NCBI GenBank assembly: GCA_037952775.1
Contig: JBANAY010000001.1
Span: forward strand, 3,286,001-3,350,000
DNA from: Clonostachys chloroleuca
Lineage: Eukaryota; Ascomycota; Sordariomycetes; Hypocreales; Bionectriaceae
Direction: 5' to 3'
Length of the DNA stretch: 64,000 bases
How positions within the stretch are numbered: the stretch's first letter is position 1; each line of letters opens with the position of its first letter. This document shows, one piece after another, positions 1 to 64,000 of the stretch. The notes under the pieces were generated by a model. It saw only the letters and a list, made by a program, of their open reading frames with translations. It searched no databases and had not been told where the DNA came from. The position numbers and the translations under genes are program-made.

Positions 1-1014
1 GTGTGGCATTGGTGGGTGTGTTGGTCTCTGTGATAATCTAGCTGCCTCGCCGGTTGCTACGGAGCACTCGGGTGAAGATTATGACATGGACATTTGTGTT
101 ACTTGTCTGCCTGGTACTTGATCAAATTTATGATTGCCACCATGTATTACATCGCCCTGAATTTTAAAGGGGCATTCAGGCAAACCTCGTTAACGAGGGA
201 CGAGCTCCCCACAATAAAACCCGTTTTAGTAGATATCTCAATGTTAGCTCTATTGCGCGAGAAGTAAACAAAGCTGGTGCCTGAATGGACCTCTGCAGGT
301 AGCATAAACAATTCAGACAGACCCCGACCGCGATGTTACGCGGGGTCGATAACAAATTACAAAACAACAGACTAAGAGCCTCATGAGAGCTTCAGCATCC
401 AACAACGACCGAGGCGGGAGAGCACATGGCTCAGGAGCATCAAGGTTGGGCTTAACCACAGGGTAGGTATTAATAATTGAGCAGGGCTTGTGTTTAGGGG
501 TCTAAAATGGTTCACCGCAGGTTGGGCTGGAGAGGTCATATCCATACCCTGCTCGCTTATTTGTCCGCATGTCAAGCCGAACACGGGGAATTAAGCCCTC
601 GATTTCATCTGTCAGGCGAGTTCTTCCCCCTGAGGCAGGAAATAGCTGGATAATAAGTAGAGCGGGCGGGATGGTATGATTTTCATTTGGGCTCCCGAGT
701 CGAGATAATAAACAATAATTGGCAGCACCTGTACCGCAGACGCGCTTACCCTATCCAGGCACGCTCCTCAAAGTCAACAAATCCCGGCCTGGCAAGCAGC
801 CCCCTCCCCTGTTATCCAAATTTCCCCCCACCTATTTTGCTGGGTCCATCTCTACTAATTCACCCAACAACGCCCTACTTTCTCCCGTCTTCCTCTCTCG
901 ATCACCCCGTGCCCAAGCCTGTTTGGACTCTCTACAGCCCGTGAGCTTGTGTTCCTGCTTCCTGTTTCCTACCAACTTATTTTGTTTCCCATATCCATCC
1001 ACACAAGTCCAACC
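1..1014. other. 5' flank of the alpha-tubulin gene
   Basis: No gene is supported here. The stretch from about 780 to 1010 is pyrimidine-rich (many C/T runs), which is typical of promoters and leaders of highly expressed fungal genes. A short frame is open from base 2 to a TGA near 121 and could be the tail of a gene entering from the left, but it is too short to call. Confidence 0.5.
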
Positions 1015-2803
1015 ATGCGTGAGGTTATCAGTATCAACGGTTAGTGCTCGGATGCCCATCAACGCGTCCTCACCGCTGTCTCTTTGCTGCGAGGACCCGA
1101 CCGACTTGATAAAGCGTACTGACGAGATGGGATAGTCGGCCAGGCTGGTTGCCAGATTGCCAACTCCTGCTGGGAGGTAAGTCCAACCATGGGGGACAGC
1201 ATCCTCCTCATCCCGCGAGAGGAACAATGAATGAAGCTAACCCCTCCATAGCTCTACTGCCTCGAGCACGGCATCCAGGTAAACACTTAACACGCCCATG
1301 ATGATCCGCGAACTCGAAAAAAAAAACTGACACAAGCTCTAGCCCGATGGTTACCTCACTGAGGAGCGCAAGGCTGCGGACCCTGACCAGGGCTTCAGCA
1401 CTTTCTTCTCCGAGACTGGTACGAAGCTCCAGACGGCTCCCCTTTTCTGCGCCTGGATGGTCGTGACGGATATCTAACCAACTCTTCACTGTTTATAGGC
1501 CAGGGCAAGTACGTTCCCCGTGCCATCTACTGCGATCTCGAGCCCAATGTCGTCGACGAGGTCCGCACCGGTGCCTACCGCAACCTTTTCCACCCCGAGA
1601 TGATGATCACCGGCAAGGAGGATGCCTCCAACAACTATGCCCGTGGACACTACACAGTCGGCAAGGAGCTGATTGATGGCGTCCTGGACAAGATTCGCCG
1701 TGTTGCCGACAACTGTGTTGGACTCCAGGGTTTCCTCGTCTTCCACTCCTTCGGTGGTGGTACTGGTTCCGGTTTTGGTGCTCTCCTCATGGAGCGTCTG
1801 TCTGTCGACTACGGCAAGAAGAGCAAGCTGGAATTCTGCGTCTACCCTGCCCCTCAGACTGCCACTTCCGTTGTTGAGCCTTACAACTCAATCCTCACCA
1901 CCCACACCACCCTCGAGCACTCCGACTGCTCCTTCATGGTCGACAACGAGGCCATCTACGACATCTGCCGCCGCAACCTCGGCCTGGAGCGTCCCAACTA
2001 CGAGAACCTTAACCGCCTGATTGCTCAGGGTAGGATATGACCCCGAAAACTTGCCACTTAGCGTTTCGGCGGTTGTGCTGACTATGATATAGTTGTTTCT
2101 TCCATCACCGCCTCTCTTCGTTTCGACGGTTCCCTCAATGTCGATCTGAACGAGTTCCAGACCAACCTCGTCCCTTACCCCCGTATCCACTTCCCTCTCG
2201 TCGCCTACGCTCCAGTCATCTCTGCTGCCAAGGCCGCTCACGAGGCCAACTCCGTCCAGGAGATGACCATGTCCTGCTTCGAGCCCAACAACCAGATGGT
2301 GAAGTGCGACCCCCGCCACGGCAAGTACATGGCCACCTGCCTGCTGTACCGTGGTGATGTTGTGCCCAACGATGCCCACGCTGCCGTTGCCACCCTCAAG
2401 ACCAAGCGTACCATCCAGTTCGTCGACTGGTGCCCTACTGGTTTCAAGCTTGGTATCTGCTACCAGGCTCCCGAGAACGTCCCCAACGGCGATCTCGCCA
2501 AGGTTAACCGTGCTGTGTAAGTTCCCCCTAAATTAGTATTTCTAAGAAAAAATTCTGACTTCATTTTCTTCCAGGTGCATGCTTTCCAACACCACTGCTA
2601 TTGCCGAGGCTTGGTCATCTCTTTCGACCAAGTTCGATCTTATGCACTCCAAGCGTGCTTTCGTGCACTGGTACGTTGGTGAGGGTATGGAGGAAGGTGA
2701 ATTCTCTGAGGCCCGTGAGGATCTCGCTGCTCTGGAGCGTGATTATGAGGAGGTTGCCCTCGACTCCCTCGATGCTGAGGAGGTTGAGGAGGCTGAGTAT
2801 TAG
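1015..2803 (+). CDS. Alpha-tubulin, 7 exons, 450 aa
   Basis: Alpha subunit of the tubulin heterodimer, the GTP-binding building block of cytoplasmic and spindle microtubules. Exons are 1015-1039, 1136-1176, 1252-1278, 1343-1418, 1499-2029, 2093-2516 and 2575-2803; they sum to 1353 nt with every junction in frame. The protein begins [18 protein letters not shown], carries the tubulin GTP signature GGGTGSG near residue 145 and the alpha-specific glutamate in LNEFQTNL that triggers hydrolysis of beta-bound GTP. It ends in an acidic tail closing EEAEY, so the C-terminal tyrosine is kept. The loop that holds acetylatable Lys40 in animals is shortened, as in other fungi. The 25 nt first coding exon and the clustering of small exons at the 5' end are typical of fungal tubulin genes. 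Alpha rather than beta is certain from MREVIS and the missing MREI start. Confidence 0.98.
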
Positions 2804-3252
2804 ATTGAATCTGTAAGGCGATGAAGTCAAACTTCGGCTCCTTTTAGCATGAGCTCTCTATTTTAAAACTGTTGGTCAAAGCCATGATTTTGTGGTCTTC
2901 TTCCATTCAAGACGCCCCCCCCATACCTGTCTTAATGATTTTCCTTCTTTAAAATACAAATATCTTACAGGCGATCCTGAATCCAAAAAATTATTGGCTC
3001 CTATGCGTGTATTGAATTCTGTTTCCCGTAGACCGTAGCTTGTTTGTGATGCTAGCTGAGAGCTGGGGGAGTGAAAAAGGGACCTAGGTAGGCTTCGTTT
3101 AACCCCGGATTTCGGTGGCGCTTTGGCAAAGCCGACGATAGGCGACAAGGGACGACTCCAACTTGCACCCTACATCTAAAACGTCACACCAATCCGTGCA
3201 ATTGGCCGACCACCAATTCTTCTGCTCGAACCTGTCTTGAACTCGCCTCACA
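2804..3252. other. Spacer between alpha-tubulin and HMG-CoA lyase
   Basis: This holds the 3' end of the tubulin transcript and the promoter of the next gene on the same strand. I see no ORF with family features and no RNA gene. Confidence 0.5.
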
Positions 3253-4454
3253 ATGAGTCTCTTCCGCTCGGCAGCCTGCAGAGCCTGCAGAAGCTCAACG
3301 ATTCGATTCCGCCGAGGTTTTGCGACAGCTAGCACTCAACAGCCGAGCCAGTCAGCCCACGACAACCATGTGCGGATTGTCGAGGTCGGGCCTCGCGACG
3401 GCCTCCAAAATGAAAAAGTCTCCATCCCGCTCCATACCAAGATAGAACTTATCGAGCGGCTGGCAAAAACCGGTGTTTCAACAATTGAAGCCGGGTCTTT
3501 TGTCTCGCCAAAATGGGTTCCCCAGGTAGGTTGCTCCGAGCCGTCGTCCCGTCACCCCCTCCCGCCCCGAGCAAGCTGTATGCTAACCTCTTGCTTGCCC
3601 AGATGGCGAATTCGAGCGAGATCCTGGAACACATTCTCCAGCAGAAGATTGCATCCCCCGTCCCCGTGTCGTACTCCTTCCTGGCGCCGAACATCAAGGG
3701 TCTTGAGAACGCAGCTGGTCTGCTGAGGCAGAACCCCGGGGCATTTGCGACGCAGCTCAGCCCGGCGGCCGAGGGCGCCAAGGTGTCGACGCCGGAGATT
3801 GAGGTGGCCGTCTTCGCGGCGGCGACGGAGAGCTTCTCCCAGCGGAACCTGAACTGTGACATACAGACCTCTCTCGAGCGGTTCAAGGCGGTGATCCAGG
3901 ACTCCAAGGCCATCGGTCTGCGCGTGCGGGCCTACATCTCTGTGGTGCTGGGGTGCCCCTTTGAAGGGTTCGACGTCGACCCCCACAGGGTGGCTGAGAT
4001 TGCCGCGGATCTGCTCGAGTCCGGCGCGGATGAGATCTCGCTGGGCGACACGACGGGCATGGGCACGGCGCCGCGGACGAGCAACCTGCTCAAGTGCCTG
4101 ACGGCTGCGGGGATCCGGACCGAGGACACGGCCATGCACTTCCACGACACGTATGGGCAGGCGCTCGTCAACACGGCTGTGTCGCTGGAGCACGGGATCC
4201 GGACGTTTGATAGCAGCGTGGGTGGGTTGGGTGGTTGCCCGTACAGTCCCGGGGCGACGGGCAACGTTGCCACGGAGAACATGGTGTATTTCCTGGAGAC
4301 TCTGGGGATGAGTACGGGCGTGGACTTGGATGCGATGGCGGACATTGGCTCTTGGATCTCTGGGGAGCTGGGTAGACCAAACGATAGCAGTGTGGGCAAG
4401 GCTGTGCTCGGTGCGCGAGCTAGGGAACAGTCCGAGGCTACGAAGGGGGCGTAA
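3253..4454 (+). CDS. Hydroxymethylglutaryl-CoA lyase, mitochondrial, 374 aa
   Basis: Cleaves 3-hydroxy-3-methylglutaryl-CoA to acetoacetate and acetyl-CoA, the last step of leucine breakdown in the mitochondrial matrix. Exons 3253-3525 and 3603-4454 flank a 77 nt intron (GTAGGT...CCCAG). The first ~27 residues are rich in Arg, Ser and Ala without acidic residues, as expected of a mitochondrial presequence. The TIM-barrel lyase domain follows: RDGLQNE (catalytic Arg/Asp), the metal-binding HFHDTYGQ histidines, and the active-site cysteine loop GGLGGCPY. Length and motif order match the HMG-CoA lyase family. Homocitrate and isopropylmalate synthases share the fold but not the GGLGGCPY loop, so they are excluded. 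The nearest neighbours are unrelated housekeeping genes. Confidence 0.95.
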
Positions 4455-5025
4455 GGGGGCTTGAGATATCCTGTAATTCAAATGCGAATATGTATTTTTG
4501 GGCAGAAATGAGCAGTCTTATCAATTTCATAGCGGCCTTGAGGTTAAGCAAGTGCTCAAGTCTAATATGGCGGAGTGTGTTGGTGTTGTGGTACCCTCTC
4601 CAGCTACACCAACGCACTAGAAGTGGATTTTGATTAGGCTTATGATTCTCAAAGCTTTTTCAGTCTCTTCCTATTCTAGGATTGATTTTTATTGAATTAT
4701 AGAGCCGGATATTGAGGTGAGGTTGGGCCTTGAAAAGCTGGCATAGCGCAGCCTGGAGCTCCAGTCATGTGATGTCACAGCTCTAGAAGGTCAAGCAATT
4801 GGGCTCCACTCTTGCTGCACCTGCCTCACCTCAACATCTACGTTGATCTCCAACCCTCAGCTGTGAGGCCTCGTCGCTCTACCTCAGGCCAACCTATCCA
4901 TCGCCGCGCCGTCCCCCACCCACCTCCATCCTCATCGAGAGCCTCGAGTTAGCGCTCATCTCCCCTCACTCCCCTCGATTCGCTTCCCGGACGAATTTCG
5001 CTCGCACTAAGGACAGCTAGCCACC
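4455..5025. other. Spacer and promoter of the V-ATPase B gene
   Basis: No ORF of interest. From 4800 to 5020 the plus strand is pyrimidine-rich, the usual look of a fungal core promoter and 5' leader. Confidence 0.5.
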
Positions 5026-6951
5026 ATGTCAGACCCCCGTGAGCCGTCCTCATACTCGGTCGTGCCGAGGCTTCGGTACAACACCGTTGGCGGTATCAAC
5101 GGCCCTCTGGTTATTCTTGAGAATGTATGCATTGGATAAGGGGGAGAGTGGGCGGAAAGGGGAAACCCCTCTTTCGTCATGAAGTCTGGGATGCGCGCTG
5201 ACGTACTGGGTCTCTAGGTCAAAAACCCCAAGTACAACGAGATTGTGACCCTTACTCTGGGCGATGGCACACAACGATCCGGTCAGGTTTTGGAGGCTCG
5301 AGGTATGGGAATCCGCGCAAATCTCCAGATATAGGGTGCTAATCAGAGCTATGTGATAGGTGACCGAGCTGTTGTCCAGGTATTACGCGATCCTGCTTAA
5401 TTGGTGGCTGGGACGACCACTGACTGACTGATTCCTAGGTCTTCGAAGGAACCTCTGGTATCGACGTGAAGAAGGTATAGTGGTGATGCCTCCACGATTG
5501 CTGGGTTGTCTGCTAATGTGTATTCCCCCGCCAGACCAATGTTGAGTTCACAGGCCAGAGCTTGAGCTCGGTGTCTCAGAGGACATGCTTGGCCGAGTCT
5601 TCGATGGATCCGGTCGAGCCATGGACAAGGGTCCCAAGGTCTTGGCTGAGGATTACATTGATATCAACGGAAGCCCTATTAACCCGTTCTCCCGAGTAAG
5701 TTGGCGGATTGTTGGTAGAGCGGATGGGGAGCATATACGCTGACCCGACTGGAACTAGGAATACCCCGAGGAGATGATTTCGACTGGTATCTCCGCCATT
5801 GACACCATGAACTCAATTGCCCGTGGCCAGAAGATCCCTATTTTCTCCTCAGCTGGTCTGCCTCACAACGAAATTGCCGCCCAGATTTGTCGACAGGCAG
5901 GTCTTGTCAAGAAGCAGGGTGTCACCAACAAGGGTGTCCATGATGGCCACGAGGACAACTTCTCCATCGTCTTCGGTGCCATGGGTGTCAACTTAGAAAC
6001 TGCCCGTTTCTTCACCAACGATTTCAAGCAGAACGGCAGTCTGGAGCGTACCACACTGTTTGTCAACATTGCTAGCGATCCTACGTACGTTTCTCCCCTA
6101 CTCTAATTGGAATTAGTTGAGGTTATGCTAACGGCGTGTACAGCATCGAACGTATCATCACACCTCGTCTTGCCCTGACGACGGCTGAATACTACGCCTA
6201 CCAACTCGAGAAGCACGTCTTGGTCATTCTTACCGACTTGTCTTCTTACTGCGATGCCCTCCGTGAAGTCTCGGCGGCCCGTGAAGAAGTCCCGGGTCGA
6301 CGTGGTTATCCCGGTTACATGTACACTGATTTGTCGACCATCTACGAGCGTGCTGGACGTGTGACTGGCCGCAATGGCTCCATCACCCAGATCCCCATTC
6401 TGACCATGCCCAACGAGGATATCACTCACCCAATTCCCGATCTTACTGGTTATATTACTGAGGGACAGATCTTCGTCGACCGTCCCATGTACAACCGCGG
6501 TATCTACCCCCCCATCAACGTGCTTCCATCGCTGTCGCGTTTGATGAAGTCTGCCATTGGTGAGGGTATGACCCGTCGTGACCACGGTGATGTTTCCAAC
6601 CAGCTGTACGCCAAGTACGCCATCGGTCGTGATGCCGCTGCTATGAAGGCTGTGGTGGGTGAGGAAGCTCTGTCAAACGAAGACAAGCTCTCTCTCGAAT
6701 TCTTGGACAAGTTCGAGCGTCAATTCATCAGCCAGGGCGCCTACGAATCTCGCAGTATTTTCGAGTCCCTTGATTTGGCATGGAGCCTCCTCCGTATCTA
6801 CCCTAAGGAGCTTCTCAACCGTATCCCCGCCAAGGTCCTCAACGAGTACTACCAGCGTGCCCAGAAGGAGGCCAAGTCAAAGGGAAAGCAGAAGGCTGCC
6901 GCTGACGCCACAAGCCAGCAGCAGGCCGAGGGAAACCTGGTTGAAGTGTAA
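5026..6951 (+). CDS. V-type ATPase subunit B (Vma2), apparent 1-nt frameshift
   Basis: Non-catalytic B subunit of the peripheral V1 sector of the vacuolar proton pump. Exons: 5026-5124, 5218-5302, 5360-5379, 5439-5474, 5535-5695, 5759-6084, 6144-6951. The last two exons carry the ATPase alpha/beta signature ([10 protein letters not shown]) and the conserved core. Exon 5 is 161 nt although both its boundaries are phase 0, so it is one base short. The frame is correct through [10 protein letters not shown] and again from [14 protein letters not shown]. The missing base lies at about 5565, where the family has a lysine codon (expected AAG, read AG). With that base the product would be 511 aa, the normal length; read literally, the frame runs into a stop at the exon 5 donor. 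All other junctions are clean and conservation is high, so a sequence error is more likely than a dead gene. Confidence 0.93.
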
Positions 6952-8462
6952 ACGAAGAAAGATATACACTCATTGAAGGAGATGGGAGAGTAAGCATTGG
7001 GGGGTTTGATAATAGATAGATGGAGCTCGCAGGCTTTGGAGCATTGTTTTTGTTTTTGGCAGACCGTCCAATCGAGTCCTCGTGTTTGTATACGTTCTGT
7101 AGGCTGTGTGAAGCGGGAGGTTATGATCATCCATTTGCAAGGTTCACAGTTCAATGCCATGGCAGTATTCTTCCATTCGCAGGCCCCATGCTGTCAATAT
7201 TGCGATGAACAATTCTTTTTCTTAACTGGTGAATGACGCCTTCCGCGGGGGCGGGGGAGCCTTGTTGTTTTCTCCTTCTTTTCCTACCAGGCTACCGAGT
7301 AGGCTATTGTCGGCTGTGTCTATGTACGCATTATACGGCTGGGATGCCTCGTGCATCTTGGGTTGGGAGTGGACTGATGACGGAGTGGAGTCTGCGCTTT
7401 CGGCCCTTTTTCCCTTCTTCTTTTTCGAGAGGAGCTTCAGCTGACTGGTTTTTGGCTGCTGTTGAGGCAAGCAAGCAAGGCAAGGTAGAGTGAGGGAGTC
7501 CATGTGTTATGGCAGCAGGGATGTTGCCCGTGAAATGATGTATGGATGGGATGCGGTCCTGATTTGATGTGGGTGGCACCATCCCCGCATCTGTCCCGAG
7601 CAACAGACAGGGAGCAGGCGGGGGAGGCAACTTGAAAGTGCCGAAGGAAGGGCGCCGACTAATTGTTCGAGGGATGCGCACCAATCGGTCAATTAATCCA
7701 TCATCTCGCCCGCTTTTTCGCCCATCGCAAATGCCCACGACTAGGGATGGGGAAGGGCGAGGTGAAGGGCAAGTCGTGTAAGAGGGCGATCGATATATGC
7801 CTCCTGGCTGGAGTTGCCTTGATCTAATGCATGTAAGTTGGTCCATGTTTGATGAATACCACAGTACCAGTGAGACATGAGGTAGCATGGCAGCAGCAGC
7901 GCTGGGCATACACACACCGATGGTCTCCCTTTGGGGCAGATCCCAGTGATGGGTTACATACATGACCTATGTTGGCCCGGGGCCCTGGGCTTGACATCAT
8001 AGCAGCACCAATGGCAACCTCGCGGGTCTCCATATACACGGCGCGCCAGGCTATTCCCACGAGACACGCTCCAGTCATCGTCGCATTCTCCCAGAATTTT
8101 AACGCATAGACGCACCACTCGCGGTTAAGATCGCCATTCCCTTCCGGGAAGGACGAGCACACTGCTTTCGCGGGGGAAGCTCTGACCCCAAGAGGGTCGC
8201 GGGGAAGCCTGGTGGAGGAGGACAAGCTGGGGCGAACTTTTGTTTTTCTTGTTGCTCTCCTCGAGCTCGTTGCGGCCTGCCCTCGCGGAATTGCCTTGCC
8301 GACCTGCTGGGGGTCTCTGTCGTATATAAAGGGCTCGTCTCCCTTGAGCTCCCCGTTTGGCCTGCCTGCCGGGTCCCCATTGCTTCTGCATCCTCTGGGA
8401 ACACAAGCCATTGGTTCATCAGAAAGCTATTTCGTGCCATTGGACACTGCCTGAACGCAAGA
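6952..8462. other. Long spacer upstream of the aldose epimerase gene
   Basis: About 1.5 kb with 3' UTR of the V-ATPase gene and a long promoter. ORFs of up to 210 codons occur in the GC-rich part on the minus strand, but their composition is low-complexity (Pro, Ser, Arg) and they match no family I know, so I leave them out. Confidence 0.45.
8323..8330 (+). promoter_or_regulatory. TATA box of the aldose epimerase gene
   Basis: TATATAAA lies 133 bases ahead of the start codon at 8463, followed by a C/T-rich stretch. The position fits a core promoter element of a regulated gene. Confidence 0.6.
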
Positions 8463-9752
8463 ATGAAGTGGAGCAACCACATCGTCGGCCTCTTGCTGCC
8501 AGTATTGGGCGTTGCTGCTCAGAACAGCACCAAGCCCGTGGCAGACAAGAACGGCAAATACTGGATCTCGAGTGGCAGCCTAAAGGCCGGCTTCGTCCCC
8601 TACGGAGCTGCCATCTCGGACCTGTACATCAACGACAAGTACGGCGTCCAGAGGGATCTCATTGCCGGATGGGAGAATGCCAGCTACTACGGCATCGACG
8701 GCCAGCACCCAAACTACGGCAACGTCCCCGGGCGCTATGCGAACCGCATCAAGAACAGCACGTTCGAGATTGACGGCGAGACGTACCACATCACCCCCAA
8801 CGAGCACCCCACGGAGGAGCACCCGGACGGCATCAACTCGCTGCACGGCGGCAAGGATGGCTGGGGCTGGCGCAACTTCACCGTCGTCGCCCACACGGAC
8901 ACGAGCATCACCTTCTCCATCGTCGACCCGGACGGCAAGGAAGGGTTCCCGGGAGAGGTCATCTCCTACGTGACGTACACGCTCGAGGGCTTCGACTGGC
9001 ACATCAGCATGGTGGCCGTCCCGACGACCAAGGCCACGCCCATCATGCTCAGCAGCCACACGTACTGGAACCTCGACGGCTTCGCCAACAACGAGACCCA
9101 GTCGGCACTCAACCACACCCTGCACCTGCCCTACAGCGGCCAGCGCGTCGCCGTGGACAACATCCTGATCCCGACCGGCGAGATCCAGGCCAACGCCAAG
9201 GGCTCCGTCAATGACTTCTGGAGCGCCCCCAAGCAGCTCGGCGCATCGTTTAGCGATCCCGAGATTGTCAACAACTGCGGTCTCAACTGCACTGGCTATG
9301 GTAAGTCCCCCCATCAGAAGTGAGAGCCACGCTGGGTAAAAAAAAAAACATGTGATTAACACGCACTTCTCCTAGACAACTGCTGGACGGTGAACCGACA
9401 ATCGCTCGGCAACTATGACTGGCGCACGCACAGCCCCGTCGCGACCATCTCGTCGGCGTGGTCGGGCATCAAGCTCGACATCTACACGGACCAGGACGCC
9501 TTCCAGGTGTACAGCTGCAACGGGCAGAACGGCACCCTCACCCTCAAGGAGTCGCAAGGGCTGACCGACAACGCCGACTTCCCCCGCACCATCCCCAAGT
9601 ACGGGTGCGTGGTGCTCGAGGTGCAGGACTACATCGACGGCATCAACCACCCGGAGTGGCACCGCGAGCCGAAGCAGATCTTCCGCCCCGGCGGTGATCC
9701 GTATGTGCTGCAGGCGAGATACCACTTCAGCGTGGGTGAGGAGAAGGATTAG
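8463..9752 (+). CDS. Secreted aldose 1-epimerase (mutarotase family), 404 aa
   Basis: Interconverts alpha and beta anomers of aldoses such as galactose and glucose. Exons 8463-9300 and 9376-9752 are separated by a 75 nt intron. The N-terminus (MKWSNHIVGLLLPVLGVAAQ) is a clear signal peptide with cleavage after about residue 18, so the product is probably extracellular; many Asn-X-Ser/Thr sites (NST, NFT, NHT, NGT) agree with glycosylation. The galactose-mutarotase beta-sandwich is shown by NRI, the first catalytic histidine in SLHGGKDGWG, the second in SSHTYWNLDGF, and a late glutamate in VVLEVQDYIDG. Fungal genomes carry both intracellular GalM-like and secreted versions; this is the secreted type. 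A role in sugar uptake from plant polymers is an inference. Confidence 0.92.
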
Positions 9753-10201
9753 AATACAGTGTATTGCGAGGACGAGAATGAAATGGGATGGTTTAGTCCA
9801 TAATGATGTGTTTTTATTCGTTAGATAGTTAAAATTCGTAATGTGTGTGTACACGCCCAGAGAATTGAGCTGTTTCAGAAAATTGTTCCAGCTGGCGATT
9901 AGAATTGGTGAAGCTGAAAAGTGATGCGAATGCCGTCGGGATTGAAGGATGATTATTTATGATGGTGGAGGGGTTCATTGGGAGAAAAAACCGTGGTGGG
10001 GTGGTACAAGTCGGACAGTAGACAAATGTATGTGGCGGCATGTACCCCCCACCATCAGCGACCAAACTCATCAGTCATGCCCGAATATTTTGCACATCCC
10101 ACCTAGAACAGTGCATCCAAAGACAAGCATTTCACTTGGAAAAACATTATTTTGATTATATATTCTGAAACCATAGACTCGTCTCCTGCGACTCATCTAA
10201 A
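9753..10201. other. Spacer before DPH1
   Basis: Contains the AT-richer 3' end of the epimerase transcript and the DPH1 promoter. No gene is seen. Confidence 0.5.
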
Positions 10202-11689
10202 ATGGAGGAGGACAGAGCCCAAACAGACTTGGGCATCGCTGCGGACATCGAAGAAGCGCAGCGATATGAGAGCGAACAAATACTCACATCAGCGCCAGAG
10301 ACTGTAGAGACGGCTGCACCGTCTCAGACCTCAGAACAAACCCCTATCAGACAGCCCAAGAAGAGATTTGTTGGGCGCAGAGCAGCCGATGCCGCTGCCG
10401 CAAAGAATGGAAGCACCGCTTCACCCGGAGAGGGGAGTGGTGCTGTGCAATGTGCGTTTCCATCACATCCACATCTTTCATGTTGATATTAGTGCCTATC
10501 ATAAGAACTCATCTGACAGTGCCTTGATTATTTAGCTGCCAAGCCCAGGAGAGCACCTCGTCTCCTGAACCAAGTCCCTAAAGAGATTTTGGAGGACCCA
10601 AACCTAAAAGCTGCCGTCGGTCTCCTACCATCAAATTACAGCTTCGAGATCCCCAAGACTATCCATCGTATCCGGACCTCAGGGGCCAAGAAGGTCGCCC
10701 TCCAGATGCCCGAAGGATTACTCCTTTTTGCTACAACCATCTCAGATATCCTCATGCAGTTTTGCCCAGGCATCGAGACACTCATCATGGGCGATGTCAC
10801 CTATGGCGCCTGCTGCATCGACGACTACACAGCGAGGGCGCTCGGATGCGATCTCCTCGTCCACTACGCCCACAGCTGTCTCATCCCCGTCGACGTGACA
10901 AAGATCAAGACTCTCTACGTCTTTGTCGACATCAGCATCGACGTCACTCACCTCCTTGCCTCCCTCGAGCGCAACTTCCCCACAGGCAAGACCATCGCCG
11001 TGGTCGGCACCATTCAGTTCAACGCCACCATCCACGGTGTCAAGAACGCTCTGGAGAGGGCGGGCTTCCGCATTGTCGTACCCCAGATCGCACCTCTCAG
11101 CAAGGGCGAGATCCTCGGGTGCACCTCCCCGCGTCTTAAGGACGACGACGCCGTCGACCTCATCCTGTACCTCGGCGACGGCCGCTTCCACCTCGAGAGC
11201 ATCATGATCCACAACCCCTCTATCCCCGCGTATCGCTACGACCCTTACTCCCGCAAACTCACCCGCGAGACGTACGAGCATGACGAGATGCAGACGATAC
11301 GCCGCTCCGCCATCACCACGGCCAAGAAGGCCAAGAAATGGGGGCTCATCCTCGGCTCGCTCGGCCGCCAGGGTAACCCGCACACCATGGCCCTCATTGA
11401 GAAGAAGCTGACGGAGAGAGGCATCCCCTGGGTCAACCTGCTCCTGAGTGAGATCTTCCCAGGAAAGCTGGCCCTCATGAGCGACGTCGAGTGCTGGGTC
11501 CAGGTCGCATGCCCACGCCTCAGCATCGACTGGGGCTATGCGTTTCCCCGGCCGCTTCTGACCCCTTACGAGGCCCTTGTCACGTTGGAGGTGAAGGAGG
11601 ATTGGGGCCAGCAGGCCTACCCGATGGATTATTACGGAAGGGAGGGTCTTGGAAGGACGAGGCCACCTATCGACGTAGGAGGAAAGTAA
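10202..11689 (+). CDS. DPH1: Diphthamide synthesis protein 1, 467 aa
   Basis: Subunit of the radical 2-(3-amino-3-carboxypropyl)histidine synthase that, with Dph2, starts diphthamide formation on a histidine of elongation factor 2, using S-adenosylmethionine and a [4Fe-4S] cluster in the cytosol. Exons 10202-10451 and 10536-11689 join in frame across an 84 nt intron. The first ~95 residues are a Glu/Gln/Ala-rich, probably unstructured head; the rest is the three-lobed DPH1/DPH2 fold. The three cluster cysteines are visible in [14 protein letters not shown] and [11 protein letters not shown], which separates Dph1 from Dph2. Length is close to that of yeast Dph1 apart from the N-terminal extension. 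The product would make EF2 a target for ADP-ribosylation in the usual way. Confidence 0.96.
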
Positions 11690-12268
11690 ATACAAAATTA
11701 AAAGGTTACTGACTTAAGATTCGTCTGATTTCTGAACCAAGTGAGGCATTGAATTGTGCATGGTGTTTTCATAACAAACCACTATCCTCCACTTGAGAGA
11801 TTACCTGGATCTCTGATCTCCATAGCATGCGCCGCCCAATGCTTTTACCCTACCTAAATTGGCCTTTCGGCTCTGAACTGGTGTTTCCCTAGTCCAAGTT
11901 GGTAATCTTTCATCGATGTTGAGAAATTGCTCCCTGCCTCCTACTGGGTTCTCCAAGACATCACAATTCAGGCACGTTAGGGGAACGACACCGGCTAGCT
12001 TAGTGAGTGGCCCGCAACATGGACGTCCATTCTTGAGAGCCTGTTAGTCTAGATAACGTGTTCATGATTGCGTCATTCGGAAATTTCGTGTGCTGAATCT
12101 CAGCGATCTTGATGGTGGCTTCGCCAGGTGCTGTAGCACACAGGCCTGGTCGTTTCCAGTTGATACACTATATCCGCAACGTAGTGATTTCTGGCATAGT
12201 TGTTGGTTACGTGAAAGAGCTGGACGCAGTTGGAGGTATAGAGCCACACCGATGGCCAAACCAAAGCT
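11690..12268. other. Convergent 3' spacer between DPH1 and CTF8
   Basis: The two genes face each other here. No ORF or RNA gene is supported; it should hold both 3' UTRs. Confidence 0.5.
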
Positions 12269-12715
12269 TCAAGCTGGTGCATGGGCAGTTCCAACCGGTT
12301 CAGGTCGCTGGGAGAAGACAAGCTTATACTTGACAATCTCCACGACCTCGAGGTTTTCGCCCTCCTCGGCGTGCGTCCCTCCCGATCCCTCCTTTTCGCG
12401 GTTCTCCCGGCGACGGACAACAGCTAGCGCCCTCGGGAGCTTCTTCACCTGGCCGTGAAGACGCTGGTGCTGCCCAATGAACAGGTGCACCCGGTTCATC
12501 CAATCTGTGCCTTCTTCCCCGGGCTTGTAATCCGGGAACTCGACGCTGCCGAGTTGAAACCCACTGAGAGGCTCGCCTTTGGAGTCGCGAGGAAGATTGA
12601 TGGTTCCTTGCAATTCAAGGATGGCCAGGCCCGAAGGAGTTTGGAGTAGAGTTGGCAGTGGACTTGAGACTGGTGTATCCCGCTTTGTAGGCGGGTATAA
12701 TTTTGTCGAGGCCAT
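12269..12715 (-). CDS. CTF8: Ctf8-like subunit of the alternative RFC clamp loader, 148 aa
   Basis: Ctf8 joins Dcc1 and Ctf18 to form the Ctf18-RFC complex that loads or unloads PCNA and supports sister-chromatid cohesion at replication forks. The single-exon frame starts at the ATG at 12715, reading MASTKLYPPTKRD; the frame is open further upstream, but those residues do not look conserved. Recognisable features are the N-terminal block LLQTPSGLAILELQGTINLP, which is the hallmark of the family, a middle region with FIGQHQRLHGQVKKLPRALAVVRR, and the closing VVEIVKYKLVFSQRPEPV. Size fits the small fungal Ctf8 proteins. It is divergent from RPS6, with a 445 bp shared promoter region. Confidence 0.85.
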   Translation of the reverse strand: MASTKLYPPTKRDTPVSSPLPTLLQTPSGLAILELQGTINLPRDSKGEPLSGFQLGSVEFPDYKPGEEGTDWMNRVHLFIGQHQRLHGQVKKLPRALAVVRRRENREKEGSGGTHAEEGENLEVVEIVKYKLVFSQRPEPVGTAHAPA

Positions 12716-13160
12716 GGCTTTCCCCCTTTTGGAAGCGAAATCGTATTTAAGGTCAAGTTGTGGAAATTCAATTTGGAAGTTTTCTGCTTGTAAATAAATA
12801 ATAAGCCAAAGCACGCGTTCAAGCTGGTAGTTTTCTACCATTGTCTGGTCACAACTCACAATAGATATGTGGCTTGTCATGTGGCTCAGCAGGTGGGGCT
12901 GGACATGCATGAGGCTTGAACAAGGTGCCTTACATAATAATTGATTTGCGGAAAAAAAGTAACGGAGCGGGAAAGCCTTTCACCGCACTTTTTTTCTGAG
13001 CCTCCGTTTGATTGGCCACGCATTCTGCCATCGGCAGGTAGCCCTAGCACCACACACTTTCTATCATTTCGCCCAAATTTTGTAACCTCCATCCATCCCG
13101 CAAATCTACAACAACTTTCACAGCCAGGTCAAGTACACTTGCACCACCACAACTGGCAAG
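12716..13160. other. Divergent promoter region CTF8 / RPS6
   Basis: 445 bp between two start codons pointing outward. It contains A/T runs near 12950 and 12990 and a C-rich leader before RPS6. I did not find a known ribosomal-protein promoter element that I could defend. Confidence 0.5.
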
Positions 13161-14373
13161 ATGAAGGTAAGTCGACACCACCTGTTCAAGGAATGCATCT
13201 GGGAACATGAAGACGAAGTTCGCTATCAATCAAACATTCGAATTGGGAGCTTCCCGGCGCCGCGATGTCAACGCGAACTTTCTCGACATGCCAGATTTCC
13301 TGTATCGTATGCATCCATGATCCTTAATACTAATAATCAATCCAGTTGAACGTCTCCTACCCTGCCAATGGCAGCCAGAAGCTCTTCGAGATTGAGGATG
13401 AGCGCAAGACCGCCATCTTCACTGAGAAGCGCGTACGTCCGATCCATCACACGACCCGCAACGAGAAAAAAAGAACATCAGACTAACATAATGGGAATCC
13501 AGATGGGCGCTGAGGTCCCTGGTGACTCCGTCGGCGACGAGTTCAAGGGCTACATCTTCCGCATCACCGGAGGAAACGACAAGCAGGGTTTCCCCATGAA
13601 GCAGGGTGTCCTCCACCCCAACCGTGTCCGCCTCCTCCTCTCCGACGGCCACTCCTGCTACCGCCCCCGCCGCACCGGCGAGCGCAAGAGAAAGTCGGTC
13701 CACGGCTGCATCGTCGGCAACGACATGTCCGTCATCGCCCTCTCCATCGTCAAGAAGGGCGACGACGAGATCCCCGGCCTCACCGACGTCGTCCACCCCA
13801 AGCGCCTCGGCCCCAAGCGCGCCACCAAGATCCGCAGGTTCTTCGGCCTCACCAAGGATGACGATGTATGTCTTTCCCCGCTGCCATACTCGATCATCGC
13901 CTACTCGGGGCTGCAACCACGGCAGTGGCAGTCCCAGTAGAGAGTGAGAGGGTCCCGTCCCTACGAAGAGGACGGGAGGCGACAATCCAAAACTAATATA
14001 GAGATGAAAAAACTAATGAGCCACCCCACGATAAATAGGTTCGCAAGTACGTCATTCGCCGCGAGGTCCAGCCCAAGGGCGAGGGCAAGCAGGCCTACAC
14101 CAAGGCTCCCAAGATCCAGCGTCTTGTGACTCCCCAGCGTCTCCAACACAAGCGCCACCGCGCCGCTCTCAAGAGACGCCAGGCCGAGAAGGTCAAGGAT
14201 GAGGCCGTACGTTTCCACTTAGCTCTTCCCTTGCCAATACCCTGGCCACTGTTCACAGCTAACATTCCTTCTTGCAGAACGAGTACGCTCAGATCCTCGC
14301 CAAGCGTGTTGCTGAGGCCAAGGCCAACAAGGCCGATGCTCGCAAGCGTCGTGCCAGCTCTATCCGCAAGTAA
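13161..14373 (+). CDS. RPS6: 40S ribosomal protein S6, 239 aa
   Basis: Component of the small ribosomal subunit and classical target of TOR-dependent S6/AGC kinases. Exons: 13161-13166, 13346-13432, 13503-13865, 14039-14206, 14278-14373, summing to 720 nt in frame. The first coding exon is only ATGAAG, two codons. The protein begins [18 protein letters not shown], contains [20 protein letters not shown] and ends KRRASSIRK, so the C-terminal phosphorylation motif RRxSS is kept and, as in other fungi, the long vertebrate tail is missing. Strong bias for C-ending codons in the middle exons fits high expression. Confidence 0.98.
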
Positions 14374-14955
14374 AGGTCGGGCGTTCTTAGTGAAAAATAA
14401 AAAGGGGCAGTCCATACCCACGTCTTCCAATTTTGCGTGCGTTGGGAGTGAGGAATATCATGAGCTCACGTTTGAGCTAGCGCTGGCTGTATTAGGCATT
14501 CTGGGAAATTCCAATCAATTCTTAATGCCGTCTGCGTATCTGCTCTGTGTATCATCATGCTCCGTAGTTGTTATAAAGCCATACCCACCAGCGAAATGAC
14601 CTCGTCGTAGTCTACGCATCTTGAATGCAGCCAGAGGAGAACTGTGCGGATGTCAACTACAGTTACTTATTGGTGCAATAGGGGATGTTCAGGTAATCCT
14701 TAACACTCTGAATTATTGCCAATGCGGCACAACACTATGCTAGCTACTACACACTGTCCTCTCCCTACGTTTGTTAGGTATGTAGCCCCTGCTACTACCT
14801 TCAATCAGCCCCCAAGAAGCAGTTAAGACCTGCACTTCCCTCCTGCTTCTACATATGGAAACCAATGGCGACAAACCCTGTTCTCTCATTTGGCCTGACA
14901 GATATCTTTTCCATCGAGGCATTGCTGTAGCTCTGCAAAGTGGCGAATCGAGTAT
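14374..14955. other. Convergent 3' spacer between RPS6 and the HECT ligase
   Basis: Two transcripts end here from opposite sides. No gene is seen. Confidence 0.5.
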
Positions 14956-17900
14956 CTATGCGAAACCAAAATATTCGCTTCCAGCGGTAATGGCCTTCAT
15001 CAATTGTGATCGTAAAGCATCGTAGCTTTCGTACTCGGGGATATCGAGCTCTAGAAAATAGTCAAGTTAATAATTTGAAGATAAAAACGTAGACATGTAG
15101 GAAGCAAGTTTGTAATAACGTACGGTTAAAGCAGGTATGAGAGGTGGGGAGTCGGTCCTTGTTGCCATAGTCTCTATGGATGTTGAATCGATTGACACCA
15201 TTCATGCCTTCTAATTCCTTGAAACCATTTAGAGGAACCTTGCTGGTTCCGGTAACAAATTGGAGTAATTTGGCTCTCTCTTCCTTGTCAAAGGAGCGAA
15301 CAGCTCTCCAGAACCACTGGATCTGTGGGGAAGAGGGATTGTAATTTTGATACTCAGTGTTGCTCTTCCAGTCGTCAACATCGATATCAGGAAGTCCAGA
15401 AATGAGGAGTTCGAGTTCCTGTTCATTGAAAATCGAAATGAGCTCTTCGGGAATGATATCATGGAATCCTAAGAACAAGGTTAGATTCAGCGACTTTGTA
15501 AGATTTATAGAGAGGAGGCAATGCACTTACCCTTCAAAAAGTGTTCCATCTGGTCTTTAACTGATGAAAGAAGTTTGTGTTCAACTACGAGGCGGACATA
15601 GTCCTGCTTGTTTTCGTCTGTCACAGGTATTTCCCGCCCATTGGGGATAAGATCCACCACTTTAGTAACACCAAACTCATCGTCCTCCACTGAGAAGGTT
15701 TCAGTGATGATGTCGGTGATGTCATTCTCCAGCATCCAGCAAAGCGATTTGTAGTAGTCTGGGTCGAATGACTCCATATCCTTTACCGAAACAGATTTGC
15801 CAAGAATGCGCTTGTAGACAGCGCGACTGAAGTAACAGTCCAGAACCCGGCCTTCATAGAGGGCCTTTCCAATGATGCGGCCAATAAACTTGAAGAACAT
15901 CAAGTGTTCGTCATTGATGCCGCTGAGTTTGTTTGGATGGAACGTGGTTCGATCTGATGACACTGGAATGAAGAGAGCATAATTGGCATCGAACATCTGT
16001 CGGGCCAGAACCTGGAACCACTCTCGTGTAACGCCACCAGCGTCAACTCCCTCTTCTCCGTGGAAACGGATATTGAGTTTCCCGAACTTCATCTCATCTC
16101 CGGATTTGAAGTACAGTGATTTGAACGAATCGTGGAAGACTTGGTCGCGACGGACTGACAAGTTCAAGGTGGGGAAAGAAGGCCGGCCGTGGTGAGGTTG
16201 GCCCGAACGGGAATGCACGCTTCGATTGAAGTAGTTTCTCTTGTTGTCAAATTCCAGGACTTTCGGGTTCTTAACCAAAAGAGCAAAAGTGCCAGACATG
16301 AGCTTGGGATTATTTCTGACCAACTCGTTCAAAATCCGACGATGGTCCTCAGTGAACGAAAAGAAAAGACTGGCGGTACGTGATTCAGGAGGGGGACTAG
16401 ACAGCACCATCTCCTTGCTCAACTGAGCTTGAGAAGGATCATCTTGAGTAGTCGTGTTCTTGCAAACAACCATGAGAGATTCGATCAGTGGCAGCAAAAT
16501 GGTAGCAACATTGAACATGTTCTCTCGCTCGTGTATAGCTGTCAAGCATGCACCGAGCTTGTCCCACATGGCAGAGAAAGTTGAGTTGTGGTAGAGAGAT
16601 GTGACCAGGTCTTGCTTTTCACTGTCTGGTTTGTCATTTTCACCACCACTGGATTTCTTCTTGCCGTCGAACAAATGATCGAGAGCCGTCAAGACTCTGA
16701 GCAACTTGTTTTGCTCAGATGCTCCAGGGGAGAATTTCGACAGCGCGACACCTTGAATCTCAGTTCCTGATGTTGCTTTTTCGATATGCGGGAGTAGCTC
16801 ATCAAGGTCGGTCACAATGTTCTCGCTAAGAAGCCTGGCCTGACGTACCAATTCTTGGCCGAAGACAGACCTTGCTCCTGGCACAGTGGAGAGATTCTTG
16901 ATCGTGTTGATTGTATTCTGGAAAGTTTTGGAGCTGCATTCCCTTGCCACAAATACTCTGATTACAAGGGTAAGGTTTTGTGGAGGGATCACAGGAGGCT
17001 GAATCTGGCGAGCTTTCTTTCGAGAATCATCCTTCTGGCTTGTCTTTGCATCATCTCCTGCTGATGGGCCACCCTCTGTGGTTGTTGGTTGGTTGGGGGC
17101 TGCAGACTCCCCGCTGGCCTGTCCAGCCGCGGCGGAAGGTTCATTTGGCTCCTGGTCTGCTTGGGCGTCGGCGGACTTAGGCGCAGACTCCTCGTCCACT
17201 TCTTCCTCTGCTTCCTTTCGGCGGCGATCCAAGGCTAATAGGGGAATTGTGACGCGATTCAGTAGATCCGCTAGATGGGTCATCACGACCGAGCTCTCCA
17301 TCACCAGATCCCGGTCGAGCAGAGTGAGCAACGAGTTGATGGCGTACTTGTGAGCCTTGGTGTCTTTTGATTTACCTTTACGGCCAAGGGTCTTCCTAAG
17401 AGTTGAACCCACCGTCTCATGCTCGGTTAAGAAGAGCCAAGGGATCCCGGGGTTTCGTGTACATAGATCAACAAGAAGATCCAAGCATTGCTGAACAATA
17501 AGCAGTGGCGATGTTTCGGAATTTGTTTGACTTGTGATGGTAGAATTCAAAGCCGTCAAACTCTTTTTGAGGCTTTGAGGAGTTTTCTGCTCCAGATCCT
17601 TCTCTCTATTGTGTCTCCTGGCCTTGAGCGACAGATGGCTGAAGCTTCGGTCGACAGCACTCATGTCCGTGCTACCTTCCTGGAGGATCTGAAGAATTGT
17701 GCTGATTACCTCCAGCCTATTTTGTCGGTTCTCACAAACATCGGCAAACACACTAAAAAGATAGTTGCGGATAGATCCCTGCTGGGCAATAAACATCAGC
17801 CGCACAAGTGTAGCTACTCCGGCCTTATCCAGCATTTGAACGACGGTACGACGCTGTGGCTTGCTTTCCGTGGCTGCAGGGGGCGGGGGTTGCTGTCCGG

Positions 17901-20900
17901 TCCTGGTGATGGCGACAGGTCGATGCCCCGGGATGGGGTGTGGTACCGCGTTGCTCCGCTGTAGCCTTCGAGCCTGTTCAGCCATCTCAGGGGGGAGGTG
18001 TTCCATGATTTCACTGCCCTGCTCCAGAAGGACCTGGTCTCGAAGCTCCTGGGGGAAGGTGAGTAGAATGCTTGCTGTATCCATGTCACCGGAAACTATT
18101 TCGGGTCCACCAGATGAGGCAGCTGGGCGGGAGTTTCCATTATCTCGACGTCGTTGCTCTTGAGCCTCTTGTTGTTCTATTTCGCGTCGAAGTTGGACTG
18201 GCAGAGCATCAAGGAATTCTTGGAATGCCACGGTAGATTCTCCAGCTGGTGCTTCTGCTCGAGCTTCAGATCGTCTGGCAGAAACGGCTTGAGCAATCAC
18301 TTCTTCCCTGAACTCTTCTGGTAAGGCTGCCAGATAATCAGGGTCAATTCCCAAGTCTGTTACGTCAATTTCCTGATCCCCGAGCATAGCCATAACGCGG
18401 GGTTGATCCGAAGGAACAGAGGTGTTGGAAGGGGCTGCGTCGTTGGCCTCGGCTCCTTCGATTCCTTCCATCGCGCTGCCGCCATCGGGGCCTGGGCCGG
18501 ACTCCTGGCTGGCTTGAGAGTCGTTGTTTGCCGCAGCTTCTGACGCAGCACGCGCGGCGGCTTCTCGCTCTTCTGCTTCGAGCTTTTCTCGTGCAGCCTT
18601 TTCCTCGGCCTCCTTTGCTTCCTTAATGCGACGTTCTTCTTCTTCTCGCTTGAGCCTCTCCTCCTCTGCACGCTTCTTTCTTTCAGCTTCTTCGGCCATG
18701 CGCTTCTTCTCTGCCTCCACAGCGGCAGGTGTAAGAATGGCCGAGATCATGTTGCTCAGTTTCGCTGCTTCGGCTACCAAGGTTCCGCCAAAGAGCATCC
18801 TTGCCTCCTCTTCATATCTATCCAGCGTATTCTGGGCAGTGAAAGAAACCGCTTGCCAAGGCTCTTGCACCACATTTTCTCGGCGTTGTTCGATACGAGT
18901 AGCTCGCAGACCCAATTCTCGGGCGTCACGCGTTCCACTAGGGCCTGTTATGTGAAAGTGGAAGGCTTGGCCATTGCGCCCCATTACTGGCAGAATGTCC
19001 ATCAATTCACCGAGGAAGCCCATGGGTCCATCTGCTCCATGGCGGCCCATACCACCGAGTAGCCCCTCTGGTAATCTCACACCAATAGAGTGACTGTGTG
19101 GTGCTCGCCCAGCACTCTCAGGTCCTTGGTCGACACGTCGCAGAAGTGGATTCATCCCGTCTTCAGCATTATTCTGCGAGCCAGTTGACCGGTGGTGTCG
19201 AGAGAAGAAGCTGCGGAAGTCTCCGAGGGGGTCTCCAGGAGCACCGGCGACAAACCCAGGGCCAATGGGGAAAGGACTACGATTATCCATTCTAGCGAGA
19301 ATCCGGCGTCGGTTGCCTCCGTTGTTATCCAGCAAGACAAGACGGTTTCTGTCAGTTTCAGCGCCAAGACCATCCCACCCAAGAGCTGGCATGGGAGGTG
19401 GTTGTTCATCCACTATCATTGGTCAGCTAAGTCACTCTCGGACAGGTCTTTGTTGATTGGGAGTTGATTGGGAATACATACAAGGAAACCCGTCATCATA
19501 GATGAAAGCCTCGTCGTCAACATCTTCCTCGTCTTCTTCTTCATCTATTTCTGTTAGCTGAGAATCCTGGCAAGTTCGGGAAATCATTCACATACCATCA
19601 TCATCATGTCCACTTTCAAGATAGTGTTCATCCATCAACTCAGGTTCATACTCCTCTCCTTCGATCAGGGCCCGGGCCATGTTACCCAGCAGATCGGCCG
19701 GAGGTGCTATGTTGTGAATATGAGCTTCGTCCATGTCTTGGCCTGCGGCTTCGTAATCCAAGTCGTCAGCCTCGATGTCGCCGTCTTCGTCTTCTTCATC
19801 CTCGACATCGTCATCGCTCTCCCAGTCAGATGCCCCATCGTCTTCCATTGGGTTGCCTTGTTCGTCAACAATCTCCACCCGGGACTCGACACTTTCCATA
19901 TCGGCGGAGTCCAAATCATCATCATCCTCACTATCATCGTCATCATCTTCCTCATCTTCGTCTTCATCCATGATGACCTCGACAACTTCAGGGTCACCTG
20001 GAAGCCCCTCGATTTCTCCCATCTCACTATCTTCGCTAATATTGTCCTGGTCATCATCCGAGATATCTTCATCGTCGTAATCCATCTCGTCATCGTACTC
20101 GTCACCATACATATCTTCGCCATCTTCATCTTCTTCTTCCGATTCATCCACGTCTCTCCCAGGCTCGAGCATACCAAGGGAAGAGTTGCGATAGAGGTCG
20201 GGGGTTTCTTCTCGGTCGTCCTCCAAGTCGGAGAGAGACGAAGTAGACCCAAACTCATCATCGCCACTGTCTGCAACAGAGCCCGATGGTAACAGGTTTG
20301 TGTGGCTTAGTTCTTTAGCCGTGTCCGTCAGAACACGAAGAACACGGAGGATATACTTAATCGAACGCTTTACACCAGGGTAGTTCAGGCTAATCTCGGC
20401 GATAGACGCCGTGAGTTTTTCCAAATAGCCCTTCTCGTACATCAGCCGACGCAGCTGGGCTTGAGACCTTACTTGGTTAGGATCACTGTTTCGAGACCCA
20501 GTGTGTTCTCGATCTCTCTCCCCAACCATCTGGTTCATCAGCTCAGCCAGGCTCTGCATCCGAGAATAACGGGTTTCGAGCGATTCTTCAGAGTTCGGGG
20601 CTCTCTCGTAGGCCTTTAATATAGTGTCAAGCACAAACTTGCGGACAAACTGAAGATCAGGTTCGTCGTCATATGCAAATTTAGGTAGGTCGCGATCAAC
20701 CGGTCTCTCCCTAGTTTTCCCAACAAGTGCCACCAGGAGTTTCTGAGTGTGTACTGCAGTTGCAGACTTTTTCTTGTATGCGATAGAATCAACCGGGCCG
20801 TTGAGGCTACTTTGACAGAGTAGATCATAAATCAGATAGTTGAGGACACTCGAACGAGGCTTCACTGGTGTGCTAGTTGGTAGCGGAGGTGCGTTACGTT

Positions 20901-23900
20901 TAAAGTTGATAAATTCAACTTTGGTCCTGTTGTAACTCTGAAGGAGCTCTGTCAAGCAGTTGAGCAGGAAGCATCGATAGACGAAAATTTGATGCTCCTC
21001 GGATTTGAAGATAGGGCGAGCCGTCTTCTTGTCCTTGACATCAGATGCAGTACTCTCCGGGCCAGCGGTGTCTGTGATACCATGATCTGGGACCTCCCCT
21101 TCGGTCTTTGCCTCACCTCCTAGAGGGGCTAGCCCCTTATCATCGACATCCCGGTAGTTGATCAACTCACTGAGTAAGAAGTGGACGACGCCATCTGAGT
21201 TCTCGACAACAGGTCGCTTGCTCTCGTAGTGGTGCCTAGGGGCATCGATCATGTCCTTATCGGCAGGTTCAGTTGACTCTTTCACATCCGACTCCTCCGG
21301 CGCACTGGCGCTTGCTTGCTCCCTGCTTGTGTTGGATCTGCTGTCTGATTTCAGGCAAAGGGTCGCTTGCCGGCCATGCTCTGACGCAGGGCTCCACTTG
21401 TAGAATTCAACCAACTCGTTTGTAACTTCCACGAATAGGCTGGGGGCACGAAGTGCGAGAGGTGCCATGTGTCGGAGATATGCCGAAATATCGGGTTGTC
21501 CGCGCTGGCTCCTTGTGATGTTCGTAAAATCATTCTTGATCTCCGCGCGGATGATCTGCTTGACGAGTTCCTCGTCCTCTACGACATGGCGCAGTACAGT
21601 CATGATGTATGAATTAGACTTGCTGTGCTTCATGCGTTCAGCGCCCGTAGCAGCGAGCTGTTTCGCCATGAGGAACAGTCGTTGCATGTTTCGTTTTTCG
21701 CCGACCTGTCGAGCAAGAACCCGGTTGCGGGTTAAAATGACGAGAACCCGAAGAACCGAGGTGACAAGAACCTCTTCCTTGCCAACACGAGGAACGAGAT
21801 CCAGTGCGAAGTCGAGGAGCTCCCTCCTCTGAGATTCGTTGACCAATGGATCAGGCATTCTCAGTACCGGTTCCGCGACGTCGTCATCCAGAGATTTTGG
21901 AGGTTTCCATTGCGCAGCCACAGGTCGCTCATCGTGACGAAGTAAAGTCTCCAAGACCAACAGAATATAAGGGATCCACGGGGGCAAGTCTTCGCCTGGC
22001 ACTAAGGGAGGAATATTCAAGAACGAGGTAAACTCCTCCACCTTATCTTGCAGATTGTCAAGATTGTTGCTGAAGAAGGTTTCGTCTTGTAGGAGCAAGG
22101 CCAAGAGATGGGAATATGATGCAATGCATTTTCCATTCTTTTTCTTTTCGTCCTCATCAAAAGCCAGAGAAGAGAGTGCTAGCGTCACCGTTGAGCAAAC
22201 CTCAACATGCATGTCAGCATTTTCATGGCGGATAACCATGGCCGTAATGAGTTCCGAGACTTCAATAGCACATTCGGGATGCGTGCGAATCACATCCAAG
22301 CATCTGTCTATCAGATCTTTGCGCAGATCTGAACGTTGCTTATCAAGATCCTCTTTAGTGGCCGTGAACTCTGAATGTTTATGCTTGTCTGGATTACCGG
22401 CAGCATCAGAAATAGAACCAGGGGCCACCACTGTTGCCGAGTGGCTTGTAGAGGCACCTCCCGCTCTTGCTTCTTCGGTGTCTTCCGGGGACCGGTCAGC
22501 AGAACCGCCTGGGTGGTCACCATTGAAATCATCCAATGACATTTGATCAGCGTCTGATGACGTTGTCCTTTGGGATGAGGGTCGGTCTGTCCTTGTATGA
22601 TGGTCATCAGCCAGAGCTGATAGATCGGCATCGGCTTGTGGAATTGGATTTCTTGCGCCACCAATGCCCGAATTGTGGGCTCTGCAATACTCCCGAGCTG
22701 GGAGCTCATTTCCATTGGCTCGGAACACCGCTTCATGAACGAGACCTTCGTCGAAGTTTTCATTCACCAGATCGCGAACTAGCCCACGGACTGGGCCCCA
22801 ATTGAACCGCGAATCGGTGTATGCCAGCAAATAGAAGGGTTTCTATGAAAACATTAGTCATTAGTGGCCGGTGTATAAGAAGGCCTCACCATTGAAAATA
22901 GATGACTTACCTTGTCTTGAGGTGTGGATGAGGGCTCATGATCAGCAGCAGAAATCAGTTTCAGGATTTCAATCAGCCGTTTAGCGGTATGCTCAGGTAC
23001 TTTCTCAAGAAGGGAAGAGTCCCACAACTTGGAAATGGAGGGCAAGATAGACGCTCGCAATTCTACCACGAATTGTTGGAAAATATGTGGAACTGTCTGC
23101 GACCTGTCAGTCTGCCGTTGGAGATTGAAGTAATTGCTCGTATCGATGATGTTCTTTCCATTGCACAGAATGAGATAGAGGTCAAGGATCTTCTTCAGCC
23201 CGAATGTGGCGACTTTTGCCTTCGATGAGTCTTCAGGCTGGTTGTCGCCTCCCTGACGCACGCTGCTAGCGAACGATTCAAGCATCAAACTCAACAGCTC
23301 TACTAAACCCAGCTCCTTGAATGCAAGTAAAACAGGTATGATGAGTTGTGGGTTAGAGCGCTCGCCATGTCTCGTGGAGGCTTCACGTTGTTAGTCGGGA
23401 CCATGGGCACGATACAATGGGCTAAAACTTACGATGTTCAACTAGCATCTCATGAATGCAGTGGAGCATGATGATCCAATAATGGAAATCTTTGGAGGTT
23501 GGGCTTTTTCCTTCGACAGAGGGACGCAGATACTTCAAAATTGAGTTCGCCAGCGCTTTGGCAATCTCGATGTGCCGGGGTCGTGGGTATGGATCACCCT
23601 GATGCTGATCCCGACGGGGCAGAAGGGCTCTTCCCAGTGACTGGAACAAGGGAAAGGTGGTCGGGATCATAGGATGCAGCACATTTCGGAAAACCTCGTA
23701 ATTCTGATATTGGGAGCTAGACTGCTCTTGCTCTGTTGGGTTACTGGAGTCCGTGCTACTCTCAGTTCTTCCCAAAGCATCAGGGATGGATGCCTGTCCA
23801 GCCTCATTCCCTGAGATTGTAGGTTGAGGGAATCCATCAAGAGGAGAGCTGCGTCTAGAGGACCAGCTTTGGGGAACCATGGTCAACTGACCAGCCTCCT

Positions 23901-26900
23901 CAGCGAGGACGCCGGGGAAGAGTGGACCGATAGAGCTGACAAGATGCAAAAACTTATCATAGACATTGACAGGGTAAAATGAGAGAGTGTTTGATCTCGA
24001 GGAGGTCTGGAAGCATTCAGAAATAATCTTGATGAATGTCTGTGCGTTAAGGAGGGCCTTGACCATGGCAGTACCCTTTTTGGCATTCCAAGGTATTTCA
24101 GCTTCTGTCGCTGGTAGTGAAAACCCTGGTGCAATGAAGGGAGCAAAGATGGGAGGAACAGGCTCTCTCTTCGAGGCAATAGGTTCAAGAAAGTCAATTG
24201 CAGCCTGGGCACGGTTCAGGACCGACGGTAGTCCGCGAACAGGAGCAGATTCGACCAACTGGGACACTACTTGAGCCAACACACGGGATGCAAGCGAGTC
24301 ACCAAAGCTTGCGGTCAGGCTAGGCGATTCGCAAATGTCAAGTAAAAGTTCCAGACCACCCTTATCAGCAAAGTTGCTCTTCAGGACTGAGTTGTTCAAA
24401 AATGCAGATAAGAAACTTGACATCGCGAAAATATAAGGAGTAAATGAGTTCTCCGAAGTCTCTTTTGAGGGAATACGGATTGTTGGGGCAAGTCTAGGCA
24501 GGTCTCCTGGACCTGGACCAGCATCAATCATTGGCGTATCGTTGTCTTGCGATGAAGAAGAATCGTGTGCATCAGCCGACTCAGAGACCTCGCTCAATGT
24601 GCCATCAGAGGAAATAGAGATAATTTTTCCATCGGAGTCCTTCAAAAGCAGTTTTGTGCCCCAGCCATCCGTCTGGGCTTTTCGAATTCCCATAAATCGA
24701 ACACGAGCCACCAAATCAATGACAGCGTTTGAGATGGAGGTTCTCAAGGCAGGATGGTGACGAGCAAGTTCGTCAAAGTTTCCACCAACGTTACTAGCAA
24801 GATCGGCGTCACTTTCCATACATTTAACGTGAGCAGGGCTGAGAAAGATTTCGAAATATTTCTCGAAAGCCCGTGATGCCACGACCAATTTCATTCCAGC
24901 ATTGTTCAGCGAAATTGAATTCAGAACATGGGGGATCACGTTGATAGTCTCCGACGTTGGCAAGATCCCTGCTGCACACGGCTTGGATCCGAGCACTCGC
25001 ATCATCTCCTCGGTCGGCGGGTGGGGGCGGTCGTCGTGATCATCAATATCCGCCATTAGGGCTGAACTACCAGGGCTCTCAGGTTCATTTTCCGCAGCCT
25101 CGTTTGTTTTCTGATCCTTGGAAACCTCATCGGGGATTGCCTGGCTTGTAATAGCTTCCAGATAGGTTTTGATGAGCCCGGAGTCGAGGATGACGGTAAA
25201 ACTGGTGGGGTCGTTGTTGATGAAGTCGCTCAGAATGGTCACACTATTGGTCCAATCAACTGAGCCGAAGCTTTCTTTGTCTGCGATAACTTGTTTCAGA
25301 CTTGAGAGCAGGTCTGATTTATCGGCCAAGTTTCGAAGAAGTCTATCTGTGTTGCCATTATAACTGTAAGAGTTCGACATGATGTGGTGAATAAATTTGA
25401 GAAGCCACCTAAGGGTCTGCTGTTGATGATAGGGGATCTTATAGTCTACGGCAATCGATCTGTGATCGGGGCCGGTCCCCTTGCCAGACTCCATCAGGCT
25501 GAATGCCGTCTTGACTGTATCAACCACGAGGTCGGCAACACCATCTAATCCGTTGGCGTTGAAAAAGGCAGTGAATGCGTTCTGGTATGTCCAAATCAAC
25601 CCATCCAGAAACGCAACGACCATAGAGTGGTGGCGCTGTGCAACTTGGGAACGGATCTTAAGAATCTCGACAAGAACTTCCATAAGCCCTGCGGAAACCA
25701 TCTCAGGCCCAACCCTAGTGTGCATTGATAAATGCAATGTCAGCGAGAACAGACTGTTACGCCAGTGATCCAAGTCAGTAGCAAGTTCACCCTCTTCAGC
25801 GCTGTCATCCATTTTCATCCCAACAACAGCCTTGCGAATTACGTAAAGGAGAATTCCATGGTTAACGTTGGCGTTCAAGGCTGACAATACATCTTGACAT
25901 CGAGCATTGAAATTCGAAACAGCTTCAAGGAGAGCCAATGCAATACTCTGCAGCCAAACGGGGAACTCTGGATGATTGCTCGTAGAGGGGTGGATCATTT
26001 CAGCAAGCTGGTACACCAGTTGGAATCTTCTCATCTCCTCGGCATCTTGGCGTAGGACCTTTTCAACAAAGATACTCTCGGTATGGATATATGCAAGGTT
26101 GGTAATTGCTAATAGTCGCGTGGCCAGGAGGCACTGCCTATCTTCTACACGATTTCCTGTCAAAGCCTTGGCAACCCGGAGACGGTGAAAGACCTCGTAC
26201 TTGACCGCGGGGGGCATGTCGGCCGGGCAGCGCGCAACTAGATCCGAAATAGGAGTCGTCGTCACTATATTTTGAGTGAGTTCAAAAGTCTTGTGGCTAG
26301 GTGTACTGGAATCCTCGTTAAATCCCGGGGTGCGAGGACCCAACGGAGACGAGTCTTCTGCCTGCGCTTTTGTCTTAGGAGTACTTTGATGGGGAGAGTT
26401 CATCGTCGAGCTCCGCCTCAAAGGTGTAGGTGTTGATGGCAAATTGAAGCGTGTGCTCTCGGTATTTCCATTGTTGTTGCTATCTTTGCTGTTGTCCGGG
26501 ACATGATCGATAGGGTAGTAGGCCACCTTGATGTCTCCCCACCCGTTCCAGTTGTGTCCTTCAGAGAAGGCCACAGATGAAAGATCATTTGCGTGCATTG
26601 GACCCAAGCTTTTGCTGCTGTGCCCGTGTGCTCTTTCTTTTCCTTTCGAAGTAGAAGATGGGGTTGCTGTTGGAACAGACTCGGCAAGGCTAGCGATCGG
26701 CGTGCGAATGAAGGGCTGGGCTAGCTGTTGAACTCGATCGAGGTCGATACTGTAATGGTTGGCAAGAAGTGCACTACTAATGTGTCGTGATGCGTTTCCT
26801 ATACGCCGGACCGACGCTTGATATCTTTGGGCCAGTTCGGATCCAACCTCGAGAGCTGCATTCAAAATATTCCAGGACGTTGAATTCAACAAATCGTTCA

Positions 26901-27409
26901 GATGGCTGCTGCTAGCGTAAATGCTCCTGTTTCCACAATGCTCAAGAAGCATGCGTGTAAATTTAAGCGCGGCCTCAACAAGATGTTTATCACCATCTGA
27001 TGGGATATGGAAATCCGCCGGCATTTCATCGCGCCAGTTGCTCTGCCCATTCAGCTCGGCATCCCCACTATGATGCAAGAGGAGATCGCTTCCAAACTCT
27101 TTGGATTGCGGGCCTTTGCTTAGCTCGTAGATGTCACAGAACTTCTCCAGAATGCTGTCAAATCTGTTCAGAAGTGGAATCCAGTGGTACAAGTCGCCGC
27201 GCCCGAAAGGCCATCGTGACGGATATGCGGCCAAATGTTTGGGCAGGAGGGGTAGAGGGGTCGTGGCGGCAGAATCGACGTAGGACTTGAGCCAAGGAGA
27301 CTATAAAAAAGGGAATGCAGGTCAATATGAGTGTCCAAAATGCTAGCGATATGTAGCTTACCAAAGTCTCCTTGTGTTTGGGTTGTAGTGTCTTCGTGAT
27401 CTTCCCCAT
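14956..27409 (-). CDS. TOM1: Giant HECT E3 ubiquitin ligase (TOM1/HUWE1 type), 4005 aa
   Basis: Transfers ubiquitin from an E2 through a cysteine thioester to nuclear and cytosolic substrates; yeast Tom1 acts on excess histones and ribosomal proteins and in mRNA export. Eight exons on the minus strand: 27409-27362, 27300-23433, 23380-22911, 22842-19596, 19544-19482, 19412-15531, 15468-15124 and 15050-14956, totalling 12018 nt with all phases matching. The N-terminal half is helical armadillo-like sequence (the DUF908/DUF913 regions of this family). Residues about 2360-2545 are an extreme Asp/Glu tract, the histone-binding type region. A charged helix rich in Glu, Lys and Arg lies near residues 2790-2860. 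The HECT domain fills the last ~370 residues ([21 protein letters not shown]), with the catalytic cysteine in SHTCFN (codon at 15131-15133, residue about 3972) and the usual ending GSEYFGFA. The two small exons inside the acidic region and at the end are supported by phase and splice sites. Confidence 0.95.
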
Positions 27410-30400
27410 GTTGAAGGTTGTGGCGGCCGAGCCGCAGGACTCAGGTGAAGCTCCCCCTCCACTACAGTCAGGTCTTCTACGAAGACGACAGCTTTGCTGT
27501 TGTTAGGCGGAGTGCCCTGTTCCGGGCAGCTCCTCAAAGGGTGGTGAATGAATTAGCGGGCTGTCGTGGGGTGTTGTATGCGACGGCGAAGTAAGCCTGA
27601 TTGACGTCGCCAACGTAGAGCAGACACCAGTGCTTTTTTTTTTTTTACCTGGGATTGCCAGCCTACCGAGAAGGACTTCTCAGTGGTGTAATAGAGGCAA
27701 TGCGTGATGGTAAAGAGAGCTTATAAAGTGAGATGGAGCTGCAGGAGAGCATAAAGAAAAAAGGAATACGACGGAGTGAGAGAAGAGCTGCGATCGAAGC
27801 TAGTTCAACAGCAAAAGACGTGTGCAGGACGTCCCGGACTGTTTCCACCAACCTAAATCGGGGCTGCTGCGACGGGGGCAGGTGTCGAAGGGTATATGAA
27901 ATCCAGCCGCTTGTCCCTGGGAAACAAACAAACAGGAACCACGGTGGCAGGGAGGAAAGATGCGGGTGAGGATGAAACTTGTTGGAAGGTGGGAAAAAGA
28001 GGATACAAGTCGGTGTTGTACTGTCCGATGGTTGTCAAATGGTCTGTCAGTGCAAGTGGAGCTTTGCGTAATGTGTGCATCGTGCCTGGTGGTCTGTGCG
28101 CGCTCGCCCGCACAGCTGAGGTGAATCCAGCAAAAGCCTGATCGAAGCTGCATACCGCAAAGAAGAAAATCCGGGACGAGGGTACATCCCGCCCAACTTA
28201 AATTTGGCGCATGCCCCAGGTACTCCGGGGACTGCCTCCCCCACCATCCAACTGCGTGCATCGCGCCTGGCAAGCTCCAAGGCAGGTGGTAGGCGGCTGG
28301 CCTCCTGCACCGGCCAAACCATCATTATTAATGCCCATCGCCCGTGGCCCATGTTTACTTCCCGCCGCCCGTGGTCTGCTTGCTGGCCTCCTACCGCCCG
28401 CGCCCTTTTGCCAGGCTACCCGGAACCCCATCACCATTAACATGTGTGTATCCAAGCGCTTACCTCTACTCTGTTGTCAGCCATGTGTGGGCTGATTGCG
28501 GCCTGAGTGGTTCCTCACCCTCCTTCTCTCGCGGTAAGGCTGTCAGTTACTTGGGCAAGAACCGGCAAGGACAGACCCTCTTTGTGCTAGTATGCATATG
28601 CTCTCATGCAAAGCAAAGGTTTGCCGCCAATAGATCCGACACCACGTCTCCGTAAATCGAACCCATTAGAACCACCCACTGCCCGCTTAGTATACATCGG
28701 CACGAAGGATAGACGAGTGATTACATACAGCAAGCCCTGGATGTTCATACGCCTATTATGACTACTGGCTTACTTTTGTATACGAGGGTGAAATAGAACA
28801 CAGCACAACAAAGCTCTTTTCGCGTAAGGTAGGGACCTCGTTTTTAAATAAATATAATAATAAGAGAATAATAAACTATTATATGATATTTAGCTTGATA
28901 GTATATTTAGTAATAGATTAATTCTTCTGATGTTGTATTGAAATTCAGCGCTGAACCATCTCGATGTGCCATGTTTTATTCCATCCACTTGCTATGGGAG
29001 GTGTTGCAATAATTGGGATTTGCATCACCTGGGTAGCTGGCGAGGGTCTTCCGGATCGGGCAGAGGTATATCAATCCGTAGATGGCCACACCCATACGGT
29101 GCAAGGATGTAGTTGCTGGATCTCGTTCATAAGAAACGTCCTACCTGCTATTATTCTTCGGTGGCCAGGACTTGCTACATTCTACTTAGCTGAGTTTAGT
29201 GGCGCGCATCCTATCACAACGACCAGGACTTGGAAAGCAAATCTCTTTGTATAGGGAATTATACTGGGTTGACTGGTTAATACAAATCTAGGCTAAGCAA
29301 TCGGGCTGGGTAAGCGGCAGGTTTTCCCCTAGCTTCGGGTGTTTAATAACCCTCCAAAAGGTGTTGAGGATCATGCTAGGCACTGCGGGCTGTCTCCATT
29401 GGGCAGTAGAAGAATCAACGGTGTCATTTCCCCAGCCACACGCGAAGGCAACGAAGGCGCACGTGACGGAACCAAAAGCCTATCGTAACTCTCCAGACAC
29501 CGGTGCTGATGAAATGGTGTGAACATGTGACACTGTCTCTTAGGCTCTTCGTGTTCACACTGGATTTTGGCTTGTGACAGACCAATGGCTAAGAATCAAT
29601 GCGGGTTGGTCTCGAGGCGTGGCAGGAAAGCATAGCTTGCTAAGAGTCGATATAGAGGGGTATATTAGGGAGACGGACATTTCTTGAGGAGGGGCGGTTT
29701 CAGCTGATTCCGCCTTCCTGGGTTATTCCTCCCTGTAGGTACCAACTGGGAGCGCAAGGCATTCCAGCCACAGATAGCCATGTAAGAGGCGAGAGTGGCG
29801 GCCGAGATGCTTGTTATCCTTAGCCCGGTGGTGAGAGAACTGATGACTGTTCTCATAGCGGCTGATTATCCTGCGCACCCTCTCTTCTTTTAGTAACAGG
29901 ATTACGGGTTCGTATGTTACGAGCAGTGGCTGCTACTACGCCATAGTTCATACCACGCTGACGAGTCTGACGCTGGTTGCTGTGGATGGGTTGTGAAACA
30001 GCGAAAGAATGGGGCCTTTAGCGCCATTAGTCCAGGGGTACAGGCCAAAGATAGTGCCACCAGGATTTGGCGTTACCCTCTTCAACCCCTAAAACTGGCC
30101 TGTATCGCCCTGTTCCCACATAGGATGGCTGCTTTGTGATTTTGGTGCCCTGCCAGCTGGGATGGGATCCGTCCACCCATAAAGCGTCACATTCTCCTGT
30201 TTTTGACAGCATTCATTCACTCCACCACGGCATGAATTCGTCTTCGCGGGCGAAGATAGCACTTCCTTTCGTCATTTCCGCATAACGACATCGCCACCTC
30301 CGCACTCGCTATTCGCTCCTACACCCCGGCATTTGCTTTGTTGATCGCATCCCTGGGAAACCCATCATCGGTGTTGCTCGAGCTGTGTTGTACTGTCCTG

Positions 30401-30473
30401 GAGAACAGTTTGATGGCCGCCATCTAAGCAACTCTTCAGCTCTGTGCTCAAGTCTTGGATCCTCGAATTAGCC
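27410..30473. other. 3 kb divergent spacer TOM1 / TBC gene
   Basis: The longest gene-free stretch of the window. It holds a T13 run near 27634-27646, GC-rich repeats of Pro/Ala-like composition at 28200-28450, and an AT-rich patch at 28848-28935. ORFs up to 157 codons exist, but none has family features, conserved-looking composition or a coherent exon structure. It could contain long 5' leaders or a lncRNA; the sequence does not say. Confidence 0.4.
28848..28935. other. Short AT-rich patch
   Basis: About 88 bases made almost only of A and T (TAAATAAATATAATAATAAG and following), sharply different from the flanks. It may be a decayed transposon fragment or simply a nucleosome-free promoter element. 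No open frame or terminal repeats were found. Confidence 0.4.
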
Positions 30474-33377
30474 ATGTCGCAACAACAGTTGGAGGTCGCT
30501 TCCCCGACAGGGTCCCAGAATCAGAACTCATTGGACTCGGACCAAGATCAGGTATGGCCAGATGTTGCGCTCCCTGCTACTCGAGCATCCCGTTCCTGGA
30601 GCACGAAAGGTTAGAAGCTGACGCGGTGGCCTAGGCTGGTACTCGTGAGACTGTTGAGGACACTGTTGACAGCAAATCTGTCCGATCTTTAACGAAACGG
30701 GCAGTGTCGAGTTCGAAAACCTCGTCGAGTGACAACGATTCCCATGACGGTCTTCCCGATAACACAGTGAACCAGAAGGAAACCAAGTTGGAAACCAAGT
30801 TGGACTCTGTTGCTTTAAGCAATGATGTTGGCGACCAGTTCGAGCAGATCATCGAAAATGAAGTAATCTCCCCGATAAGTGAAGCACGAACCCCTTTATC
30901 GAAACGATTTTCCCATACATCCAACTTGGACAATGTGAGCTTGGACGATGAGGCTCCTTCTAAAGAAGAAGGTAAGTGCTCTAATGCTTTGAAATATAAT
31001 CCCTCCATTTCTAGATCTGACGCTTTTCTCAGAAGAAGCCACCAAAGCCCAGGAGAAAGCCCAAAGCAAGACCCTCTCATTAAATAGTCTAACCAGCGCT
31101 CTTCCGACCATGCCATGGTCTCCTTCAAACGAGGCGATAGCTAAAGGCGCAGGAACCACTGAACCACCGTCATCGGCAACCTGGTCCCAACCAGCTCCTC
31201 CCCCCCTCCGCCCCCGCCTACGCGAAAGATTAGCAGTCCGTTTTCTTGGTTATCTAGATCCTCATCGAGCAAGGAGAAGGATCCCCCCCACCACAGACTA
31301 GTCCTCGAAGAAACACGGCTAGTTCGATTGCAACTTTGACGAGCAACCCCGAAATGATGCTGAGCAAGTTGGAGGAAGAGAAAGAAGGGGAGGCCGATGG
31401 TTCCAGCAAGGCTTTACGAAACAGTCTGAGGGACAGATTTAAGCTGCTTCGTATGAGAGAAGAGGCCGGGATCACTACTTTGACTGGTGAAGACGACCAG
31501 GTCGAACTTGTCAACGGCACAAGGAGTTTAGTGGCCTCGCCCAATTTATCAGAAGAGCCACCTGTGCCAGCGCCGGTCGCCAATCTTGCACCCGGGACTG
31601 TATCTGGGGTGAATGCCGGACCCTCAGCCTTGCCGCCCGCAGAAGTTGATTGGGACCTATGGCAATCTGTCGTCTATGAAGGCCCGGCCGCGGTAGCCCG
31701 TACAAGCGCTGAGGAGCTCAATAGAGCCATTGCCACTGGAATACCCAGCGCCATCCGAGGTGTCATTTGGCAGGTTCTGGCACAAAGTAAAAACGACGAC
31801 TTGGAACTGGCGTATAAGGATCTAATTGCGAGAGGCACAGAAAAGGCCAAGTCGAGAAACAGCAACAGCACTACGACGAGCGCTACTAGTAACAGGAATC
31901 TCAGTGTTAGCAGTCCGGAGGCGGTGGCATCATCAGCCTCTTCTATTCATTCCAATTACTCCGCTCAGAACAGCCCTGGCTCTCCTCCTCTCGACGCAGC
32001 CGGCAAGCCTCAGCTCCTTTCTGAAGCTGAGAGGAAGCGCAAGGAGAAGGAAGATGCAGCCGCGCTACAAAAGTTGGAGAAAGCTATTCGACGAGACCTG
32101 GGTACTCGGACCAGCTTTTCTAAATACGCCGCTGCTTCGGGACTTCAGGAGGGTCTTTTTGGTGTCTGCAAGGCTTATGCACTTTACGACGAGGGGGTTG
32201 GCTATGCTCAGGGCATGAATTTCCTTGTCATGCCCCTTTTGTTCAATGTAAGTGACCCTGTTCCTGACTGTATAAAGCAAAGCTAATAGTTCATCTAGAT
32301 GCCCGAACAAGAAGCGTTCTGCCTCTTGGTGCGGTTAATGACTCATTATGGGCTTCGAGATCTCTTCATCCAGGATATGCCCGGTCTTCATATGCGCCTC
32401 TACCAGTTTGAGCGCCTGCTAGAGGATTTTGAACCCGCATTGTACTGCCACCTTCGCCGACGTGGCATCACATCTCACCTTTATGCGACACAGTGGTTCT
32501 TGACCCTGTTCGCCTACCGATTCCCTCTGCAACTTGTGCTTCGAATTTACGATTTGATTTTTTCAGAGGGCCTTTCTGCTATCTTGCGATTTGGCTTGGT
32601 ATTGATGCAGAAGAATGCCGCCACCTTACTTGGACTCTCCGACATGGCGCAGCTCACTGGATATTTGAAAGACAAGCTTTTCGACGTCTACATTGACAAA
32701 GACCCTAGCCACGGAAGTCTTCTTGAGAATGGTTTCTTTGGTAGCTCGAGCTCCAGCATGGATAAAGAGGTCTACCGAGCAGACCAGCTCGTGACGGACG
32801 CATGTGAAATCAAGATCACCCCCGAAACTCTGAAAGCCTATACCGTGGAATGGGAGGAGAAAACGAGAGCCGAGAAGGAGCGAGAGACAGAGCTACATGA
32901 CCTCCGGATAGGAAACCAGCAGTATGCCAGTAAGCTTCGCAAACTGGAGGAGCGAGTCGAGGCCTGTGATACTGAGCAAGCGGCTCTCGCCACAGAGCTT
33001 GTGCACACTAAGGTCGAGAACCAAGAGCTCAAGGATGAGAACGAGAGTCTCAGAGGCCAAGTCCGGGAACTGCGGATCGTCATCGAGAAGCAGCCCATCG
33101 AAATCGAGGAGACGTGGAACCTAGAGAGGGACGACCTAATGAAGCGCAATCAAAAGGTTCATGAGGAGAATCAGGAACTCGAGAAGAACCTTCAGGAATT
33201 AGAAGAACAACTGGTTCAGACCAAGTTGCAGTACGCAGAGGTATGTATAAGCAGTCATCGTCACCCCCTTGCTGATGGTACCAAGTTCACGATTTGCTAA
33301 TTGCCGTGTTATAGTTGAACTCTCAACACGAGGCGCTGAGCCGCAAGTGGGCCGATCTCAAGCGTCAATTTGTTTAA
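30474..33377 (+). CDS. TBC-domain Rab GTPase-activating protein (Gyp5 type), two apparent frameshifts
   Basis: Accelerates GTP hydrolysis by Rab GTPases (Ypt1/Sec4 class for yeast Gyp5) in ER-Golgi and exocytic traffic. Exons: 30474-30551, 30635-30971, 31033-32247, 32299-33240, 33315-33377. The N-terminal third is Ser/Pro-rich. The TBC domain spans roughly residues 370-675 with the arginine finger in IPSAIRGVIWQ and the glutamine finger in YAQGMNF; residues about 720-870 form a long coiled coil. Exon 3 has two breaks: the frame runs correctly to SATWSQPAPPP, slips at the C7 run at 31200-31206, continues as TRKISSPFSWLSRSSSSKEKD in the next frame, and slips again at the C7 run at 31273-31279 before SPRRNTASSIATLTSNPEMM. 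One extra C in each run gives 878 aa with all exon phases matching. These look like homopolymer errors. Confidence 0.88.
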
Positions 33378-33909
33378 AGGGTTGGGATTTGGTTAATTGC
33401 ATTTTTATTTCTCTGTCAATGATAATGTATATACAGCATTCATTAGCCATGGCTCTCACCACCTTGAGAGGTGGTCTGTAACATGTTCAAAGTTTTCATT
33501 TGGTTGGGAGGCGAAGGTGTTGGAATACCAGCAAAAGCGCTGTGGTGCATGATTCAACGGTTCACGCATGGAGATACGAAGTGGAATTTGCTTAGCTGTC
33601 ATAAAAAAAGGGGCACAACCTAGAACTCTCGCGAGTTCGCAGGGGGTTGTTGATCCCCGCACTGATGCAACTTGCTTTTTATGAAAGCCAATTGATTTGA
33701 GCATTAATTACTTTTGCCATTGCGTCACGAATAAAACGTAGATACCACACATGAGAAGACCTTTGTATAGCGTGAAGTCATGCAAGAAATTTTTAATTTA
33801 CCCGTTCCGATGCCTAACTTGAAGCTCTTTGTGACCTTTTCATTGCCACAAACTAGGAGAAATCCTTCAACACCAAACCAAGGGCTATCAATCACCGAAC
33901 AACCATCAT
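33378..33909. other. Convergent 3' spacer TBC gene / RPS8
   Basis: Both neighbours end here. No gene seen. Confidence 0.5.
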
Positions 33910-34591
33910 TTATTTGTGGAGCTTGCGCTGGTAGAAGGCGAGCTCCTCACCCTCGAGGATGTAACCATCGACACGGCCGGACTGGCCGGGACGGCTGGAG
34001 ACGACGGCGTAGAGACGACCGGCCTCGAACTGCTTCTCGACGGCGTTCTCGACCTTGCCCTGGGAGGCGTAGCGGGCGGCCTGCTTCTTCTCGACTGAGT
34101 TGCTCTTCTTGACCTCCTCGGCGTCCTTGCCCTGGGCCTTCTGGCGTCTGCGGCCGATGCTCTGGCCGTAGTGGGCCTCGTACCACTGGCGGAAGGGGGC
34201 GGCGTCGATCTGGACGACGGCGGAGCGGGTCAGGGTGTTGGTGCGGACGAGCTCGTTGTTGGAGGGGTGGTAGGCGACGGCGATGACGCGGGTCTTGCGG
34301 GTGCAGCCCTCGGAGGCCCAGGCGAAGTTGCCGGAGTCGAGGCGGAGGGCACGGTACTTGTGGTTACCACCGCGGGTGCGGATGGTGTGGACGCGCTTGG
34401 GGCCAATACGGGTGTTGGCACCCTGGCGACCAGCTTCGAAAGCGCGCTTCTTCCCTGTTGAGGTAGGTCAGAACGTATGTTTCACAGGAATCATACGGGC
34501 TTTCGAGATTTTATTGATTGTACGCACGGTAGTAGGCGCGCTTGGCACCGGAAGCGGATCGCTTGTGGCGGGAGTCGCGTGAGATACCCAT
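33910..34591 (-). CDS. RPS8: 40S ribosomal protein S8, 202 aa
   Basis: Small-subunit ribosomal protein of the eS8 family. Two exons on the minus strand, 34591-34528 and 34454-33910, with a 73 nt intron (GTGCGT...CAACAG) after codon 21. The protein starts MGISRDSRHKRSASGAKRAY and continues with RKKRAFEAGRQGANTRIG, the diagnostic eS8 N-terminus; it ends YQRKLHK. The strong C-ending codon bias fits a highly expressed gene. Length matches fungal eS8. Confidence 0.98.
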
Positions 34592-35361
34592 GATTGCTAG
34601 TGCTGAGAGAGTTGTGTTCGTTAGCACAAGGTCTTTGCCAAAAGAATAGAGAGAAGGAGAGTCTCCAAGCTTCAATCCTCTCGATACCGGCTGTTTGAGG
34701 CGGCGGCGGCGGGGTGAAATCGACAGGATCAATGGATGTTCGTTTGAATTCAAATATCCTGTTGATTTGAAGCCAGGAGGGGACAATGGTATGCTGTATG
34801 GACTCACCTGATGATGTTAATGCTCACCAGGGCAATCTTTTGGCGGTTGTGGAAGGAATGGTTTTTTTGGCAATTGGATGTGGAGGTCGAATTGGAGGTA
34901 AAAATTGTGGTTGTGGGCTGGGGTTTTCCAAGGGCCCCACACCACATTTGCTCGAGGGCTATCGGAATACGGTCACTAATCTTCCGGGCCGCATCACGTG
35001 CGAGCATGCTGTTTCTGACCTGCTTACTAACCAGATTGCCAGGCTGCTGGCAGGGCTGGTCTTCAATTTTTCATATGGGAAGCGCCAAGCAGAAGCCAAC
35101 GAAGAATGGAAGTAGATATGCTCCATTTTTTTATATCCTGCGATCGAATAATGTCCATCCAACTAGTCTCTTGGATGACAGCTTAAAATAACGTGCCCAC
35201 CAGTACCTTCAGACCGAATACGCCCTCGAACCTCCTTTTGATGTGACCATTTTCTTTCCTATCTTATAAAAACATTAGAGTAACTTGCTTCAATTGTCGG
35301 TCCTTCAACACACATGCCCTAAATTGCGAGAACCATGTCCTGCACCTGATATTCCTTCCTC
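34592..35361. other. RPS8 promoter and spacer
   Basis: Upstream of RPS8 on the minus strand and downstream of the next minus-strand gene. A pyrimidine-rich leader is seen on the minus strand near 34600-34700; a 5' UTR intron is possible but not provable. No ORF is supported. Confidence 0.45.
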
Positions 35362-37341
35362 TTACTTGAAGTCTTCTGTTTCCTCTTCGTCCATGAATTC
35401 GTTCTCAATGTATTCTAATAATTGATAAAAGCAGGGGGGCACCCTGGCCAACCCGGAGTCCTCTGGGAAATTATCTGGCTCATCCTCTGGCCCCTCCGGG
35501 GTGTGGAAGAGGGGCAGTATGAACCGAGCATCGCACTTGACTGCCCCCTTCTCCTGCTTCATGCCTGTGTCAAGACTGGATTTCTCGCCATTGGAATGAT
35601 CCCGGTTCGGGAATGCAGTGATAGGAATTCGAGGAAGGGGGAAATATCGACCGTGTCGAGGAGCTCTGTGGTCGCCATCCTCTTTGAAATCTGCCATTGT
35701 GGGCCACCTCGCCTGTGCTTCATGGCCGCCAGGCTGTGCTCTGTTGAACCAGCTCTCCGCAGCAAAGAAGGGTGAGAGGGCATCGCCAAATGTCTTACCG
35801 TTGAACAGCGCCAGCTTAGGTTGAAGCTTGGTAGCGTCTTCTCCCTGTGCCTCTTTTTTCCGCTGGCTCAGCTCTTCGCGCTTGAAGATATCTTTGTTTA
35901 GCTTCCTCGTCTTGATACTCGTCATCTCCAGCCTGAAAGCTGCGAGATCAGCCGGAGTCTGGGGGACCGCGGGGGACTTATCGGCTCCCATATATTGAAG
36001 ATGAAGCTTCATCTTTTGAAATGCTGCGCGTTCTCTGGTCTCCTTGCTAACCCATCGTTTAGATTGGGACCATGTCCCTGTGTCTGCCGGATGGGCTGAG
36101 AGCGAAGATGCACGTTGAGCTGCCGGCTTTGATCGCCTGAAGGACGCAGGGGCTGTGGGCGCATTGGCCGGCGGCTGACGTTGCTGCATTAGCAGATTTA
36201 CTGTGTTTGCTATTCCGTCTCCGAGTTGCGGTCGTGGTTGCTGAAAAGTGACCGGATGGGTGCTCAGGGGAAGGTCCAGGACCTCCTCGGTATCCTTGTC
36301 CTCGAGAAGAATTGCTTCTTGAGCGGGAGATGGGGCTCTGGTATGCTCCATTGCTTTCCTCGCCTTTGCTGAATCTACTAGATTGCTCACTCTCGGTTTC
36401 TTATCCTGCCAGCTACGCGGATGGTTGGGTGCCGTCTCCACCAGCTTGTACCTGGGTCTAATCACCCCTTGGCTACCGGCAAGTAAAGATTGACTTGGTG
36501 TCTCTCCAGGTTGCTTCCGTCCGAATAATGGAGGGTTGAGTTTGCTCTTGGCCTTGAGTTCGAAGCTTGGAGGTGCTTCTGTAAAAAACGGATTCAGTAT
36601 GTCAGGACCTAGAAGTGGTACAGCCGTCTGTGTTGGAGGCTGGAACACTGTCTGTTCGAACAGAAATGGCCAAGGCAGCCCAAAGATTTGAGGATCTTGT
36701 TGAATGTAAAGCTTCACTTGGTCATAGGGCGCATAAAGTTTGGGTTGGAAAACACTTCCTTGGAACTCGATCGCCTTATCTATAGGATTAAATGGCAAAG
36801 CTTCGCTTCTTGGTTGCTGGTTTTCACTTCGAAATAGCAGTTTGTTGCTTGATACGGTGTTTGGTGGTGATGTGGGAATTGTTGCAGAAGCAGTGAGACT
36901 CGAGTGTCCAGCGAGGATATGGTTCTTTGCTAGGGAGGGCGTAGAGCTTCGTTTCGATAAATGGATATCTCGGATCTTTTCTGAGAGATTGGAACGGTGA
37001 CGCGAATCTGAGGTAAAATCCAAGCTGGAGGCCGTGGAAGCAAAACCATTCTTCAAGGGAGAACCAGCAGGCGAGGGGAGAATTGGATTGCCTGCATCTT
37101 TATAGGAAGCTTGGTGCTTGTGCCCAAGTGAGCTTTGATTCTTATCCTCAGAAAGTTTTTTGCCTTCGATTAAGATTTCGCCCGGTTGAGTGAAGGGCGA
37201 TTCTTGAGTATGTTCATCGGGCGGTGTCATCGAAGCTAATCCAGGAGGTTTCTTCTTTACGTACAGATCGCGGCCGCTGGCTTCCCGAGGAGCATCCCTG
37301 TAGACATCCCCGGGTCTGAAACTGGCAGCACATGGATTCAT
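35362..37341 (-). CDS. Unrecognised fungal protein, 659 aa
   Basis: I do not recognise a family. The open frame continues upstream of 37341 without an ATG, so I chose the first ATG (MNPCAASFRPGDVYRD); an upstream exon is possible. The protein is mostly low-complexity and rich in Pro, Ser, Lys and Gln, with likely disordered stretches in the first 200 residues. More ordered-looking blocks are FQPKLYAPYDQVKLYIQQDP (an amphipathic segment followed by Phe/Pro-rich FGLPWPFLFEQ), RWVSKETRERAAFQKMKLHL with the following Asp/Leu-rich helix, and an acidic end (EFMDEEETEDFK). No signal peptide or membrane segment is visible. The length of the uninterrupted frame and the alternation of low- and high-complexity blocks support a real gene. 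Confidence 0.75.
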   Translation of the reverse strand: MNPCAASFRPGDVYRDAPREASGRDLYVKKKPPGLASMTPPDEHTQESPFTQPGEILIEGKKLSEDKNQSSLGHKHQASYKDAGNPILPSPAGSPLKNGFASTASSLDFTSDSRHRSNLSEKIRDIHLSKRSSTPSLAKNHILAGHSSLTASATIPTSPPNTVSSNKLLFRSENQQPRSEALPFNPIDKAIEFQGSVFQPKLYAPYDQVKLYIQQDPQIFGLPWPFLFEQTVFQPPTQTAVPLLGPDILNPFFTEAPPSFELKAKSKLNPPLFGRKQPGETPSQSLLAGSQGVIRPRYKLVETAPNHPRSWQDKKPRVSNLVDSAKARKAMEHTRAPSPAQEAILLEDKDTEEVLDLPLSTHPVTFQQPRPQLGDGIANTVNLLMQQRQPPANAPTAPASFRRSKPAAQRASSLSAHPADTGTWSQSKRWVSKETRERAAFQKMKLHLQYMGADKSPAVPQTPADLAAFRLEMTSIKTRKLNKDIFKREELSQRKKEAQGEDATKLQPKLALFNGKTFGDALSPFFAAESWFNRAQPGGHEAQARWPTMADFKEDGDHRAPRHGRYFPLPRIPITAFPNRDHSNGEKSSLDTGMKQEKGAVKCDARFILPLFHTPEGPEDEPDNFPEDSGLARVPPCFYQLLEYIENEFMDEEETEDFK

Positions 37342-39058
37342 GGTGTTTTCAAATGCTAAATTCGTGGTTGAACTCGTGCTCGTCGTCGGCGAGGTGAGAG
37401 ACGGCAAGGGTGCAAGCGAAGATCCGACAAGCCACTCCAGACGAACTTTCTGAGGGTTTGACGATAATAAATTCAAAAAGGTTTGGCAGTAAAAAGCTCT
37501 TTGGCGGCGTTTAATTCCCTATAATGAAGCGAAATGACGGGGTGGAAAGAATAGAAATGGGGGAGGGGGGATAGAGCAAACACGGCTTTTCACTACGGCT
37601 TTGTTGTGAGGGAGATATGCCCGGGCTTGTCATGAAGCGAAATTGAGATACGGTGCAGCCCAGGCCATCGTAGTAGTTGTTTATGAAGAGCAAAACGCCT
37701 AGCGATTATTGGAAATTCTCTCTGAGCGGTGAAAACAGGCGAAGGTGCTTTGCAGGCAGAAGGCAACAGGCCGATGCAACGACACTGCAATGTTTGCTCC
37801 TTTGTTTAAGCAAAGAGCAGGCAGTGATTATCCAGGATCAAGAAAACCTGTTTGTTCAAACCAATTCATCACTGCCTGGGCGGACTTCATGGTCAGTAAG
37901 TAGAAAGGCGCACTGACCGGGCTGGCAGAATGTTGACCTAATGAAGAACGGGTGGCCGCAGGCGACTCGCGTGGCATCTCACGAATGCACAGGCTGAAGT
38001 CGTCTCAAAGAAGGAAGCATTTAACACAAGAAGTTTCATATCATTCTACAATTCATAAAATAGATGGAATACACGCTTATTATGGAGGCTGATGATGGAG
38101 CGCTTCACACTGATGATGGGGATCTACTTTATCAACCAGATAGCGAGCTCTCTTTCTTGGAAGCGCGCTTGCGTCATTCTTTCTTGAAAGATAATACTTG
38201 CTCTGGACAGTCATTGTTGATACCTGCAGGCTACCGTGGCTTCGACGCATGTCCGTAGTAGGCAGAATACTAGTGCCTTGGTGGGATTCCCTCCCCTCGC
38301 CATGAACAAAGACCAAGGACTACAGGGGACCAGATGATGCCTACGCAGAGCCAGAGGCATCGAAGAACTAGACTATGCCTGCGTGTGTATCAACCCTAGA
38401 GCTCGCGGAAGTGCGTGCTGGTGTTCAGCGTGAAGCCGTAGCTATAGCTGGAAAGGGCAAAGGGCGTGCTGGCTTGGAGTTGAGCTCGGCCTCCCCACAT
38501 TCAGCCCTTGTCGCCTTGCATGGGCACAGACACCTGCCAACAGAGCAGGGTGACCGCTGGCCAATGCCTTGAACGGCAATTGTGATTGACGGACGTGCTT
38601 CAGTAAGCATGCCTGAGGTAGTTCACGGCTATTGCTTTTGTGCTGCACCATTCCCATCGATCCTTGTTGCATAATTTGCATCTGGCTATTTGGCCAGAAA
38701 CGGAAAAAAAGCAGACTCTTGGCAGGGAGACATTTACATGTGACCCGCTGGATTCATCGGCTTGCAACGAAAGAAAAACACCGACGGCCATTCTCACCCG
38801 TCTTGTGATTTCCAGATGCACATGATTGATTAGAAATGTTAATTGGACATCTCAGTGGACAAATAACATTTTTAGCTTTTGGCACATGGAGGAGATCGAA
38901 CTGAGCTGTAGGCCGAGAGATTAGGTAGCTCCTCGGCACTTGGTGTTGCAGTAGGTAATTTCGTAGGGAATAAGTAACACGTTTTGCCCCCAACAATTTT
39001 TGTCTACCCATCCACTTCAACCACAACCAGTCACCTCTCCAGCCCAAGGCGTATCATC
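37342..39058. other. Divergent spacer between the 659-aa gene and TSC13
   Basis: About 1.7 kb with both promoters. ORFs here are below 80 codons apart from antisense noise. I see no RNA gene, repeat or conserved block. Confidence 0.45.
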
Positions 39059-40118
39059 ATGGCGCAAACCCAGACCGTCAAGCTGACCAACCGGTGTAAG
39101 AATCGAACTGGCCTGCCCTCGAAGCCTCTGCTGACCTCTTGTCCCTGAAAGCTCCCAAAAAGCCCATCAAAAAGCTCCCGGAATCCATCCAGTACCCCGC
39201 CGATGCTACCGTCGAGGAGGTCAAGGCCCTGATCGCAAAGGCCTGCGGCATCAAGGACTTCAACCGCATCGGATTGTTCGATCCCACCACCAACAAGACC
39301 TTCAAGAACCGCAAGGCAGTGCTCGCCGAGGAGCCATCCATCCTCGCGGGCAATGACATCCTCGTCAAGGACCTGGGTACGATTTGATATTTCTTCTCCA
39401 GCTTGGGAAAATTGAAAAGTCACAGGGCTAACCATTTACTGTTCCAACAGGCCCCCAGATCGAATGGAGAACTGTATACGTGATCGAGTACCTGGGCCCC
39501 CTTTTGTTCCACGCCCTCGTCGTCGCCGCCAGGCCATACCTCTACAACAAGGGTGTCGACTTCCCCCTCTCGACAACACAATGGATCACCTTCGCCATGA
39601 TCATGCTGCACTTCCTCAAGCGGGAGTTTGAGACACTCTTCGTGCACAAGTTCTCCGCCAACACCATGCCCGTTTTCAACGTCTTCAAGAACAGCGCCTT
39701 CTACTGGCTCATGTCCGGCCTCGTCTGCGCCGTCTCCATCTACCGCCCCAACTCCATGGCCGCCACCGCCGACGAGATCCTCGTCGACTACGCCGGCCTG
39801 GCCGTCTACCTCTTCGGCGAGCTGGGCAACGCCTCCGTCCACCTGTACCTCTCCAGCCTCCGCTCCACGGGTGGGACCGAGCGCAAGATCCCCGTCGGCT
39901 TCTCCTTCACCCTCGTCACCTGCCCCAACTACATGTTCGAGCTCATCTCCTGGGCCGGCATCATCATCGTCAGCCGCGAGTGGACCGTCGTCGCCTTCAT
40001 CATGATGGGCGGCTACCAGATGTACGCCTGGGCCCTGGGCAAGGAGAAGGCTTACCGACGGGAGTTTGGCGACCTGTACAAGAAGAAGCGATATGTCATG
40101 GTTCCCGGCATCATCTAA
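39059..40118 (+). CDS. TSC13: Very-long-chain enoyl-CoA reductase, 309 aa
   Basis: Catalyses the last step of the ER fatty-acid elongation cycle, NADPH-dependent reduction of trans-2-enoyl-CoA, feeding sphingolipid and membrane lipid synthesis. Exons 39059-39095, 39152-39376 and 39451-40118 give 930 nt in frame. Residues 1-80 form a ubiquitin-like N-terminal domain (ADATVEEVKALIAKACGIKD), a known trait of this family. Then come several membrane spans and the steroid 5-alpha-reductase-type C-terminal domain: KREFETLFVHKF carries the conserved lysine, and the end EFGDLYKKKRYVMVPGII is typical. Codon use is strongly C-ended. A plain steroid reductase is unlikely because of the ubiquitin-like domain. 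Confidence 0.95.
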
Positions 40119-40611
40119 GCATTGTGCGAACCTTGGTTGGCATGATGCAGATTTGGATCCTGCGGCTACATAGACTTGTAAGCATGGCTGATGTACATGG
40201 CTGGAGTCGTTGCTAGATAGATTATGAGGACTTGAAGTATGGTGGAGAAGATAATAAAGGAAGTTAAAAAAGCAAACATTAGAATGGGATGTACTGGTAA
40301 TTCATATATTAGACACGGCACAAGCCACTACCTAGTAACGACAATAGCGAAGATGAAATAGAATTGCCCTCCCTCGGTAAGCCAACCGGGAGAACTACCT
40401 CGCTAAGCAGGCAGAAACCGAGATATTGAAGAGTCTGTTGAAGTAAATACCAAGAAACAGAATCAAGAAAGTTAATAAATCACATAAAAGGCTAGGTAGA
40501 ATCACATGCCGTCATCATTAGTCGCCGTAGGGTTTCAAAAAATCCAAAACCCAAAAAAAGTGATAGCTCGCTTTCGTTTGCTCGTTCGATGTCGCCATCC
40601 CGTATCATTCT
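40119..40611. other. Convergent 3' spacer TSC13 / BLOC-1 gene
   Basis: 3' ends of two facing genes, AT-rich in the middle. No gene seen. Confidence 0.5.
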
Positions 40612-41439
40612 CTAAATTGAAGTAGTCGCCGAGGCCGTGTCCGGGCTCTTGGTCGAGCTGGTGCCCGTGCCAGACTCCGGCTCGTTCAGGCTGCGGCTCG
40701 CATCGGATAGAGACAGGTCCGCGACGCTGATGGACTGCTCCTTGGCGCTGCCGCCGTCGTCACCCTTGCTGCTGCCGCCGCCGCTGGGGTCAGCCGCGCC
40801 CTCGTCGACGACGCCGTGATCACGACCCTGGCCGCTGGCCGCCACCCCGCACTCGCTCGCGGGCCCGCCGCACTCGGAGCAGCTGCAGCTGCAGTTGCTG
40901 TCGGCGTCGTCGCTGCTGCCGTTGGCCAGGCGGACCGTCTCCTCGAGGACGAGGAACTGCCTCTCGAGGACCTCGGCCCAGTTCTGGACGTTGCCCAGCT
41001 CCTTGATCCGGCGGGCGGCAACGTCGGCCTCGCGCGCCAGGCGCTCCCGCTCGCGGCGTAGCCCTGCCGTCGCCGCGACGACGCTGCGCTCCTGCTTGTC
41101 GAGGGCGGCGGCGTTGTCGTGGAGCATGGCGGCGCGCGACTGCAGCTCCGTGTCGACAAGGTTGCTGATGGAGGCGACGATGGCGCTGCGGGCCGAGGCG
41201 ATGCCGCGCTCGGTCTCCGGCGACGGGAGCGTGGGGTGGATGTGGTGCTGCGGCGGCGACGAGGAGGATGGTGGCGAGAGCCGGGGGTGGTGATGGTGGT
41301 CCTCGTCCTCGCCGTAGGAGGAGGAGGAGGGCGGAGGAGGATGGTGACTGTGCTGCTGGTGCTGGTGCGCGTGGATGTGAGCCGTGGAGGTGATGGGAGG
41401 AGACGCCGGCGCAGGGGAGGTCGACGAGGTCGTCGACAT
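40612..41439 (-). CDS. BLOC-1 subunit 1 / GCN5L1-like protein, 275 aa
   Basis: The central block (residues ~78-170: VASISNLVDTELQSRAAMLH, then an Arg/Glu-rich heptad helix, then VQNWAEVLERQFLVLEETVR) is the GCN5L1/BLOS1 family signature. In animals the protein belongs to BLOC-1 and BORC, which act in endosome-lysosome trafficking; yeast Bls1 belongs to a BLOC-1-like complex. The N-terminus is a disordered His/Pro/Ser-rich head (runs of His at about residues 24-33 and 49-53), and the C-terminus has a small cysteine cluster (NCSCSCSECGG) and a Ser/Gly/Asp tail. These extensions make it about twice the length of animal homologues. Single exon; very high GC with C/G third positions. The assignment rests on the central helix only. 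Confidence 0.78.
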   Translation of the reverse strand: MSTTSSTSPAPASPPITSTAHIHAHQHQQHSHHPPPPSSSSYGEDEDHHHHPRLSPPSSSSPPQHHIHPTLPSPETERGIASARSAIVASISNLVDTELQSRAAMLHDNAAALDKQERSVVAATAGLRRERERLAREADVAARRIKELGNVQNWAEVLERQFLVLEETVRLANGSSDDADSNCSCSCSECGGPASECGVAASGQGRDHGVVDEGAADPSGGGSSKGDDGGSAKEQSISVADLSLSDASRSLNEPESGTGTSSTKSPDTASATTSI

Positions 41440-43228
41440 GATGGGCCGGTCCCCTGTTGGTTGTGATATATATCTTTCAGGTCTTTGCTCGTTAATGCCG
41501 TGAGTCGGTTTTCTGGCCCTCTTCTCTCCTCAGCTCGTTCCTTTTTCCCGGGTCCCTGTTTTTTTCTCTCTTTCCCAGCCTTGATGGCCCCCCTCTGTCC
41601 TGCGTCTATGCGTTGTTCGTTGGATCCAATCCAATACGAGTGGGCTGCCAACTAATAGTAGCTGGGGTTTGACACGTCTGACCTGATGATGAGATGGAAG
41701 GCGACTATGCTGGATGATGATGATGACGATGGGTGCTTCGGGGAGCGCGGAGCTGACTTCATCGCCCTTCGACCACACACGACGGGCAGCATGTACCTAG
41801 GCAGTTATGACGACTGCCGTGTGTTTTTTCGCGGACATCTGTTTGGCCCTGTGTCTATATGCACGCTGCTGTACAGAACCCCGGCAGGTGATCAAGATGG
41901 GAGTGTGGGTGGGGTGCTTGCGAGGATCCTCCAACGAGCATTGTGAGATGCTGGGGCACTTGCATGAACCCGGTAACAGTCAATATGCAGTGCTCCCTGC
42001 CGGCGCCTTAATTATCTGTCTGCTCTGCATAGTACATGCAGCTGGATGTAGGGATAAGTCACGCAGCTGGTTGGGGAGGTGTTTTTGCGCCCACCACGAC
42101 CCCTATAATGCAAGGATGAGTCGTGGAAGAGACCATTGGAAGCTAGAGCAAGGCGAAACTAAAACAAGACGAATGGCTTTAGCGTATGCATGATAGGCCC
42201 TCTGCATGAGAATGGTGAAGAAACAATCTGATCTTTGCTTCACCGACGTTCTTTGCCGCACACCTGTAACTTCTCAGCCATGCGTGCGCATCTTAGTTCC
42301 CTGTAGTATTACATACCTGCCTACGTGATAGTCTAGGTACCCATTTATGGCTTCGGATGGGACCTTGCCCTACCAACGGGCGCACACATCTGCGTGTGTT
42401 GCTGTTCGGTTGCATCCACAACACACCCAGACTGGATATGTGTTCAGAGACAGCAGCCCGGAGAGTAAAGGTGGTGGCCTAACCGTGTTCTGACAAGTTG
42501 AAAAGAGATTTGGGAGTTTCCAAGTGATTAGCTGCCCAAATCCTGTCTTCACCTTTCATCAGGAGACGACAAATTGTGGTTGGCGATTTGGAGCTCCGTC
42601 GATAAAGCATTTATTGCGTTGGTGTCCTGTGACGTGTCAAAAGTCCCCTAATTCAGCTACCTGCCTACATAAATTTAATACTATGTAATGCTGGCTATCC
42701 ATTCACCTGTCCATCAGTCCTCTTCTCTACTTCCACGCGTCCATGCTCTATATCAATCGTTGTCTCGTTGATGTGTCATGCCGTCCTCATCCCACGCCAC
42801 AACCCCATTCTTCTCCTATGATGCATTAAATTAACCCAACTTCCGACGTCTCTATTCGCCAGCGATAGAGATTTTCCTGTTCAGCTGCTCCTTTTTGGCC
42901 TTTTTGGTATGTAGATAGGCAATATGCAAATGACAACTGGACACGAACAAACAAGCCCAGAAATTGAAACAAGAAGAGACGAGGAGAAAATCCAAACCAG
43001 AGCGCCTGAGCCATCCCACAACGGTTGAGGAAAACCAACAGATAAGTACTACTTGGTAGTACAATTTAAGAAAAAGAAATCAGATCCCCCTGCAGGTTTT
43101 GCATGCCTTTCGAAGACACACCAAAGCATGCTTCTAGAAGGCTGACAGCACAACCCCCACGTGTCTCCCGTGGTCTGTATCGCTTGATAAACAATGCACT
43201 AAATCCAATAACTACCCAGGGCCACTCA
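41440..43228. other. Spacer between the BLOC-1 gene and SOG2
   Basis: About 1.8 kb that holds the promoter of the BLOC-1 gene and the 3' flank of SOG2, both on the minus strand. A GAT repeat lies at about 41712-41730. No coding feature can be defended. Confidence 0.45.
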
Positions 43229-46226
43229 TCAGAAAACGCCTCGCCCCCCATTCTTTCGGAACGGTCCGGCACCACCGGAGGCTGGGCTCATGATTGAAGG
43301 AATGCCGTATTCCCCTTCAGCAGACGATTGGGAAGAGACAGACGAGAACGAGTTCAGCCCCGAGTGTCCCTTCCGCTGAGGCATTGTTGGTCGTGACATG
43401 GAAATGCCAGGATTGGCCATTAGAGTATCTGCTCGGTCAAAGACGTTTCCGTGGAATGCTGCCGCAAACGAGGTGTTCTGCGGCGTCTTTGGCATCGTGG
43501 CCTGCATTGCTGGTCCCAACGCTGCGCTCTGGGGGGTAATTGGAACCTGAATAGGTGACATCGGTTCCGACCCTCTGGAGAGTGTGTGCCCAGGGTGAGA
43601 GTGGTGGCCCCCGTTCACACTAGATGACTGCAGGAGGTGGTGCCAAGGAGAGTTAACAATAGTTCCAATCGTTTCCTTCATGCTCTGGTGAATAGGTCGC
43701 AACCGAACCCTCGTGTCATGCGGGAGCACAACTCCAGTCGGTGCCTGCTTGATTTCCCAGGCCAACTCTGTCCAAGACACAACGAAGCTACTGCATAAGC
43801 TCCAGAAACTGGACTGAGACCTGATCCCAGGTTCTTTCAACTTGATCAGAGACAAGCGGGTTCTCATCACCTCCGTTTGGCTGATGGTATTGTTGCACAT
43901 GGCAATAAGCCCCTTCCAATTTCTTATTAGCGGAGGTGCGGTACCCTTCTGCACCGCGTTTCTCAACCCCCCCATTAATTGAACATTAAAATTTGGTAAC
44001 GTTTGCAGCACAATATCCGAGGATCTTTGCAGAGATAGAAAGATTTTATCAAACTGCGCGTCCTCCTCTGTTGAGGCATCAGAGCCAAGGCTGCGACTGT
44101 TGATAGATGCAAACGACTCTCCGGATCGCGGAGTGGCAGACGCAATTGTGGCAGTGCGTGTCCCATTGCCATATGGTGAAGGCAGTGGGACATTTGTCGC
44201 GACCCTCAGGTTGGCTGCAGGATTAATTACTAAGGTTCCATTGCGGCCTCTCAAGGGTGCTGGTTTCAGAGCCTTTGAGGGAACAGAAGGTTCTCTCATG
44301 TGTGGCCGAATTGTTAATCCCCCATTCAACGGCTCCGTAGACGATGACCTTTGTTTACCGTCTTCGGCGCTGACAGAAGACATTGTAACCCGAAGCTCCA
44401 TTATGCTATTATAGATCAACATCAAAAGAGTCCGAATATATCGGGGGTCTCCATAGTCGACGAAAATATCAATATTGTCGGCAAGTAGAGTGCAAACGTG
44501 TCCATATGCGCTCACCAATGTCTGGCATGCCCGATGGACCGTTTCGTTTTCCCTCGTGAAATGCTCATCCTCGTCAACCAGCCACTGGTCATGTTTTTGA
44601 ATTGCTTGCTCCAGCTCTTCGACGTGCGAGTTCGTATTGTAGAATACAATTTCGAGGCTAGATCGCTTAGAGCCGTCGTCGGCCAGGCTCATTAGCGACT
44701 GTATTATTGGGTGAACCTGGAACACCGAGTAGAGAATGCCTTTTGCAATTTCGATGACTGGATCATACACCTTGGACTCCCGTCTGCGTTCAGGAAGAAT
44801 AGATAGCCGACGCACATATACCGGCCGCTGAGGATATGGATCAGTAGGGGTCCCAGGGTCCATAGCACCGTGCATGGCCGAACCATGGCTCAAGCCCCGA
44901 TAATGGCTGAATCGATTGCTCGCCTGGGTCTCGTCGAGTGTTACCAGATCCGTCGGTTTCTTAGAAACAACACCCATGCGCCGGTTTCGACTTTCGGATC
45001 GTTCCGAACGTAGATTAGTTTCAGAATTGCTGCGAACACGTTCACTCGCGGTTCCGAGGGTGAGGGGCATTACACCAGGTCGTCGTATGGCCGTGTTTTG
45101 CTGGGACAACCCACGGTAATGAGACCGTTGAGGGATAGGGGGGATGCGGCTGGTGCTTGGCGAGCGGCTGTCTGAGGGATCTGCGCCATTGACTTTGATG
45201 GGAAACCGACCGCTGACCCTTCGTTTGAGGGGAGCTCGAGGCGTTTCAGTACCCTCACTTGATTCATCTCCCGCTTGATCGTTCTCTAGTCGCCCGGTTA
45301 AGCTATATTGTTTCAACCATCGCTTCATTTGTGCGGTCACCGCAAGCTCCACATCGTTGTCCCGGATCGTGCCGTCTCCAACTGGGCTTGGGGCTTGGAG
45401 TAAAAGGGCATCCTTTGGAGGGAAAACCAGAGGGTTCCCTTCGAATTTGAGTGCTTGCAAGGACGTCATATCACCAATGCTCAGAGGAAGCTCCCTAATT
45501 CTATTTTTCCGAAGAGAGAGCATCTTTAAACTAGTAAGCTTGGCAATCTCTGGAGGCAAATATTGTATCTGGTTTCGACCAAGCTCAAGTACTTCCAAGG
45601 CTTTTAGGTCGCAGAGCTATCCACTAATGTTAGACGATGCGAGTTCAGCGTGCTTGAAAAGGATTCTTACCGTCATAGGGAATTCAGAAAGCTGGTTGGC
45701 CCTAAGGTTGAGGTATCGCAAAGATGTGCATTCGGAAAATCGAGCGGGCAGTGCCGTCAGTTGGTTGTGCGCCAGAATTAGTCTGGGCAATGCAGTCAGC
45801 AAACACTTCTGTGAAACGATTCCTCGAGAACGTTAGAATATACCTTGCCAAATCATTCTTCATGATATCTACCACCTCTTCCGGCAGCTTGTGGATATTC
45901 TTTCGGCTCAGATCGATGGTAACGCCAGGCTGCAGACTCGCGCTCACAGCACTAGCCTCGGCAACCTGGTTCTCGCTCTCGAGAGCTGTTCGCATAGCCT
46001 CGCGTGCGAGTGATAAGACGTGGGAGGAATTCATTCCATTCGCGACCGCCAAGTTCGAGCTCGAAGCAGATTTGCGCATGGTAGGAATAGGAGGATGTTG
46101 GGGCCCGTTGGAAGTAGCCGCGGAGTTCGGAATAGGTCGACGTCCTGATAGTGGATTTTCAGACAAGCTTCGCAAGACCGGCGCGGCAGGGGCGCCGTTG
46201 GCTCGATCAAGTCTTTCCACAGCCAT
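43229..46226 (-). CDS. SOG2: Sog2-type leucine-rich-repeat protein of the RAM/MOR pathway, 960 aa
   Basis: Sog2 is a scaffold of the RAM network around the NDR kinase Cbk1 (COT-1/Orb6), controlling polarised growth and septation. Exons: 46226-45844, 45782-45671, 45616-43229, in frame. The second exon starts with ACTAATTCTGG after a CCCAG acceptor, giving the uninterrupted repeat ARLILAHNQLTALP. Leucine-rich repeats cover residues ~105-235 (LDLSRKNIHKLPEEV, LRYLNLRANQLSEFP, LEVLELGRNQIQYLPPEI, MLSLRKNRIRELP). After a Ser/Arg-rich linker the SOG2 helical domain follows (YDPVIEIAKGILYSVFQVHP to roughly residue 860), and the end is Ser/Gly/Pro-rich. Size and domain order match filamentous-fungal Sog2. 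Adenylate-cyclase-type LRR proteins are excluded by the C-terminal domain. Confidence 0.92.
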
Positions 46227-47644
46227 CGCGACAGTGGTAGATCAAGGCCTCGGGAGAGAAGGTGGAGGTGTATCAGGAGTACGCCGGGCCAGCTCGGAAC
46301 CCAAGTTCCTTTTCGCAGAGAAGAGCTTATGTTCGGGCGCTCTGAGAGTTTCGTTCAGCTCAAGGGCTCACTGAGAATGGCCTGCAAATCCTTCAATCGG
46401 CGGGCTGGGATCAGTTTAGATGCCAATCAAGGCTAGGATGGCTTAGTTGACGAAGTACGTGCGGTCATTGTGTTTGGTAATGCAGAGTCGCGGAAGTCCC
46501 GGGATCCGAGAGGATATCCCTCGAAAGATGCGATCGGTGGGAGCGGTTATGAATCGTGGTCAAGCCCTTGGTCACAGGCTGCCTTGTTTGTCTGCTGGCC
46601 TTATCACTGGACATAAGACGACGTCCGCAAAGGTTCGCTTGCCAATCAACGGCGCGACAAGCAGCGTCCAAGTCAGCGTAGGCAGTGGATGACCACCCCG
46701 CAAACCGAATGCCGTCGAGGAAAGTCTCGGAGGTGCGCGCAAGGACGAAACTCGAAGTTGATGTGCCTAGCACCCAGTCGTCGGCGAGGGCGGTCGACAA
46801 GATGGGGGAACTTGGATCGGGTAATGGATGCCTGAGTACAACTTCGAGGTACCGTTTCTTGTCACCCAATCGCCCCCTCCGCTTCCCACTAGCGCACGGT
46901 CCCTGACTCCTTAGGCCCCGGTTAAGGGGAAAATACAGTGCGGGAGCGCTGCTTGCACTGGCATCTTGTTTTCTTTTCCTTCCATTTTTCTTCTTTCGCC
47001 CCGGGACCAGGCGCATCCCGCCTCGAGGTGGACTGACACGGCGCTCAGCTCGCCCCTAGCAGGACAGTGCGAGTCGCGTGCCGCTACCACGATGGAGCCT
47101 CAACGCTGGTTGGGCTGATCGCGCACCACCGTCAGACCCTGCCACCCCCTACTGGCCTACCAACTTTTGCGGGCCTTGACTGAGGTGCAGGTGGTACTAA
47201 AAAGGGCCTTAATTGTGGTGGTTTGGGGTTACCAAAACCAATCGCCAACTTCTCTGACTCCTGGTCCAAGACTACCTAACTGGCCCAATAGTACCTGAGT
47301 AGGTACCTATATAAAATACAATTTAGACAAAAAGGCAAAAAATTTCCCGATCAGTAGCTGACGGAAAAACACCCGATGCGAGGCAGCCCCAAGATTAAAA
47401 GTCTTGTGCGCTAACTAATTGCCAACCGGGTTACGGTTGTTGATTTCCTTTTCATGCATCATCAATATAACGGAACCTCATGCTCGGAAGGCCTACTACA
47501 CAAATAACTTCTCTGCTTGGTCCTGCATCACCTCCCTACCCCTACCTGCCCCTGGGCTATCTGAACCGATGACTCCCAATTGGTTCCATACTTCAAAGTT
47601 GACTTGGACTGGGCACACTTAGCTGTTGATCGTCGGAGCTGATC
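46227..47644. other. Divergent spacer SOG2 / RecQ
   Basis: 1.4 kb with both promoters. A 183-codon minus-strand ORF at 46465-47016 has no family features and is probably leader sequence. TATATAAAAT at about 47308 could be a core promoter element. Confidence 0.4.
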
Positions 47645-49299
47645 ATGCCGCCGAAGCAATCGAGTCCTACCATGCAGTATGACATCGACTCCGCTCTGCG
47701 ATGCCAATTTCACAAAGAGCATTTCAGGTGAGTCTTTCTCGCAGCGAAACCTGCAATACTAAAATTAGCCATACACTAACACGTATGCAGGCCTTCTCAG
47801 CGTGAAATCATTGAAGCCACACTCGGTGGGCATAATGTATACGTGCAAGCTGCAACCTCTTTTGGGAAAAGCCTGTGCTTTCAGCTGCCTGCAGTGATCA
47901 CACCTGGGCGTAAGTGCTCTCACTCTTCCTTCCTTCCCAATCAAGGTCTTTACGAGGTGCGAGGGTGCTAATCGTTAAATGTAAAGTAACGATTGTGGTC
48001 TCTCCGCTGCTGAGCCTCATGGTAAGCTACCTACTGGCACATATTTCATTCAATTCTTGGTCTTCTAAACTTTACTCTATCTAGACCAACCAAGTGGAAG
48101 CCCTGAGAAATTCCGGAATTGCTGCAAGCTCGCTAAATAAGGACACCTCGCCGTCTGAGAGGAATCGCATCCTATCTGACCTTGATACGGGACAACCACA
48201 AATCAAACTCCTGTATGTCACGCCAGAGCTATGTGCGAAATCCCACTTCAGGGAGCGTTTGCAGGCCCTGCATAGGAAACGGCAGCTAGCAAGGATCGCA
48301 ATCGACGAGGCCCATTGTATCTCCGAATGGGGTCACGACTTTCGCACCGACTTTCAGAAACTCTCTTGGTTTCGAGAGGCCTTTCCGAGTGTCCCCATCA
48401 TGTGCTTAACGGCAACCGCCAATCAGCAAGTACGGAAAGATATCATGTCTGCCTTACGTCTGGACACTTCACCAGACAAGACGAAGATGTTCTTGATGAG
48501 CCCGCAACGAAGTAATCTTCACATGGAAATTCGATTTACCAAGGATGAAGATGGTGAAAATGGCCGTATCGCTGACTTTCTCCGATGGATCCGTAGTGTC
48601 TACAGCCGCCGCCGTGCTGATGACCGAATTGCAGAGCTCACACAAATCGGTGAACGCCCTGAAAGCGTACCCGGGATAATATATACCGTCTCCCGTGACG
48701 AGTGCGAGAAGCTCGCTTCCGCCCTTCGAGACGAAGGCATTGGCGCTCGGCCTTTCCACGCCAAACTTTCCCCCAATGTCAAGAGCGAGACGTTGTCCCG
48801 GTGGATCGAAAATGAGCCCGGCTATGATGTTATCGTGGCGACAACTGCCTTTGGCATGGGTATTGACAAAGAAAACGTCCGATTCGTCGTGCATTGGCGG
48901 TTACCGAAATCGTTTGAAGGCTACTACCAAGAGGCTGGGCGCGCTGGGCGCGACGGGAATGCCAGCTACTGCTTCCTATACTATAGCCGTGAGGACCTGG
49001 AGCGCAACACTCGCATTATACGCAGCGATTCGAGGGACAAGGACAGCGGAACGATGAATGCGAGGCTGCGGAGTCTGCAGGCCCTCGCCCTATATTGCGA
49101 GAATATAACAGAGTGCCGGCATTCCGTAATTTGCAGCTACTTCGGTGAGCGCCCAGTGTATGAGTGTGACTATGCCTGCGATTTTCACAAGGATCCGCAC
49201 AACCTGAGATCCAGATTTATGAAGGGCCTTGCCAGCGAGGAGTTTGTCAGCACACAGGCTATGCAAGGGACATATGATGATGCATATTATGACTCTTGA
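47645..49299 (+). CDS. Short RecQ-family DNA helicase, 483 aa
   Basis: ATP-dependent 3'-5' DNA helicase of the RecQ family. Exons 47645-47727, 47791-47909, 47987-48021 and 48085-49299 sum to 1452 nt in frame. Motif 0 (FHKEHFRPSQREII) and motif I (ATSFGKSLCFQLP; most RecQ proteins have GGGKS) are followed by motif II IDEAHCISEWGHDFR, motif III LTATAN and motifs V-VI in the second lobe (VATTAFGMGIDKENVRFVVH, then QEAGRAGRDG). After the helicase core comes only a small Cys-rich zinc module (YCENITECRHSVICSYFGE, then ECDYACDFH); the winged-helix and HRDC domains of Sgs1/QDE-3 are missing. It is thus a minimal RecQ5-like enzyme, distinct from the main Sgs1 orthologue. An alternative start at the second Met (TMQYDIDSAL) would remove nine residues. 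Confidence 0.92.
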
Positions 49300-49714
49300 A
49301 ACAATCATTCATTCGACATAATAGAGACATTGGTGGTATATTGGAGGGGGGTTGTTGTATATACAGATAAGAAACAAGGATGTTGATAATATGCAGTCCG
49401 CGCGGGGTTTCCCATTCCTCAACCGAATAGAACAGTAATTTACAACCGGTCGTCCATATGTGAAATGCAGCCTGCTTAAACATTTTATCTGATTTGATCA
49501 TCTCAGGTCAGACACATCAAGTGGGCCGAAACGTTCACCTCGGCCCGTGCCTCCCGATAAGGAAATCCAGCTCCTCGCCCAACTTTAAATGCTACGCTAT
49601 TAAAGCCAACTCTCTCATCCATCCGAGGCGGGGAGACTTCCTGCTCCTCGGAAACTCCAAACCTAGACAGTCAAAGCAGCAGGCAACTTCAGCGTCTACC
49701 ACTTCTCGCCTACC
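49300..49714. other. Spacer between RecQ and the DUF2470 gene
   Basis: Tandem spacer with RecQ 3' UTR and a short promoter. Nothing else is visible. Confidence 0.5.
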
Positions 49715-50413
49715 ATGGCCACCAATGCCGCAGAGCAGCGCCGCCAGCGCATCATCAAGCACATGAACGACGATCACCTCGAATCGCTCCAGCTCTACCT
49801 CCAGGTCTACTCCGGCGTCTCGGAAGCCTCCGCCAAGTCGGGCTGCGAGCTCGTCGACGTGTCCCTCTCACACCTGCTCATCCGCACCGGCGACGGCAAG
49901 GAGCACACGGTCCAGTTCGCCCCGCCGCTCGACGCCTGGGGCGAGATCCGACCCCGCCTCGTAGAGATGGACTCTCTCGCCAGGGCCAAGCTTGGCATCG
50001 CGCCCCTCGACAGCGGCGACCACGACTCGATTGTGATAACCGAGTGGCTGGCCCCCAGGGGGTTCGACGCCGTCGTCCTCGGCTCCATCTGCTGGTACTT
50101 CTTCTCCTACTTCACGCTGCCGCTTCTCGTGCCGGGCACCTGGGGGTGGAAGGTCCTGGAGGCCGTCTTCCCTGGAGGTCCCGCCTGGTACTGCTGGATA
50201 GTCAAGGCCATCTTCTGGCCCGTGGTTGGGATCCACACCGCCGAGGCCTTCTTCTTCGACAGGACGCGCATGGTGAACAACGGCGTGCAGCGGTTCAGCC
50301 GGGTGTGGTGGTTGTGGGTGGGCAACTGCTGGATGGAGGGGTACACGGCCTGGAAGAGGGTGGATGCCTTGATTGCCGCCAAGAAGGAGGAGAAGCGTCT
50401 CAAGAAGCACTAA
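49715..50413 (+). CDS. DUF2470-domain membrane protein, 232 aa
   Basis: Residues 1-95 are a DUF2470 domain, the small alpha/beta module otherwise found at the C-terminus of haem-handling split-barrel (HugZ-like) proteins; the start RRQRIIKHMNDDHLESLQLY is diagnostic and contains the conserved HMNxDH histidines. The C-terminal half has three or four hydrophobic segments: about residues 115-135 (VVLGSICWYFFSYFTLPLLV), 150-172 (Trp-rich) and 186-205. The Trp-rich second half resembles other fungal integral membrane proteins of unknown function. The last 15 residues are basic (KKEEKRLKKH), like an ER-retention dilysine tail. A haem-related role is only suggested by the family. Single exon, strongly C-ended codons. 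Confidence 0.85.
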   Translation: MATNAAEQRRQRIIKHMNDDHLESLQLYLQVYSGVSEASAKSGCELVDVSLSHLLIRTGDGKEHTVQFAPPLDAWGEIRPRLVEMDSLARAKLGIAPLDSGDHDSIVITEWLAPRGFDAVVLGSICWYFFSYFTLPLLVPGTWGWKVLEAVFPGGPAWYCWIVKAIFWPVVGIHTAEAFFFDRTRMVNNGVQRFSRVWWLWVGNCWMEGYTAWKRVDALIAAKKEEKRLKKH

Positions 50414-50610
50414 TGAAAAGTCAAGGGTGCAATTAGAGGAGGAATGCTTCGTCTTCTAGAGCTTGCTGCGAAGTGGCACGGGGCAAGTGTGTTGGTCCTC
50501 ACGATACGGGGCTATACATATAACGGTTCCGTCATTGATAAACGGTCTAGGAGTTGTGTATAGATCTACCTAATCAAAACAAAATTTGGCTTTATGAATG
50601 AAAACGGAGC

Positions 50611-52386
50611 TTATCCCATAACGCCCTTGCCATCAAAGCTGTCTATCCGCGACATAGTGACAAGTGTCGTCAGGACGGTGTCAACTCTAATCCCGTTGCC
50701 CACTGGGTAGTCATCAAGACTCCGTCGATGGGTTGAAATGTGCGTTCGCACTCTTCCACCTCTCCTGTCCCCCAAATCAAGTCCCAGCTCGACTTCACTC
50801 TCATTATCCTCCTTCTCTATTTTCTTGGTTCCAAAGAAAATCCTTCGCTTGTCAACTCGTTGTTTTCCACCGGATGTCTGCCTGATATATCCGCTTCTAT
50901 TCCTCGATACGGCCGACGGCAGAATCCGCTTCACCAAGAGCCAAATAGCGGGCAGGCAGGCCACAATGATGACAACGGAGAGTTCGAGGCCTGTCCAGAT
51001 AATTGTGTCGGTGTACTCCCACGATGCGTTGTTTGCCGTGCCGTAGGAAGTAATGTATTTCAGCCGAACGCACGACGTGACGAGGATCAGAATTCCCAGA
51101 CCGAACATGAGCGAGATGCCCCATTTTGACCGATTGTCCATCTTCAGCCGGAGGAGCGACCCCATGGGGAGGAGAAAGATGATCAGGTCCTGCACAATAT
51201 TGAGCCCCGACGAGACATACTTGAGTATTTGGGAATTGAAGCACCGGGCTGGGGAGTAGGGGTTCATCCAGCCGTCCCAGACCGAATGGACTGGTATGCA
51301 TTTGAATATATTGAGGAAGACGAGTGCTGTCGTGGGGATGGCGGTGATGGCGATGGATGCGTAGACCAGGAATCGGAAGTGCTTGTTGGGAGGAAATATT
51401 CGGAGATAGAACCAAAGCATCGAGATTTTAGTCAGGGCGAGGGCAACGAGGTAGAAGAGGTCCGAGATGTAGAAATACTGCAGTGTGTCAATAATCCGGG
51501 CTAATCATTAAAATCAAATTGGTACGCGATACTCACTTTACTCGATTGTGTTACTTGATAGGCTTCCAGAGTCCACATATCAACTCCATATGCCATATGA
51601 CCCCCTGTAACAAAGACATTAGCCATGGAACTCAAAGAATATTAGAACCTATTGCATACCGTAGTGCGAAAATACAGTGGAAACTGTATAGAAAGCCTAA
51701 CCTCGCAATGAGCCAAATCGTTCTCGCCTTACTATTCCGACATGATGGAAAACTTACGCCAACTGGGAACATGAGCCAGTCATCTAGATCCCACCGGCCC
51801 AGCAGGGACCATCTGGAGTACAGCCTGATCCATATGAAGAACCAGGCGGGAACCTCGAATAACAAGGGTATCAGAAGCGACCACTTGCGTGATCTCTTCT
51901 CTCGATGGCAACCCTCAGCCTCAAGCCGCAAAGTTGCTTCAAGGGAAAGTCAGAAACACTAAACTCCCTAGGACTTGGATCGCCTTTGGGGGGGGATCAA
52001 GGGACGTACTTAGAATATCGACCGGCGAGCATTTTTGGCTCAGGCATTCCGATGCAAGTGCCTGGAACGTGTTATCGAGACACATACACGTGCCATTCAT
52101 GATACCACACGATGTTAATGGGATTGAAGGCATAAAACAGTCTCTCTACATGATTGAGTCAATAGAGAGGTCTTCAGTAGAATATCAAAGTATCAAAAGC
52201 ATGATGCCGTTTGCAAGTGAGATCGACAACGAGAAATGAAAGGAGAAAAAAACAACATACGCCGCATTTAGGAAGTTTATCGGCAACGTTGAAGATACCG
52301 TCTATTCCACTTTGATTCACCAAAGCTCCGGTGATAGTGATTGGAAATAGTGCGAGAACATATATCAGCCTTCTGAGAAGCGACAT
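50611..52386 (-). CDS. CFEM-containing PTH11-like seven-helix receptor, 470 aa
   Basis: Fungus-specific GPCR-like membrane protein; the founding member Pth11 senses surface cues in a plant pathogen. Six exons: 52386-52261, 52145-52010, 51936-51758, 51696-51660, 51604-51537, 51477-50611 (1413 nt, all phases fit). A signal peptide (MSLLRRLIYVLALFPITITG) leads into a CFEM domain with eight cysteines (KCGRDC, SCG, TCMC, ECLSQKC, GC). Then come seven membrane segments with the fungal rhodopsin-like pattern: RWDLDDWLMF, YGGHMAYGVDMW, LVALALTKISMLWFYLRIFP, CIPVHSVWD, NIVQDLIIFLLPM and a final helix before a basic cytoplasmic tail of ~120 residues. The 37 nt fourth exon is needed to keep the frame and supplies AFYTVSTVFSHYG, the missing end of a membrane helix. 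The ligand is unknown. Confidence 0.9.
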
Positions 52387-54249
52387 GACGTCAAGCTGAA
52401 GAATCCGAGTTCAAGCGAGCTCGATCGGGCGAGAATATTGCTATTCGAACAAATGATAGATAAAATAGCATGTAAAATGGATCGAGCGATCAATGAGATA
52501 CGAAATCGGTAAGAGAAAAGGATCGTCTAGGAGACAGGTGTGCTGAGCTTACGAAGTCATTTCTGATATAGATCAACTCTGAGAAGGAAAGTTCAACCAG
52601 ATTCGAGCTGCCAATGAATGAATGGACAAATAAAGAAGTAAACACCAAACCAATGAAACAGGTATAAGAAGTTCAAGTAAAGAAATCAAAGCCGGCAAAG
52701 GACCCGAAGAGGGAAATATCACGAAAGGAATGGAGGGGTACCAGAGTGCTAAAATGCTCGAAAGGATCGAACTCAATGGCCAGGCGATGGAGCATATTAC
52801 ACGCATGAGAAGAAGCCTCTTCCCTGTCAACATAGTAAGCCCTGGCACACCTCTTCCATCCGATACTCTCTGGTAACACCTGGACTAGTGCTGCATGCAG
52901 GAATCGACTCGCAGGCCTCACCCGGCTGGCCGCCCCAGGGCCGAGCGGAGATGTCTGGATGTAAGTGGGCACAAGGATTGCCGCACACTGCCGTACTGAA
53001 GTAGCAAGAGGCAACCCTGTACACCCTAAACGCGGCATGGGTCAACAAGAAGTTTCCTGGGGGATGTAGCATCCTGGGCTCACGCTGGGCTGCAAGCATC
53101 AAGCCCCTGTCTTGAGTCTACAAATCGGCGCCCCGGACTTTGCAGATTTATGAGCGATGAAATATACATTTTGATCATAAACAGGACCAGGCTACGGCTG
53201 GTCTTTCATGAATCATAAATTTCACGGCACTAACCTCTCCAGAGGCTCCAGAGCGAAAGCACCGACCACTCATAGTCAGGTCCATGTAGATGTACTTCGC
53301 GGAAGCTCAGGTCGGTGGGGGAACATCCATTGGCCAGTGAGAAACGAGAACAGACAACCTTTTATATCGTCTCATGCAAGTTTCTCTCATAGTACATGGC
53401 GGAGCAGAGACAACTTGTGGCGTAAGTTCCAGACCACCAGCCAGGCCGGCTGAGCATCAGCCATCCATGCAGGTCCGCAGATGGTCAAACAAGCTACGTG
53501 ATACGGACGAGCCAATTGCGAGTGAGCACAGGCAATCAAATGGAAATAACGAGGGAGAGTCGATCCAAAGGCCCATCTGTCCATCCTTACGTGCAACCTT
53601 TTATGCAGAGCAGCCTACTCGAAGCGTTCACGCAAGGTTCTGGCAATGCAACAATAAACCACACAAAAAATGACGTGCATGAGTGTGAACATCTTAGCAC
53701 AATGAGAGAGAAAGGCAAAGGAAAGGCCAGCGACAGAAGCAAAATCCATCATCTGTGGGTCATTCGCGATATTCTCCTTTTTCGATGACCGGGCCAATCG
53801 CTCTCATGGAAGTTGCATCTCAACTCTTGCCCTTAGGGGGGTTAGCTAATAGAGAAACGGGCGTCTCAGGTTGTCGTAGATGGACTGCTCGTTAAAATTA
53901 CGAGCAGATACAGTGCCACAACATTGCGTAGCCCCAGTTGTTAACCTACATCCATTGATCTCAAAGCGCCCCGGCTGGATCCAGCGCTCAGAGAGAAGGA
54001 TGAATGCATGTAAGTGGAGATGATAGTGCGCATGAGAGTAGTGGGACACGATGACACACGGCTCACATTGGTGAAACACCCCGTAGTACAAAGCTACGAG
54101 GCAGGAGTCCAGGGCTAACCCAAGAATGAGATCGACGACCAGCATCTGTGTCTAAGAGCCAGGAACAAGCTCCGGGCGCTTCGATCAGCAGTAGGAATCT
54201 GCACAAGCTGTGGTGGACAGAAGAGTCAGTGTGCTTAGTGTTGAAGTAG
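52387..54249. other. Gene-poor stretch beyond the receptor gene
   Basis: Nearly 1.9 kb. It begins with the receptor promoter. ORFs of 60-121 codons overlap on both strands without recognisable content. Some could be relics of a decayed gene, but I cannot support one. Confidence 0.4.
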
Positions 54250-54837
54250 CAGCACACAAACCAAATTTCTTCTCTTTCGACGACCGTAGCTTTCCAATCG
54301 TCCACCGTATCCGGGTCAGTAGGATTGCCGCGAGGGTGGGAAAGAAAATGCGATACGCCGTCGGAATCATCCGACAGCCACAGCCAGGCATACATCCAAT
54401 GCCCCTACAAATTCTTCAAGCTCGGCATACGAAACAGCCCACTTCGGCGGAAGATAGGCCATGATACCACTGCTGCCGAGAACTTAGGGAAGAACATTTC
54501 TCCATTGGCGTGGCCATTGTGCGTGATTGCAGGAACAGGCCATGAGAGAATCGACGGTGATGAGACACAAGTCATACAGATGCGCATGCAGGGGAAGAGC
54601 AGTGCCATCTCTCCCAGATAGGAACTGGTAATAATAGTACACATCCGGAAACGAGAGAGTACTCCATCCTGCTCGGTCGGCTCGAGCCTGGACTTGGACT
54701 TGGGTTCGGGATGACGAAGAAAAGCGCGGCCCGAAATTGATGGTTTGGCGACTAACAATTAGCTCCCGCAGGGCGTCAAAGTGCTCCGGGTCTGTGGCAA
54801 GGCAGAAATGTCCAATCAGGGTTGCTACTGGCAGCAG
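54250..54837 (-). pseudogene. Possible decayed gene remnant
   Basis: On the minus strand a start-less frame stays open for 117 codons (54837-54487) and reads like protein (EHFDALRELIVSRQTINFG, then GWSTLSFPDVYYYYQFLSGR, then HAHLYDLCLITVDSLMACSC). It meets a TAA at 54486-54484, continues open in the same frame (MAYLPPKWAVSYAELEEFVG) to a TGA near 54367, and another frame takes over from about 54409 with WMYAWLWLSDDSDGVSHFLS and DDWKATVVEREEIWF. I do not recognise the family. One stop and one shift, plus a missing 5' end right at the next gene's promoter, suggest a pseudogene; a gene with introns I did not resolve is the alternative. Confidence 0.35.
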
Positions 54838-55034
54838 CTACCCTAAGCTATTAGGCTCTCGCCATCAAAAGAATTGACAACTTAAGGCAGATTGAGGCAT
54901 GTATATTCCTTCTTTGTTTGTTTCATCTGGGAAAATCAGTTGACCACTGGCAGGATATTCAATTTGACAAACACCTAGGAATCAAAACCAAAGCCCCGCT
55001 TAACAACAACTCTCCTGTCGCCTTGCCCCATACC

Positions 55035-56491
55035 ATGTCAAGCAACAACCTCAAAATCCTTCTCGTTGGCAAAGGTGCTCGCGAGCACAGCTTGGCCTGG
55101 AAATTGGCCCAAAGCCCGTCAGTGGGACATATATACGTTGTCCCTGGAAATGGAGGTACCGCAGGGATGGAAAAGGTCACCAATGTGCCTACGGCTGCTG
55201 AAGATGACTTTCCGAGTCTAGTGAACTTCGCCAAAGAACATGGTATTGGTCTTGTAGTAGCTGGACCTGATGACGCTGTTGTAAATGGGATAGCCGGTCA
55301 CTTTGAAGACGGTAAGGATACCTCAATCATCGTGTACATGGCGAGACAGTGCCTGACAGTATATAGCTGCTATACCTTGCTTTGCACCGAGCAAGAAAGC
55401 TGCCGAAGTTGAAGGCTCCAAGGCATACTCCAAGGCGTTTATGGAGAAATATGGCATCCCGACAGCGAGCTATAAGGCATTTGACAATTACGATGATGCA
55501 AAAGCATACCTCGAGTCAGTTGACTGCTCACAGATCGTATTGAAGGTTGATGGCCTTGCGGCTGGCAAGGGTGTCGTACTTCCATCGAACAAAGCTGAAG
55601 CCCATGAAGCGCTAAGATCAATGATGGTTGACTCTAAGTTTGGGTCCTCTGGGCAGTCCGTGGTGATCGAAGAGCTCCTTGATGGGGACGAAATCAGCAT
55701 TCTCACTTTTGCTGATGGAACCGGGGCATTCAAGTCGCTCCCACCAGGCCAGGACCATAAACGAATTCTTGAAGGAAACAAGGGTCCCAACACTGGCGGA
55801 ATGGGGGTTTACGCCCCTCTGGCCTTCTTGACGCCTGATGACCTGCGAATAATTGATCAAGATATCATCAAGCCTACACTCGATGGACTTCGAGCCGAAG
55901 GTATAGCCCCCGCTATGCGTACCCCACACATTCTAACACTTTCAACAGGTCGCCCGTTTTCTGGTATGCTCTTCACCGGGGTAATGATGACAAGCAAGGG
56001 TCCCAAGGTTCTGGAGTACAATGCTCGGTTCGGAGATCCCGAGACGCAAACCATGATGATGCTTCTCGCCCCGGAATGTGACCTTGCGGCGGTTCTCATG
56101 GCTTGTTCCATAAAGAAGCTTCAAAATGTAGCAGATAGCATTTCTGTCCGCCCGGGGTTTGCCTGCAATGTTGTGGTCGCTGCGGGTGGCTATCCTGAAT
56201 CACACCGTAAAGGCGATGGTATATCTCTCGGAGAGTGTCCTTCAGGTCTGTTTCTTCAGGGTTTCTTAAACTGTTCAACACTTACACTGTGTGTTTCACG
56301 TAGGGATCCAAATATTTCATGCAGGAACTGAGAGGACTCTGAATGGTGAGCTTGTTACATCCGGCGGCCGGGTACTGAGCGTCGCGGCGCATGCCCCGAC
56401 CCTGGAGCAGGCGGTTTCTCTCGCATATGAGGGCGTCAAACATATACAATTCAAGGACAAGACATATAGAAAAGACATTGCTGCCCGGTAA
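55035..56491 (+). CDS. Stand-alone phosphoribosylamine-glycine ligase (GAR synthetase), 431 aa
   Basis: Joins phosphoribosylamine and glycine with ATP in step 2 of purine synthesis (PurD activity). Exons: 55035-55311, 55367-55900, 55949-56245, 56304-56491 (1296 nt in frame). The start KILLVGKGAREHSLAWKLA is the nucleotide-binding N-domain; the ATP-grasp part shows VLKVDGLAAGKGVV, GPNTGGMGVYAP and LEYNARFGDPETQ; the C-domain ends LAYEGVKHIQFKDKTYRKDI. All parts look functional. In fungi this enzyme is normally the N-terminal half of a GARS-AIRS fusion (yeast Ade5,7); here the second half is absent from the following kilobase. The stop TAA sits inside a perfect donor GTAAGT (56488-56493). So this is probably a truncated duplicate, not the main purine gene. 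An in-frame upstream start at 54918 exists, but the ATG at 55035 fits the family start. Confidence 0.9.
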
Positions 56492-57397
56492 GTGCCTCAA
56501 CCATCACTTTGTTTCAGTCTATGAAGGCTGCTGACACGACTGGTTTACGTCAAGATGTTTATGAGTGTCCCCTAGAAAAACACACCCTCTGACGAAGCCT
56601 TCTCCCACGATGAGTTGATCTGGGACCCTTGATATGTGTGCTGGATTGGATGTTGACTTGTCATATAGCTCTATTCGTGGTAGCTTAAATTCCTTCAGGC
56701 TAAATACATACCATGCTAGCTAGAACATGTAGTGAACGGCTGCAAGCCAACCCAGTCGGATGATCTTACATCATGCGAACGGATATCCGTGGCACTATTG
56801 GAGATGGATTTCCGACGGAAGCCGTTGAAGGTAATTGGGTCGTCCGTGCTCGACGGTTCTAACGCCGCAAGCCCCGACCGTTCGCGACTATGGTACTTTT
56901 CGAACTAGTTGGACATGGCAACAGACTTGTGGTTCGCAGAGTCGAAACCCCATCGCATGAGGCTCCCAGAGTGCGTTTTAGAGATCTCGTGTATTCTAGT
57001 CAGGAAGAGTAGAGAGCACCAGTCTTTCATTTTCTCCTCTCTCACTTCTCGTTTCGCTCTCGCGGCTTGAGAGACATCAATGGCAAGAGCGACGATGATT
57101 ACAAATCCATACTTGATGAGTCATCCAATCAGCGTCCTTGTCTGCATATTTTTTTTTTTCGCTCATTCCTGCTCGTAACTCCGCTCGGCCTCAGCTGGGA
57201 AAGAGATGTGACTCTTCAATCATGAATGGCCTTTTTATCAGATGAGATTGATAAAAAGTATTTGAGGATATCGTCCCTGCCAGCAGATTGATTTCGGGTC
57301 CCGGGGGATTTTCTTGGCCCCAGACGCCCCGCATCTCCCTTCTTCTCATATACCACAACCCCATCTTTTGCGCCTGCGTAAATCCGAGCTCATCACC
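56492..57397. other. Spacer and promoter of the Zn2Cys6 factor
   Basis: About 0.9 kb with no gene and no trace of an AIR synthetase domain in any frame. It carries several CGG/CCG triplets, including the palindrome at 56779-56790, in front of the regulator gene. Confidence 0.5.
56779..56790. promoter_or_regulatory. Palindrome with CGG-N4-CCG
   Basis: ACGGATATCCGT is a perfect 12-base palindrome containing two CGG half-sites in inverted orientation, the kind of site bound by Zn2Cys6 dimers. It lies about 610 bases before the start of such a gene, so autoregulation is conceivable. This is an inference from pattern only. Confidence 0.3.
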
Positions 57398-59872
57398 ATG
57401 AGCGCGCGCAGTGAGACTCCGGACTCCGAGGGTGGCGGCAGCCAGGACCGAAATGGGGACCACTCACAGCCAGCACGCAAGAGACAGCGAGTGCGTCTGA
57501 GCTGTCTAGAGTGTCGTCGCAGGAAGCTCTCGTGCGATCGAGGCTTCCCGTGTGAGCGCTGCATCAAGAGCGGCACGCCCGACCGCTGCAGCTACGAGTC
57601 TCGTAATGGTGAAGTCGTCAACGTTTCTTCCGGCGTGCCCCCGCCTTTCGCCCAGTTGGACGTTCGGAGGTTTGGCCTAGGAGATTCACTGGCCTCGCGC
57701 GACTCCGAGGTCGTTCGTCAGGACCATGATCGCATCCGCAAGCTGGAGCTGGAAATTGCCCAGCTCAAGAATCTCATGCGGAATGGAGGCGTCTCCCTCG
57801 AGGGGAGCACAGTCGGGGGCACCACCTCACCCGTGACGCAGAAGGATGAAGCTACCCACGATGACGACGGTGCCCCGCGGCCAGAAGTCCAGGAATGCAT
57901 TGATGCCAGTACTTCGCTGGGAGACAAAGGCGAGTTGCGCTTCTTCCGCGGCAAAGGCTTCCGCACCCGTTACTTTGGCCCGCACAATGCCAGCATGGCC
58001 TTTGTTGAACTGACCGGCCTTTGCCCGTTCATGAGGGAGACGGCTGATGAATGGTTGCGTCCAGTGATAATGCATAACCACAAGGATCGCAAGAGACGCC
58101 GTGAGGAACGTGACATAGTTTTCGATCAACGTGATCTTGAACTGGAGGCGTTGCTCCCCCCAAAGAAGGAAGTCGATGCCCTCATCTCCGTCTATCTCGA
58201 TCAGTTCGAACAGGTCCATCGTATTGTACACATCCCGACCTTCCGGAGAGAGTATGAAAAATACTGGCTGCCTACCGGAGGGTCAAGGTATGCTGCGTTG
58301 ACCGCGCTCATCCTTTCCATGATCGCAGTTGCCAGCTGCGTACACACGCACGAGGATCTGAAATTTGTAGGGATGATGTCCAATGCTCGACGTGCCGCTG
58401 AGACGTGGATATGGGCGTGTGACGCCTGGAATAATAAACAGAGCCAGAAGCATCGCAGACTCATTCACTATCAGATTGCATGTCTGCTATACCTGGGCAA
58501 GAGAGTTAACACGATTAAAAAGAAGCGATTTTGGACAGGTGCTGGTGTGCTCATTCAGGATGGTATCGCGGTTGGCCTTCACCGCGAGCCTAGTCACATG
58601 GCTGGTAAGATTGACGTCTATCATCAGGAGATGCGCCGTCGCATTTGGGCCACAGTGACAGAGTTCGATATGCAGGCGTCCTTCGACCACGGTCTTCCGA
58701 CTCTAGTGAGTCACCTGCATTACGACACTCGCGCACCGAGCAATCTCGATGATGAAGACTTTGATGAATCCACCACTGAACTTCCACCCTCGAAGCCGGT
58801 CTCAGACTACACGTTCTCATCTTTCCAGCATCTAGCCCGACAAAGTCTACCACTTCGGCTGGAACTGAGCCGACTCTTGACTGGACCGATGTCTGAGATA
58901 GACTATGATCAAGTCATCCGGTACACTAATGACCTAACACATGAAATCGATTCGCTCCCTTCGTGGGACATGAATCTGGAAAACACCAACCCCAATGAAC
59001 ACCCCAGTGACAGCAAGAAGAATCCGTTGACAGCATATACCTTGCTACATGTTCAGCTTCGACAGTACATTGTTCCCCTACACCAACCCTACCTCAAGCT
59101 TCGGAAGGAGAATTCAAAGTACCAGTATTCGGAAATTATATACTATAACGCAGCTAGAGATATCGTGCTCCTCCACGACAAGCTCTACGAGCAGGGGATC
59201 CGTGGTCTCAACTTCCTCCGCGAAGATGCATTGACAACTTGCATCAATCTCTGCAGTGTAACGATGCTCCAACCGCGGGGCTCGACCAACATGATCATGA
59301 TCAACTCGCAGCACACATTGAAGCTGATCGAGAAATGCATAGCCATGAAAGAAGACAGGTTGCTGCGATGTGGAAATAACGAACCTTGGGGCTACTCAAT
59401 CATGTGCTCTGCCCTAGGCCTGTTGGAAGCTCATCTGGGGACTAAGACTACCGAGGAAGCTAAGTCATCCTCTGCTGAGAGGTTTGTTAATCTTCATTAC
59501 AAACTTCTTGCGAACCAAGAAACGTCCATGTCAATGGATCACGCGATACCGTCAACACCGCTGAGGCCGATGGGCCCCCCTATGCAAGGTCCGGCAGCAC
59601 CAGCAGTACCTACAATTGATATCTTAGACAGGGCCAAGGTAAGAAGACCAGCACCACCCACAGAGAATCGGAACGTTTTCGCTAATGGCAATGAGCAGTC
59701 TATGACGCCTTTCCGATTCACACCAACCATTGCCCCCGTGCCTCTGGACACAGGCGCGGCGCCATGGCTGATGCCGGCTGACCAAACCCAACCGTTTAAT
59801 CTTGACCCCAGTCTGGAGCTTCTAGGCTTGAATCTAAATGAAATTTGGGGTGACTCGTGGGAGTTGGGCTAA
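57398..59872 (+). CDS. Zn2Cys6 transcription factor with fungal_trans domain, 824 aa
   Basis: Nuclear sequence-specific regulator. The start is the ATG at 57398; the frame is open further upstream but has no earlier ATG. The binuclear zinc cluster is at residues 36-64 with spacing C-x2-C-x6-C-x5-C-x2-C-x8-C (CLECRRRKLSCDRGFPCERC and the final DRC), preceded by a basic stretch (ARKRQRVR). A short coiled coil follows near residue 110-130 (DHDRIRKLELEIAQLKNLM), suggesting dimer binding. The fungal-specific middle homology domain covers about residues 260-560 (VYLDQFEQVHRIVHIPTFRR; IHYQIACLLYLGKRVNTIKK). The C-terminus is Pro-rich and acidic-hydrophobic, fitting an activation domain. Single exon. 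Target genes cannot be read from the sequence. Confidence 0.94.
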   Translation: MSARSETPDSEGGGSQDRNGDHSQPARKRQRVRLSCLECRRRKLSCDRGFPCERCIKSGTPDRCSYESRNGEVVNVSSGVPPPFAQLDVRRFGLGDSLASRDSEVVRQDHDRIRKLELEIAQLKNLMRNGGVSLEGSTVGGTTSPVTQKDEATHDDDGAPRPEVQECIDASTSLGDKGELRFFRGKGFRTRYFGPHNASMAFVELTGLCPFMRETADEWLRPVIMHNHKDRKRRREERDIVFDQRDLELEALLPPKKEVDALISVYLDQFEQVHRIVHIPTFRREYEKYWLPTGGSRYAALTALILSMIAVASCVHTHEDLKFVGMMSNARRAAETWIWACDAWNNKQSQKHRRLIHYQIACLLYLGKRVNTIKKKRFWTGAGVLIQDGIAVGLHREPSHMAGKIDVYHQEMRRRIWATVTEFDMQASFDHGLPTLVSHLHYDTRAPSNLDDEDFDESTTELPPSKPVSDYTFSSFQHLARQSLPLRLELSRLLTGPMSEIDYDQVIRYTNDLTHEIDSLPSWDMNLENTNPNEHPSDSKKNPLTAYTLLHVQLRQYIVPLHQPYLKLRKENSKYQYSEIIYYNAARDIVLLHDKLYEQGIRGLNFLREDALTTCINLCSVTMLQPRGSTNMIMINSQHTLKLIEKCIAMKEDRLLRCGNNEPWGYSIMCSALGLLEAHLGTKTTEEAKSSSAERFVNLHYKLLANQETSMSMDHAIPSTPLRPMGPPMQGPAAPAVPTIDILDRAKVRRPAPPTENRNVFANGNEQSMTPFRFTPTIAPVPLDTGAAPWLMPADQTQPFNLDPSLELLGLNLNEIWGDSWELG

Positions 59873-60246
59873 CTGGGCGCGAAAAGAAATGGAATACTAA
59901 CAGATTACGAATGAAGTTGAAAGCGGCTGTATTATGTATGAGTAAAGAGACCAAGAGCAAAATTCGGAGCGGGCGTCATCAACAACTCAACTCTTTCCCT
60001 TTTCCACATGATATGTCAGGGGCTTCAGCGTTGTCTTTCTCATGAAAGTAATTCGATCAAGCATAAACAGTGCCTCCGTAATAGTCCATGCCAACATATC
60101 CTACATGACTTGGTTATCAAATAATGCGGGCCTCATAAACTTATCACCGGCCCGGCTCCTCCTTGGGAGAATGAGTCACAGCTTCCCCTCCCCACTGAGC
60201 TCTTAAGCAACATTACAATGTCCGTCCCTCGCAGAACATGCAACAA
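59873..60246. other. Spacer before the first initiator tRNA gene
   Basis: 3' flank of the regulator gene and 5' flank of the tRNA gene. No other feature. Confidence 0.5.
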
Positions 60247-60369
60247 AGCAATTTGGCGCAGTGGAAGCGCGGTACGTAACACATTGCCTACTCATTTCAG
60301 AACCCCACTAACATCTCATCAGCCGGGCTCATAACCCGGAGGTCCTACGATCGAAACGTAGAATTGCTA
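60247..60369 (+). tRNA. Initiator tRNA-Met (CAT), copy 1, interrupted at position 26/27
   Basis: Exons 60247-60271 and 60323-60369 join to 72 nt. The fold is complete: acceptor AGCAATT/AATTGCT, D stem GCGC/GCGC, anticodon stem CCGGG/CCCGG with loop CTCATAA, variable AGGTC, T stem CTACG/CGTAG with loop ATCGAAA, discriminator A. A1:U72 and the AUCGAAA T loop mark a eukaryotic initiator, as do the three G:C pairs next to the anticodon loop. A box TGGCGCAGTGG (60254-60264) and B box region (60341-60358) are intact. The anticodon is at 60330-60332. The insert lies between the D stem (after base 26) and the anticodon stem, not at the usual 37/38 site. Confidence 0.93.
60272..60322 (+). other. Spliceosomal-type intron inside tRNA-iMet copy 1
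   Basis: 51 nt starting GTACGT and ending ATCAG, with CACTAAC 11-12 bases before the acceptor. These three signals match the fungal pre-mRNA intron consensus and the size of other introns in this window. Removal restores a perfect cloverleaf. Confidence 0.85.
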
Positions 60370-60781
60370 GCAGTTCTTTTTTTTTAGTTGAATTCTCTCC
60401 TCGCACCTCGCAAGGCTGCGACCTCACTTTTTTCTTTCCCAGTGAGGGTTCAACTACCCATTTAGCAAGATCGTATAAATTTTTTCTTCTTTCTCTTGAA
60501 AAAAAAAAACAAAAAAAACATTTCCTTCCCTCTTGCAAAAGACCACTACCTTGTTCATTACCCTGCATTCAATTATTTGCGATTGTTCAATATGAAGTTC
60601 ATAGGATGCCCACAGCCTGGTCTCCATTGCATGAGATAACGCATGGCGTTTTAATTAACAGCCAACCAGACTGAGGTGACTAGTGCCATTGACGTACTCC
60701 ACATTAAGTAGGGCAAGCCCAGCCGGCTTCGCTCACAAGATACATGTATTTGAATAATGACCGTTGCTTATCAGCGAACAA
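60370..60781. other. Spacer between the two tRNA genes
   Basis: No further RNA gene or ORF. Similarity to the flanks of copy 2 is limited to a few bases just before the tRNA (AACAA) and the T-run after it. A second T/C-rich tract lies at 60477-60530. Confidence 0.5.
60377..60385 (+). terminator. Pol III T-run terminator, tRNA copy 1
   Basis: T9 starting seven bases after the discriminator base; a standard RNA polymerase III stop. Confidence 0.85.
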
Positions 60782-60906
60782 AGCAATTTGGCGCAGTGGA
60801 AGCGCGGTATGTGATATCGATGACTCACCCCAGTTGATCCCAAAACTAACATTCCTCAGCCGGGCTCATAACCCGGAGGTCCTACGATCGAAACGTAGAA
60901 TTGCTA
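60782..60906 (+). tRNA. Initiator tRNA-Met (CAT), copy 2, interrupted at position 26/27
   Basis: Exons 60782-60806 and 60860-60906 are identical to copy 1 over all 72 positions, including A and B boxes; anticodon at 60867-60869. The insert sits at the same place, between base 26 and the anticodon stem. Exon identity with a diverged insert argues that both genes are under selection and not dead copies. Confidence 0.93.
60807..60859 (+). other. Spliceosomal-type intron inside tRNA-iMet copy 2
   Basis: 53 nt starting GTATGT and ending CTCAG, with AACTAAC 10-11 bases before the acceptor. It aligns with the copy 1 insert in its 3' half (ACTCA, CAG, CCC, ACTAACAT, CAG) but differs elsewhere, so the intron predates the duplication. 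Confidence 0.85.
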
Positions 60907-61598
60907 GCTAATTCTTTTTTTTGCTTTTCGTTCGTTACCTCGGCCGTGTGTTTTTGGATCCTTGCTTGGTAATAGAAGTAAGCTTCTTTTTACTAACGAT
61001 ATTCTATCTGCGCATTTCAAGCATGATCTTAACTAGCCCTCACTACTAAAAAGTTACTACAGAATATTCACCCGTTAGCATTTGACTGGAAGCTACAAAT
61101 TAGCTGACTACCTACTTATATTGCGCAATAGTTGGTTGATGGATGTTCAACCAGTGATGCTACAGGGTAACTTGCAAGGTCTGCAAGGATTTCTGAATCC
61201 AAGTCTAAACTTTAACATCAATTCGCCAAGCTGTGACTGGTCTAGAAGTGCCCTACTTTGACTTTTCTTATACTCTATAAATAGAGGTATATCCCAGATT
61301 AGGCAATATATGATTGGGCTGATCATATATATATTTTTTAAACGTAATTGGCGGTCTATACCCAAACCTTCCACATCGGAAAAGGTTAACAATCAACACA
61401 TTCAGCCTGGGCACAGGCATCAACGTCTCAAAAACTCTAATGATATGGGCCAGCTGGTCAGAGAGGTATATAACTTGGCCATGGCCCCTAAGAGGGGAAG
61501 CTCATCATCCATCAACCACTGCCACTTCAAGCAACAACTGTAATAATAACAAAATGTCAGTATCTGGCGTAAATATCACTACTAGCTAGGGCCTGGTC
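60907..61598. other. AT-rich spacer after the tRNA genes
   Basis: No gene. It contains A/T runs and a TATAAATAG motif near 61275, without an ORF to go with it. Confidence 0.45.
60915..60922 (+). terminator. Pol III T-run terminator, tRNA copy 2
   Basis: T8 starting nine bases after the discriminator base. Confidence 0.85.
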
Positions 61599-61806
61599 AA
61601 TGCGAATGATCTGGCCCTTAAAGAGGTGGTGGTAATCGCCAGCGTGCAGCCAAGAAGATTACATCAAGTTCTCAAGCCTCCGATCAATCAGAGGGCTAAT
61701 TATTGATTGATCGGAGGCTTGAGAACTCGATGTATCCAAGATATAGTCTTCTTGGCTGCTCGCTGATGATTATCATCATACCTTTAAGGGTCAGGTCATT
61801 CGCATT
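61599..61806. repeat. Long imperfect inverted repeat / hairpin
   Basis: Two arms of about 90-105 bases face each other. The inner 24 bases are perfectly complementary (61667-61690 with 61704-61727, 13-base loop). Outward, the arms stay alignable through GCAGCCAAGAAGA (left, 61646-61658) against TCTTCTTGGCTGC (right, 61747-61759), and end with AATGCGAATGA against TCATTCGCATT. The right arm has about 12 extra bases. It may be a small foldback element (MITE-like) or a structured RNA. No coding content. Confidence 0.8.
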
Positions 61807-61962
61807 AAAGCGCTCGCCGAGCCTTAGTAGGGGGAAAGTCAAAATGGGCCACATGGTCTCTGGTTAGCATTTCACCTTCCCTAACATGCCTTATATTGTG
61901 GAAGAGGAGAAAAAGCCTACATCTTCAATAAGGAGAATATTTTGTATTTTTGGGCCCTCCCA

Positions 61963-64000
61963 TTATTTCCTTCTCGTATCCAAAGCCTCCTGGCCAAGCT
62001 TCTGCAATGCAGCTTCATATGTATGTACACGCTCCTCACCCATCTCATCGATCCTGATACGCTCCACCTTCTTCGGCCTGCGCACGCTGGCACCCTTGGC
62101 AATCTTGCCCCAGAACCAGCCACTCTCCTCATCCCCAACAAGAGTCCACGCACGGCCTGACCTTCCTGCTCGTGCTGTTCGCCCAACACGATGAACGTAA
62201 GCGGCCACGCTGGGTGGGAGGTCGTAGTTGATCACATTATCAAGATTTGGAAGATCGATGCCTCGAGCCACTAGATCAGAGGCGATGATGAGTCGTAGTG
62301 GGGAGGATGCTGTCGTGAATGCCCGGAGAGTCTTCCGGCGAATGTGAGTTGGGGTTGTAGAGGTGAGGGTGCTGATATGTTGCTCCAGAGACTCATCTAG
62401 CAAGGTGAGTAGTCTGGATAGGCGGAGAGCCGCCTCATTAGACTTTGTAAATATGAGGGCTGTGGGAAGGGCTGATTTAGGCGTGGAGGTCTTGGTAGGG
62501 GCTTTTGCAACCTTCGACTCAGACTCAGACTCGGATTCTGAGTCGGACCCAGACGAGCTGGTGTCAGACTCTGAACCCGAGTCTGAATCAGAGCTCGTGT
62601 CCGAACTGCCTTCGGAGCTGGTGTCTGAACTGCCTTCGGAGCTTGTATCAGATGTTGCGTCGGAATCAATGGCTGCCGACTCCTCTGTTACGGGGTTTTG
62701 GCCCGTCATGTGGTGACTCTTGAGGAGGTCAAGCAGATAGAGCGGCTTCAGGTTCACGTTGTGAACCCTGATGGCAAACTCTTCGAGCTCTGATGGCAGT
62801 GTATGCTCGCTTATTTGAATTTCACCCTCATTCTCTAGGATAATGAGTTCAGGTCTTCGTAAAGCCAACTGGTTTAGCAAGCTGAGATCTCGTGTCAAAG
62901 TTGCACTGAGAATCACCTTCCTCACACCATCAAGGTCGACATCTGGAGCCTCCCTGGCTGTCCACTTGGACTTCTTGAAGTGTTCCAACACCACATCCAA
63001 CCAACCCTGGAAGCTCTGCGCCAGAAGTTTGTCTGCTTCATCGACGACGAGCCAGCGGACATAATCAAGCGTGAACCCAGGGCTCTGCTCAATATGTTCA
63101 ACTAATCTACCAGGGGTGCAGATGAGGACATCAACCTTGGACGCGAAGTCTACAACCTCCCCCTCCCAGTTCCCCAATCGTGGGTCAGCGCCATTCGCCC
63201 CATGACTGAGCCAGCTATCGGCATCCGAGCTTGAGGATACCTCTTCTTGGATTTGTTTGTAAGCAACCGGATCGTACCGACTCTCCCTCTCGATAAGGAA
63301 CTCCTGCTCGGACTTCATGGTTTGATTACCGATTGCGACACCGATGCGTACCCTTTTCCGGTTTGCGCCTTCGTAAGCCTTGACACAAAGCTCAAAAACT
63401 TCCTGGGCTTGTTTTACAAGTTCTCGAGTAGGCAACACGACTAGTGCCCTGAGCCTCGTAACGACACCCTCGCTGAGATCTCGAACAATTGGAAGAGCGT
63501 AGGCCAGTGTTTTACCGGAACCAGTTGCTGCGGATATAAGGAGATCTCCAGGCCTGTGATTCCCTGAAGGTATTAACCGAGGCAGCGCAGCTGTTTGAAC
63601 AGCAAAAGCATCGGGATAACCTTTCTCTTCCAGCACTCGAGCTGCCTTTGATAATACTCCAAGTTCTGAGAATGGAGTTCTTGTGCTTTGAGAAACACGG
63701 ATAGGAGATGCCAACCAGGATGGCAATGTCTCGTACTGAATTTGAGGTGCAACAAATGGTGCTGGTGCAGGCTGTGGCAACGGGCCTAGCTCGTGAATCT
63801 CTTGAGGTTCCGTGTCGGCGACGGTCGTATCCTCTTTCGGGGCCTCACCAGCCAACCGAAGTGACTTGGCTTTCCTGTCTAAGACTGTTTTGTGTCTTTG
63901 CTCATCCTCGTTGTCTGTGGGGGTATCGTCTTCCGGCTTTGGCTCTTTTTGTTTCTTCCTCTTCTCCCTCTTCTTCTCCTTTTCTTCCTTGACTGGCTCA
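61963..64000 (-). CDS. DBP6: DEAD-box RNA helicase Dbp6, 5' end beyond the window
   Basis: ATP-dependent RNA helicase of early 60S ribosome assembly in the nucleolus. The frame is open from the right edge to the stop at 61963 (679 codons seen), so the start is outside. The N-terminal part is Lys/Glu-rich (nucleolar type). Then follow the Q-motif region, Walker [22 protein letters not shown], the DEAD box in [16 protein letters not shown], and in the second lobe [10 protein letters not shown] and [14 protein letters not shown] Ser/Asp/Glu/Thr-rich insert with tandem SSDTSSEG units (about 62500-62680) separates the two RecA lobes; an insert at this point and the wording [10 protein letters not shown] are characteristic of Dbp6. 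No intron is seen in the window. Confidence 0.92.

Follow-up and report, generated by a model that had tools for sequence, protein, structure and literature searches.

Candidate spliceosomal introns in initiator and tryptophan tRNA genes of Clonostachys chloroleuca

Two initiator tRNA (tRNA-iMet) genes in a 64,000-nucleotide stretch of the Clonostachys chloroleuca genome (hereafter the window) are each interrupted by a short insert whose ends resemble those of an mRNA intron, which raises the question of how such inserts leave the tRNA precursor. Like the canonical introns at position 37/38, they are intervening sequences in nuclear tRNA genes, but they lie at another position, have GT-AG ends and a branch-site word, and form no comparable bulge-helix-bulge. 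Passages of the literature assign nuclear tRNA introns to removal by the tRNA endonuclease (PMC4390854), and a passage of a 2026 paper has tRNA introns removed by the endonuclease with no use of the spliceosome (PMC13149111). From comparisons of DNA sequence, we consider it highly probable that the inserts described here are U2-type spliceosomal introns that occur naturally in nuclear tRNA genes, likely removed by the spliceosome from a predicted Pol III precursor.

Interrupted tRNA genes in the genome

The original prediction placed inserts of 51 and 53 nt, each with a full set of splice signals, between tRNA positions 26 and 27 of the two window genes, and these coordinates and motifs were confirmed (Table 1). 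It also held that removing the inserts yields identical cloverleaves; the two spliced sequences are indeed the same 72 nt, and they equal a third, uninterrupted gene, iMet3. That gene came from a survey of the whole genome (59.4 Mb in four contigs), in which an exact anticodon-arm pattern and an exact D-arm pattern each occurred at five exact places, marking the same five iMet genes. BLAST with the mature iMet sequence returned these five loci and no further ones. Four of the five are interrupted at 26/27 and one is intact, which answers the question, raised with the prediction, of whether any uninterrupted copy exists. Among the four tRNA-Trp genes found by BLAST, one (Trp48) is interrupted and three are intact, so that the pattern is wider than first described, taking in two more iMet genes and a tRNA-Trp gene outside the window.

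Table 1. Coordinates and parts of the iMet and tRNA-Trp loci. Positions of iMet1 and iMet2 are those of the window; the others are given as contig and position.
Feature	Coordinates	Strand	Description
iMet1 gene, whole	60247-60369	+	one 51-nt insert
iMet1 5′ exon	60247..60271	+	tRNA positions 1-26; D arm, Pol III A box; same in 5 of 5 iMet genes
iMet1 insert, 51 nt	60272..60322	+	GTACGT donor, CTAAC at 60308-60312, CAG acceptor; precisely missing from paralogue iMet3
iMet1 3′ exon	60323..60369	+	positions 27-73; CAT anticodon, T arm with A54, B box
iMet1 T9 run	60377..60385	+	likely Pol III terminator
iMet2 gene, whole	60782-60906		one 53-nt insert
iMet2 5′ exon	60782..60806	+	
iMet2 insert, 53 nt	60807..60859	+	GTATGT donor, CTAAC at 60846-60850, CAG acceptor
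iMet2 3′ exon	60860..60906	+	
iMet2 T8 run	60915..60922	+	likely Pol III terminator
iMet3 (L013)	C3:16104289-16104360		intact, no insert
iMet4 (L014)	C3:27681100		interrupted, 53 nt, GTATGT...TAG
iMet5 (L015)	C3:32717968		interrupted, 54 nt, GTAAGT...CAG
Trp48 (L048), tRNA-Trp(CCA)	C1:5791657-5791781		interrupted, 53-nt insert, site 26/27 as in iMet
Trp46, tRNA-Trp	C1:5790717-5790788		intact

All five iMet genes share one mature sequence of 72 nt, with the initiator features of a CAT anticodon, an A1-T72 pair, GGG/CCC in the anticodon stem, and A54 within a T loop reading ATCGAAA. The A1-T72 pair and the GGG/CCC anticodon stem are marks of initiator tRNA. A passage of PMC3978253 counts A54U55C56 among the marks of an initiator. 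In each interrupted iMet gene the insert separates exons of 25 and 47 nt, and without it iMet1, iMet2, iMet4 and iMet5 match the intact iMet3 exactly, just as Trp48 without its insert is Trp46 base for base. Because the spliced sequences match an uninterrupted paralogue, the ends of the inserts are known with an ambiguity of a single base, a G that can be assigned to either side.

Degenerate patterns that join a D arm to a donor, limited to D loops of 7 and 8 nt and to GTANGT at 26/27, matched perfectly in tRNA genes at the same five interrupted loci and nowhere else. The first pattern gave 19 matches against 35 in a reversed control; five were the known interrupted tRNAs, and the other 14 proved on viewing not to be tRNA. 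The second gave 14 matches (control, 17), comprising the same five without mismatch and nine with two mismatches, and the third gave three (control, 12), none of them free of mismatches. Three of the 12 mismatched matches (C3:26159670 and C3:27189293 with the second pattern, C4:5136781 with the third) are tRNA genes without such a donor. Further interrupted cases among the mismatched matches, nine of which were viewed as matches only, are unlikely, as match numbers did not exceed those of the controls. One match of the third pattern, TGGTTTAATGGCCAAGCTTGTAAGT, carries a single mismatch and lies at G000:C3:1536667-1536691 on the minus strand. A T-arm pattern run over the genome was rejected as noise (584 matches, 600 in the reversed control), and a pattern search of viral_contigs and genome_contigs gave no matches. 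The tRNA catalogue is a partial one, in which an Rfam tRNA search scored 63 of 1737 first-look candidates.

Annotation programs handle these genes poorly. Neither bacterial-mode ARAGORN nor Rfam at gathering score gave any match in the window. When introns were allowed, ARAGORN named no gene for iMet1 and misnamed the other interrupted genes, calling iMet2 a tRNA-Tyr, iMet4 and iMet5 (L014 and L015) tRNA-Val, and Trp48 a tRNA-Ile. At gathering score Rfam matched Trp48 as a tRNA across its insert (40.8 bits) and left L014 and L015 unmatched. Because a tRNA annotation program assigns the wrong amino acid, this type of gene may be hidden in other genomes.

Two other tRNA observations were made in passing. 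A tRNA-like sequence on the minus strand of C4 (L052, 1382-1526) carries in its anticodon arm an insert of unusual length and odd form, CTCCC...GGGAG spaced by roughly 80 nt. The largest contig contains a 15-kb stretch (G000:C3:9147943-9162838) in which tRNAs for Asn, Gly, Val, Ile and others are clustered; it may be mitochondrial, either as a large mtDNA copy in the nucleus or through a join made during assembly.

Splice signals and Pol III features of the interrupted genes

The five inserts are 51-54 nt long, and each lies between tRNA positions 26 and 27 after the same GCGCG. All of them combine a GTANGT donor, a CTAAC ending 9-10 nt before the insert end and a YAG acceptor; CTAAC ends 10 nt (iMet1) and 9 nt (iMet2) before the end, with its last A at 12 and 11 nt. 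As a chance control, both strands of 0.36 Mb of DNA, some of it redundant, were scanned after masking of these tRNAs. The scan gave 210 distinct GTANGT..YAG segments of 45-60 nt, only nine of which also had CTAAC ending 8-13 nt before the end, and two of these nine are coding-supported mRNA introns. Counting the strict motif GTRNGT..CTAAC..YAG (35-130 nt) across the window gave a result too weak to be used by itself: 11 segments, including the two tRNA inserts, against a shuffled mean of 5.5 and maximum of 10.

We compared the inserts with ten coding-supported mRNA introns of the window, scored with a coding model whose training set was the ORFs of the window itself. These introns were preselected (a GTRNG donor, CTRAY and YAG were required) and are thus informative only for length, branch distance and the share of CTAAC. 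They range from 51 to 132 nt (median 69.5), which puts the tRNA inserts at the short end; CTAAC occurs in six and CTGAC in three, and the branch word lies 8-20 nt from the end. Compared with the 5′ end of U1, the donors of the five tRNA genes score 7-8 matches out of 12, and those of the ten mRNA introns 3-8 out of 12. The Trp48 insert has little pyrimidine after the branch word (0.14). Avoidance of TTTT was rejected as evidence: the run is missing from all six introns of Pol III-type genes considered (five in tRNAs and one in U6), yet 26% of shuffles also lack it. It is present in two of the ten mRNA introns.

Group I and group II introns have a catalytic core of a few hundred nucleotides. 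A self-splicing ribozyme intron does sit in an initiator tRNA gene of a bacterium, as the inserts do here, but at 51-54 nt these are too short to be one, and Rfam at gathering score matched nothing but tRNA in L048 and gave no match in L014, L015 or the window.

With their A and B boxes and downstream T runs, the interrupted tRNA genes are predicted to be transcribed by Pol III. The inserts widen the A-to-B box distance to 95-98 nt in the five interrupted genes, compared with 44 nt in the three intact genes measured. Each of the five iMet genes is followed, at a distance of 7-13 nt, by a run of at least seven T; the terminator candidate of Trp48 is weak and distant (T5 at +31).

Origin, upkeep and removal of the inserts

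Exons and inserts differ sharply in how well they are kept. In five of the six iMet pairs the insert interiors score close to shuffled sequence (0.50-0.58, shuffled 0.49-0.51), and the remaining pair, iMet2-iMet5, reaches 0.67 against 0.49. Across the ten interior pairs that the five inserts form, iMet2-iMet5 lies above all 300 shuffles, and weaker likeness is seen for iMet2-Trp48 (p 0.007) and iMet1-Trp48 (p 0.017), with p-values uncorrected for ten pairs. Flanks compared among eight genes exceeded all 100 shuffles in 3 of 56 comparisons. Because the iMet exons are 100% identical while the insert interiors are mostly near the shuffled level, the comparison points to selection for the spliced product. 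Alternatively, identical exons could be kept by gene conversion among the copies, without expression of every copy.

Another explanation for the divergent interiors is that the inserts are of independent origin, as chance landings of mRNA introns or recent introner insertions, and do not form one family. Most interior pairs are no more alike than shuffled sequence, as such an origin would have it; all five inserts, however, occupy the same site after the same GCGCG, the iMet2-iMet5 interiors exceed every shuffle, and the two pairs with Trp48 show their weaker likeness. The block just before CTAAC, which reads GAWCCC in four inserts and GAATTT in one, hints at common descent, being significant over 14 nt (p 0.005) and 16 nt (p 0.004) but not over 20 nt (p 0.28) or 24 nt (p 0.16). 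Taken together, these features make separate origins unlikely.

The intact gene is itself informative about this descent. A trailer word, TCTGGCTTTC, followed by a T run is common to iMet3 (L013, 1546-1570) and iMet4 (L014, 1546-1570), so that the intact gene is close kin of an interrupted one: either iMet3 has lost the intron or iMet4 has gained it, in both cases exactly. If the loss went by way of a copied spliced RNA, it would itself be a trace of splicing. A compensatory change in the acceptor stem, relative to L047, was considered as special to Trp48 and rejected, since the intact Trp46 has the same pair.

The intact genes also bear on whether the interrupted copies work. As their mature sequences are identical to those of the interrupted genes, the one intact iMet gene and the three intact Trp genes could be the source of all mature tRNA, and the interrupted copies would then be dead or unspliced. 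Yet each of the four interrupted iMet copies has zero changes in 72 positions while its intron keeps little beyond the splice signals, decay would not preserve donor, branch word and acceptor together, and the downstream T runs are kept after all five iMet genes. We therefore regard dead copies as improbable, and favor interrupted genes that are maintained for their spliced product.

Removal by the tRNA endonuclease was examined through the bulge-helix-bulge, scored as at least three of four central-helix pairs plus at least four of five exon-stem pairs in either register. None of the five inserts combines the central helix with the exon stem in this form, though relaxed forms may occur, whereas two of three control 37/38 introns of the same genome do (elongator-Met and Val, each with three of four central pairs and the anticodon stem). 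The test is moderately strong only, as the Leu control has the stem and none of the four central pairs, and no control has all four; iMet4 also reaches three of four central pairs, like the two good controls, but without an exon stem. The site of the inserts, fixed at 26/27 by the intact paralogues, is not position 37/38. The parts that the inserts conserve are GTANGT, CTAAC and YAG, none of which the tRNA endonuclease is known to read. The elongator-Met, Val and Leu genes carry ordinary 37/38 introns, so that two intron types stand side by side in one genome. Thus, although tRNA introns at unusual positions elsewhere are described as endonuclease substrates in passages of PMC3978253 and PMC4390854, it is very improbable that the inserts are ectopic endonuclease introns, cleaved at a bulge-helix-bulge in the way of those archaeal and red algal introns that lie outside 37/38.

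The spliceosomal reading advanced in the original prediction was accordingly strengthened in its descriptive part, by the mRNA-type signals, the non-canonical site and the lack of an endonuclease motif such as two of three ordinary introns have, and removal by the spliceosome itself keeps the standing of a deduction from sequence.

A proposed spliceosomal route and its precedents

In the route that we propose, Pol III would transcribe through the insert to give an interrupted precursor, U1 and U2 would recognise the insert, and the spliceosome would remove it as a lariat at GT/AG before tRNA charging becomes possible. Joining of the 25-nt and 47-nt exons would then allow the cloverleaf core to close and yield a usable standard initiator or tryptophan tRNA. 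The original prediction went further and linked the supply of start tRNA to mRNA splicing, a claim that gains from the interruption of four of the five iMet genes and is limited by the fifth: because the intact iMet3 has the same mature sequence, the dependence of start tRNA on splicing may be partial and cannot be called obligatory. Dependence on the spliceosome would extend to up to four of the five iMet gene copies, and not necessarily to all iMet. A broader scenario, which we put forward tentatively and regard as rather doubtful, is that spliceosomal introns settled at 26/27 of the iMet genes and moved into tRNA-Trp by reverse splicing, that most start-tRNA genes thereby became spliceosome-dependent with translation initiation tied to spliceosome capacity, and that these introns form a third class of nuclear tRNA intron.

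Several known systems resemble parts of this arrangement. Koehrer, Vogel and Domdey reportedly found (EMBO J, 1990) that an engineered yeast Pol III tRNA precursor with an mRNA intron was spliced by the pre-mRNA pathway; their construct was artificial, whereas the arrangement here is natural and kept in several copies. Bhattacharya is said to have described, in 2000, spliceosomal introns in ascomycete rDNA, likewise a gene for non-coding RNA that depends on a polymerase other than Pol II, although the host there is rRNA (Pol I) and here tRNA (Pol III). Closest are the introns of fungal U6 snRNA, in S. pombe and others, which are also short U2-type introns in a Pol III-made non-coding RNA; unlike them, the inserts described here have a tRNA as host, lie between the D and anticodon arms, and occur in several copies and two tRNA species. 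Splicing of the S. pombe U6 precursor is said to have been found impaired in pre-mRNA splicing mutants by Potashkin and Frendewey in 1989. That S. pombe U6 has an mRNA-type intron is stated in a passage of PMC10484740. The intron of this Pol III-made snRNA is a natural precedent for the precursor route proposed above. In the full-text literature, of which few subscription papers and no bioRxiv preprints were covered so that absence is not proof of novelty, we found no report of spliceosomal introns in natural nuclear tRNA genes.

If the proposed route is correct, these genes would be a natural case, outside the laboratory, of the spliceosome acting on Pol III tRNA precursors, and in four of five start-tRNA genes. 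It would also open a direct route from splicing defects to limited translation initiation, and the inserts would offer natural markers with which to follow how introns are gained and lost, and perhaps reverse splicing.

The C. chloroleuca genome appears to have a U6 gene of the same kind. The gene in L072 (about 1445-1603; around C3:17164700-17164860), with exons placed by eye, reads as having a 61-nt mRNA-type intron in the ACAGAGA box (GTAAGT...GCTAAC...TTTAG), and an mRNA-type intron thus occurs in another Pol III-type gene of the same genome. This U6 intron contains a B-box-like GGTCCGACGTTCGATTC. A second U6-like gene, in L071 (1501-1602; C4:11232135-11232236), is intronless, with an Rfam U6 score of 79.6 bits.

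Four U1-like genes were found, with matches below the Rfam cut-off (46.7-57.6 against 69.5 bits), and three of them have a 5′ end complementary to GTAAGT. The U1-like gene in L095 (C4:9622347) begins with ACACTTACCC and the other three with ATACTTACCT. A SOG2 ORF of the window (43229-45598) places the genome, by this one protein, close to Clonostachys rosea: its identity to a protein of strain IK726 is 99% in the protein search, and tblastn gives 97% for residues 126-960; the next named match by score is from Fusarium decemcellulare (66%), and Amphichorda felina matches at 73% over half the query.
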